Shown piece by piece: positions 1 to 41,226 of a stretch of DNA of 41,226 nt. The notes beneath the pieces are model-generated. The model was given only the letters and a program-made list of their open reading frames with translations. It had not been told where the DNA came from and did not search any database. Within the stretch, counting starts at the first letter, position 1, and each line of letters starts with the position of its first letter. Origin of the DNA: Pirellulales bacterium (GTDB lineage Bacteria > Planctomycetota > Planctomycetia > Pirellulales > JAICIG01); assembly GCA_035533075.1 (NCBI GenBank), contig DATLUO010000154.1:1-41226 (forward strand). The letters are read 5' to 3'. A program made the position numbers and the translations under genes.

Positions 1-1
1 T

Positions 2-532
2 ACGGTCATCCGAAACCGCTGGCCAGATTATAGCCACCGACCTGCCGCGCGAGAACACCTGTTCAGACCGCCGGTTCGCGAAAGCCGGCCGCCCCAACCC
101 CCAATTTCAGGCCATTTTTTGGGTCAGCGGGAATTGCTGCACATGACCGAGCCCGGCGGCTTTCTGGGCGTTCACCTCGACAACGAGCGCCATCCGCAGA
201 CGGGGCTGGCCCGGCGGCTGAACCTGATCGTGTATTGCACCGAAGGGTGGCGGGAAGAATGGGGCGGATGTCTCGAATTCTGGGACCGTGCCCGCACCCG
301 CGTCGTTAGGCGCATCGCCCCCTTGTGGAACCGGGCGGTTTTGTTCGAGACAAGCTCCCATAGTTTTCACGGCCACAGCGAGCCCTTGCGCTGTCCGCCG
401 GAGGTGCGGCGCAAGAGCGTGGCTGTGTACTTTTGGAGCCCGCCCCGCGCGCGAGCGTGTTTCGTCGCGCGGGCCGACGAGCCGCACGACGCGGCGAAAG
501 AAGCCGCCAGATTGGCCCGGAGCCGCGCATGA
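2..532 (+). CDS. 2OG-Fe(II) oxygenase, prolyl-hydroxylase type (5' end cut by window)
   Basis: This looks like the C-terminal part of a 2-oxoglutarate/Fe(II)-dependent dioxygenase of the proline 4-hydroxylase-like family. Counting from the TTG at 119, the double-stranded beta-helix motifs are EPGGFLGVHLDN (iron ligands H19 and D21), then RRLNLIVY and GWREEWGGCLEFWD, then SFHGH (distal iron ligand H84), and RRKSVAVYFW (R98, the likely 2-oxoglutarate ligand). The frame stays open back to base 2 without an ATG, and family members carry more residues before the first iron ligand, so the gene most likely begins outside the window. TTG 119 is only an internal possibility. Hydroxylation of a protein or small-molecule substrate is inferred from the family; the substrate is unknown. 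The methyltransferase follows 88 bp downstream. Confidence 0.8.
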   Translation, partial: TVIRNRWPDYSHRPAAREHLFRPPVRESRPPQPPISGHFLGQRELLHMTEPGGFLGVHLDNERHPQTGLARRLNLIVYCTEGWREEWGGCLEFWDRARTRVVRRIAPLWNRAVLFETSSHSFHGHSEPLRCPPEVRRKSVAVYFWSPPRARACFVARADEPHDAAKEAARLARSRA

Positions 533-620
533 CCGCGACGCGCCTCTTTTGCCGCCTTCGCTGTGCCTGTCGCGAACGCGCGTGAACCGCGAGGCGCGGC
601 GCTGATTCGAGGAGAACCAC

Positions 621-1322
621 ATGCACATCCGGGTCACCGACGAGCAACTTGCGGACATCAACGGCGGTTTGAAGTGGATCATGTTCCAGCGCGACGGGGC
701 GGGCAGAATGGTCGGCGGCGGCAGTTGGGATTATCCGCTCGTCGACACCCGCCTGCAGTTGCTGCTCGACCGCCTCGGCGCGTCCGGGATTGCCGGCCTG
801 CGCGTGCTGGAGCCGGGCTGCCTCGACGGCCACATCACCGTCGGTCTGTGTGGGGCCGGCGCCGACGTGACGGCCTTCGACGTGCGGCCGAGCTGCGTCA
901 TCAAAACGTTCGCCCGCTGCCTGGCTTTCGATTTTCATCCACGGCTGCTCCTGTACGACGCGCGGCGGATGGCGGACCTGGGCACGTTCGACCTGGTCTA
1001 CCATTCCGGCGTCTTCTACCATCTGGAGAACCCGGTCGAGCATTTTCGGAGCATCGCCGGGATGGCGTCGCGAATGGCTTTCGATACGCACACGGCGCGG
1101 CCGAACGAGCCGATCGACGTCGTCGACGGTTATCAAGGCTGCTGGGCGGGCGAATTTGGCTGGCAGGACGAGCAGAGCGGCGTCGGACCGCGTTCGTTCT
1201 GGCTTACGCGGCCGGAATTGTTTCGACTCTTTGCCGAATGCGGCTTCGCATACGAGCGGCTGTGGCAGGACGACGCGGCCCCCAACGGGCCGCGAGGGTT
1301 TTATTTGTTGACGAGATTGTAA
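621..1322 (+). CDS. Class I SAM-dependent methyltransferase
   Basis: The 233-residue protein has a Rossmann-type methyltransferase core. Motif I is VLEPGCLDGHIT (residues 62-73), the acidic end of strand 2 is FDVRP (D87), and FDLVYHSGVFYHLENP is the motif IV/post-IV region, as in tRNA-cmo5U-like and methyltransferase-11/23 families. The ATG is preceded by GAGGAGAACCAC, a strong ribosome binding site, which fixes the start. Its substrate cannot be told from sequence. It lies 88 bp after the dioxygenase on the same strand, so the two could be co-transcribed and modify one substrate, but this is inference. The next gene converges on it from the minus strand. Confidence 0.85.
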   Translation: MHIRVTDEQLADINGGLKWIMFQRDGAGRMVGGGSWDYPLVDTRLQLLLDRLGASGIAGLRVLEPGCLDGHITVGLCGAGADVTAFDVRPSCVIKTFARCLAFDFHPRLLLYDARRMADLGTFDLVYHSGVFYHLENPVEHFRSIAGMASRMAFDTHTARPNEPIDVVDGYQGCWAGEFGWQDEQSGVGPRSFWLTRPELFRLFAECGFAYERLWQDDAAPNGPRGFYLLTRL

Positions 1323-1392
1323 AGCCGATGCCTTGAACCTGGCGGGTCAGCCCTCGCGACCCGCTGGTCGCACCCTACAATTCTGTCAACGC

Positions 1393-2292
1393 TCATGGCA
1401 ACGTATCCAAATAACCTTGCAACAGCTCGATCAGGGCTTGCAGTGCGGCGGCCTGGCCCAGTTGGCCGGACTGGATCGCGACTGCCCGCTGTTGCGTGTA
1501 CATGTTGATCCAAAAGCGCGTGAGCGTGCCCGGTATTCCGTTCTTGGGTTTGTGAGTGTAGAGTCCGCCTTGAATGCGGCGGACGAGCGAGGCCCGCTGG
1601 TTGGTGGCCACGCGCTGCAAGTCGTAGTCGCAAAAGGTCACGCGCGGATGGAAATTTCGGTAGCTACCGTACCATGCGTGGATTTCTTCGTCACGGTCGA
1701 GCACGTCCAAGGCGCGGCGGAACGGCGCCATTTGGATGGCCGCCACCGCCAGCAGATACGCCGCCTTTAGGCTGGGATCGGTTTGCGGCAAAACGTAGAT
1801 ATAAGGGATGCGGTGCCAATTCGTCTGCGGAATTCCCATCTGCGGATACTGCCACTTGCCATCGATCAGCGGGTGCTGTTGGTTCATCGGTTTGGCGCCG
1901 AGCTTGGGCAGCAAGGGTGGCGTCCAGGTGCGTCCCGAATAGCCGACCAAGCCGCCGCGCGTCTGATCGAGCAGCTCGCTGCGAACAAGAATTGTGCCCA
2001 GCGTGGGTCCGCGCACGACCGGATGGTTCAACTGCGGCGTCTCGAGCCTGGCATTGGGTCCTGTGGCGTCCGTGCCCATTTCCGCAGGCGGCGGCCACGA
2101 GATCGGGTTTCCCAATGGCCCCGAGCTGCGGTCCCAACGTGTGCGCCAGCCGGCGTCGCGCGCGGCCACCACGCCGCGCAGCTTCCAGCACGACTTGCTG
2201 CCCGTGTCGACCATCAGTGCCAACACGAACAGCAGCACCGGCAGACAGAGCACGAACTCCAAAGGCGCCAGCCCTCGGCGTGTGGACCGCAT
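1393..2292 (-). CDS. TadE-like pseudopilin/pilus assembly protein
   Basis: This 299-residue protein starts with a short basic segment, then RRGLAPLEFVLCLPVLLFV, one N-terminal transmembrane helix followed by a long extracytoplasmic domain. The G-LAPLE context (Glu at +5 after Gly) resembles a prepilin-peptidase site, as in TadE/TadF pseudopilins. The chosen start is the ATG at 2292, just before this segment; an upstream in-frame ATG at 2367 would add a poorly matching basic stretch that overlaps an intergenic repeat. It is the last gene of the Tad cluster. The C-terminal domain (with HAWYGSYRNFHPRVTFCDYD) is not recognised. The likely role is a minor pilin or assembly factor in the envelope. 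Confidence 0.7.
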   Translation of the reverse strand: MRSTRRGLAPLEFVLCLPVLLFVLALMVDTGSKSCWKLRGVVAARDAGWRTRWDRSSGPLGNPISWPPPAEMGTDATGPNARLETPQLNHPVVRGPTLGTILVRSELLDQTRGGLVGYSGRTWTPPLLPKLGAKPMNQQHPLIDGKWQYPQMGIPQTNWHRIPYIYVLPQTDPSLKAAYLLAVAAIQMAPFRRALDVLDRDEEIHAWYGSYRNFHPRVTFCDYDLQRVATNQRASLVRRIQGGLYTHKPKNGIPGTLTRFWINMYTQQRAVAIQSGQLGQAAALQALIELLQGYLDTLP

Positions 2293-2309
2293 CGTTGTTC
2301 GACTTCGTC

Positions 2310-2352
2310 GTAGGGTGGGACCAGCGAGCTTGCGAGCGCCGGCCCACCCTAC
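2310..2352. repeat. Intergenic hairpin repeat, GTAGGGTGGG arms
   Basis: A 10-bp arm GTAGGGTGGG (2310-2319) is matched by its reverse complement CCCACCCTAC (2343-2352) around a GC-rich loop containing GCGAGCTTGCGAGCGC. It sits between two Tad genes, immediately upstream of the TadE-like start codon. It could be a mobile palindrome or an RNA hairpin. Confidence 0.7.
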
Positions 2353-2360
2353 ATCTCGAT

Positions 2361-2384
2361 CTCTCATCCCTCATCTCTCATCCC
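2361..2384. repeat. Heptanucleotide tandem repeat (CTCTCAT/CCCTCAT), about 3 units
   Basis: Three 7-bp units, CTCTCAT CCCTCAT CTCTCAT, followed by CCCGTCT, lie just after the stop codon of the TadG-like gene. The same heptamer occurs in two further arrays near 5.0 and 5.1 kb, so this is a repeat shared by the gaps of the Tad cluster. Confidence 0.75.
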
Positions 2385-2387
2385 GTC

Positions 2388-3800
2388 TCAGTGCATATTC
2401 ACGCTTTGCAATTCCCACGGCGTAAAGCCTTGCAGGTACCGCACGCGCACATTGCCGAATCCGGGCGGAGGCATGCTGAGCAGCGGCCCAAGGCTGGCAC
2501 TTGTCGCGGGCACAAGCGCCACGGTCCAGTTCTGATTGAGCAAGTCCCAACTTCGCGGCCGGTTCTGCCAGCGGACCCACCAAATCTGACGATTGCCGCC
2601 CAGCGCCGACGCCGCTTCGCCGGGCGCCGGCGGCGGCCCGGTGTCGCCGGGCACGCCGCCGTACAGTCCGCCCGGCGGCGGCAGGCCGGGCTCGTATTGC
2701 ACCAGCCGCGGCCGCGGAATGAACATCGTCACCTGGGCGTAGGCCATGTCGTCGGCGACGAGCGGATTGCGATACAGGCCCGGCAACGTCTGCCGAAGCT
2801 GTGGGCGATAACCAATGCCCACCCAGGTGAATTCCCGTTCCAGATGACTCTGGCGGTCGGCGATCGACTCGACCGGAGTACGGATGACGAACAGCATGTT
2901 CTGGGCGGTGTTTTCGACGTCCAGCAGCCAGTCGAGCTTGCCGCAGGTGAACCCGCGCCAGAAGTTGGCGAACTGGCTCATCTGCCCCTCGCTGTCGAAG
3001 CCTTGCAGCGTCTCCTTGTTCCAGGCGTCCAAATACTGGTGCGCCAAGGCGTGCCGCTGCTGCGTCGAGATCACAAAGTAATCGCCGCCCGGCAGGTCAC
3101 TGATCGGATCGACGACGGGCAACGTGCGCATCATCCAAGCGCCGGGGCCATCGTAGGTTGTGCCGAGTGCCTGCCCGGTCGTGCGCCACAGCGTGGCCAG
3201 GCAATCGCCGCGTCCGCCGTCGAGCAACCCGTGCTGCCGGGCAATCTCGCGGGCGGTCATCTGGGCGACCTGCGGCATCGTCGCGACGAGGGCCCGCTGA
3301 TACTTGGGAATCAGCTCCTGCGCGAGAATCTCTTCCAGCACCGGCAGAATCATGGCGCTGGCGGCGGACGACCACTCGGTGAACGAACGGACCATCTCGG
3401 CTTCCATGGGCACCTTGAGCGCGGTCGCGGTGCCTAAGGCGGAGAACTTGGGGAAGGGCGAGGCCGCCAGCCAGGGCGCCATGGCGGCCCAGGCGGCGAG
3501 CGCGTCGGGGGCAAGCGTTGCCGAGCTGCGGTCGCGGGCCTCGCGCATATAAGCGGTGAGGGCGAACACGTCGCAGATCAGGTGATTGGTGAAGGCCAGC
3601 GAGTTCATGCCTCGCGCCAGCATGACCCCGCCCGAATAGGTCGCCGCATCGGCCGCGTTCTGCATCCGCACCTTGCGATCGACCTGCCGGCCGACGTTCA
3701 TCACCATGCCCAATAGCATGGTCAATAGCAGCAGCGAGAACACCGAGAGCAGGCTGATCGTGCCATCCTGGTCGCGGTGCAGGCGTTGCAAGGTACGCAT
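2388..3800 (-). CDS. TadG-like Tad pilus protein
   Basis: The 470-residue product begins MRTLQRLHRDQDGTISLLSV, followed by a hydrophobic helix and the hallmark NAADAATYSGG of the putative Flp-pilus TadE/G-like N-terminal domain (PF13400 type). The rest is a large extracytoplasmic region without a recognised domain, containing a Pro/Gly-rich segment (PGLPPPGGLYGGVPGDTGPPP). The ATG at 3800 is the natural start; the frame runs upstream through intergenic repeats, but that part is low-quality Arg/Pro-rich translation. A palindromic repeat begins only 3 bp upstream of this ATG, so the leader of this gene inside the operon is repeat DNA. The inferred role is a pilus-associated envelope protein. 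Confidence 0.75.
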   Translation of the reverse strand: MRTLQRLHRDQDGTISLLSVFSLLLLTMLLGMVMNVGRQVDRKVRMQNAADAATYSGGVMLARGMNSLAFTNHLICDVFALTAYMREARDRSSATLAPDALAAWAAMAPWLAASPFPKFSALGTATALKVPMEAEMVRSFTEWSSAASAMILPVLEEILAQELIPKYQRALVATMPQVAQMTAREIARQHGLLDGGRGDCLATLWRTTGQALGTTYDGPGAWMMRTLPVVDPISDLPGGDYFVISTQQRHALAHQYLDAWNKETLQGFDSEGQMSQFANFWRGFTCGKLDWLLDVENTAQNMLFVIRTPVESIADRQSHLEREFTWVGIGYRPQLRQTLPGLYRNPLVADDMAYAQVTMFIPRPRLVQYEPGLPPPGGLYGGVPGDTGPPPAPGEAASALGGNRQIWWVRWQNRPRSWDLLNQNWTVALVPATSASLGPLLSMPPPGFGNVRVRYLQGFTPWELQSVNMH

Positions 3801-3802
3801 GG

Positions 3803-3957
3803 GTGGCTGGGGCAGAGCCTGGCCGCGAGACGGCCGTGAATACCGTAGGGCGGAATGGCCAGGCGATGCCCCGGTCGTCGCACCACCGGGGCATCGCGTG
3901 GCCGCCGCGCGGTTTTGCATGGCTGGCTCGATCGAGGCCACGCTCTGCCCCAGCCAC
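3803..3957. repeat. Dispersed palindromic repeat, family A (nested copy)
   Basis: The outer arms are GTGGCTGGGGCAGAGC (3803-3818) and its exact reverse complement GCTCTGCCCCAGCCAC (3942-3957). Inside is a second exact pair, GCGATGCCCCGG (3863-3874) and CCGGGGCATCGC (3886-3897). The same two modules recur near 9.4, 16.8 and 37.0 kb. The copy occupies most of the 220-bp gap between the TadE-like gene and the TadG-like start codon. Confidence 0.85.
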
Positions 3958-3958
3958 C

Positions 3959-4005
3959 GGCCGTCCAACGAGGCACGCGACGGCCTAGGAAGGCCATCCT
4001 CCACG
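3959..4005. repeat. Half copy of palindromic repeat family B
   Basis: GGCCGTCCAACG is followed by CGACGGCCTAGGAAGGCCATCCTCCA. This matches the loop end and the right arm of the perfect palindrome inside putA (21042-21074), with one base difference in the arm core. The left arm is missing; in its place is the end of the family A element. The two families are therefore joined at this site. Confidence 0.75.
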
Positions 4006-4020
4006 GTCGTCCTGCGAAGC

Positions 4021-4995
4021 TTACAACGCTTGCACATACGGCAGCACCGATTTCTCGCCCTCGTTGCCCAACGTAACGGTCGCGGAGATGGGATAGACAA
4101 ACACGCCGTCGCGCTGGCGAATTTTGCGCGCCAAGGTGTCGGGTTCGCCCGACGGCGATACCAGCGGCCGAGACAAGAACCGGCCGGGACCCGGCAGCAG
4201 CGCAAACTGGTGCGTCACCGTCACGGTGATCGGATCCTGCCAACCGACTTCCCAGACGTAGAACCGCTCCAGGTCCGGACCGAGCAGGCTGCGCACCAGA
4301 TACGGACCTAACGGCGGTTCATCGCCGCGGTGCAGGAACGTCACTTCCACCGACGTGGCCGCCGCGGCATACGCCAGCTTGTTGCGCAGCCGAACGTTGA
4401 CTTGCGGGTTGACGGCCGCTCGCGGCGCCAACGTTTGGTACAGCCGTTCGATCACACCACCGGCTGGCTGGTTTTGGCCGCCGATACCCACGTTACGCGA
4501 CGGGCAGATCGGCAAGCAGGCCAGCACCGCCGCCGTCTGGATCTTTTGCAGCTTCGGAGTGGGCGAGTTGATGCGATAGATCGTGCCGCCTTGGCCCGGC
4601 CCGACGACCGTGAGTAGCGGCCCCACCTGGTTCTCCCGCAAGTAAGGGCCGTAGGTGTCGAAATCGAAGTCATACTGCGGATCGTAAGGCTCGAGCCGGG
4701 CCGGAACCCAAACCACCGCGCTGCGCGCCGCTGCGAAGGCCGCGTAATGCACCACGATCGTGCCGATCAACACCTGACTCAATTGCACGATGAACAGCAT
4801 GACCATCACGAACATCGGCAGCACGAGCACGAAGCTCAGGCTCTGCACCGCGCCCGCTTGGTCGCCGTGCAACCGCGCCAGCCTGCCGAACCGCGGCCGC
4901 GCACCGCTCGCGCGCGCGATCGCCCAGGCCGCCGCTGTGGCGATCGCCAAAAGCAGCAACCAGGGACAAGAGGCTTGCAGGACAACTCGGTTCAT
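4021..4995 (-). CDS. TadE-like Tad pilus protein with two N-terminal hydrophobic segments
   Basis: This 324-residue protein has a first hydrophobic helix (residues about 7-28), a short basic loop, then DQAGAVQSLSFVLVLPMFV and a second helix (about 46-75). The second helix is the TadE-like segment; LHGDQAGAVQ matches the LHRDxxGAV context of the neighbouring pilins. The C-terminal 250 residues are extracytoplasmic and unrecognised. The start is the ATG at 4995. It lies between the prepilin peptidase and TadG-like genes on the same strand, separated by 171 bp and 220 bp of repeat-filled DNA. A minor pilin or assembly role is inferred. Confidence 0.7.
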   Translation of the reverse strand: MNRVVLQASCPWLLLLAIATAAAWAIARASGARPRFGRLARLHGDQAGAVQSLSFVLVLPMFVMVMLFIVQLSQVLIGTIVVHYAAFAAARSAVVWVPARLEPYDPQYDFDFDTYGPYLRENQVGPLLTVVGPGQGGTIYRINSPTPKLQKIQTAAVLACLPICPSRNVGIGGQNQPAGGVIERLYQTLAPRAAVNPQVNVRLRNKLAYAAAATSVEVTFLHRGDEPPLGPYLVRSLLGPDLERFYVWEVGWQDPITVTVTHQFALLPGPGRFLSRPLVSPSGEPDTLARKIRQRDGVFVYPISATVTLGNEGEKSVLPYVQAL

Positions 4996-5006
4996 TGCGG
5001 CGTAAA

Positions 5007-5041
5007 GATGAGGGATGAGAGATGAGGGACGAGGGATGAGG
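5007..5041. repeat. Heptanucleotide array GATGAGG, 5 units
   Basis: Five 7-bp units: GATGAGG, GATGAGA, GATGAGG, GACGAGG, GATGAGG. It is the reverse-complement partner of the array at 5129-5170, so the whole gap could form a large stem. Confidence 0.85.
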
Positions 5042-5128
5042 GAGGGACGTCGTGAGGACGAGAGCGAGCGTGCAACGCCGACCTACGACATCGCAGATTG
5101 AGGAACGGGGCACGGACAACTCCTTTAT

Positions 5129-5170
5129 CCCTCATCCCTCATCCCTCATCTCTAATCTCTGAACCCTCAT
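5129..5170. repeat. Heptanucleotide array CCCTCAT, 6 units
   Basis: Units are CCCTCAT three times, then CTCTAAT, CTCTGAA and CCCTCAT. The last unit runs into the stop codon of the prepilin peptidase gene (TGA read from 5169-5167). It is inverted relative to the array at 5007-5041. Confidence 0.85.
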
Positions 5171-5733
5171 CGCAGCAACCCACTATGCACCAATATGACG
5201 GCCGCCAGCGCCGTCGGCGCCAGGAACCAAGGAAAGGTCATCAGGGCACGTTCTTCCGGCGACAGCTCGGCCCAGCCACCGATCTTTAGAGTATACAAAC
5301 CTTGGCGAAAAACTCTCGCCATCAGCCTGCCGGGACCGACTTTCCAAGCCAAGGCGATGATGCCCAGACAGGCGGCCAGCACGAAGGTCCAGAGCAAGGC
5401 TTCCAGCCCGCGCTCGACGCCCAGGAACGCCCCCATCATAGCCATCAGCTTTACGTCGCCCCCGCCGACGCGGAACAGGACGTAGCAAACGAGCATCAAT
5501 CCGCCGCAGAGCGCAAGGCCGGCCAGGCTGTCTTCGATGCCGACCGCGCCGAGGTAGCGACGCGCCTGCTCGTCGGACACCGCCCCGTTCGACTCAAGCA
5601 CGCCGGCCGAGGCGTTCAGCGCCAGGGCGATCAGCACGCCGGGGTAGGTGGTCCAGTTATAGATTTTGTGCCGGGTGAAGTCGGTCGCGGCGGCGACGGC
5701 GATCAGCACAAACAGGCACGCGAGGGCGATCAT
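5167..5733 (-). CDS. Prepilin peptidase, TadV/CpaA type (A24 family)
   Basis: This 188-residue polytopic membrane protein is an aspartyl prepilin peptidase that cleaves and matures Flp-type pilins. The two catalytic aspartates are visible: D18 in ATDFTRHKIYN and D93 in RVGGGDVKLMAM. Its short length, without the N-terminal methylase domain of PilD, is typical of TadV/CpaA. The ATG at 5733 is chosen because it starts directly with the first transmembrane helix; the frame extends 21 codons upstream into the pilin gene. It begins 8 bp after the stop of the Flp-like pilin, which places enzyme and substrate in one operon. Confidence 0.9.
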   Translation of the reverse strand: MIALACLFVLIAVAAATDFTRHKIYNWTTYPGVLIALALNASAGVLESNGAVSDEQARRYLGAVGIEDSLAGLALCGGLMLVCYVLFRVGGGDVKLMAMMGAFLGVERGLEALLWTFVLAACLGIIALAWKVGPGRLMARVFRQGLYTLKIGGWAELSPEERALMTFPWFLAPTALAAVILVHSGLLR

Positions 5734-5741
5734 CGCGGCTG

Positions 5742-5963
5742 TTACTGGGTGGCGCTGTTCTGCGCCCCTTCGATGTCGGACATGCCCTTGCTCCACAGGG
5801 CTTTGATCCGCGGCCAGCCGACCTTGAGCAAGAAGATCAAAATGGGCAGCGCGATGGCGGCGATGATCAATATCGTCTCGAAGCTCACGGCGCCCCGTTC
5901 GTCGCGGTGCAGGCGACGGAGCAAATTCGACATCGAGGCTTTTGGACTTGGCTTTGGATTCAT
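5742..5963 (-). CDS. Flp-type pilin
   Basis: This is a 73-residue small pilin. After a basic leader comes LHRDERGAVSFETILIIAAI: a prepilin site G|AVSFE with Glu at +5, then a single hydrophobic helix and a short polar tail. The ATG at 5963 lies 5 bp after the stop of the preceding small pilin, suggesting translational coupling; a second ATG at 5933, ten codons later, is also possible. No good ribosome binding site is seen for either. It is the likely major or minor subunit of the Flp/Tad pilus, processed by the adjacent TadV-like peptidase. Confidence 0.75.
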   Translation of the reverse strand: MNPKPSPKASMSNLLRRLHRDERGAVSFETILIIAAIALPILIFLLKVGWPRIKALWSKGMSDIEGAQNSATQ

Positions 5964-5968
5964 GGCGA

Positions 5969-6157
5969 TCACAGGAACGGCCAGGAGATGCAGACCAACA
6001 GCATCTCGTACACCTGCCGCATCAACCGCGGCCCCGCCCACATACAGAAGGCGGCCATCGGCAGGACCACACCCATCAACAGCGCATAGTCGAGCGTCGC
6101 CGCGCCGGCGCGATCTCGCCGGTTCCGACTTCCGCGTCTGGTACGTCGCCCGCCCAT
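5969..6157 (-). CDS. Second small Flp-like pilin
   Basis: This 62-residue protein has a very basic leader (GGRRTRRGSRNRRDRAG) followed by AATLDYALLMGVVLPMAA and a hydrophobic helix. The position matches a prepilin site G|AATLD with Asp rather than Glu at +5. The ATG at 6157 is preferred; an ATG at 6193 would add 12 residues. It lies 49 bp downstream of the CpaF gene and 5 bp before the next pilin start. It is probably a Flp-like subunit or pseudopilin, inferred from position and architecture. Confidence 0.65.
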   Translation of the reverse strand: MGGRRTRRGSRNRRDRAGAATLDYALLMGVVLPMAAFCMWAGPRLMRQVYEMLLVCISWPFL

Positions 6158-6206
6158 AACGCTCACTCTAAGGCAGCCGGGCCAGAAGTGCAAGTTATTC
6201 AGCCCA

Positions 6207-7304
6207 CTACGGGCCCGTCAGCTTCACCTCCCGCTCCAGCCCGTACTGAGCCAGTTCCTCGCGGAAGCCCGGCACGACGCCCGTCGGCGTCAGTTCGGCC
6301 AGCACGGCGCCCTCTCGCGTGCGGCCTACGATCTTGTGCAAAAACAGGTCGACAAGCTCATAACGGTTGTCTCGGTCGAGCCCCTTGACCTCGGCGATTT
6401 GCGTGATTCTCCGCGAGCCGTCGTCGGCGAAGCGGGCAAGCTGCACGATCAGGTGAATGGCCGAACCGACCTGAGCGCGGGCCACATAGACCGGAATCTC
6501 CACCTCAGACATCAGCGACAGCGTTTCCAGCCGCGTGAGCGCGTCGCGGGCGGAATTGGCATGCACCGTCGACAGGCTGCCGGCATGCCCGCTGAGCATC
6601 GACTGCACCAGGTCGAGCGCCTCGCCCGAACGCACTTCGCCGACCACGATGCGATCGGGCCGCATTCTCAGCGAGGCCACGAACAACTGCCGCACCGTCA
6701 GTCCGCCGCGGTCGAAGGCGTTCGGCGGCCGCGCCTCCAGATACAAGCAGTGCCGCTGCAGCAGCCGCAGCTCGGAGGTGTCTTCGATGACCACGATGCG
6801 TTCCTCGTCGGGGATGGCCCTCGACAGCGCCCCCAACAGCGACGTCTTGCCGGTGCCCGTGCCGCCGGAGATCAAGATGTTCTTCTTCATCCGCACGCAC
6901 AGTTCCAAAAACTCTTTGGCGGCGGGCGACAGACTGCCGAAGCGGAGCAGGTCGTCGAGCGTGAGCGTCTCGCGCGAGAACTTGCGGATGGTAAGGTAGA
7001 TGCGGCGCGAGGCCGTGGGGATGACCGCGTGAACGCGCGAGCCGTTGGGCAGCCGGGCATCGAGCACCGGCCGGTCTTCGTTGATCTCGCGGCCGACCCA
7101 CTGGGCCACGTTGTGGATGGCCGACAAGAGCGCGTCGTCGCTGGAAAAGCGGGCCGCCGTCAATTCCAGCCGCCCGCGGCGTTCGATGTAAATCTGGTCG
7201 TACCCGTTGACCATGATCTCGGTCACCGATTCGTCTTCCAGAAAGGGACCGATCGGGCCCAGAAAGTAGCTGACGCTGGCTTCGAAGATCGCTTGTCGGG
7301 ACAT
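6207..7304 (-). CDS. cpaF: Tad/Flp pilus assembly ATPase CpaF (TadA)
   Basis: This 365-residue protein is a hexameric secretion ATPase of the VirB11/CpaF type that powers Tad pilus assembly at the cytoplasmic side of the inner membrane. Visible motifs are the N-terminal GPFLEDESVTEIMVNGY, Walker A GGTGTGKTS (147-155), the Asp box IVVIEDTSELRL, Walker B-like RPDRIVVGEVRSGEALD, and the His box GSLSTVHANSARDAL. It is somewhat shorter than many CpaF proteins, which have an extended N-terminus. It is the first gene of the minus-strand Tad cluster, followed at 49 bp by two pilins. Partners TadB, TadC, the secretin and TadZ are not in the window. Confidence 0.93.
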   Translation of the reverse strand: MSRQAIFEASVSYFLGPIGPFLEDESVTEIMVNGYDQIYIERRGRLELTAARFSSDDALLSAIHNVAQWVGREINEDRPVLDARLPNGSRVHAVIPTASRRIYLTIRKFSRETLTLDDLLRFGSLSPAAKEFLELCVRMKKNILISGGTGTGKTSLLGALSRAIPDEERIVVIEDTSELRLLQRHCLYLEARPPNAFDRGGLTVRQLFVASLRMRPDRIVVGEVRSGEALDLVQSMLSGHAGSLSTVHANSARDALTRLETLSLMSEVEIPVYVARAQVGSAIHLIVQLARFADDGSRRITQIAEVKGLDRDNRYELVDLFLHKIVGRTREGAVLAELTPTGVVPGFREELAQYGLEREVKLTGP

Positions 7305-7590
7305 GGCACTTACGCCGAAGGCTGAACGCCGTTCGCAGAGGCGGCCGTCAGCCTAACAGGGGCCGCCGGCTTGTCAACCTGTCGACCACCTAAGCCGCCG
7401 GCCAGGCCGGCTCTTGCCGCTCGATGTGGCTGCAGGGCCGCCTCGGCTAGTCGCCTTGGACGATCGCTTGACCATTGGTCCGGTCGCCCAAGCTGACGAA
7501 GGAACCGCCGCGAAAAACCTCTTCTCGATCGCGTGTCAAGCGACCTACGGGTCGGGCCAGCCGGTGGTTTGCCAGGATTGCCCGCTCCGG

Positions 7591-9123
7591 CTAGTCGATG
7601 AACGCCGCCAGCGAGCGCGAACGCGCGGGATATTGCAGCTTGGTCAGCGCTTTCGACTCGATCTGGCGTATCCGCTCGCGCGTCAGGTTGAAGATGCGGC
7701 CGATCTCTTCCAGCGTGTAGCAATAACCGTCGGCCAGCCCGTAACGCAGCCGCACCACCTCCCGCTCGCGGTGCGCCAACGAGGCCAACGCCTCGTCGAG
7801 CCGCCGGCGCAGGTCTTCGCGGGTCGTTTCCACCAGGGTGGCCGGTTCTCGATAATCGGCCACGAAATCGCCGAAGCTGCCGGCATCGTGCTCGTGCAGC
7901 GGTTGGTCGAGCGATAACGGCGTGGCAAGCATCCTCTCGACCTGCAGGGCCGTGGCGGTCTGCTCCAGCGACAGCCCGGCGGCCGCGGCGATCTCTTCGC
8001 GCGTCGGATTGCGGCCCAACTCCTGACGCAGCAGCGCCGACAGACGGCGGACCGAACGCATGGTCTCTTCCAGGTGCGAAGGCACCGGAATCGTATGGGC
8101 CTGCTCGGCGATGGCGCGGGTCACCGCCTGACGGATCCACCAGGTCGCGTAGGTGGAAAAGCGAAAGCCCCGTTGCGGCTCGAATTTGTCGACCGCCCGC
8201 ATCAGTCCCGCGTTGCCTTCTTGAATCAGATCGAGCAACGACAGTCCGCGTCCCTGATAGTGCTTGGCGATGGAGACGACCAGCCGCAGATTGCTGGTAC
8301 ACAGCTCGGTCTTGGCCGCGGCATACTCGGCCTGCAAAGCAGTCAGCCGCGCAACGTGGGCCGACATCGTCGAGGAGCTTTCGCCGGTCACTTGCACCAA
8401 GAACCGCAGGGCGCAACGGATGGCTTGCAGCGCCGCCGGCGAGGCTTCGGGCGACGACTTGAGCGCGGCCAAGCGGTCCGACAGCCGGCCCATGCGTCGA
8501 GCGAGACTCATCAGCTTGTCGGCCAACGGTTGCAGCCGCGTGCCCCGCGGCCCCAGTTCTTCCATCAGCCGGGCGGCGCGCCGCCGGCGGGCCAGCAGGT
8601 TGCGCCAGGCCGACCGCCGCTGGCAGGCCGCGAGCCGCTTGTCCATCACGCGGCGGAATGTGGCATGGTTGAGGTGCAACAGGCACTCCAACGTGGCCAG
8701 GTTGGCCAGCAACGGACCGCGCAACTGGCGTTTGCGGTCGGCATCGGTCGCCAGCACGTCGAGCACGCGGTCCAGCCGTTCGCCGCCGTCGCGCACTTTG
8801 CGGAGCAGGGAAGCCATTTCGGCCAGCACCCAGTCGCTGCTCAACAAATCGCGGTAAAACCGCCGCCGCGTAAGAGCCACCCGTTCGGCCGCGGCCCTTT
8901 CTTCGGCGCGCGTCAACAGCGGCCGGCCGCCGATTTGCGACAGATAGAGGCGCATCGGATCGGCCATGCCTGTTGCGGCGTGCCGCGGCAAAGCGTCGAT
9001 CTGTGCGTCGGGCGCCGCGGTAAGCTCGCGGGCATCGTGGCGCAGCGCCCCTGCGGAAAGCGGCAGCGCGAAAGAAGACTGGCACTCTGTGAGAGGGTCG
9101 CCGACGTTGGCCGGTGGAAGCAT
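7591..9123 (-). CDS. RNA polymerase sigma factor, RpoD/SigA-related
   Basis: This is a 510-residue sigma-70 family protein. Region 1.2 is [21 protein letters not shown] (about 55-76). Region 2 (276-346) has [38 protein letters not shown] and [18 protein letters not shown]. Region 3 spans about 351-425. Region 4 (435-505) has LREREVV-like [12 protein letters not shown] and the helix-turn-helix [20 protein letters not shown]. Between regions 1.2 and 2 lies a 190-residue divergent, Arg/Leu-rich segment in place of the usual non-conserved region. It lacks the long acidic region 1.1, so it is more probably an alternative group 2-like sigma than the sole housekeeping factor; this is inference. Confidence 0.9.
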
Positions 9124-9426
9124 AAGCCGAGTAATCCGATTGTCGTGCCGCCTGGTCGCTCAGCCTCGATCGCTTCTACGCCGGCATGGCCCAGCGGCGC
9201 AGCGAAGCTTTTGGCCATGACGACGGCCAGACGGAGGGAAGCTGTGCGTGCCCGTCGCGGCACAATCTGTGGAGTGATGTCGCGGATGAATGGAATTGCC
9301 CCGCGGAGAGGCCGCGTCCTGCCGCCTGTATTGAACCTAGAAGCGTCTTACAACCGGCACAACCCCCCTAAGCGTTATGTCGCTTCTTAATTTTCAATCC
9401 GCCTAAACAAGAGAAACGGAATGGCC
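9124..9426. other. Gene-free stretch upstream of the sigma factor
   Basis: No credible coding sequence is seen here. It includes an AT-richer patch at about 9355-9415 (GTCGCTTCTTAATTTTCAAT), which is the expected place for the minus-strand promoter of the sigma gene, but no convincing -35/-10 pair could be assigned. The rest, to 9570, holds the family A palindrome and 70 bp of unremarkable sequence. Confidence 0.5.
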
Positions 9427-9500
9427 GTGGCTTGAGCAGAGCCTAAGCGATGCCCCGATGGTAGCGCATCGGGGCATCGCTTAGGCTCTGCCCCAGCCAC
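9427..9500. repeat. Dispersed palindromic repeat, family A (near-perfect copy)
   Basis: Two 34-bp arms (9427-9460 and 9467-9500) pair with only two mismatches around a 6-bp loop GTAGCG. Each arm holds the module order GTGGCT..CAGAGC, CTAA, GCGATGCCCCGATG. This is the cleanest copy of the family in the window. It lies 70 bp beyond the 3' end of the GH5 gene, where the hairpin could also act on transcript ends. Confidence 0.9.
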
Positions 9501-9570
9501 CGCATTTTGTCAGCGATGACGGGCCCATTTGGGGTCGCGCGACGTAGATCGCCGGACGCAACGGGCACGG

Positions 9571-11115
9571 TCACTGTCCGGCCGACGAAAGCAAGGCGTC
9601 CTTGAGTGGACCGATCCAGGCCTCGCGGTGGGGATCGTAGACGCCGAAACCGGAACAGAATTCCCAATAGGCAAAGCCGATCTTACGCTTCAGGGCTTCG
9701 TCGGCGACGAATCGCGACCAGCGAGCTCGGGAGTCGAGATCGGCCTTGCCGTAGGCGCCAAACTCGCCCAAGAAGACGGGGAGGCGGTGCTTGACGCCGT
9801 AAGCGATGGCCGCGTTCAGGTCGCGGCGAATGGCCGTTTGCTCCTCCTTGGTGCCGGTCCATTTCGTGCCCAGCCACTCTTGCGCTTGTGGGCCGGCCCA
9901 GGTGGCGCCCTGGTGCGTGAAGTGAAACGGGCTGTAGTAATGCACGGTAACGACCAATTGGCGGTCGTCCGGCGGCAACTCCAGCAGCGGCAGCTCTTTG
10001 ATGCTGTTGGCGCCCACCGGACCAACGACGATCTGCCGCCTCGGATTGCTGCCGCGAATGACGCCGATCGCCTCCGCCGCCAGCCGGTTCCACTTCTCGG
10101 CCGTCAGCTTCTCGATCGGCTCGTTCAAGAGCTCGAAAGCCAGTTCCGGCGGCTGGTCGCGATAACGCTCGGCGATCTGTCGCCAGAGTGCCAGGAACCG
10201 CTCGCGGTGGGCGTCCGGCAGTTTCATGATCTCGTCGTAGTGATGGATGTTGACGATCGCCCGCAGTCCGCGGCGCAACGACTGTTCGATGGCCCAATCG
10301 ACTCGCCTGGCAAACTCGGCCTCGATGCGAAACGGCGCCGCCTGCTGGGCATGGTTCGACCAGCGGACCGGTATGCGGACCGAGTCGAAGCCGGCCCGCC
10401 GAATCGCCTCGAAATACGCTTCCTTCAGCGTCACGCCCCATTCACCTTCGTGGGGCGCTTCGAGCGCGTTGCCCAGGTTCACGCCGCGTCCAAAGACGGG
10501 CTTCAACTGCACAAAGAACGGATCGCTTTCGTACTCCTGCGACTGCGCGTCGAAGCGGACTGCCCGGATCGTCTCGACAAAAAAGTGGTAGGCGCGGCCG
10601 GGCCGATCGAGCAGCACCTCGAAGGAGACGATGTTCTTCAGGTCGAGCGGATGGCCGGGATCACCGTGCCAGACACCGAAGGGAACGACGACGGTGGCCT
10701 TGCCGTGCGGCGGCGCGGTGGCCGATTCGACGTTGCAGTGATTCCGCCCGTCGGCGCCGGGATTGTTGACGCTCAGCAACACGCGGACCGACACGTCCTG
10801 CGGGTTGCGAACGTCCATCTCGACCCCGTCGAAGCCTGAGAGATTCCATTTTCCCTCGCGCGGCTCGATGTAAATGCCGGGATACGCGGCGTCGGCGTCG
10901 GTCGTAACCTCCAGCACAGGCCCGGCACCGTTGCGTTTGATCTCGGCCTTGGCCTGCGCAGGCCGCAACGTGACGGCCTGCTGGTCGCGAAAATCGACCA
11001 GCGCTCGCGGACCTGGCGGCGGTTCGGCGGCGGGACTGACGTCGCTCATCGCCAGGGCGCCAATGCTGACGGCGACGGTTGACAGCAAACGGGACGAGAG
11101 GGGTAGAGTTCGCAT
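9571..11115 (-). CDS. Secreted glycoside hydrolase family 5 (cellulase-like)
   Basis: This is a 514-residue exported enzyme. Residues about 1-30 form a signal peptide (MRTLPLSSRLLSTVAVS...). Residues about 35-195 are a beta-rich module that resembles a carbohydrate-binding or jelly-roll domain, and about 200-510 form a GH5 (beta/alpha)8 barrel. The acid/base Glu is E332 in FELLNEPIEK and the nucleophile is E451 in VFLGEFGAYG; VHYYSPFHFTHQG carries the conserved His-Tyr. The start is the ATG at 11115, directly before the signal sequence. Hydrolysis of a beta-1,4-linked glucan or mannan is inferred from the family. The antitoxin gene ends only 4 bp upstream on the same strand. Confidence 0.88.
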   Translation of the reverse strand: MRTLPLSSRLLSTVAVSIGALAMSDVSPAAEPPPGPRALVDFRDQQAVTLRPAQAKAEIKRNGAGPVLEVTTDADAAYPGIYIEPREGKWNLSGFDGVEMDVRNPQDVSVRVLLSVNNPGADGRNHCNVESATAPPHGKATVVVPFGVWHGDPGHPLDLKNIVSFEVLLDRPGRAYHFFVETIRAVRFDAQSQEYESDPFFVQLKPVFGRGVNLGNALEAPHEGEWGVTLKEAYFEAIRRAGFDSVRIPVRWSNHAQQAAPFRIEAEFARRVDWAIEQSLRRGLRAIVNIHHYDEIMKLPDAHRERFLALWRQIAERYRDQPPELAFELLNEPIEKLTAEKWNRLAAEAIGVIRGSNPRRQIVVGPVGANSIKELPLLELPPDDRQLVVTVHYYSPFHFTHQGATWAGPQAQEWLGTKWTGTKEEQTAIRRDLNAAIAYGVKHRLPVFLGEFGAYGKADLDSRARWSRFVADEALKRKIGFAYWEFCSGFGVYDPHREAWIGPLKDALLSSAGQ

Positions 11116-11119
11116 GGGA

Positions 11120-11512
11120 TTAATGCAGAACGGGCAAGGGATCTGACGGCAAGTCGATGAGCTTGACAACGATTTGTTTCCCGACCGCGCCGGCATAGCG
11201 TTGCAGCGTTGTCATCGTCGGATTGCCATGCACGCCGGTTTCCAACTTGCTGATCGCTCCGCGGTCCATGCCTGTTCGCTCAGCGACGTCCGCGAGGCTA
11301 AGTCCAGCATCTTCACGCGCCTTGCGCAGTGCGGAAATTGTTTGCAGCAACTCCACATAGTCTTCCAACGGCACTGGGTCGCTGTATTCGCCGCTGGCCA
11401 CCAACTGCTCCAACGTGGGCTTGTCCCGCTGTGCCTGCGCACGAATCGCCTCGATCCGCGCTTTTTGCTCGGGAGTGCGTTCGATCTTCATTTGACGTCT
11501 GCGGATAGGCAT
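11120..11512 (-). CDS. XRE/Cro-type HTH antitoxin-like regulator
   Basis: This is a 130-residue protein with a charged N-terminal half and a C-terminal helix-turn-helix: LRKAREDAGLSLADVAERTG, then MDRGAISKLETG and TMTTLQRYAGAVGKQIVV. This is the XRE fold found in HigA-like antitoxins. The ATG at 11512 is preceded by TTGAGAATTGCG and lies 8 bp after the stop of the BrnT-like gene, so the two are coupled; an alternative ATG is at 11491. It probably neutralises the upstream toxin and represses the operon. The GH5 gene starts 4 bp after its stop, so the pair may be co-transcribed with GH5. Confidence 0.8.
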   Translation of the reverse strand: MPIRRRQMKIERTPEQKARIEAIRAQAQRDKPTLEQLVASGEYSDPVPLEDYVELLQTISALRKAREDAGLSLADVAERTGMDRGAISKLETGVHGNPTMTTLQRYAGAVGKQIVVKLIDLPSDPLPVLH

Positions 11513-11520
11513 CGCAATTC

Positions 11521-11787
11521 TCAACGCGGTTCGGGTACGTCGTAGGCCGTAATCGGGTACGCGATGAGCGGTGAATCGCTCACACGCTCCCAAATCACCG
11601 CCAGATGTCGTCCCGTCGTCGTATATCCAAATGTCGTCGGATTACCACTGGATCTGCTTTCGACCGTTGGATTTCGCGGGTTGTGCAGCACGTCTTCAAC
11701 TTCATCCTTCGTCACACCGTGTTCGGCAATATGCTGCACGTTTCCTTGCGGCTCGTCGTCCAAGTCCCAGATGATGTCGATCAGCAC
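11521..11787 (-). CDS. BrnT-like toxin-family protein
   Basis: This 88-residue protein opens with IDIIWDLDDEPQGNVQHIAE and continues HGVTKDEVEDVLHNP, matching the N-terminal pattern of BrnT-type RNase toxins (W-D-x-x-x-x-N...HGVT..EV). It ends with GRHLAVIWERVSDSPLIAYP, matching the beta-hairpin core (G-R-x-L-x-V...). The start is GTG (11787) preceded by TTGGAGCCACCACT. The next gene is an XRE antitoxin-like protein rather than the usual ribbon-helix-helix BrnA. Ribosome-independent RNA cleavage is known for the family; activity here is inferred. Confidence 0.7.
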   Translation of the reverse strand: MLIDIIWDLDDEPQGNVQHIAEHGVTKDEVEDVLHNPRNPTVESRSSGNPTTFGYTTTGRHLAVIWERVSDSPLIAYPITAYDVPEPR

Positions 11788-11915
11788 AGTGGTGGCTCCA
11801 ACTCTGTTGAAATATATTGCAGCAGCCGCCTAGAGGCAAGGGAGCGCGTTTGGAAAGCCGATCGCCAGACCAAGCCGTCTTTTGCCGCCTCCACGATTGG
11901 ACGTATGATGCACAC

Positions 11916-13913
11916 ATGAAGCTCATCAAGGTCTCGGCGGCGGTGCTGAACCAGACGCCGCTCGATTGGGAAGGAAACAAGGCCCGCATCCTGGCCGCCC
12001 TCGAGGCCGCGCGGTCCGCGGGCGTCTCGCTCGTCTGCCTGCCGGAGCTGTGCATCACCGGCTATGGCTGCGAAGACGCCTTCCTGTCGCCGGGCTTGCA
12101 GAGCATGGCTTTGCGGGTGCTGGGCGAAATCGTGCCCCAAACGCGCGGCATGATCGTGTCGATCGGCCTGCCGCTGCTTTATCATCACGGACTGTTCGAC
12201 GTGGCCTGCCTGGCGGCCGACGGACAGATTCTCGGTTTCACCGCCAAGCGCTTTCTGGCGGGCGACGGAATTCACTACGAGCCGCGATGGTTCAAGCCCT
12301 GGCCCGCCGGGCACCGCGGCCAGGTCTCCGTGCTCGGCCGCGACTATCCGCTGGGCGACATTCATTACAACTGCGGCGGACTGAAAATCGGCTTTGAGAT
12401 TTGCGAAGATGCCTGGGTCGCCAATCGGCCCGGCAGCGAGCTGGCGCTGCGCGGCGTCGACGTCATCTTCAACCCCAGCGCCAGCCATTTCGCCTTCGGC
12501 AAGGCCGAAATCCGCCACCGCTTCGTGCTGGAAGGGTCACGGGCATTCGGCGTCAGCTACCTTTACTCAAACCTGCTGGGCAACGAAGCGGGCCGCGCGA
12601 TCTACGACGGCGGCGCTCTCATCGCGTCCGGCGGAAAGCTGCTGGCGGCCGGACCGCGGTTCTCCTTCGCCGACTTTCAGTTGACCAACGCCCTGATCGA
12701 CGTCGATGCCACGCGGATGGCCCAGTCTCGCACCGGCAGCTTTTCGCCCAGCGTCGAAAGCGAAGTCGACTGCGTCCGCGCCGCGTTCGACTTTCCCACG
12801 CTCGTGCCCGAAGTCGAAGCCGCGACGGTGGCGGGCTGGGAAAAAGGCCCCCACGTCAAAGAAGAGGAGTTCGCCTGTGCCATCAGTCTCGGATTGTTCG
12901 ATTATTTGCGCAAGAGCCGCTCGTGCGGCTATGTGGTGTCATTGTCCGGCGGGGTCGATTCGGCCACCGTGGCATGCCTGGCGGCGATGGGCGTGGAGTT
13001 CGGCGTGCGAGAGCTGGGTCTCGACGGCCTTCTTCGCAAGCTGCCTTACTTGCCGCGCGGCCGCGAGGTCCGCTCGGCGGCCGATCTGGTCCGCGTGCTG
13101 CTGGCATGCGTCTATCAATCGACGTGCAACAGCTCGCAGGCCACGCGCGACGCCGCCCGCGGCGTGGCCGAAGCGATCGGCGCCGAGTTTTTGGAGTGGG
13201 ACGTGGACGACCTGGTGCGGCAATACACAGCCATCGTCTCGCGTGCGATCGGGCGGCAGCTCGACTGGCAGTGCGACGATCTGGCGCTGCAAAACATCCA
13301 GGCCCGCGCGCGAGCACCGGGCGTGTGGCTGTTGGCCAATCTGCGCGGGGCGCTGTTGCTCTCGACCAGCAACCGCTCGGAAGCGGCCGTCGGTTATGCC
13401 ACGATGGACGGCGACACCAGCGGCGGGCTAAGTCCGATTGCCGGCATCGACAAAGCCTTTCTGCTCCGCTGGCTGGTCTGGCTGGAGAAGCACGGCCCCG
13501 AGGGGCTGCGGCCGGTTCCGGCGTTGGCGGCCGTCAATTGCCAGGCGCCGACGGCCGAGCTGCGGCCGTTGGAACGCTGCCAGACCGACGAGCAGGACCT
13601 GATGCCTTACGCCTTGCTCGACGAGATCGAGCGGGCGGCGATCCGCGACAAGTACACGCCGCTGGAAGTTCTGTTGCGGGTGCGGACGCGGTTCACGCAA
13701 TACACGATCGAGCAGCTTGGCTTGTGGGTCGAGCGTTTCTTTCGACTTTGGTGCCGCAACCAGTGGAAGCGCGAGCGTTACGCGCCGTCGTTCCATGTCG
13801 ACGACGAGAACCTCGATCCAAAAACCTGGTGTCGTTTTCCGATTTTGTCCGGCGGCTACGAGCGCGAGCTGACCGAGCTGCGGGACTATGTCAAGGGCGA
13901 GCGGGAGGCGTAA
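11916..13913 (+). CDS. nadE: Glutamine-dependent NAD+ synthetase
   Basis: The 665-residue enzyme amidates deamido-NAD+ to NAD+ with glutamine and ATP, the last step of NAD biosynthesis. The N-terminal nitrilase-like glutaminase (about 1-290) has E44 in VCLPELCITGYG, a Lys in AKRFLAGDGIHYEPRWF and nucleophile C163 in GFEICEDAWV. The C-terminal synthetase (about 310-650) has the P-loop SLSGGVDSATVACLA and STSNRSEAAVGYATMDGD. Length fits two-domain NadE. The start is the ATG at 11916 (MKLIKVSAAV). A BFD-like protein starts 4 bp after its stop, suggesting an operon. Confidence 0.95.
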   Translation: MKLIKVSAAVLNQTPLDWEGNKARILAALEAARSAGVSLVCLPELCITGYGCEDAFLSPGLQSMALRVLGEIVPQTRGMIVSIGLPLLYHHGLFDVACLAADGQILGFTAKRFLAGDGIHYEPRWFKPWPAGHRGQVSVLGRDYPLGDIHYNCGGLKIGFEICEDAWVANRPGSELALRGVDVIFNPSASHFAFGKAEIRHRFVLEGSRAFGVSYLYSNLLGNEAGRAIYDGGALIASGGKLLAAGPRFSFADFQLTNALIDVDATRMAQSRTGSFSPSVESEVDCVRAAFDFPTLVPEVEAATVAGWEKGPHVKEEEFACAISLGLFDYLRKSRSCGYVVSLSGGVDSATVACLAAMGVEFGVRELGLDGLLRKLPYLPRGREVRSAADLVRVLLACVYQSTCNSSQATRDAARGVAEAIGAEFLEWDVDDLVRQYTAIVSRAIGRQLDWQCDDLALQNIQARARAPGVWLLANLRGALLLSTSNRSEAAVGYATMDGDTSGGLSPIAGIDKAFLLRWLVWLEKHGPEGLRPVPALAAVNCQAPTAELRPLERCQTDEQDLMPYALLDEIERAAIRDKYTPLEVLLRVRTRFTQYTIEQLGLWVERFFRLWCRNQWKRERYAPSFHVDDENLDPKTWCRFPILSGGYERELTELRDYVKGEREA

Positions 13914-13916
13914 CTT

Positions 13917-14216
13917 ATGCAACTCGACGACGAAGTCTGCCTCTGTTTTCACGTCACGAAGCGCAAGGTGGTGAACTTTTTGCGGGTCGAAAAACCGCGG
14001 CGGCCGGGCCAGTTGAGCGAGTGCTTCGGAGCGGGCACCGGCTGCGGCTGGTGCCGGAATTATCTCAGACGGCTGTTTGAGGAGGCGGTGCAAGGCGGCG
14101 TGACGGACGAGCACGATCCAACTCCGGAAGAATACGCCCGCCAGCGGTCGGCCTATGTCCATGCCGGACACGGCACCCCGCCGCCTGGTGCTACGCCCGT
14201 CGACGAAACAGAATAG
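13917..14216 (+). CDS. BFD-like [2Fe-2S]-binding protein
   Basis: This 99-residue protein has the (2Fe-2S)-binding BFD-like domain in residues 1-60. The four cluster cysteines are C8 and C10 (VCLCFHV) and C43 and C46 (GTGCGWCRNYL); a further Cys lies at C36. The tail is Pro/Glu-rich and probably disordered. BFD domains act in iron release from bacterioferritin, NifU and nitrite reductases; here the domain stands alone. The gene begins 4 bp after nadE. A functional tie to NAD synthesis is not known and may be only co-transcription. Confidence 0.85.
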   Translation: MQLDDEVCLCFHVTKRKVVNFLRVEKPRRPGQLSECFGAGTGCGWCRNYLRRLFEEAVQGGVTDEHDPTPEEYARQRSAYVHAGHGTPPPGATPVDETE

Positions 14217-14217
14217 T

Positions 14218-14592
14218 TCAGAAACCGTCCGTGATCCGTTCGCCACCCGCTTTCGTCGCCAGGGCCTGCAGGGTCTTGACCGGTATCGTCGAGCGCAGGC
14301 TGGAAGTGTGCCCATCGCCAAAAACGGCGGCACAAGTACCGCCGTGACGGCTGCGAATGCCTCCCTTCGTCGGCGACATGAGACCATTGCGAAGAGTGCC
14401 AAACGGCACGTCGCGAGGCTCCATCCATTGGATTCCAGCCCCGGCCGCTTCCACCACCGTGACCGTGTTGGAAGTGCCATCGCGGATCTCCTCGAATTTT
14501 GATCCGTGGTCCGCAGCCAGAATCGTTCCCGGTCCGTCGATCGCCGCATAACTCGTCTCGCCCGGCTTTGCCAGATCATCGCTGGGGCACCG
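14218..14592 (-). pseudogene. Remnant of a DUF1559 (H-X9-DG) protein, C-terminal part
   Basis: One continuous minus-strand frame without its own start reads RCPSDDLAKPGETSYAAIDG, then IRDGTSNTVTVVEAAGAG, IQWMEPRDVPF and RHGGTCAAVFGDG, ending at a TGA. This is the C-terminal half of the planctomycete DUF1559 secreted family, including the exact H-X9-DG motif and the closing TLQALATKAGGE. The N-terminal pilin-like helix and the first half are missing. The homology starts abruptly at about 14592, where the antitoxin-like gene ends in another frame. Evidently a fragment left by recombination. Confidence 0.8.
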
Positions 14593-14768
14593 ACTACCCG
14601 CAATTGATCCATTTCCTCAGCGGTCCAAGGACTGTCGTCATAGTCCGGCTCAGCAAGCCGCTGGTAGGTGTCGGCCCGCAACAGTACGCATTGGTTCCCG
14701 TCTTCAACAACGCGGACGGGCAATCCGTCTCGAATCGAATTTCGCTGCTCTTCGGTCAGCTCGATCAT
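14593..14768 (-). pseudogene. Antitoxin-like gene, 3' end replaced by the DUF1559 remnant
   Basis: The first 58 or so codons, MIELTEEQRNSIRDGLPVRV then NQCVLLRADTYQRL and DDSPWTAEEMDQL, match short planctomycete proteins that resemble type II antitoxins. The start is well supported by GAGAGGAAAATCGCA before the ATG. After EEMDQLRVVG the frame runs into the DUF1559 fragment in a different frame and then stays open far into the antisense of nadE, as expected for GC-rich DNA. The normal C-terminus is therefore lost. No toxin gene is adjacent. Confidence 0.6.
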
Positions 14769-14896
14769 TGCGATTTTCCTCTCGTTAGTTGCCCTGCCTC
14801 TCGCCGTTCGCTAAAGTGGCCACAAGCGCCCACCGAAATCATGCCCGCCTAATCGCACCTTATGCCACAGGTGCGCATCTTTCAAGAGAACGAACG

Positions 14897-15208
14897 ATGA
14901 GCGCAACTGAAGACCCTATCGTCCGCAGCGGCCGCCGCGAGGCGCTGGCCGCGCTGGTCATTTGGCTGGCCGCCATGACCTACACGGTCGGCTATTGCTA
15001 CCTATTCGGCTACCGGAGCGGTCCGGCGAGCATGAAGCTGATTTGGGGCGTGCCCGACTGGGTGCTGTGGGGTGTCGTGGCGCCGTGGACCGCGTGTACG
15101 ATCGCCGCCGGCGTGCTGGCGTTCGCCTTCATGGCCGACGCCGACTTGGGCGAAGAACGTGCGGAGTCCGACGATCTGTTCGCGCCCGCGGAGCAGACGG
15201 ATGAGTGA
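14897..15208 (+). CDS. DUF997/YhdT-like small membrane protein
   Basis: This 103-residue protein has two transmembrane helices (about 19-40 and 54-78) and an acidic cytoplasmic tail. It matches the YhdT family, small proteins encoded next to PanF-type sodium symporters. Its stop overlaps the start of the symporter gene by 8 bp (ATGAGTGA), so the two are translationally coupled. The ATG at 14897 is preceded by AAGAGAACGAACG. A role as an accessory subunit of the symporter is inferred from this conserved pairing. Confidence 0.75.
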   Translation: MSATEDPIVRSGRREALAALVIWLAAMTYTVGYCYLFGYRSGPASMKLIWGVPDWVLWGVVAPWTACTIAAGVLAFAFMADADLGEERAESDDLFAPAEQTDE

Positions 15209-16790
15209 AAGCTCCGGAAATGCCGGCACCTTGGCCGCCATCCTGCTCTTTGTGGCCGCCTCCGTCTGGTTGGGAACGCTGGCCCAACGCATCGTCGAGC
15301 GCGGCTCGTTCCTGCGCGGCTACTTTCTCGGCAATCGCGGACTGGGAGCCTGGGCCTTGGCGCTGACGGCCACCGTGCAGAGCGGCGGCACGTTCATGGG
15401 GTTTCCGTCGCTGGTCTATTCGCACGGCTGGGCGCTGGCCCTGTGGATCGCCAGTTACATGGTGGTGCCGATCACGGGCTTCGCCGTCGTCGGCAAACGT
15501 ATGGCGCATCTTTCCCGCCGGACCGGAGCCATCACCGTGCCCGACCTGTTCCGCGAACGCTTCGCCAGCCCCAGCCTGGGCCTGCTCAGCCTGACGCTGG
15601 TTCTGTTTTTCATGTGCTTTCTGATGGTGGCCCAGTTCAAGGCCGGCGCGATCGTGCTCAAGGTCGCCTGGCCTGGGTCTGGGGCACTCACGCTCGACGA
15701 GACGCAGGAGGGCCAACTCGATTTTTATTACTACCTGGGGCTGAGCATTTTCGCCCTGACGGTGGTCGGCTACACGGTGATCGGGGGGTTTCTGGCCGCG
15801 GTCTGGACCGACCTGTTTCAAAGCGTGATGATGCTGATCGGCGTGCTGATTCTCCTGCCGCTGGTCGTTTCGGCCGCCGGCGGACTGGAGCACGCTTCGC
15901 AGGCGGCGGTCGAGCAGACCGGCCCCGGCTTTTTGCTGCCCACGGGTTATTCGGCCGACGGGCGGGTGTTTATGCCTTTGGGGCTCGCCGTGTCGGTCTT
16001 TTTCGTCTGGGTCTTTGCGGGCGTGGGCTCGCCGGCCGGCATCGTGCGGATCATGGCCAGCAAAAACACCGAGACGGTCCGCAAATCGGTGTTCTTGCTG
16101 GCCGCTTACAACATGCTCATCTACCTGCCGCTGATTGTGATCTGCGTCTGCGGCCGGGCGATCATTCCGAATCTGCAGGCGACCGACGAGATCATTCCGC
16201 GGTTGGCCTTGCACACGACCAGTCACTTGAGCGGCGGCTCGCTCTTGGCCGGGCTGATCCTGACGGCCCCCTTCGGCGCGGTGATGGCCACGGTCAGCTC
16301 GTTTCTGGTGGTGATTGCCTCGGGCCTGGTACGCGACTTCTATCAGCGGCTGATCCGGCCGCAAGCCTCGATGCACGAAATCAAACGGCTGACCTACGCG
16401 GCGATGATCGGCGTGGGGATCATGGCCTTCGTGGCGAACCTGAATCCCGTGCAGTATTTGCAGGCGCTGGTGGTGTTCAGCGGCAGCGGCGCGGCGTCGG
16501 CCTTTGCAGTGCCCGCGGTGATGGCGGCCTATTGGCGGCGTGCGACGGCCGCCGGCGTGATGGCGGCGATGCTGCTCGGCGCCGGGACGGTCGTCGCCTT
16601 ATACGTGATCGGCTTCAATCTGCCCGATCCAATGATCGGACAAAGCACGCGCTTTCGGCCTTATTATCTGTTCGGCCTGGAGCCGATCGTGTGGGGCCTG
16701 GCGGGGTCGCTGTCGTCGGGCGTGATCGTCAGCCTGCTCACCTCACCGCCGCCGGTCGACGTGGTCTCGCGTTTGTTCGACCGGGCTTAG
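15201..16790 (+). CDS. Sodium:solute symporter (SSS family, PanF-like)
   Basis: This 529-residue polytopic membrane protein has about 13 predicted helices. Family features are RGYFLGNRGLGAWALALTAT near the N-terminus, GGTFMGFPSLVYSHGW, and VGYTVIGGFLAAVWTDLFQS, the SSS signature region. It belongs to the SSS family; the DUF997/YhdT partner and overall pattern suggest the pantothenate/PanF branch, but the substrate is not certain. The start is the ATG at 15201 inside the end of the preceding gene. A family A repeat follows its stop. Confidence 0.88.
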   Translation: MSESSGNAGTLAAILLFVAASVWLGTLAQRIVERGSFLRGYFLGNRGLGAWALALTATVQSGGTFMGFPSLVYSHGWALALWIASYMVVPITGFAVVGKRMAHLSRRTGAITVPDLFRERFASPSLGLLSLTLVLFFMCFLMVAQFKAGAIVLKVAWPGSGALTLDETQEGQLDFYYYLGLSIFALTVVGYTVIGGFLAAVWTDLFQSVMMLIGVLILLPLVVSAAGGLEHASQAAVEQTGPGFLLPTGYSADGRVFMPLGLAVSVFFVWVFAGVGSPAGIVRIMASKNTETVRKSVFLLAAYNMLIYLPLIVICVCGRAIIPNLQATDEIIPRLALHTTSHLSGGSLLAGLILTAPFGAVMATVSSFLVVIASGLVRDFYQRLIRPQASMHEIKRLTYAAMIGVGIMAFVANLNPVQYLQALVVFSGSGAASAFAVPAVMAAYWRRATAAGVMAAMLLGAGTVVALYVIGFNLPDPMIGQSTRFRPYYLFGLEPIVWGLAGSLSSGVIVSLLTSPPPVDVVSRLFDRA

Positions 16791-16801
16791 TTAGTGCTCT
16801 G

Positions 16802-16896
16802 TCGGGGCATCGCTTGGCCGCAGAGCGTGTCCTCAAACCGGGCCCGTCCTGGCCAAGCTCTGCCCCAGCCACCGCCGCTGCTTCGCGATGCCCCGA
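16802..16896. repeat. Dispersed palindromic repeat, family A (rearranged copy)
   Basis: TCGGGGCATCGC (16802-16813) and its exact reverse complement GCGATGCCCCGA (16885-16896) flank GCTCTGCCCCAGCCAC (16857-16872). The module order differs from the 9.4-kb copy, since here the GCGATGCCCCG arms are outermost. It occupies most of the 188-bp gap after the symporter gene. Confidence 0.8.
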
Positions 16897-16978
16897 TTTG
16901 ACGGATGCCAAAACCTGACCTATGAATTTCAATGGACAACGTTGAGGCACACACATCGAAGACGCAAGGGCACAAGCG

Positions 16979-17296
16979 ATGGCAAACGGCAACAGTAAAT
17001 CGGAAACAGGGGCGATTTTTCAACTCGATCTCGATTGGCAGCGGCAGCGCGAGACGTTTCTCGACTGGGGCCGCGAACCGCGGGCACTGTCGGTGATCGA
17101 CGTCGCGGTCACGTCGCTTTTTTTCCTCTTCACCTGGGGCGCCGCCCTCTGGCTGGGGCACGGCGACCGGAGCGTCGGCGCGGCGGCCATCGCCATCGTC
17201 GTTCTGTTCTCGTTTCGCTCGCGCGCGTTCGAGTCGGCCTACCGGGCCTATTTGCATACCAGAAGCCGGTTGGCCCAACTCTTGGCTGCCCGCTAA
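16979..17296 (+). CDS. Small membrane protein of unknown function
   Basis: This 105-residue protein has a charged N-terminus (FQLDLDWQRQRETFLDWGRE), two adjacent hydrophobic helices (about 38-58 and 65-78) and a basic C-terminal helix rich in Arg. I do not recognise a family. There is no clear ribosome binding site before the ATG. It stands alone between the symporter and the ABC transporter genes. Amino-acid content is normal for a real gene, and the end of the reading frame is followed by non-coding-like sequence. Confidence 0.55.
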   Translation: MANGNSKSETGAIFQLDLDWQRQRETFLDWGREPRALSVIDVAVTSLFFLFTWGAALWLGHGDRSVGAAAIAIVVLFSFRSRAFESAYRAYLHTRSRLAQLLAAR

Positions 17297-17420
17297 CGCC
17301 AAAAGCTCTCGGCCGCAACGGCGAGATCAAGTCAAGATGGACGGTCGGGCACTCGCCATCGCATCCCACCGACTTGACTCGGCCAGACCGATCGCGTTAG
17401 CGTATCCGCGGATGAGATAC

Positions 17421-18218
17421 ATGACCAACGCCACCCCATCGCCGCAGCCCGCCGCCAACGCGCCCATCGTCGCGCTCGACGGTCTGGCGATGACCTACCG
17501 CGGCGAGGTGCCGGCGCTCGATCATGTGAGCCTGACCGTCAACGAAGGCGAGTTCGTCTCGCTCGTCGGTCCTTCGGGCTGCGGCAAATCGACGTTGCTG
17601 CGAATCGTAGCCGGCCTGGTCGCGCCGACCCAAGGCCGGGCATGGGTGGCTGGCGCACCGCCGCGTGCGGCCCGCCGCCGCGTGCGGCTCTCGTTCGTCT
17701 TTCAGGACGCGACGTTGCTGCCGTGGCGAAGCGCCGAGCGCAACGTGACCCTGCCCTTGGAAATCGGCGGCATGGCGGCTGCCGAGCGGGCCGACCGTGC
17801 GCGTGCGACGTTGGCAATGGTCGGCTTGGCCGAGTTCGCCGCTCGCCGGCCTCGCGAGCTTTCGGGCGGAATGCGGATGCGCGTGTCGCTGGCCCGAGCG
17901 CTCGTTGTCGACCCGCAACTCATGCTGCTCGACGAACCGTTCGGCGCACTCGACGATCTCACGCGGCAGGCACTGAACGAAGAGCTGCTGCGGCTCTGGC
18001 AACGGCGCGGCTGGACCGCGCTGTTCGTGACGCACAATATCGCCGAAGCCGCCTTTCTCAGCACGCGGATCGTCGTGCTCAGCCCGCGGCCCGGCACGAT
18101 CGTCGCCGATGTTTGCACTCCGTTCGGTCGCGACCGGGACGCGGAACTGCGGGCCGCCCCCGAATTCGCCCGCTTCGTCGGCCAGATCGCCCAAGTTCTG
18201 CGGAAGGAACGCTCGTGA
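17421..18218 (+). CDS. ABC transporter ATP-binding protein (nitrate/sulfonate/taurine type)
   Basis: This 265-residue ATPase has Walker A GPSGCGKSTLLRIVAGL, Q-loop FVFQDATLLPWRSAERNV, signature LSGGMRMRVSLARAL, Walker B LMLLDEPFGALDDLTRQ, and the His switch LFVTHNIAEAAFLS. The PWRS after the Q-loop and the overall pattern place it in the SsuB/TauB/NrtD group. ATG 17421 is chosen; ATG 17412 (three codons earlier) is equally possible. Its stop overlaps the GTG of the permease gene. No substrate-binding protein is nearby, so the substrate is unknown. Confidence 0.9.
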   Translation: MTNATPSPQPAANAPIVALDGLAMTYRGEVPALDHVSLTVNEGEFVSLVGPSGCGKSTLLRIVAGLVAPTQGRAWVAGAPPRAARRRVRLSFVFQDATLLPWRSAERNVTLPLEIGGMAAAERADRARATLAMVGLAEFAARRPRELSGGMRMRVSLARALVVDPQLMLLDEPFGALDDLTRQALNEELLRLWQRRGWTALFVTHNIAEAAFLSTRIVVLSPRPGTIVADVCTPFGRDRDAELRAAPEFARFVGQIAQVLRKERS

Positions 18219-18991
18219 GGCGATCGGCCCGATGGCTCGTGGAGTTTGCCGCGCCGCCTGCGGCGCTGTTCATCGTGGTCGTGGCCGTCTGGCACACGTC
18301 GGTGGTCGCGCTGGGCATCAAGCGAAATGTGCTGCCGCTGCCGTCGCAGGTGCTCCAAGCGGGTTGGGAGCGGCGCGAGGCCTTGCTGTCGGCGGCCATG
18401 ATGACGGGCGCCGGCGCGGCGGCCGGTTTCGCGCTGAGCCTCGCCTGCGGTTTCGTGATTGCCTGTTTGTTCTCGCAATCACGCGTGGTCGAACGGAGCA
18501 TTTATCCCTACGCCATCTTTTTGCAAACGGTACCGATCGTGGCCGTTGCCCCCCTGATTGTGGCCTGGTTCGGCTACGGGTTTCGCAGCGTGGTGGTGGT
18601 GGCCTTCATCATCAGCCTGTTTCCCGTGATCACAAACGCCACGGCGGGCCTCACGCAGATCGACCGCAATCTTTTGGAGCTGTTCGAGCTCGCCGGGGCG
18701 ACGCGCCGGCAGGTGCTCGTCAAGCTGCGGCTGCCAAGCAGCGTGCCGCACCTCGTGACGGGGGCGCGGATTTCGGCCGGGCTATCGGTGGTCGGGGCCA
18801 TCGTGGGCGAGATTTTTGCCGGCAGCGGCGCGCGTTGGTCGGGCCTCGGCTACCTGATCCAGCAGACGACCGGCTTTCAGAAGACCGGCGAGCTGTTCGC
18901 CGCCGTGCTCACCTCCGCGGCGCTGGGCATGGTGATTTTCGGCAGCGTCAGTGCGCTGGGCTCGTTGATCATGAGGTTCTGGCGGGCCTAG
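18215..18991 (+). CDS. ABC transporter permease (SsuC/TauC/NrtB type)
   Basis: This 258-residue inner-membrane protein has about six helices and the permease coupling loop ELAGATRRQVLVKLRLPSSVPHLVTG (the EAA motif). Further family pattern is LPLPSQVLQAGW near the N-terminus and GLGYLIQQ near the C-terminus. The start is GTG at 18215, overlapping the ATPase stop as GTGA, with GGAAGGAACGCTC just upstream as ribosome binding site. Together they form a two-component importer lacking its binding protein in this window. The likely substrates are small organic or inorganic anions or thiamine precursors, but this is not determined. Confidence 0.88.
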   Translation: MRRSARWLVEFAAPPAALFIVVVAVWHTSVVALGIKRNVLPLPSQVLQAGWERREALLSAAMMTGAGAAAGFALSLACGFVIACLFSQSRVVERSIYPYAIFLQTVPIVAVAPLIVAWFGYGFRSVVVVAFIISLFPVITNATAGLTQIDRNLLELFELAGATRRQVLVKLRLPSSVPHLVTGARISAGLSVVGAIVGEIFAGSGARWSGLGYLIQQTTGFQKTGELFAAVLTSAALGMVIFGSVSALGSLIMRFWRA

Positions 18992-19086
18992 CTTGACGCC
19001 CAACGGTGCATGCCTACGATTTGGATGGCGACATGCTCTGTCTGCAGACGGAGCCTGCCTGCTGACCGAAAGGACGACCAACGCAC

Positions 19087-22000
19087 GTGCGCGACGAGTT
19101 TGCCCGACTCGACGAACTGACCCCGCGAGACCTCGAAAACATCGAGCGCACGACGCGCGAGGTGGGTGATTACCTATTCGCCCATCTCGAGGGCCGCCGG
19201 GCCAGCGTTTTCGAGCGGCGTTGGTGGGACGATCGCGTCATGGCCTGGGCCCTGCGCGACGAATCGGTGAAGGTGCAGATGTTCCGCTTCATCGACGTGC
19301 TGCCGATGCTCAACAGCACCGCCGCGGTCGTGGGGCACCTGCACGAATACTTCCACGAAGTCGAACGGCATTTGCCCGGCGCGGTCCGGTTGGCGTTGGC
19401 CGCGGCCACGCCCGACTCGCTGATGGGCCGGGCCATGGCCATCGCCGCCCGACGAAACGCGATGGGACACGCGCGGCGGTTCATCGCCGGCGCCAACACG
19501 GCCGAGGTTCTCGCCGCCGCCATGCGCGAGCGCAAACTCCGCCGCGCCTTTACGCTCGATATCTTGGGCGAAGCCGTGACGAGCGAAGTCGAGGCCGACC
19601 GCTATTGGCGGCTCTACCTCGACCTGATCGAACAGATCAGCCCCACGGTCAACGCCTGGCGTGAAGAGCCGCAGATCGATCGCGCAGGACTCAGCGAGCT
19701 GCCGCGGGTAAACCTGTCGATCAAGCTCTCGGCGCTCGACAGCCGCTTCGACCCGATCGACCCGGAGGGAACGATGCAGCGGGTCGGCCGCCGCTTGCGT
19801 CCGCTGTTGCGACTGGCCCGCGAGCATCATGCCCACATCCACGTCGATATGGAGTCGTATCAGACCAAGGCGCTCACGCTCCGTATCTTTCGCGAAATCT
19901 TGATGGAGCCGGAGTTCCGCGATTGGCCGCACGTGGGCATCGTCATTCAGGCGTATCTGCGCGATGCGGCCGACGACCTTGTGTCGCTCGGCAAGTGGGC
20001 GCGCGAGCGCGGCACGCCCGTGTGGGTGCGGCTGGTCAAAGGAGCTTATTGGGACTACGAGACGATCCATGCCCAGTCGGTCGGCTGGCCGCTGCCGGTC
20101 TGGCAGGAGAAATGGCAGTCGGACGCCAACTTCGAGCAGCTTACGCGATACCTGCTCATGCACCGCGACGTGCTCAAGACCGCGCTGGGGAGCCACAACC
20201 TCCGCTCGCTGGCGCACGGCATCGCGGTGGCCCGGCACCTCGGCCTCTCGCCCAGCGCCTTCGAGCTGCAGATGCTCTACGGCATGGGCGACCAGGAAAA
20301 GCAAGCGCTGGTCGATCTCGGCCATCGCATGCGGATTTACATGCCTTACGGCGAGCTGATTCCGGGCATGGCTTATCTCGTGCGCCGGCTGTTGGAAAAC
20401 ACGTCAAACGATTCCTTCCTCAGGGCGAGTTTTGCCGAAGAGATTTCGCCGGAGAGACTCCTTATGAACCCGCTTGAACATCGTTCGGAAAAAACCGTAG
20501 GCATCTCGCTCCGCGAGATGAATCCCCACGCGGAGCGTGAGGCCTACGGTACGTTCTCCAATGAACCCACGGCCGACTTTGCCCGTGAGGAAAACCGCCA
20601 GGCGATGCAAGCCGCGCTTGCGCAGGTTGGCGAGCAGCTCGGCCGCCACTGTCCGCTTTGGATCGCCGGCCGGCCGGTAGACACCGGCGACCGGCTGACG
20701 TCGATCGATCCCTCGCATGGCGAGCGCGTCGTCGGCACCAGTGCCGCCGCTTCGGCCGAACATGTCGACCAGGCCGTCGCCGCGGCCAAAGGCGCCTTGG
20801 CCGAGTGGAACGGCCTGGGGGTCGAGGCCCGTGCGGACTTTTTGCGTCGCGCCGCCGAGGTGCTCAGGCGTCGGCGTTTCGAGCTGGCCGCCTGGGAAGT
20901 CTACGAGTGCGGCAAAGGCTGGCGCGAGTCCGACGCCGACATTTGCGAGGCCATCGACTTTTGCGAGTTCTATGCGCGTGAGGCGATGTTTCTGCAAGGC
21001 GCTGGAGGATGGCCTTCCCAGGCCGTCCCGGAAATCGAAGGACCAACGGCACGGCCTGGGAAGGCCATCCTCCATGGCGTCGATGTGCCCGGCGAGGAAA
21101 ACCGCTTCACCTATCTTCCCCGCGGCGTGACCGGCGTGATCGCGCCCTGGAACTTTCCCTTGGCAATTCTGACCGGCATGACCACGGCGGCCTTGGTCAC
21201 CGGTAATACCGTGGTAATGAAGCCGGCCGAACAATCGCCGGTCATCGCCGCCAAGCTCATGGAGACCTTCGACGAAGTCGGCCTGCCGAAGGGCGTGCTC
21301 AACTATCTGCCCGGCACGGGCGAGGTGGCCGGCGCGCGGCTGGTCGAACATCCCGACACGGCGCTGATCGCCTTTACCGGCTCGCGCAGCGTGGGCCTGG
21401 CGATCAACCGCCGGGCGGCGGAAGTTTCGGCTGCCGGCATCGGCTACGTGAAGCGGGTGATCGCGGAAATGGGCGGAAAGAACGCCATCCTTATCGACGA
21501 CGACGCCGATCTCGACGAGGCCGTGATGGCCGTGGTCAAAAGCGCGTTCGGCTATCAGGGTCAGAAATGCTCGGCCTGTTCGCGGGTGATCGTGCTGGCA
21601 GGCGTGCATGACGCCTTTGTCAATCGGCTGGTCGAGGCGACGCGCAGCTTGCAGGTCGGCCCGGCGGAGGATGCGGCCACCAGCGTCGGGCCGGTGATCG
21701 ACGCCGACGCCCAGGCCCGCGTCCGCGACTACATCGACGTCGGCCGGCGCGAGGCCCGCGAGCTCCTGGCGGTCGACGTCGGCGCGTTGGCGGAACAAGG
21801 CTTCTTCGTCGGGCCACATATCTTCGCCGACGTGCATTCCGATTCGCGATTGGCACAAGAAGAGATCTTCGGCCCGGTGTTGGCCGTGATCCGTGCCCGC
21901 GATCTCGACGAGGCGTTCGCCATCTTCAACGGCACGCCCTACGCGTTGACCGGCGGCATCTTTTCTCGCAGCCCTGCGCATCTCGATCGTGCCCGGCGCG

Positions 22001-22221
22001 AGTTGATGGTCGGCAATCTCTATCTCAACCGCGGCATCACGGGCGCGCTGGTGGGGCGGCAGCCGTTCGGCGGGTTCAAAATGTCGGGCATCGGCAGCAA
22101 GGCCGGCGGGCACGACTACCTCTTGCAGTTCGTGATTCCGCGCACGATCACCGAGAACACCATGCGCCGCGGCTTCGCCCCGCCCGCCGCCGGCCCCGCC
22201 GGACCGCAAAGCGGAGAATGA
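19087..22221 (+). CDS. putA: Bifunctional proline dehydrogenase / P5C dehydrogenase PutA, with two in-frame palindromic inserts
   Basis: This 1044-residue enzyme oxidises proline to glutamate. The PRODH barrel (about 60-450) shows NLSIKLSALDSRFDP, HVDMES, RLVKGAYWDYE, GSHNLRSLAHG and LYGMGD. The aldehyde dehydrogenase (about 515-1025) has PWNFPLAILTGMT, FTGSRSVGL, EMGGKNA, catalytic C828 in YQGQKCSACSR, and EEIFGPVLAV. Start is GTG 19087 (no ATG fits; AAAGGACGACCAACGCAC upstream is a weak ribosome binding site). Residues 470-488 (linker) and 640-663 (dehydrogenase entry) are encoded by palindromic repeats that normal PutA sequences lack. It has no N-terminal DNA-binding domain, so it is not a self-regulating PutA of the enterobacterial type. 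Confidence 0.95.
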   Translation: MRDEFARLDELTPRDLENIERTTREVGDYLFAHLEGRRASVFERRWWDDRVMAWALRDESVKVQMFRFIDVLPMLNSTAAVVGHLHEYFHEVERHLPGAVRLALAAATPDSLMGRAMAIAARRNAMGHARRFIAGANTAEVLAAAMRERKLRRAFTLDILGEAVTSEVEADRYWRLYLDLIEQISPTVNAWREEPQIDRAGLSELPRVNLSIKLSALDSRFDPIDPEGTMQRVGRRLRPLLRLAREHHAHIHVDMESYQTKALTLRIFREILMEPEFRDWPHVGIVIQAYLRDAADDLVSLGKWARERGTPVWVRLVKGAYWDYETIHAQSVGWPLPVWQEKWQSDANFEQLTRYLLMHRDVLKTALGSHNLRSLAHGIAVARHLGLSPSAFELQMLYGMGDQEKQALVDLGHRMRIYMPYGELIPGMAYLVRRLLENTSNDSFLRASFAEEISPERLLMNPLEHRSEKTVGISLREMNPHAEREAYGTFSNEPTADFAREENRQAMQAALAQVGEQLGRHCPLWIAGRPVDTGDRLTSIDPSHGERVVGTSAAASAEHVDQAVAAAKGALAEWNGLGVEARADFLRRAAEVLRRRRFELAAWEVYECGKGWRESDADICEAIDFCEFYAREAMFLQGAGGWPSQAVPEIEGPTARPGKAILHGVDVPGEENRFTYLPRGVTGVIAPWNFPLAILTGMTTAALVTGNTVVMKPAEQSPVIAAKLMETFDEVGLPKGVLNYLPGTGEVAGARLVEHPDTALIAFTGSRSVGLAINRRAAEVSAAGIGYVKRVIAEMGGKNAILIDDDADLDEAVMAVVKSAFGYQGQKCSACSRVIVLAGVHDAFVNRLVEATRSLQVGPAEDAATSVGPVIDADAQARVRDYIDVGRREARELLAVDVGALAEQGFFVGPHIFADVHSDSRLAQEEIFGPVLAVIRARDLDEAFAIFNGTPYALTGGIFSRSPAHLDRARRELMVGNLYLNRGITGALVGRQPFGGFKMSGIGSKAGGHDYLLQFVIPRTITENTMRRGFAPPAAGPAGPQSGE
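20494..20550. repeat. In-frame imperfect palindrome in putA linker (57 bp)
   Basis: Arm 1 (20494-20515, starting ACCGTAGGCATCTCGCTCC) pairs with arm 2 (20529-20550, ending GTGAGGCCTACGGT) over 22 bp with 3 mismatches around a 13-bp loop. Length is 57 bp, 19 whole codons, encoding TVGISLREMNPHAEREAYG. Arm 1 also contains a short hairpin (CATCTCG..CGAGATG). It lies exactly between the PRODH domain and the N(E)EPTADF linker start of the aldehyde dehydrogenase. Confidence 0.85.
21003..21074. repeat. In-frame perfect palindrome in putA (72 bp, family B)
   Basis: Arm 1 (21003-21026) and arm 2 (21051-21074) are exact reverse complements over 24 bp, around a 24-bp loop. The arm reads TGGAGGATGGCC, TTCCCAGGCCGT. 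Length is 72 bp, 24 codons, and the reading frame is kept, giving GGWPSQAVPEIEG then PTARPGKAILHG in the protein. The right arm and loop end match the intergenic half copy at 3959-4005. This is a member of a dispersed palindrome family sitting inside a gene. Confidence 0.95.
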
Positions 22222-22343
22222 TTGCTCCGCGCCTCCGCGCCCGATGTACTGGCTTCGACCGCCGAAAACCGCTAACATATCAAGCGGCGCTGATGCCTTC
22301 GCGCGAGCGAGGGATGCACGCCTTCGCCACAAACGGGTATGCC

Positions 22344-23846
22344 ATGCTCAACATCCTCGGTTCCCGCCGGAATCTCTGTGGGGGTCTCACGCGCCGCGAT
22401 TGGCTGCGCGTGGGCGGCCTCGGCCTGGCAGGACTGACCTTGCCAGACGTGTTGCGGCTGCAAGACGCCTCGGCCGAGACGGCGGCCACGCGCGGCGGCA
22501 CGTTCGGCAAAGCCAAGAGCATTATTCTCGTCCATCTCTACGGCTCTCCCAGCCAACTGGAGACCTTCGACCCCAAGCCGAACGCGCCGGTCGAAATCCG
22601 CGGCGAGCTGAACCACATCGCCTCGAACGTGCCGGGGCTCGACGTCTGCGAGCTGTTGCCCAAGTCGGCCCAGGTGATGGACCGCTGCGCGGTCATTCGC
22701 TCGATGACCCACCCTTATCCGTTGCACGGCGTGGCGTTCGCCTTGACGGGCGTGCCCGCCATCGACGCGCCGATGGAGCTCAGTCCCCGCGATCCGCGGC
22801 ATTGGCCGTTCTTCGGCTCGGTGGTCGATTACGTCGATTCGCACGCGCCGGGCAAGCCGCGCTCGACGGAGATTCCCGCCAACATCGCCTTGCCCTGGCA
22901 CATGAGCACCCGCCGCGTGGGCGAGGTGCCGCGGGCGGGGCCGTACGCCGCGTTTCTGGGCGGCGAATACAACCCGGTCTGGACCGACTTCATCGGCCAG
23001 GCCACCCGCTCGCTCATCAAGACGCTCGGCCAGCAGACGTATACCGACAACGACCCGTACATCGGTGTCTCGTCCGACAGTTATTTTGTCGTCCCTTCGG
23101 CGACGAGCCTGGAGGGCGACATCACGCTCGACCGGCTCAACCGCCGCCGCTCGCTGGTCGAGCAGTTCGACCAGATGCGCAGCCACCTCACCGAGACGGC
23201 CAGCGGGCGGCAGTTGGACCGTTACCGCGAAATGACCTACGGACTTTTGCAATCGAGCCGGCTTCGCACCGCGCTCGACGTACGGCTGGAAGCGGCCGAG
23301 ACGCGCGAGCTTTACGGCGACACGCTGTTCGGCATCGGCTGCCTGGCCGCCCGGCGGTTGGTGGAGGCGGGCGGGCGCGTGGTGACGCTGTTCTGGGACG
23401 AATACGGGCTGGCCGGCAGCGGCTGGGACACGCACTGGAACCATTATCCGCGGATGCGGCAGGAGTTGTGCCCCGGCTTCGACCAAGGCTGGCACGCTCT
23501 GGTGACCGATCTCGATCGCCGCGGCCTGCTGGATGAAGTGCTGGTCGTTTGCACCAGCGAGCACGGCCGCACGCCGCGAATCAACAAAGCCAACGGCGGC
23601 GGCCGCGATCACTGGTCGCGGGCCTATTCGACGGTGCTGGCCGGGGCCGGCGTCAAGCGCGGCCACGTGCTGGGCGCCACCGACAAGCACGGCGGCGACG
23701 TCGCTCAGCGGCCCGTCAGCCCCAAGGATCTGCTGGCCACGATGTACCATCTGCTGGGCATCGATCATCACCTCATCGTCCGCGACGCGCTCGGCCGCCC
23801 GCTGCCGTTGGTTGAAGGTGAGGTGGTCGGCGAGTTGCTCGTGTGA
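22344..23846 (+). CDS. DUF1501 family protein (sulfatase-like, Tat-exported)
   Basis: This 500-residue protein belongs to the DUF1501 family, abundant in planctomycetes and distantly related to alkaline phosphatase/sulfatase enzymes. The N-terminus has LTRRDWLRVGGLGLAGLTLP, a twin-arginine (Tat) signal. Conserved features seen are FGKAKSIILVHLYGSPSQLETFDPKP, AVIRSMTHPYPLHGVA, GWDTHWNHYPRM and CTSEHGRTPRINKANGGGRDHW. The ATG at 22344 (MLNILGSRRN) fits the signal peptide; the frame extends upstream into non-coding sequence. DUF1501 genes often pair with DUF1553/DUF1549 genes, but none is adjacent here. Function is unknown, with secretion to periplasm inferred. Confidence 0.88.
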   Translation: MLNILGSRRNLCGGLTRRDWLRVGGLGLAGLTLPDVLRLQDASAETAATRGGTFGKAKSIILVHLYGSPSQLETFDPKPNAPVEIRGELNHIASNVPGLDVCELLPKSAQVMDRCAVIRSMTHPYPLHGVAFALTGVPAIDAPMELSPRDPRHWPFFGSVVDYVDSHAPGKPRSTEIPANIALPWHMSTRRVGEVPRAGPYAAFLGGEYNPVWTDFIGQATRSLIKTLGQQTYTDNDPYIGVSSDSYFVVPSATSLEGDITLDRLNRRRSLVEQFDQMRSHLTETASGRQLDRYREMTYGLLQSSRLRTALDVRLEAAETRELYGDTLFGIGCLAARRLVEAGGRVVTLFWDEYGLAGSGWDTHWNHYPRMRQELCPGFDQGWHALVTDLDRRGLLDEVLVVCTSEHGRTPRINKANGGGRDHWSRAYSTVLAGAGVKRGHVLGATDKHGGDVAQRPVSPKDLLATMYHLLGIDHHLIVRDALGRPLPLVEGEVVGELLV

Positions 23847-23942
23847 CGGTCAGTTGATTGCTTGTCGGGCAACCGCGTTAACGGCTAAGATGGCTCGCCG
23901 CTTACGGATTTGGAACAGGCAGTTTATCGGAACCGCACAAAT

Positions 23943-25361
<1,419 letters not shown>

Positions 25362-25540
25362 GACTCTCTGACTCCGTGGCGTCGTCGGTCGCTGCACCAG
25401 GTGGGGGACGATCACCGATTCGTTGGCGATCTCCCCCAACCGCACGGCGAGCGAGCGTTTTCGTAACATCAAGCATCACTACCGGGCACCGTCGTCCGGA
25501 TCGGCGAGCAATGCATTATTTCCCGCCAAGCGAGGAGAGA
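25362..25540. other. Non-coding stretch after lpdA
   Basis: No gene with family features is visible here. The bases are ordinary in composition. It leads to a possible small decayed gene at 25541 and then to the promoter region of the hybrid kinase. Confidence 0.4.
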
Positions 25541-25714
25541 ATGCCAATGGATCCGAACTATCGCGCGATGATCGCCTTTCTCCGCGGCCTGGGTACGCAA
25601 CCGCGAGACCGATGAGCCGATCGAATTGTCCGGCGCCGAATCGATCCAAGTCCGCGGTGCGGCAGAAAAAAAACATATCCGGTTCCTTTGCAGCCGCCGA
25701 CCGGGAGGTTAAAG
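25541..25714 (+). pseudogene. Possible decayed small gene with a frameshift
   Basis: An ATG at 25541 has a textbook ribosome binding site (GCGAGGAGAGA) and begins MPMDPNYRAMIAFLRGLG, but stops after 24 codons at 25615. In another frame the downstream sequence reads RNRETDEPIELSGAESIQV then RGAAEKKHIRFLC to a stop at 25714. Joined through a frameshift near 25590 this would be a protein of about 57 residues. No family is recognised. It may be a real short peptide gene, a decayed gene, or chance. Confidence 0.3.
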
Positions 25715-25792
25715 TACACCACAGAGCCACGATGGGCTCGTTGCACATCCTTTGGCGTTGATCGCGCTGACTCTTGAATGGCGGAGCCTCGC

Positions 25793-28897
<3,105 letters not shown>

Positions 28898-28941
28898 CGC
28901 AGGCAATTGAGCTTCGCTACGAAACCTGTTTCAATAGACGG

Positions 28942-30285
28942 ATGAGTTCATCACTGTTCGAGGCGGCTGAAGCGGCCAATCGGCGGAACGCCGAGCCGCT
29001 GGCGGCCCGCATGCGGCCGCGGTCGCTCGCCGAGTTCGCCGGCCAGCAGCACTTCTTGGGCAAAGGGAAGCTGCTGCGACGGCTGTTGAAAGCCGACCGC
29101 CTCGGCTCGGTCATTTTCTACGGGCCGCCCGGCACCGGCAAAACGACGCTGGCGCGGTTGCTGGCCCACGAAAGCCGCAGTCATTATCAGCAACTCAACG
29201 CCGTCACCAGCGGGGTCAAGGATCTGCGCGACGTCATCGACGCGGCCCGCGACCGGCTGGCGGCCAGGGGGCAGAAAACGCTGCTCTTCGTCGATGAGAT
29301 CCATCGCTTCAACCGGGCACAGCAAGACGTGCTATTGCCGGACGTCGAAGACGGCTCGATCGTACTGGTCGGCGCCACCACGCAAAACCCCTTTTTCGCC
29401 ATCAACAGCGCGCTGGTCAGCCGCAGCCGAATCTTTCAGTTCCAACCGCTGTCGAACGACGATATCAAGACGGTCGTCCGCCGGGCACTGGCCGATGGCG
29501 AGCGGGGGCTGGGGGGCGAAGACGTGCGCATGGAGGAAAACGCGCTCGATTTTCTGGCCGAGGTGAGTGACGGCGATGCCCGGCGTGCGTTGGCGGCGCT
29601 GGAGGTCGGCGTCTTGTCGAGCGACGAGCGGCCGCTGGTGTTCACTCGGGCGCTGGCCGCGGAATCGGTGCAACGCAAGGCGATCGAGTACGACGCCACG
29701 GGCGACGCCCACTACGATGCCGCCAGCGCGTTGATCAAGAGCATCCGCGGCAGCGACCCCGACGCGGCCCTCTATTGGCTGGCCCGCATGCTCGAGTCGG
29801 GCGAAGATGTTCGGTTTCTTGCCCGGCGGATTGTGATTGCCGCCAGCGAAGACATCGGCAACGCCGATCCGCAGGCCCTGTTGCTGGCCGTGGCCGCGAT
29901 GCAGGCCTGCGAGTTCGTCGGGCTGCCGGAGTGCCAATTGCCGCTGGCTCAGGCCGTGACGTATCTGGCTTGCGCACCCAAATCGAACGCGGCCACGGTG
30001 GGCATCGGCGAGGCCCGGCGCGACGTGGCCGAAGGGCGGCTGCTGCCGGTGCCCGTCCACTTGCGCGACCGGCACTATCCGGGCGCCAAGCGGTTAGGGC
30101 TTGGCGAAGGCTATCAGTATTCGCACGACGTTGAGGGCGGCATCGCCGCTCAGGATTATTTGGGCGTGGAGCGCGAATACTATCGGCCCGTGCCGCGCGG
30201 GTTCGAGGCCGAGTTGGCCGAGCGGTTGCAGACGATCCGTGCCAAATTGCGTGAGGGCCGGCAACGGACCGACGGTGATGTTTGA
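28942..30285 (+). CDS. rarA: Replication-associated recombination protein A (MgsA/RarA AAA+ ATPase)
   Basis: This 447-residue AAA+ protein related to clamp-loader subunits acts at stalled replication forks. It begins with AEPLAARMRPRSLAEFAGQQ then LLRRLLKADRLGSVIFYG. Walker A is GPPGTGKTT (61-69), Walker B is TLLFVDEIHRFNRAQQD, sensor 1 region is VLVGATTQNPFF-like IVLVGATTQNPFF, and the C-terminal family domain has YDAASALIKSIRGSDPDAA and LARRIVIAASEDIGNADPQA. Length is normal. The stop overlaps the next gene by 8 bp, which suggests a three-gene operon with the membrane protein and mfnB. Confidence 0.95.
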   Translation: MSSSLFEAAEAANRRNAEPLAARMRPRSLAEFAGQQHFLGKGKLLRRLLKADRLGSVIFYGPPGTGKTTLARLLAHESRSHYQQLNAVTSGVKDLRDVIDAARDRLAARGQKTLLFVDEIHRFNRAQQDVLLPDVEDGSIVLVGATTQNPFFAINSALVSRSRIFQFQPLSNDDIKTVVRRALADGERGLGGEDVRMEENALDFLAEVSDGDARRALAALEVGVLSSDERPLVFTRALAAESVQRKAIEYDATGDAHYDAASALIKSIRGSDPDAALYWLARMLESGEDVRFLARRIVIAASEDIGNADPQALLLAVAAMQACEFVGLPECQLPLAQAVTYLACAPKSNAATVGIGEARRDVAEGRLLPVPVHLRDRHYPGAKRLGLGEGYQYSHDVEGGIAAQDYLGVEREYYRPVPRGFEAELAERLQTIRAKLREGRQRTDGDV

Positions 30286-30826
30286 GATTTGGTTGCGACC
30301 GAATCGCCGCTTTCTGGCCTTTGCCGCGATTCTGCCGGCGGCCGCATTCGTTGCGGGAATGGCCCTAGTGGCGGCCGCGCGAAGCGGTCCAGGGCGCGGA
30401 TGGCTGCTGGTGCCCGGCGCGATGGTTAGCGGCGTCTCACTGGTGGGGCTGCTGTTCTTGTTCTGGCAATCGCGGCAGGCCCGCTTGGCGTGCGACGGCC
30501 GGCGGCTGCTGGTGCAGCTTGGCAGCCTGCGGCCGGTGGCGGTGCCGCTGGAAGTGGTGGAAGGCTTCTTGCTGGGACAAGGCCCTAGCTTCTTGCCGGG
30601 CAAACGTTACGAAGCCGCCCAAGTCGCGAACTTTGTCGTGCGACTGGCCGAGCGGGCCGGCGAGTGGGAACGCGTCGAAGTCAACCGGCAGCTCGGCACG
30701 TGGTGCGGGCACTACATCACCATCCGCGGAACCTGGTGCCAGCCGCTGAGCGTCGCTTTGGTCAACCGTCTGAACGCCCGTCTGGCGGAAGTCAAACAGG
30801 CCCTGCCGCGCGAGGCCGCTCGATGA
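30278..30826 (+). CDS. Small membrane protein of unknown function in the rarA-mfnB operon
   Basis: This 182-residue protein has two transmembrane helices (about 15-34 and 45-66), then a soluble domain with VQLGSLRPVAVPLEVVEGFL, LGQGPSFLPG and NRQLGTWCGHYITIRGTWCQ. No family is recognised; the shape resembles PH-like or DUF-type membrane proteins with a cytoplasmic beta domain. The ATG at 30278 overlaps the rarA stop by 8 bp, and its own TGA overlaps the mfnB ATG (ATGA), so it is translationally coupled on both sides. The coupling supports it being a real gene. Confidence 0.7.
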   Translation: MFEIWLRPNRRFLAFAAILPAAAFVAGMALVAAARSGPGRGWLLVPGAMVSGVSLVGLLFLFWQSRQARLACDGRRLLVQLGSLRPVAVPLEVVEGFLLGQGPSFLPGKRYEAAQVANFVVRLAERAGEWERVEVNRQLGTWCGHYITIRGTWCQPLSVALVNRLNARLAEVKQALPREAAR

Positions 30827-31518
30827 CCCGCTTACTGGTCAGCGTCCGTTCGCTCGACGAGGCCCGTTTGGCCGCGGCGGCGGGCGTCGACTTGATCGAC
30901 CTGAAGGAACCGCGGCACGGACCGTTGGGCCGCGTGACGCCCGACGTGGCCCTCGAAGTCAGCCGCGATCTGGCGCCGGACAATCCGCTGAGCATGGCCT
31001 TGGGCGAACTGGCCGACTGGACGCCGAGCGACCGTCACTTCTGCCACCAGATACCGCCGGGCATCGTCTACGCCAAGATCGGCCTGGCCCGATGTGCCGG
31101 CCTGCCCGACTGGCGGTCGCAATGGCAGCGAGCCATTCATTCGTTTCCGTCGCATTGTCAACCGGTCGCGGTGGCGTATGCCGATTGGCAGACCGCCGCC
31201 GCGCCCGAACCGAACGCGGTTCTTGCGGAGGCGGCCGGCAATGGCTGCCGTGCCTTGTTGATCGACACCTGGCGCAAAGACTCCGGGGACGTTTTTGCGC
31301 ATCTCAGTGTCACACGGCTTGGCGATCTTATTCGCCAGGCGCACGACGGCGGCCTGCTGACCGTGTTGGCCGGTTCGCTCAGCCTGACGAACGTCGAGCG
31401 GGCGCTATCTCTTTCGCCGGGCTATCTGGCCGTTCGCGGCGCCGTTTGCGGAGGCGCCCGCGACGACGATGTTTGTCCGGCGAAGGTCGCTGAATGGCGA
31501 ATGCGTGTGGTTGTGTAG
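30823..31518 (+). CDS. mfnB: (5-formylfuran-3-yl)methyl phosphate synthase, MfnB
   Basis: This 231-residue TIM barrel belongs to the DUF556/MfnB family, which in methanogens joins two glyceraldehyde-3-phosphates to the furan precursor of methanofuran. Family motifs are LLVSVRSLDEARLAAAAGVD, IDLKEPRHGPLG (K28, the likely Schiff-base lysine), IVYAKIGLA (K85), and LLIDTWRKDSGD (D148, K152). Some planctomycetes carry tetrahydromethanopterin/methanofuran-linked C1 genes, and this protein fits that pathway. The start is the ATG at 30823 overlapping the preceding stop. No other C1-transfer gene is in the window. Confidence 0.88.
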   Translation: MTRLLVSVRSLDEARLAAAAGVDLIDLKEPRHGPLGRVTPDVALEVSRDLAPDNPLSMALGELADWTPSDRHFCHQIPPGIVYAKIGLARCAGLPDWRSQWQRAIHSFPSHCQPVAVAYADWQTAAAPEPNAVLAEAAGNGCRALLIDTWRKDSGDVFAHLSVTRLGDLIRQAHDGGLLTVLAGSLSLTNVERALSLSPGYLAVRGAVCGGARDDDVCPAKVAEWRMRVVV

Positions 31519-31589
31519 GCTCCTCACGACAGGAAGACGGCGGAGCCGGCAGTTTAACGCCTTCGCCGCGTCGGTGTCAAAGTTTGCGC

Positions 31590-31778
31590 TTAACTGCGCT
31601 GATCCGCGGCGGCCGCATCCCGCGGCTCAGGTGGCGTTGCTGCTGAAACAATCCGCTCTGGGTGGCGTTCCTGGAGCTTCCGATAATACTCGACCAGCTT
31701 TCGCGGATCGTGCCCTACCGCCGCGGAAATTCGGTGGCGTACATCGCGCACGGCTTGAATCGCAGGATCGTCCTTCAT
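31590..31778 (-). CDS. Small antitoxin-like protein
   Basis: This 62-residue protein reads MKDDPAIQAVRDVRHRISAA then GHDPRKLVEYYRKLQERHPE. Short proteins of this type occur beside PIN-domain genes in planctomycetes and cyanobacteria. The ATG at 31778 follows CTCATGAAGGACG-like context with GAGAGGGCGAACCCTC upstream, which contains GAGAGGG. It begins 17 bp after the stop of the shortened PIN gene. A role as antitoxin is inferred from this pairing only. Confidence 0.6.
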   Translation of the reverse strand: MKDDPAIQAVRDVRHRISAAVGHDPRKLVEYYRKLQERHPERIVSAATPPEPRDAAAADQRS

Positions 31779-31794
31779 GAGGGTTCGCCCTCTC

Positions 31795-31998
31795 CTAATA
31801 GTTCCAGCGGCGTGACCAACGACCTTCCAATTCATCGACAACGGCTGCGCTGGTCACGACGTCAAAGTCCCATCGGTGGTCGTCCCACCATTGGCGCGTC
31901 CAGGCCCGCCGCGCCAGCATCTCTGGCTCCGACCGAACCTCATAATAAAAACTCGGTATCGTGATCTCCACATAAACGCGACGATTCATCAAGTTCAT
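31795..31998 (-). pseudogene. Truncated PIN-domain toxin
   Basis: About 67 residues remain: RRVYVEITIPSFYYEVRSEP, then EMLARRAWTRQWWDDHRWDF and VVTSAAVVDELEG. This is the first half of the VapC-like PIN fold in a family common in this phylum. Intact members are about 150 residues and continue with the second and third acidic metal ligands; here the frame ends in RWSRRWNY and a stop. Starts at 31998 or 31989 are possible. Without the C-terminal acidic residues it should not be an active RNase. Confidence 0.65.
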
Positions 31999-32012
31999 TT
32001 TGACGAGCGATG

Positions 32013-32141
32013 CTAATACTCGATAATATCTTCCACGTCGATCGACCAGAGCCCCAGCGAGCCGTTGAGCTTTCGCCACAGGCTGCGATCATCGCCATTT
32101 TCCTTTTTGAAACGGGGCAGCGTCCAGCAGTGTAACGCGGC
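32013..32141 (-). pseudogene. Possible remnant upstream of the PIN fragment
   Basis: A minus-strand frame without ATG reads RFKKENGDDRSLWRKLNGSL then GLWSIDVEDIIEY and stops 15 bp before the PIN start. Composition and the acidic/basic pattern look protein-like, and the position fits a lost toxin-antitoxin partner. An in-frame TAA at 32142-32144 bounds it upstream. It may be a shortened gene or an upstream gene with a non-ATG start; no family is recognised. Confidence 0.3.
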
Positions 32142-32239
32142 TTACGCGGCGTTCGCAACATGCCGGCAGCGATGCCGGCAGGTTAAGCTGGCAACCAACC
32201 AGGGAAAGCGAGTCTTGCGTGGCGGCGGGCGCTTCAAGA

Positions 32240-33751
32240 TTATGGCGGCTTCTTTGCCGGCACGTACACCTGCGCATAGCAGGCAAAGAGGTCGTGAGGA
32301 TCTCCATATTCCCGCAGCAGGCGACCGTTCATCGAAGCCGCGATCCCTTTCTGTCGGCCCAGCCGCGTGATGACGAGATAGTCGTACGGCCGCTCCGCCG
32401 ACTCATAATAAAACGGATTGTTGCAGGCCAGCGCGACGTTGCGCCCCGCCAGATAAGCGTCGAACACGAACGCCTCGTCAAGCACCAATCGGGCATCCGG
32501 CGGCAGGTCGCCCAGCAACTCGCGCGCAAACCGCGGCGCGTTGTAGTCCACATCGTTCCAATGCCGCGCGTGCGTCCACCACGTGCGCAGGCCGAGCCCT
32601 GGCAACATCGCCGCCGCCAGCACTCCGCCCAAGGCGATGCTCCTCAAGCGCGGCCGGCGCGCTTCGGCGGACAGCCAGCGGCCGAGATTGACCACCGCGA
32701 ACGCCACACACAACCAGACCAGCGCGGCCGGGTAACACCAGTAGCCCTTGGCGCCGTGCGGTCCCTGCACCGTCACCAGCAGGTACACCGCCGACCAGGC
32801 CAGGGCCACGAGCAGCCTTGCCTGCCGCCGGCGATTCGCCACCGCCAACCATGTCGCCGCGACAAGGCCCGTCGCCATCAGGCCCAACTGCAACGGCTGC
32901 GCATACTCCAGCAGCAGGTGGTAGTGGTAGACCAGCGATTCCCAAGGCAACAACATCCGGGTCAGCAGGCCCGGACCCGCCTGGTCGATCACGTTCTTGA
33001 CAAACTGCTCGCGGAACAGTTCCGGCCAGCGGACGATGAGCGGCGTCCACAGGGCAAACGTGGCCAGCGCCGAACCCGTGAGCACGGCGAGGTCCGTCAA
33101 CCGGCGTTTGACGCCGCTCGCCGAGATGGCCACCCAACCCGCGATTTGCAGGCAATAAGCGAAAGCAAACGGGTGCGTCAAGAGTCCCAGGCCCAGCAGA
33201 GCGCCGGCCAACGCCAGCCGCCGCCAACGGCCCGTTGCCTGCCAAGACCCAACGGCCAGCAGGGCCGCCAGTCCGAGCATGCCGCAGAGCATGTCGGGCC
33301 GGGCACGGACCGCCGGAAAGAAAAACGTCCGCGACAGCGAATAGAGTGCCGCCGCCCAAAGTCCGACCGTTTCGTCGCCCAACACCTGTCGGCCCAGCTC
33401 GAAAACCAGCCAGACGGCGACCAGTCCGGCGACGGCCGACGCCAGCCGCGCCGTGCCGTAGCCCGCCGGCAAAAGCCGGTAGAACGGTGCTTGCCAATAA
33501 AAGTAAGCCGGCGGCATGGCGAACAGCGCCGTATCGACCCGGTAAAACCAGCTTCGGTGGTCGCGCGCCGGCACGTAGGGAACACGCGGCACGCCTTCCG
33601 TCGCCACGGTCCAGCCCGGCACGGCATAGAACTCTTCGTCTTCGCCGCCTTCCTGCCGGTACGTCACCGGCAAGCGCAGCACCACAAAGACCAGCGCGAT
33701 CAGGAACAAGGTCGGTATAGGTTTCAGCAACGGCAGTCTCCACGGTATCAT
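32240..33751 (-). CDS. Glycosyltransferase 39-like integral membrane protein (ArnT/PMT type)
   Basis: This 503-residue protein has about ten transmembrane helices and an N-terminal loop with GGEDEEFYAVPGWTVA (the acidic motif that binds the lipid-linked donor in GT-C enzymes). It also has SLSRTFFFPAVRARPDM and a periplasmic C-terminal domain with VLDEAFVFDAYLAG. This is the GT-C fold of ArnT and dolichyl-phosphate-mannose-protein mannosyltransferases. The ATG at 33751 is chosen; the reading frame continues upstream only through the antisense of Uma2 and nagA. It is divergent from Uma2 by 33 bp. Donor and acceptor are not known. Confidence 0.85.
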   Translation of the reverse strand: MIPWRLPLLKPIPTLFLIALVFVVLRLPVTYRQEGGEDEEFYAVPGWTVATEGVPRVPYVPARDHRSWFYRVDTALFAMPPAYFYWQAPFYRLLPAGYGTARLASAVAGLVAVWLVFELGRQVLGDETVGLWAAALYSLSRTFFFPAVRARPDMLCGMLGLAALLAVGSWQATGRWRRLALAGALLGLGLLTHPFAFAYCLQIAGWVAISASGVKRRLTDLAVLTGSALATFALWTPLIVRWPELFREQFVKNVIDQAGPGLLTRMLLPWESLVYHYHLLLEYAQPLQLGLMATGLVAATWLAVANRRRQARLLVALAWSAVYLLVTVQGPHGAKGYWCYPAALVWLCVAFAVVNLGRWLSAEARRPRLRSIALGGVLAAAMLPGLGLRTWWTHARHWNDVDYNAPRFARELLGDLPPDARLVLDEAFVFDAYLAGRNVALACNNPFYYESAERPYDYLVITRLGRQKGIAASMNGRLLREYGDPHDLFACYAQVYVPAKKPP

Positions 33752-33784
33752 ACATTGTTGCCCTTGATTCCGCTGAATACGATT

Positions 33785-34561
33785 ATGTCCATTTCCATTC
33801 GCCCGCTGCCAGGCACCAGCCGTGACCCGCTCTATCCCGATTCGGACGGGGAACCGATGGCCGAAACCGATTATCACCTTGCCGCGATCGTTTATCTTTA
33901 CACCGCCTTGAAGCAATGGTTCCGCTCGCACGACCACGTGTATGTCGCCGCGGACATGCTGCTTTATTACGAGGAAGGCAATCCCAGCGCGGTTCGCGGT
34001 CCGGATGTGATGTTGGCGAAAAACGTCGTGGGCAAACACATGCGCCGTTCGTTCCGCACTTGGGAAGAAGGCGTTCCGCCGACGGTGATTATCGAAGTGA
34101 CGTCGAAGAAGACGCGGCGCGAAGACGAGGTCGAAAAACCGCCGGTCTACGCGTCGATCGGAGTGAAGGAGCTGTTCCCGTTCGACCCCGAGGGCGAATA
34201 CCTTCGGCCGCGGCTGCAGGGCTTCGAGCTCGTGGCCGGAAAGTACGTCGCGCTGCCGCCGAACGACGCCGGGCAACTTTTCAGTCGCGAGCTGGGGCTG
34301 GTGCTGGCGATCGAAGACCACCTGTTGCGATTGATCGATCCCAGAGGTAAGCCACTGCCGACGGCCGACGAACTCGCAGAACAAGCCAAGCAAGCGCGAA
34401 GCGAGGTCAAAAAAGCCGAGCGCGAAACGAACAAGGCAAAACGAGACGCTGACAAGGCCAAGCGTGAGGCTGAAGAAGCAAAACGCCAAGCCGCCACTCT
34501 CGAAGCCGAACTGGCCCGGTTGCGTGCCAAGCTGCCGCCGGATGACCGGAAACAAAAGTAG
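33785..34561 (+). CDS. Uma2 family restriction endonuclease-like protein with coiled-coil tail
   Basis: This 258-residue protein has the Uma2 domain (about 20-150), with RGPDVMLAKN (D74) and VIIEVTSKKT (E104), followed by VYASIGVKELFPFDPEGEYL, the PD-(D/E)xK nuclease-like core abundant in cyanobacteria and planctomycetes. Residues 196-252 form a charged helix repeating KAERET, NKAKRDADKAKREAEEAKRQ, which predicts a coiled coil. The start is ATG 33785. nagA starts directly after its stop codon. Function of Uma2 proteins is not established. The tail may form a dimer. Confidence 0.8.
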   Translation: MSISIRPLPGTSRDPLYPDSDGEPMAETDYHLAAIVYLYTALKQWFRSHDHVYVAADMLLYYEEGNPSAVRGPDVMLAKNVVGKHMRRSFRTWEEGVPPTVIIEVTSKKTRREDEVEKPPVYASIGVKELFPFDPEGEYLRPRLQGFELVAGKYVALPPNDAGQLFSRELGLVLAIEDHLLRLIDPRGKPLPTADELAEQAKQARSEVKKAERETNKAKRDADKAKREAEEAKRQAATLEAELARLRAKLPPDDRKQK

Positions 34562-35752
34562 ATGACAACTCACCCCATGTTCCATTTTGTTGCCCGACGC
34601 TTCGATACCGGCCGGCCAGCGCGCTTCGATATCGATGAAGGCCGTATCGTCCGCGTCCAGCGTCAAGCCATCGAAGGACAATCGGCCCACAGGCTGCCGT
34701 GGGTCGCCCCAGGCTTCGTCGATCTCCAGGTCAACGGTTACGCCGGGCAGGAGTTCAGCTCGCCGAAGCTGACGCCCGAAGACGTCGCCAAGATCGTGCG
34801 GCAACACTGGGCCTTCGGCGTGACCGGCCTCTGCCCCACGCTGACGACCCAGAGCTTCGATTGCCTTGCCCACGGCCTGCGGGCGATCGATTTTGCCTGC
34901 CATACCTTTCCCGACATCGCCCGCTCCGTTATCGGCGTTCATCTGGAAGGGCCGTATATCTCGAGTGAGGACGGGCCGCGCGGCGCGCATCCGCGCGAGC
35001 ATTGCCGCCAACCGAATTGGGACGAGTTCCAGCACTTGCAGGAAGCCGCCGGCGGGCGGATCCGCATCCTTACGATGTCGCCGGAGTTTCCGGGCGCGGC
35101 CGATTTTATTGCCCGCGTGTCGGCCCATCAGGTGGTGGCGGCGATCGGCCATACGGCGGCCGACGGCGAGCAGATTCAGGCGGCCGTCGAGGCGGGTGCT
35201 CGGCTGAGCACGCACCTGGGCAACGGTGCGCATGGCGTCATCCGTCGGCATCCGAACTACGTTTGGCACCAAATGGCCGAAGACCGCTTGATGGCCAGCT
35301 TGATTGTCGACGGCCATCACTTGCCCGGCGAGGTGGTGAAGTCGATCGTGCGTGCCAAGTCGCCCCAACGCTGCATCCTGGTGAGCGACGTGTCGGGCCT
35401 GGCCGGCCTGCCGCCGGGCCGGCACGCCAGCAGCGGCGGCGACGTCGAGCTACTCGCAGATGGCCGGCTGGTGGTGGCCGGGCAAACGCAGTTGCTCGCC
35501 GGTGCCACTCTGCCGATCGGCGTCGGTGTGGCAAACGTGATGCGGTTCGCCGGCATCGATCTGGCGACGGCCGTGGCGATGGCCAGCATTCATCCGAACC
35601 GGTTGCTGGGCCGGCCGCCCGGCACTTTGCGTCCCGGCGACTTGGCCGACCTGGTGCTCTTCGATCTCGATGCGTCGGACCAGCCGCAGTTCACGGTCCG
35701 TTCCACCATCGTGGCGGGCGAAGTTGTGTGCGGCGAGCCTGGCGGCGAATAA
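34562..35752 (+). CDS. nagA: N-acetylglucosamine-6-phosphate deacetylase
   Basis: This 396-residue amidohydrolase removes acetate from GlcNAc-6-P in amino-sugar catabolism. Motifs are PGFVDLQVNGYAGQEF (about 50-66), metal ligand E129 in VHLEGPYIS, H197 in IGHTAADGEQ, H218 in STHLGNGAH, and catalytic D276 in LVSDVSGLAGLPPG. The ATG at 34562 follows the Uma2 stop directly (TAGATG), which suggests translational coupling. Other nag genes (nagB, nagC) are not adjacent. Length is normal. The family is well established. Confidence 0.92.
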   Translation: MTTHPMFHFVARRFDTGRPARFDIDEGRIVRVQRQAIEGQSAHRLPWVAPGFVDLQVNGYAGQEFSSPKLTPEDVAKIVRQHWAFGVTGLCPTLTTQSFDCLAHGLRAIDFACHTFPDIARSVIGVHLEGPYISSEDGPRGAHPREHCRQPNWDEFQHLQEAAGGRIRILTMSPEFPGAADFIARVSAHQVVAAIGHTAADGEQIQAAVEAGARLSTHLGNGAHGVIRRHPNYVWHQMAEDRLMASLIVDGHHLPGEVVKSIVRAKSPQRCILVSDVSGLAGLPPGRHASSGGDVELLADGRLVVAGQTQLLAGATLPIGVGVANVMRFAGIDLATAVAMASIHPNRLLGRPPGTLRPGDLADLVLFDLDASDQPQFTVRSTIVAGEVVCGEPGGE

Positions 35753-35766
35753 AGCGAGGGCCGGCC

Positions 35767-35937
35767 GTGCGACAGTTTGCCCGTGGATTGCAGCTCGTGG
35801 CTCTCGTTCTGCTTCCGTTGAGCATGCTCTTGCAGATTGCCGACGCGATCAGTGTCGGCCGGATGCTGATCGTGATGGTGGCCGGCTTCGCGCTGTTCTG
35901 GATTGGCCGGATCGTGGAGGGCTATCTGCGGGCTTAG
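35767..35937 (+). CDS. Small two-helix membrane protein
   Basis: This 56-residue protein starts at GTG 35767, preceded by AAGCGAGGGCCGGCC, a good ribosome binding site, and ends in EGYLRA. It has two hydrophobic segments (LQLVALVLLPLSMLLQIA and MLIVMVAGFALFWIGRIV). It starts 14 bp after nagA stop. Family is unknown. The short gap, ribosome binding site and amphipathic layout support a real gene in the nagA operon. Confidence 0.65.
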   Translation: MRQFARGLQLVALVLLPLSMLLQIADAISVGRMLIVMVAGFALFWIGRIVEGYLRA

Positions 35938-36939
35938 CTACCGGTTCCGCCACAAGATCCGGTCGTCGATGCCGAGCGCGGCTTGCATCGCGGCAATGTC
36001 GGCCTTGAAGCGGCCGGCGTCGAGCGGATAGCCTGCCGTCGGCCGCAGTTCCGGCAGATGCCCGGCCCAATACCGGTTGAACGGCCGCATCGCCAGCTCG
36101 CGCAAGTATTTGGAGGTCATCGACGCGACCGCGCAGGGCAGATACCGCTCGGCGTTGACGCGGAACACGACCTCCGTGCGGCAATCGTCCGGCCCCCAGC
36201 GATAAATGCTCTCGTTGCGGCCCTCGCCGTAGACCTCGACCAGGTGCGATACGTGCCGTTGCAAAAGCGGTTGATAAAAGTTGCGCCCGCCGTGCTTGTC
36301 GCAAATCACCGCGACGGGCGCCGGCGGCAGCGCAGCGAGCACTTCGCTCAGCAATTCGAGCGTCAGCAGCGAAAGCGCGGTGCTCTTGTTGTGCTCTTCG
36401 GTGAGCGCGTTCCAATGGTCGGCGAAGACCGCCCGACTGCGGACCGCCAGCAGCCTGACGCCGGCCTTGTCGGCTTCGGCGATCAGTTGCCCCGCCAGCA
36501 GGCCGAGCTGCTCGCCGTCGGCCGCGACCGGCAACGCGCAGTCGTAGTCGCGATGCCAGGGGAACCGGTCGAGTTCGCCGGCCGCATGGTGATCCAGCAC
36601 TCGCCAGACTTCGCGCCAACTTGCCGGACGATGACCGCCAAGGGCCAAGGCCGCGAGCACGCCCAACTCCAACGCACCGAGACCTTCCGGCGGCCGATAG
36701 ACCACCTTCGAATCGGCCAGCACCAATCGCCGCGGCGCCGACGAGCGCGGCGGGCACTCGCCGGCAGTTTTCTTTCTCGGCGTCTTGGTGGGCGGTGTTT
36801 TGACGACCGCCCTGCGAAGCAGCTTATAGAGATCGACTTCGCGCGGCTCGCCCGGCACCGACCACACCGTGGCCGAGATCACCAACGGCCCCAGGTTCGG
36901 GGCGTAACCGGCTTCATCCGTTCCGACAATATAACCCAC
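35938..36939 (-). CDS. Ribonuclease HII-like protein
   Basis: The 333-residue protein starts GYIVGTDEAGYAPNLGPLVI, which matches the RNase HII DEAG(R)G motif (D8, E9) but with DEAGYAPN in place of DEAGRGP. It continues with RLVLADSKVVY (DSK motif) and, near the C-terminus, VASMTSKYLREL (A-S-x-x-K). It is much longer than normal RNase HII (about 200 residues), with an insert that makes it a planctomycete-type family. The GTG start at 36939 has GGAGGGATCGCGC upstream. Activity on RNA/DNA hybrids is plausible but not certain. Its stop abuts that of the small membrane gene from the other strand. Confidence 0.75.
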   Translation of the reverse strand: MGYIVGTDEAGYAPNLGPLVISATVWSVPGEPREVDLYKLLRRAVVKTPPTKTPRKKTAGECPPRSSAPRRLVLADSKVVYRPPEGLGALELGVLAALALGGHRPASWREVWRVLDHHAAGELDRFPWHRDYDCALPVAADGEQLGLLAGQLIAEADKAGVRLLAVRSRAVFADHWNALTEEHNKSTALSLLTLELLSEVLAALPPAPVAVICDKHGGRNFYQPLLQRHVSHLVEVYGEGRNESIYRWGPDDCRTEVVFRVNAERYLPCAVASMTSKYLRELAMRPFNRYWAGHLPELRPTAGYPLDAGRFKADIAAMQAALGIDDRILWRNR

Positions 36940-37022
36940 GGCGCGATCCCTCCGCCTATCTCGATTCGGCCCACGCGACGCACCTATATAGCACGCGGCT
37001 GACATTGGGGCCAGAATACATG

Positions 37023-37044
37023 GTGGCTGGGACAGAGCTTGGCC
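37023..37044. repeat. Dispersed palindromic repeat, family A (solo half)
   Basis: GTGGCTGGGACAGAGC followed by TTGGCC matches the outer arm of the family A copy at 3803 with one difference, but no opposing arm is near. It lies 9 bp past the stop of the heme protein gene on the minus strand. Confidence 0.7.
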
Positions 37045-37052
37045 GGACGGGG

Positions 37053-37601
37053 CTACTCGATCGGCAGTTTGTAGCTCACCGCGCCGATCACCTGCCCGAC
37101 CTTCTTGTAAGCCGGATGACACGTCATGCACTTTTCGTTGACGACCGGCACCAGCGTGGCCGCCAGCAGATATTGTTTCCCTTTTTCGGTTGCCACTTCA
37201 TCGACGTAGCTTTCGCCGGCGAGGATTCGTTTGATCGCCGCCTTCTCGAAGCTGCTGTGCGGCACGTTCTCATCGTTGGTCGGATGTCCGGTGGCATCAA
37301 CCAGCCGGGCATCGTGCCAGCCCTTCTCGCGCATGGCGGCAAATAAGTCGCGGGCGATCTCGCCGGCCGCGACGTCTTTCTTGCTATCGACGTAGGTATT
37401 GGTGATGAACACGATCGTCGTCTTGTAAAGATCATCGAGCATCTTCACCTCGCGGCGTGCCCGTTCGACGTCGGGATTTTTTGCGGCGGTCGCGGCGTCG
37501 GCGGCGTCCGCGGCGGGTTCACGCAACACGGCGACCGACGCCGCGGAAAGTGCCAGGATCAAACCGCTGGCGGCAAGAGTTCGAGCAGAGAAGTGAGACA
37601 T
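37053..37601 (-). CDS. Tll0287-type (DUF3365) secreted heme-binding protein
   Basis: This 182-residue protein has a signal peptide (MSHFSARTLAASGLILALSA, cleavage about residue 25-35) and a Tll0287-like/DUF3365 domain. The c-type heme motif is VVNEKCMTCHPAYKK (C158, C161, H162), and HDARLVDATGHPTNDENVP is typical of the family. Such domains are PAS-like sensors or electron carriers. The ATG at 37601 has a perfect GGAGG nine bases upstream. It is divergent from the Rrf2 gene across a 228-bp region containing inverted repeats. Redox signalling is inferred. Confidence 0.85.
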   Translation of the reverse strand: MSHFSARTLAASGLILALSAASVAVLREPAADAADAATAAKNPDVERARREVKMLDDLYKTTIVFITNTYVDSKKDVAAGEIARDLFAAMREKGWHDARLVDATGHPTNDENVPHSSFEKAAIKRILAGESYVDEVATEKGKQYLLAATLVPVVNEKCMTCHPAYKKVGQVIGAVSYKLPIE

Positions 37602-37642
37602 CGACAAAGTCCTCCGGGCGGGGTAAAAGGGGTGGGAACGTT

Positions 37643-37726
37643 CGTAGAGCAAGCGTCCCGCTTGCTTTTCGCCCGGCCGGGCGGGGCGTTGCGAGCGACG
37701 ATTCAAGCGGGAACGCTTGCTCTACG
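37643..37726. repeat. Intergenic hairpin repeat with GTAGAGCAAGCG arms
   Basis: CGTAGAGCAAGCGTCCCGCT (from 37643) pairs with the arm at 37704-37726, ending GGGAACGCTTGCTCTACG, with one base indel over about 22 bp around a 40-bp loop. It lies in the leader of the heme protein gene, between it and the Rrf2 operator region. A third palindrome family, unrelated to A and B. Confidence 0.8.
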
Positions 37727-37748
37727 CGGCGGATAGCGGATAATAAAG

Positions 37749-37812
37749 TCCAGTTATCCGTTTCAGGCCCGAAGATACCCGACCTAAACTGGATGTCAAG
37801 GTCCAGTTATCC
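37749..37812. promoter_or_regulatory. Operator-like repeats upstream of the Rrf2 gene
   Basis: TCCAGTTATCC occurs twice as direct repeat (37749-37759 and 37802-37812), both with AAAG/AAGG before it. Between them AACTGGA (37787-37793) and TCCAGTT (37802-37808) form a 7-bp inverted pair with 8-bp spacer, just 17 bp before the Rrf2 ATG. The layout is that of an autoregulated Rrf2 operator, shared with the divergent heme protein gene. Inference from position and symmetry. Confidence 0.65.
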
Positions 37813-37829
37813 TTTTTCTGCAAGCCGCC

Positions 37830-38267
37830 ATGATTTCACAGACCGCCGAATACGCCCTGCGGGCCATCGTCTACCTGGCCGACCAAAGCGACGCACCGCA
37901 GACGACGCAGCAAATCGCCGAGATCACCCGCGTGCCTGCCGGCTACCTGGCCAAGGTCATGCAGGGCCTCAGCCGGGCCGGCCTGGTCCGAGCGCAACGC
38001 GGCCTGCACGGCGGCTTTACGCTGGCCGTGCCGGCCAAGAAATTGACCGTGCTCGATGTGGTGCAGGCCGTCGATCCCTTGCGGCGGATCGAGCATTGCC
38101 CGTTGGGGATCGAAGGGCATCAATCGCTCTGCCCGCTGCACCGGCGGCTCGACAACGCCGCGGCGATGGTGGAAAAGGCGCTCGGCGCTTCGACGATCGC
38201 CGAACTTTTGGCCGAGCCGAAGCGGGGCAAAGTGCCCAAGCCGCTCTGCTCGTTCGTGGAGGAGTAG
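37830..38267 (+). CDS. Rrf2 family transcriptional regulator
   Basis: This 145-residue winged-helix protein matches the IscR/NsrR/Rrf2 family: MISQTAEYALRAIVYLADQS, then the helix-turn-helix QQIAEITRVPAGYLAKVMQG, and the wing AGLVRAQRGLHGGFTLAVP. Cysteines C90, C101 and C140 could hold an Fe-S cluster, though spacing differs from NsrR and IscR. It is divergent from a DUF3365 heme protein, and symmetric repeats lie before it. A role in redox or nitric oxide control of the heme gene is inferred. Confidence 0.9.
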   Translation: MISQTAEYALRAIVYLADQSDAPQTTQQIAEITRVPAGYLAKVMQGLSRAGLVRAQRGLHGGFTLAVPAKKLTVLDVVQAVDPLRRIEHCPLGIEGHQSLCPLHRRLDNAAAMVEKALGASTIAELLAEPKRGKVPKPLCSFVEE

Positions 38268-38389
38268 TTCGGCTGTGCCACGCCGGCCTCGTGTGGTTAT
38301 CGGTTGCCGGGAAATCGCTGCTTGACTTATTCCAGGTGTCCGCGCGTGACGTCGCCCTGCGAGAAACGAATGTAGCGAATGTGCCGGTC

Positions 38390-39769
38390 ATGCCGATTCT
38401 ACTTGCAATGCACAAGTCGGCGGATGCTTGGATGCTAGCGACACTCGTTTTGGCGACCGCGGCGGTAATAGGATCGTCGGCCGAGCGATCTGACGGCTTG
38501 CCGCGAGCGGCCGTTCATTCGTTGCTGCCCGGTGTACTCGCGCTCGATCAACCCAATGGGCAACCGCCGGTGGCCGACGACGCGGCGTCCGATCCACGAA
38601 TATGGCTGCCGCCGAAAAAGGGCCGGCTTTCCCTTCGGACTGGGCGGCGCCGGGCACGCGACAAAAATGCCCAGGCACTGAGCTCGCCCGACTCATCGAG
38701 GTCCTTGCGTGCCCGGCTGCCGCCGGTGTGGCGGAAATGGGCGCTGGGGGTTCTCGCGTCGCTCGTCGTGCTGCTTGCCGCGACGCCGGTACGGGCCGAG
38801 GATTTGTCGCCGAACAATCAAAGCGGTTTTCCGCGCCGGCCTTACTGGGGCTCGCCAAATATCGTCGTTACCGATCCGGCCGAATATCCGCGGCCGGAAA
38901 GTCTGGAGAACGACGACCCGGGCAGCTTCTGGTATTCGCTGCGGCCCAACATCTTCAACGTCCCGGTTGAAGCGGAGTGGGACTTTTACAACATTATCAA
39001 CACCGACCGGCCCGACTTCACCGACGCCGTTTATACCGTGGGCAAAGGCGTGACCTATCTTGAAACCGGCTTCACGTACAGCAAGATCAACACCTTCGAC
39101 CAGCAGGTCAACACGCGGCAGTTGCCCGAATCGCTGCTGCGCCACGGGCTGACCGACGAGTTCGAGTTGCGCTTGAAGTGGCCGGGCTATCTGATGTCGA
39201 ACATCCGCGACCCGCACACCGGCGCGCAGCAAAACAACTTCGGCAGCGAAGACATCGACGTGGGGTTCAAGTATGAGATTCTGCAACAGAGGGGCTGGCG
39301 GCCGATGACGACGCTGGTGGCGGGCATGACCTTGCCCACCGGCGCGCCAGGCGTCAGCGCCAACTTCGTGCAGCCGCACTTCAATCTGCTTGCCGGCTGG
39401 GGCCTCCGCCGCTGGCTCTATTTGAAGTGGCAAACCGGCTGTGATTTTGTCCATACATCGAGCCCGCAGTTCGTCACACCGCTGACCGGATCGTCGAATC
39501 CCGGCTTCGTCGCCGTGCGGTCACCGCCGAACTCCTGGCACGAATCGCTGTCGCTGTTGACGCAGTGGACCAAGCGGGTGGGCGCGTTTCACGAGTGGTT
39601 CATGATCTCCGGCACCGGCGGCGGCGACACGCGCGCCCAGCACTTTCTGGACATGGGGCTTTATCTTTACGCCACTCCCAACGTGCAATTCGACGTCCGC
39701 GTCGGCCGACAGATCAGCGACCGCGTGAACGACTTCTTCACGGGCGCCGGCTTTTCGGGGCGGTGGTAG
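38390..39769 (+). CDS. Outer-membrane transporter-like protein (phenol MetA pathway type)
   Basis: The C-terminal 330 residues form a beta-barrel-like domain: INTDRPDFTDAVYTVGKGV, LETGFTYSKINTF, FELRLKWPGYL, DIDVGFKYEI and DVRVGRQISDRVNDFFTGAG are typical of the MetA-pathway phenol degradation-like/transporter family in planctomycetes. A signal peptide ends at TPVRAED, after WRKWALGVLASLVVLLAA. The ATG at 38390 gives 459 residues with a long odd N-terminal part; a GTG at 38726 or TTG at 38705 (GAGGTCC upstream) would start nearer the signal peptide. The start is therefore uncertain. Substrate unknown. Confidence 0.75.
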   Translation: MPILLAMHKSADAWMLATLVLATAAVIGSSAERSDGLPRAAVHSLLPGVLALDQPNGQPPVADDAASDPRIWLPPKKGRLSLRTGRRRARDKNAQALSSPDSSRSLRARLPPVWRKWALGVLASLVVLLAATPVRAEDLSPNNQSGFPRRPYWGSPNIVVTDPAEYPRPESLENDDPGSFWYSLRPNIFNVPVEAEWDFYNIINTDRPDFTDAVYTVGKGVTYLETGFTYSKINTFDQQVNTRQLPESLLRHGLTDEFELRLKWPGYLMSNIRDPHTGAQQNNFGSEDIDVGFKYEILQQRGWRPMTTLVAGMTLPTGAPGVSANFVQPHFNLLAGWGLRRWLYLKWQTGCDFVHTSSPQFVTPLTGSSNPGFVAVRSPPNSWHESLSLLTQWTKRVGAFHEWFMISGTGGGDTRAQHFLDMGLYLYATPNVQFDVRVGRQISDRVNDFFTGAGFSGRW

Positions 39770-39919
39770 TCCGCGTCCAGCAACGTCATCATCCGCTGGT
39801 GACGATTCCGGCAACATGGCATTGCCCCCATGGGAAGAACCGCGTTAAATTGGGCGGACCTGACACGCGCGAGCGTCGGTCACGCGCCCCATGCTGTTTT
39901 CTTCGAAGGGAGTCGAACG

Positions 39920-41224
39920 ATGAAGGTCCAGGGATGGTTCGCACCGTTTTGCGTTGCTCTGTTGACGGTGGTGGCCTCGGCCGCCGACGATACACCGCGA
40001 GCCGGCGGCCTTGGCGACCGCGTGCGGCTGGCCATTGAAGGCGCGAAGACGTTTTCGCGCGACGAGATACGCGAGGCCCTGTTCAACGAACTGGAGGTCG
40101 TCGCCGCCAGCAACAAAGTCGCGCTGCTCGACACTTTCACCGCGATCGTCGCCGAGAAAATGATCGCCGGTTACCAGTGTGCCGGCTTCCCCGACGTCAA
40201 AGTCGCCGTCGCGGCGGGTGGAGACCAAATCGGGGTGACGCTCGACGAAGGCGACCGCTACACGCAAGGCGAAGTCCGCGTGATCGGATGCCAGGCCATC
40301 GATGCCGATCGAATCCAGCAGGAGCTGACCCAGCCCAAAGCCAAGGGCGGCACGCCGCCGCTTTGGGCCGGTGATGCGCCGGCGTCGTTCAACGCCGAAT
40401 ACCAGACCTGGCTGAGGTCGAAGGTCACCGAATTGGCCGGCGATCAGGGCTATTATCGAGCGACGTTAAAAGTGAGCATCGAGCCGGACCGGGAGACGAA
40501 AAAAGGGACGCTGAAGGTGGAAGTTGCCGACGAGGGAGCGTGCTCGAAGGCGAGTGATATTGTCTACGCAGGCGTCGAACGTGATCGCGAGGCGCTGAGA
40601 CCGTATCTTGCCCTCGACCCGCGAGCGCCGTTGACGCGCGGCCTGCGCGAGCGGATCGAGCAGCGGTTGGAGCGGTCCGGGCGATTCGTGCGAGTTCAAT
40701 GGAGGTTGGGAGATCCCGAAAAACGCGACGACGAATGGCGGCCGCTGCTCTACGTCGAAGAGTACAAGCCGGCGCCGCCGCTTGACGGACCGCTCACCCG
40801 CGAAGAGGCGGCGCTGTTGAAGCTGGCCGAATGGGTCGAACGGTTCGATGAGAGAGACGAGGAACTGCTGATTCGTTTTCCGGACGAGCAGGTCTCCGTC
40901 GTCTTCGCTCCGCGGCACGGCTTCATCATCCTGCTCGAGCCGCCGCGCGAGGCCGCGGCGGACCAGAACGGGGCCGGGTTTTTGAGCGCGCTCGTGATGG
41001 CCGAAGAGCGGGTCGGACTGTATTCGCTCGCGCAGCGCCGCAAAATCGATGCGGCGCCGCCGCCCGCGCCGATCATGGGAAACTCCGGCGTGGTTCAAAG
41101 CAGGGTAACACTTCCCGTTGGAGTTCTGCCAGCACCTCCTGCCGGAAGTACCTGCCGCTGCGTTGGTTACGTCCTGACGCGGCCCACGCAGGGCGGCGAA
41201 AGCTGTTACCCTGAGATTCCTTGA
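39920..41224 (+). CDS. Secreted POTRA-like repeat protein
   Basis: The 434-residue protein has a signal peptide (MKVQGWFAPFCVALLTVVAS) and two or more POTRA-like units: VRLAIEGAKTFSRDEIREAL, and then YTQGEVRVIGCQAIDADRIQ, as in BamA/TamA N-termini. Further charged alpha/beta segments follow, but the C-terminus lacks a beta-barrel and ends with PAGSTCRCVGYVLTRPTQGG, which is Cys/Pro-rich and unlike the rest. The ATG at 39920 has AAGGGAGTCGAACG upstream. It could be a stand-alone periplasmic chaperone or a shortened barrel protein; the stop lies 2 bp from the window end. Confidence 0.65.
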   Translation: MKVQGWFAPFCVALLTVVASAADDTPRAGGLGDRVRLAIEGAKTFSRDEIREALFNELEVVAASNKVALLDTFTAIVAEKMIAGYQCAGFPDVKVAVAAGGDQIGVTLDEGDRYTQGEVRVIGCQAIDADRIQQELTQPKAKGGTPPLWAGDAPASFNAEYQTWLRSKVTELAGDQGYYRATLKVSIEPDRETKKGTLKVEVADEGACSKASDIVYAGVERDREALRPYLALDPRAPLTRGLRERIEQRLERSGRFVRVQWRLGDPEKRDDEWRPLLYVEEYKPAPPLDGPLTREEAALLKLAEWVERFDERDEELLIRFPDEQVSVVFAPRHGFIILLEPPREAAADQNGAGFLSALVMAEERVGLYSLAQRRKIDAAPPPAPIMGNSGVVQSRVTLPVGVLPAPPAGSTCRCVGYVLTRPTQGGESCYPEIP

Positions 41225-41226
41225 TT

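Follow-up and report, generated by a model that had tools for sequence, protein, structure and literature searches.

Results

The tadE-tadG locus and its palindromes

The window analysed here is one whole contig of 41,226 bases, from a Pirellulales source genome of 8.54 Mb in 296 contigs. It carries a tadE-like gene and a tadG gene on the minus strand, and genes for a type IV prepilin peptidase and a T2SS/T4-type ATPase lie upstream of both. Two palindromic repeats, A and B, form a composite that abuts ATG 3800, the codon from which the preliminary description began tadG. The features of the locus are:

4021-4995, minus strand: tadE-like gene (Pfam TadE), upstream of tadG
4035-4037, minus strand: ATG, proposed true start codon of tadG, overlapping the last tadE codons and found at the same position in relatives
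2388-4037, minus strand: tadG in the model proposed here, 549 aa, with the composite as codons 12-79
2388-3800, minus strand: tadG in the earlier model, 470 aa from ATG 3800
3959-4002, minus strand: repeat B, truncated dimer, with its full unit at 4002-3979 (GGAGGATGGCCTTCCTAGGCCGTC on the minus strand)
3802-3958, no strand assigned: repeat A, complete core copy of 157 bp, made of U and the reverse complement of U
3802-3824, plus strand: A arm a1 (GGTGGCTGGGGCAGAGCCTGGCC), forming the outer stem and then the left side hairpin, placed by covariation
3857-3875, plus strand: A arm a2 (GGCCAGGCGATGCCCCGGT), pairing with a1 (upper part) and, in the central stem, with a3
3885-3903, plus strand: A arm a3 (ACCGGGGCATCGCGTGGCC), in the central stem and the right side hairpin
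3936-3958, plus strand: A arm a4 (GGCCACGCTCTGCCCCAGCCACC), placed by sequence and covariation

Further copies of both repeats in the window are:

9424-9503, no strand assigned: short A with the same arms, without the side loops
16797-16873, no strand assigned: half A element
37022-37045, plus strand: single A arm with the long-form flank outside the arm
21003-21074, no strand assigned: complete B dimer inside putA (19087-22221, plus strand), an in-frame insertion

Repeat A at 3802-3958 has the foot GGTGGCT on both ends, perfect outer arms of 17 bp (3802-3818 and 3942-3958) and an inner palindrome at 3857-3903. In the truncated B, the full unit is followed by a 13-nt spacer (3978-3966) and then by the first 7 nt of a second unit (3965-3959). 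The composite measures 201 nt, or 67 codons, when taken from the B foot GGAG to the last base of A. The palindromes of the preliminary description are real, and two families do meet here, a complete A (3802-3958) adjoining a truncated B (3959-4002). The distance of 3 bp that it gave between the end of A and the ATG is corrected to 1 nt (ATG 3800-3798).

The TadG-like gene matched the Pfam domain Tad (E 8e-9), which covered residues 92-137 of the proposed 549-aa TadG. No consensus promoter and no terminator-like site was found at the repeat, and both terminator-like sites that were found sit within tadE. Runs of ATCCCTCATC-type repeats, some of them inverted, were observed close to the Tad genes at 5006-5044, 5120-5171 and 2359-2382. 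Two direct 41-nt copies, 71% alike and 53 bp apart, were also observed at 37723-37763 and 37776-37816.

Repeats A and B are dispersed families

Arm profiles were run on 600,632 bp of the genome, a sample taken regardless of repeat matches. They recovered 23 A-type arms and 25-27 B-type units, compared with 0-1 in a second-order Markov shuffle, so that chance is excluded as the origin of the palindromes. The profile scores showed almost no tail of weak matches. At least 80 genome-wide matches to an A query were obtained, with 40 of the 425 candidates scored, and 38 A cores were found, 37 of which could be parsed and used for covariation. The core of about 155 bp consists of U followed by its reverse complement, where U is GGTGGCTGGGGCAGAGCYTGGCC-N(about 35)-GGCCARGCGATGCCCCGGT with conserved ends. 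These ends, GTGG and CT, were 98-100% conserved in 93 arms, with GTGG two nt from the stem. Short halves like the short A at 9424-9503 were also seen at L017:19178 and L061:7. In repeat B two GGAGGATGGCCTTCCYAGGCCGTC units form a dimer, with a separation of 12-13 nt in 12 of 16 pairs. Called coding sequence held 9 of 73 A and 15 of 44 B elements when the window, the biased stretches and the other stretches were taken together, so the families are mainly extragenic, more weakly so for B. A query spanning A and B matched two of 39 genomes, the source genome and G001, which is the only genome of the same family among the 39 relatives.

We measured how often A and B stand next to each other using stretches L049-L128 only, which hold 33 A and 34 B elements in 1,214,339 bp, with gene calls from a purpose-built caller. 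Stretches L009-L028 had been picked around A matches, whereas L049-L088 were taken regardless of matches; L089-L128 include contigs from match lists, of which the first 20 kb were taken. B stood within 100 bp of 4 of the 33 A elements, where random intergenic placement expects 0.86 (P 0.01), and within 30 bp of 2 (0.58 expected, P 0.11). Most A and B elements stand apart. Genome-wide, a B end followed by an A arm within 2-32 nt occurred at 18 places, and three of these (the window, C173 and C268) had 18-20 nt between B and A. In the window the second B unit gives way to A after 7 nt; no such remnant was seen in C173 or C268. A joint preferred by some mechanism was ruled out on the rarity of the 18-20 nt layout and the differing junction points. 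The genome-wide check thus showed that other A-B neighbours exist and that the joint is not unique; it is a modest excess, not a rule, and the same figures leave the earlier proposal of a special act by which the families combine unsupported.

Position of the tadG start

The minus-strand ATG 4037-4035 is in frame with tadG, and the frame runs without a stop through B and A. Because the repeats are G+C-rich, stops are few in the tadE-tadG gap of the window (one of the three frames has one), and an open frame counts there as weak evidence by itself. The open frame before the equivalent of Met 3800 is 79 codons in the window and 48 codons in G001. The 18 nt before ATG 3800 were 5% unpaired, below the starts of 300 of 300 other genes, and held no Shine-Dalgarno-like sequence; before ATG 4037, 40% of bases were unpaired. 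The codon-usage gene caller of the present analysis starts tadG at 3800, as is expected of codon statistics past a repeat. The conserved overlapping ATG falls in codons that are also conserved for TadE.

We also folded the composite. The strand that carries tadG gave -145.5 kcal/mol against -105.1 ± 5.1 kcal/mol for its shuffles (z -8.0), with 0 of 200 shuffles as stable, and the opposite strand gave z -9.6. The stable fold anticipated by the preliminary description was therefore found. Occlusion of the start codon as a feature common to the genera of the window and G001 (about 5% unpaired in each, the G001 value being approximate) was considered and dropped once the overlapping start had been found; the unpaired fraction at another G001 TTG was 0.158.

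The tadE-tadG junction in other Pirellulales

An order-wide search matched 43 of 396 genomes at 1e-40. The loci of 30 of these 43 genomes were examined as a first set (29 usable, one without a TadE match), and 14 further loci, comprising the remaining matches and one weaker, as a second set (13 usable). In 23 of 29 loci of the first set and 10 of 13 of the second, 33 of 42 in total, tadG had a start in frame that overlaps the tadE end. Coupling is not universal, as 9 of the 42 loci had no overlapping start. Where present, this start was commonly an ATG located 17-20 nt upstream of the last base of the tadE stop codon. At loci with short tails, such as G238 (9 codons) and L185 (5 codons), the overlapping ATG is the natural start. 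Relatives without insertions showed no gap at all between tadE and tadG, and therefore need no separate ribosome-binding site for tadG.

The tadE-tadG gap of G001 holds a palindrome of a different, GTAG-ended family, with an overlapping start at the equivalent place; this palindrome had 236 matches in G001 and 139 in the source genome at up to 3 mismatches. In the window as in G001, the gap extends up to the conserved part of TadG. Other palindromes were found in the tails of L175 (G094), L179 (G064), L180 (G253) and L187 (G225). Palindromes were scored against 20 shuffles each and were called clear when at least 3 above the best shuffle, a margin chosen after the scores had been seen. Clear palindromes were present in the window, G001, L175, L179, L180, L187, L198 and L206. 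Palindromic tadG tails thus occur in seven genomes besides the source genome, all in the frame that overlaps tadE, and both clear-palindrome loci among the later-fetched test loci, L198 and L206, keep this frame. The frame was open from the overlapping start in all 8 clear palindromic tails, compared with 5 of 13 other gaps of at least 90 nt (Fisher P 0.006); under random frames the chance of 8 out of 8 is about (1/3)^8. The two other frames contained 4 and 4 stops in L175 and 2 and 4 in L180, and the tadG frame contained none. One locus, L199, does not fit: its gap spans 438 nt, no start overlaps tadE and the palindrome is marginal, scoring 12 when its best shuffle scored 11.

The element in L180 is a dispersed repeat, its probe matching at 201 places in G253, 18 in G173, 59 in G225 and none in the source genome (up to 2 mismatches). 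Locus L184 (G173) carries half an L180-type element in its tadG tail, also in frame. In that tail, a GTGCCAC-type half repeat adjoins a hairpin, GGGGCAGCGCTGCGCTATGCCCCAGCCACC, as a composite of two families at the same place, and the hairpin and A have an AGCCACC foot in common. Three genomes of the genus g61 differed in this respect: the tail of G238 spans 9 codons and has no palindrome, whereas those of G094 (85 codons) and G225 (33 codons) each carry one, of different kinds. Repeat-bearing tadG loci (7 of 29) were compared with 778 genes, 40 of which had a repeat within their first 100 codons or within an open extension upstream, and exceeded this background (P 0.0005), which is a rough lower bound drawn from seven repeat patterns in one genome. 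No empty tadG site was found in the same genus as the window, and the gap of the sister genome is filled by another repeat. A literature search for TadG together with repetitive extragenic elements found no paper.

These comparisons make ATG 4037, on the upstream side of the composite, the probable start of tadG translation. The ATG at 3800 is improbable as a start and would then encode an internal Met. The preliminary description had placed the composite between two genes, directly before the tadG start, and had concluded that the tadG message has a strongly structured leader. The first claim is probably wrong, the in-frame ATG 4037 overlapping tadE and being kept in relatives. In the second, the strong structure is borne out by the z of -8.0, and its assignment to a leader is probably mistaken in view of the comparative start.

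Message protection has been proposed for REPs in E. coli operons, where intercistronic REPs of the malE-malF type occur. The composite resembles these in its stable RNA hairpin and, if ATG 3800 is the start, in its place between operon genes. Under such an account tadG starts at 3800, and the hairpin hides the ribosome-binding region, reduces the amount of TadG compared with TadE and shields the tadE message. The z of the fold, the almost fully paired 18 nt at -18 to -1 (0 of 300 genes as low), the choice of the gene caller and the different repeat at the same place in the sister genome are all in its favour, as are the roles reported for REPs as exoribonuclease barriers and as translation attenuators near stop codons (PMC12306157). 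However, the attenuators described there lie within a stated 15 nt, and the first repeat base here is 18 nt past the tadE stop. The account is also opposed by the overlapping start, present in 33 of 42 loci, by the consistent frame of the palindromic tails and by the gapless junction of insertion-free relatives, at which a separate ribosome-binding site is unneeded; we consider it unlikely. In contrast to malE-malF-type repeats, the composite is most likely coding.

The conserved fold of repeat A

Two readings of A were compared in 37 cores. As two separate half-hairpins, A showed 10 pairs changed on both sides and 93.5% of cells paired, and 0 of 500 shuffles were as high. As a single long hairpin, it showed 2 such pairs and 89.2% of cells paired, below its own shuffles. 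Columns 18 x 62, within one half, were CG in 18 cores and UA in 12. Columns 128 x 173 were CG in 15, UA in 15, UG in 3 and GC in one, the window copy, whose G-C pair between a3 and a4 is unique among the 37. The long-hairpin reading pairs columns 18 x 173, which were non-pairs in 15 of 33. The RNAalifold consensus, given free choice, was a four-arm cloverleaf with an outer stem, two side hairpins and a central stem, and the covariation in A fits two half-hairpins and the cloverleaf alike. Under RNA parameters the nested long hairpin was the most stable fold for 33 of the 37 cores, and under DNA parameters for 32; despite this greater stability, it is ruled out by covariation as the conserved fold of A. 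The half-hairpins co-vary within each half and therefore matter at some step, which would most simply be one with single-stranded DNA.

Long forms of repeat A

Many copies of A belong to long forms of 225-234 bp, which carry TATACTTCACGCGGCCGAGAATGAGAC at both ends. Eleven paired long forms were found (for example L012:3701-3934 and L019:11383-11615), six of them with TA outside both ends. The flank TATACTTCACGCGGC lay within 70 nt outside 48 of 108 A arms, compared with 23 of 3000 random places, and its sequence had 131 matches in the genome at up to 3 mismatches, with none in the control. The A copy in the window is without the TATACTTCACGCGGCCGAGAATGAGAC flanks of the long form, and core-only copies, this one included, stop exactly at GGTGGCT on both sides.

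Long-form A resembles MITEs in its terminal inverted repeats; the window copy has no such repeats and no target-site duplication. A could be a MITE moved by a DDE transposase, its mobile unit being the long form with TATACTTCACGCGGCCGAGAATGAGAC terminal repeats and the core copies being remnants, which would place the insertion junctions at TATACTTC rather than at GGTGGCT. The association of the flank with A arms, its many genome matches and the TA pairs suit this origin. However, it does not account for the exact ends of the core-only copies, the flanks almost never occur without A, and TA on both sides is missing in 5 of the 11 long forms. Moreover, REP dimers of Anabaena are described as housed in long TATA-ended palindromes (PMC3733652), so that a flank need not be a mobile end. 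We regard a MITE origin as doubtful.

A regulatory RNA or riboswitch-like leader, to which the compensatory changes in A might point, is highly improbable, since a search against Rfam returned no family at gathering score (the best were miRNA models far below their cut-offs) and the copies occupy tandem, convergent, divergent and coding positions, which do not fit a cis-regulator.

Discussion

Repeats A and B look like REP dimers and appear to work as such, and we call them REPIN-like on that ground, strict REPIN membership not being claimed. Like the REP dimers and REPINs (BIMEs) of Pseudomonas, E. coli and other bacteria, they are inverted palindromic units in many, mostly intergenic copies and form mosaics of families. 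They have many near-identical copies and inverted units with a short spacer (37 A cores and 16 B pairs), and A has compensatory hairpin changes (37 cores). REPs are described as following a GTAG/GTGG tetranucleotide rule, and a CCAC far end marks the 'double foot' type (PMC6006769); A has both GTGG two nt from its stem and the CCAC far end. In contrast, the B foot is GGAG and not GT[AG]G, and the side loops of A are about 35 nt, whereas Table 1 of PMC3733652 gives REP loops of 2-20. Both the long hairpin and the clover are among the folds described for REPINs (PMC3116915), and hybrid REP dimers of two families are described in S. maltophilia (PMC3733652).

Unlike strict REPINs, neither repeat has a RAYT beside it. 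None of the 12 Y1_Tnp matches in the 296-contig assembly was flanked by A or B: at up to 4 mismatches, A arms occurred near a single locus, at a distance of 1.2 kb from the transposase gene, and at up to 3 mismatches B units occurred near none of the 12. Several Y1 transposase genes were flanked by other palindromes (L046:1190-1440 and 2190-2400; L048:1050-1200; L037:1230-1460), such as GTAGCCCGCTTGCTCCGC and the tandem GTAGGGAACGCCCTCAGTGGCGTTCCG.

The PutA alignment with the sister genome G001 showed a 25-residue gap at the B dimer, with conserved sequence on either side. Judged by this empty homologue, B does insert in frame in coding sequence, and G001 putA lends indirect support only to the mobility of B. 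Palindromic repeats in frame within protein genes have been described (PMC10969869, PMC3733652). The Rickettsia palindromic elements, compared here by description, are the established precedent (PMC10969869) and share the in-frame insertion that B has in putA and that the composite would have in tadG. Those elements are described from many genes, whereas here unrelated repeat families of different genomes have one target, the N-terminal tail of a single gene. The kind of element is mostly known; what is new is that the tail of one gene has repeatedly captured unrelated palindromes in frame. A caution in PMC3733652 is that wrong start calls may account for many repeats at predicted N-termini, which would then be extragenic. 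Our comparison of junctions argues the opposite, with the automatic tadG start lying too far downstream.

We consider it likely that the composite is a REPIN-like A abutting a truncated REPIN-like B, forming an in-frame insertion of 67 codons near the 5' end of tadG, and not a leader. A and B would have moved by single-strand (RAYT-like) transposition. Translation of tadG would start at ATG 4037 by coupling to tadE, and ribosomes would read through B and then A to give a low-complexity stretch of 67 codons, rich in G, P, S, A and R. The added stretch would lengthen the TadG N-terminal tail, which precedes the membrane segment and is predicted to be cytoplasmic and unstructured. The insertion would persist because the tail tolerates it, and we infer tolerance rather than benefit.

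A further reading goes beyond this single insertion and is speculative and rather improbable. The TadG tail of Pirellulales would be a recurrent landing site, where only in-frame insertions survive because tadE and tadG overlap. REPIN-encoded peptides would then become new variable tail segments, and the length, charge and RNA hairpin of the junction would be retuned, which may affect the pilus in a way that is selected.

The compensatory changes in A indicate that the fold relevant to spread is the half-hairpins or the cloverleaf, though the long hairpin is more stable. If tadG starts at 4037, gene callers will place the start immediately downstream of a repeat, as at 3800, and coding repeats will be annotated as intergenic. 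The in-frame insertion would mean that REPIN-like elements shape a protein, not a leader, in a phylum with few descriptions of them. The tadE-tadG junction would then be a natural repeated experiment, with at least eight genomes of one order and with empty and filled states within one genus.

Follow-up and report, generated by a model that had tools for sequence, protein, structure and literature searches.

The palindromes dispersed through the window, a stretch of 41,226 nucleotides from a Pirellulales bacterium, are best read as REP elements, mostly REPIN pairs, copied by a RAYT-type HUH tyrosine transposase (RAYT, REP-associated tyrosine transposase). From sequence comparison we put the probability of this reading at about 0.87. 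It draws on the number and extragenic placement of the copies, on the tagged hairpin kept within each unit, and on a relative in which the same REP flanks a RAYT gene. The genome of the window, here G000, is 99% complete and assembled in 296 contigs.

Copies in the window and in its genome

The copy at 9427 is an inverted repeat of 9424-9460 and 9467-9503, with arms of 37 nt that are 92% complementary and a loop of 6 nt. Within it lies the palindrome that the first-pass annotation had described, with 34-bp arms (9427-9460/9467-9500) and two mismatched pairs. As single-stranded DNA, 9425-9503 is predicted to fold at -40.1 kcal/mol (z = -12 against shuffles). Both halves are compact, and unit 1 matches the compact units of relatives, for example GGTGGCTGGGGCAGAGCCTAAGCGATGCCCCGG in G001. 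The three further copies that had been listed are also real and lie where they were placed (Table 1); that at 3802-3958 is a complete pair of 157 nt, with a fold of -71.2 kcal/mol (z = -10). The copies had been thought to share modules in different order and completeness. They do differ in completeness, but pair and unit combinations and truncation account for the rest, with no re-ordering. What was called modular shuffling is better explained by decay products and by different combinations of units: one pair is compact, one is elongated, a third copy has only one unit and the fourth is a fragment.

Table 1. Predicted REP units in the window
Feature	Position	Strand	Sequence and basis
Compact REP unit 1, 9427 REPIN	9426..9458	+	CGTGGCTTGAGCAGAGC-CTAA-GCGATGCCCCGA, GTGG tag at 9427; sequence
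Compact REP unit 2, 9427 REPIN, inverted	9469..9501	-	GGTGGCTGGGGCAGAGCCTAAGCGATGCCCCGA on - strand; sequence and fold
Elongated REP unit 1, 3802 REPIN	3802..3874	+	local stem pair C/G retained
Elongated REP unit 2, 3802 REPIN, inverted	3886..3958	-	local stem pair G/C retained
Lone elongated REP unit, stem 1 somewhat degraded	16802..16873	-	TCGGGGCATCGCTTGGCC...GGCCAAGCTCTGCCCCAGCCACC
Elongated REP unit, 5' fragment	37022..37053	+	GGTGGCTGGGACAGAGCTTGGCCGGACGGGGC; 84% complementary to 16842-16873

Each of the four window copies sits between predicted genes, in a gap that follows a gene end. The 3802 copy separates minus-strand TadG-like and TadE-like genes, and the 9427 copy minus-strand sigma-70 factor and GH5 cellulase-like genes; the 16802 copy directly follows a sodium:solute symporter gene, and the 37022 copy occupies a gap flanked by two minus-strand genes. 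The window also contains another palindromic repeat, TGGAGGATGGCCTTCCCAGGCCGTCC, inverted and dispersed (21003-21074 and 3963-4003), one copy of which adjoins the 3802 element, and purine-rich GATGAGGGATGAGAGATGAGGGA-type repeats in both orientations (2359-2384, 5003-5043 and 5121-5171).

Genome-wide, the 17-mer GGTGGCTGGGGCAGAGC has 321 matches (163 + 158) with at most one mismatch, and its reversed pattern has 0 + 0. A second-order Markov model predicts 0.19, so that the count is far above expectation, contrary to what the first-pass annotation had named as refuting its reading. Gene context was assessed with dicodon gene calls, which are approximate, in 428 kb of regions picked because copies occur there; copy-age figures likewise come from sampled regions selected for having copies. 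Only 7 of 47 copy midpoints fall within genes, against 76% of random points (p = 1e-18), and 85% of the sampled copies are intergenic. The gaps that hold copies fall into the orientation classes at close to background frequencies. In co-directional gaps 13 of 22 copies are closer to the 3' end, an enrichment that is not significant in the sampled gaps.

Unit structure, distribution and insertion sites

In each unit a GGTGG tag stands at the base of a hairpin made up of an 8-bp stem CTGGGGCA/TGCCCCRG, an internal loop whose mismatch is conserved, and a small inner stem; units are present singly or as inverted pairs (REPINs). Most complete G000 copies are about 153-157 bp long, reading GGTGGCTGGGGCAGAGCyTGGCC...GGCCArGCGATGCCCCGG, a spacer of about 10 nt and then the inverse, and the long pairs of this genome measure about 154 bp. 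The majority of its complete units are elongated, about 73 nt, with a second stem yTGGCC..GGCCAr added and a loop of about 28 nt. In compact copies this added stem (yTGGCC/GGCCAr) is missing and the loop is short, CTAA for instance. Among relatives, G001, of the same family as the window's genome, has mostly single 33-nt units GGTGGCTGGGGCAGAGCCTTGGCGATGCCCCGG, many of them identical; pairs are 81-87 bp in G012 and mostly 72-76 bp in G035, and G050, G172 and G252 carry units of type GGTGGCTGGGGCATAGCGCAGCGGTGCCCCAG. The 65 compact pairs collected from other genomes are mostly 69-87 bp. In one subfamily, outer arms TATACTTCACGCGGCCGAGAATGAGACA enclose the element on either side, giving composites of about 240 bp in many copies.

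Pairing within the unit is strongly conserved. Across 20 distinct units, taken from six genomes plus an additional MAG, 99.5% of cells are paired and three pairs are altered on both sides; none of 500 shuffles came as high in percentage paired and in covariation score. The y/r stem position of elongated pairs discriminates one long hairpin (MITE-like) from two unit hairpins (REP-like). In nine such pairs the diagnostic base pairs within its own unit in every one of 18 cases but with the partner unit in only 2, which indicates that the unit hairpin is the structure maintained.

With a degenerate tag, 10 of 296 genomes of the order Pirellulales, from five families, gave 11 to 375 matches. The remaining genomes gave 0-6, which is the reversed-control level in nearly all genomes (the exception is G049, with 41 control matches). 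G041 has zero matches, yet its congeners G012, G050 and G076 have the REP. A compact-unit scan of one genome per species found, among the matches listed, MAGs of Pirellulales and of other Planctomycetota, together with one carrying the label Nealsonbacteria. The latter (JABMRB01, named Candidatus Nealsonbacteria; L203, L210, L219 and others) has many Pirellulales-type REPs, and probably either its label is wrong or the bin is mixed. In G001, GATTTTGGATTTTCGATT-type repeats often adjoin the REP copies, as at L097:10447-10540 and L098:9650-9850.

Insertion sites could be compared in the genus of G012. For four of its copies (L116, L126, L130 and L140) the sequence joined from the two flanks can be aligned over the junction with that of a congener (G050, G076 or G041), and the orthologous congener gaps are element-free at 4 of 4 loci; the intergenic DNA of the congeners has diverged, so that the exact insertion point is not readable from the empty sites. 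No target-site duplication was found in the 65 compact pairs of other genomes at k = 2-8, where observed equals shuffled, with the exception of pair L140 of G012, which is flanked by the 7-bp direct repeat TTGCTAG. The first-pass term MITE-like, if taken to mean a DDE element that duplicates its target, is not supported. The bases outside the same 65 pairs favour C/T at -2 and G at -1. In a Marinomonas enzyme the tag acts as a guide, and GTGG directs cleavage to CC or CA (PMC8266576); the flanks found here, C/T then G, differ from the CC/CA predicted from that guide.

A RAYT gene in a relative and its probable absence from G000

In JAFLCO010000250 (the record of G050; G050:C169), 35-bp identical inverted REPs GGGTGGCTGGGGCATAGCGCAGCGGTGCCCCAGTA, with tags outward, flank a gene of 187 amino acids, the REP lying 39 nt from its frame. 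The gene was located with a local profile made from the proteins of a Y1_Tnp survey. Against NCBIfam NF047646 (REP-associated tyrosine transposase) the protein scores 79.9 bits (E 1.7e-22) with a cut-off of 80, and in the genome search slightly above the cut-off; a Pfam search of it gave no match. Across the clade alignment the HUH histidines (64 and 66) and the tyrosine (143) never vary, and a search with the clade profile hits PDB 4er8 (TnpArep) at E 6e-11. By these sequence features the gene is a RAYT-type HUH tyrosine transposase in a classical REPtron. A REPtron with the GGTGG REP was seen in one genome only. Related RAYTs of other Pirellulales genomes have their own inverted repeats at the flanks, whose tag resembles GGGTG[CG]C (e.g. 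GGGTGCCATGCCCACGCTTGTCGTGGGCATGT). At L329, L337, L344 and others, also in other Pirellulales genomes, RAYT genes from the clade of the JAFLCO010000250 protein have at their flanks hairpins tagged GTGC, which falls outside the GT[AG]G consensus. An earlier survey with Pfam PF01797 (72 loci in 15 genomes, none closely REP-flanked) had suggested that there was no RAYT. That result proved falsely negative: the score of the REPtron gene falls under Pfam's threshold. Being Pfam-negative yet NF047646-positive, this gene shows that some RAYTs escape a search with Pfam Y1_Tnp alone. Elements about 1 kb from a Y1 gene at L035 and L072 were considered as REPtrons and judged to be chance, given the copy density.

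Single-protein, NF047646 and clade-profile searches found no member of the cognate clade in G000, G001, G012, G041 or G172, where only distant RAYTs occur; four of these genomes, G000, G001, G012 and G172, are REP-rich. Hence the search for a RAYT proposed in the first-pass annotation succeeded in a relative, with identical flanking REPs, and in the window's genome yielded none of that clade by profile. G000 has 13 NF047646 and 12 Pfam Y1_Tnp matches. As a positive control, G000 does contain a REPtron of another type, whose RAYT, at C135:27105-27599, lies between copies of GTAAGGTGGGACAAGCGAGCTTGCGAGCGCCGGCCCACC. In an assembly of 296 contigs the absence of a GGTGG RAYT is likely, not certain. 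The RAYT at C135 represents a second, GTAG-tagged REP family of G000; about 40 copies of it were counted in 428 kb, many of them identical, and 23 of 48 matches are exact over 39 nt. Copies of this family (GTAGGGTGGGACCAGCGAGCTTGCGAGCGCCGGCCCACC) lie in the window at 2310-2348 (+) and at L333.

A cognate RAYT in the same genome is the usual state for REPs but does not define them; REPtrons can be lost (PMC3733652). We infer that the RAYT clade of JAFLCO010000250 copied the repeat in the window's lineage, and that the cognate gene was lost there afterwards, leaving an orphan that may have diversified into the units of about 73 nt. By analogy with TnpAREP, the enzyme would recognise the tag and the mismatched hairpin on single-stranded DNA, for example the lagging-strand template, would cut and rejoin at the recognised single-stranded REP, and new copies would enter between genes with the target not duplicated. 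The repeat had been proposed to be a non-autonomous REP-like element mobilised by an enzyme encoded elsewhere. That proposal is the best supported one, by the copy number, the extragenic position, the GTGG tag and covarying hairpin, the REPINs, the missing target duplications and the relative's REPtron; the cognate RAYT was not found here, and mobilisation of the GGTGG repeat in trans is suggested by the sequences.

Alternative explanations and known systems

A MITE of a DDE transposon, with the GGTGGCTGGGGCAGAGC ends as terminal inverted repeats for a cut-and-paste transposase, would account for the sharp inverted ends, and the subfamily with TATACTTCACGCGGCCGAGAATGAGACA outer arms on both sides, with its many composites of about 240 bp, is what most resembles one. 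Such an origin is highly improbable: besides the missing target-site duplications in the 65 pairs, single one-ended units abound in G001, many of them identical, and covariation is found inside each unit and not between the ends. No autonomous element or insertion sequence with these ends was seen in 428 kb of the genome. The sole long interval, between outer arms 2.4 kb apart at L052, was rejected as an autonomous element, since what lies inside is an island unrelated to the repeat, with a toxin-antitoxin-like pair. Here (L052:6478-8920) an element of the family (family A of the first-pass annotation) is split by an island that, judged by eye, has a tRNA-like 3' end and PIN-like and ImmA/IrrE-like genes. 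An element with a host function, such as a transcription terminator, an mRNA-stabilising hairpin or a nucleoid-protein site, could be multiplied by selection or recombination instead of transposition. Strong hairpins, extragenic copies and the position of all four window copies downstream of a gene end would fit this, but gap orientation near background, the 13 of 22 co-directional-gap copies nearer the 3' end, the patchy occurrence among congeners and the existence of a REPtron in a relative make it very unlikely. Compensatory changes would also be expected of a structured RNA gene or riboswitch family. This has a negligible probability, given that Rfam returned nothing above gathering thresholds in the window and weak matches in the sampled copies that look like chance, that no gene is constantly associated, and that the sites are non-orthologous.

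A variant that does not exclude the RAYT reading is that another RAYT acts on the repeat in trans in G000, for instance that of the GTAG REP at C135 or another Y1 transposase, in which case the repeat would not be orphaned. The many candidates in the genome (13 NF047646 and 12 Y1_Tnp matches) and the GTAG family with its own RAYT and many identical copies lend this some plausibility. However, the repeats at the fetched Y1 genes differ from the GGTGG REP, and a REP type generally has a single full-length RAYT gene, with that REP at its flanks (PMC6006769); we consider the variant possible, if rather unlikely. It is doubtful that in this family of Pirellulales the orphan REPs, having outlasted their RAYT, evolved into large two-hairpin elements of 150-250 bp that spread either by the unrelated GTAG-REP RAYT or through a host function gained by the elongated hairpins. 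Copying by a RAYT of the JAFLCO010000250 clade has points against it too. No cognate clade member was found in the REP-rich G000, G001, G012 and G172, the REPtron was seen in only one genome, the flanking bases are not those expected from a GTGG guide, and pair L140 has its 7-bp repeat. The elongated units are also long, about 73 nt against a usual REP length of 20-40 bp.

The family adds to the Planctomycetota, where REPs had been noted before and little studied, a REP family with an identified RAYT. It offers a natural experiment, with the same REP present with and without its transposase and beside a second REP family that retains its own. This allows one to ask for how long REPs survive once their transposase is gone and whether a RAYT can act on REPs of other types. 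Like IS630-type MITEs (RUP and Nezha, for example), which measure 70-250 bp, the present repeat is short, non-autonomous and inverted at its ends; it differs from them in its lack of a core target-site duplication, its single-ended units and its local hairpin covariation.

The closest likeness is to the GTAG-superfamily REPs (PMC3733652; TnpAREP subclasses in PMC6006769). The conserved stem mismatch and the GT[AG]G tag are recognition determinants (PMC8266576, PMC6006769). The tag here fits GT[AG]G and lies at the base of a hairpin that is short and imperfect, the stem mismatch is conserved as in E. coli REPs, the copies are extragenic and occur as singles, inverted pairs and tandem groups, and in one genome a RAYT gene is flanked by the same REP. 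Unlike those REPs, the family has a GGTGG tag, a stem CTGGGGCA/TGCCCCRG, elongated units of about 73 nt for most complete G000 copies, and several REP-rich genomes in which a cognate RAYT was not found. As in the REPINs of Bertels and Rainey (PMC3116915; PMC8049555), the dispersed unit is two inverted REPs with a short variable spacer, whereas G001 has mostly single units, many identical, and REP singlets are described as usually decaying remnants. The degenerate REP-stem-loop TIR fusions of P. putida and P. fluorescens (PMC3733652) share a REP core within longer inverted arms, dispersed as a composite; here TATACTTCACGCGGCCGAGAATGAGACA forms the outer arm, and none of the RAYTs found carries it. 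The CGTC REPs (PMC3733652) likewise reach high copy number in genomes where no transposase is associated with them; they have another tag, while here one relative does have the transposase association. The GGTGG family is a new REP/REPIN family, and orphan REPs and composites are each already known in other genomes.
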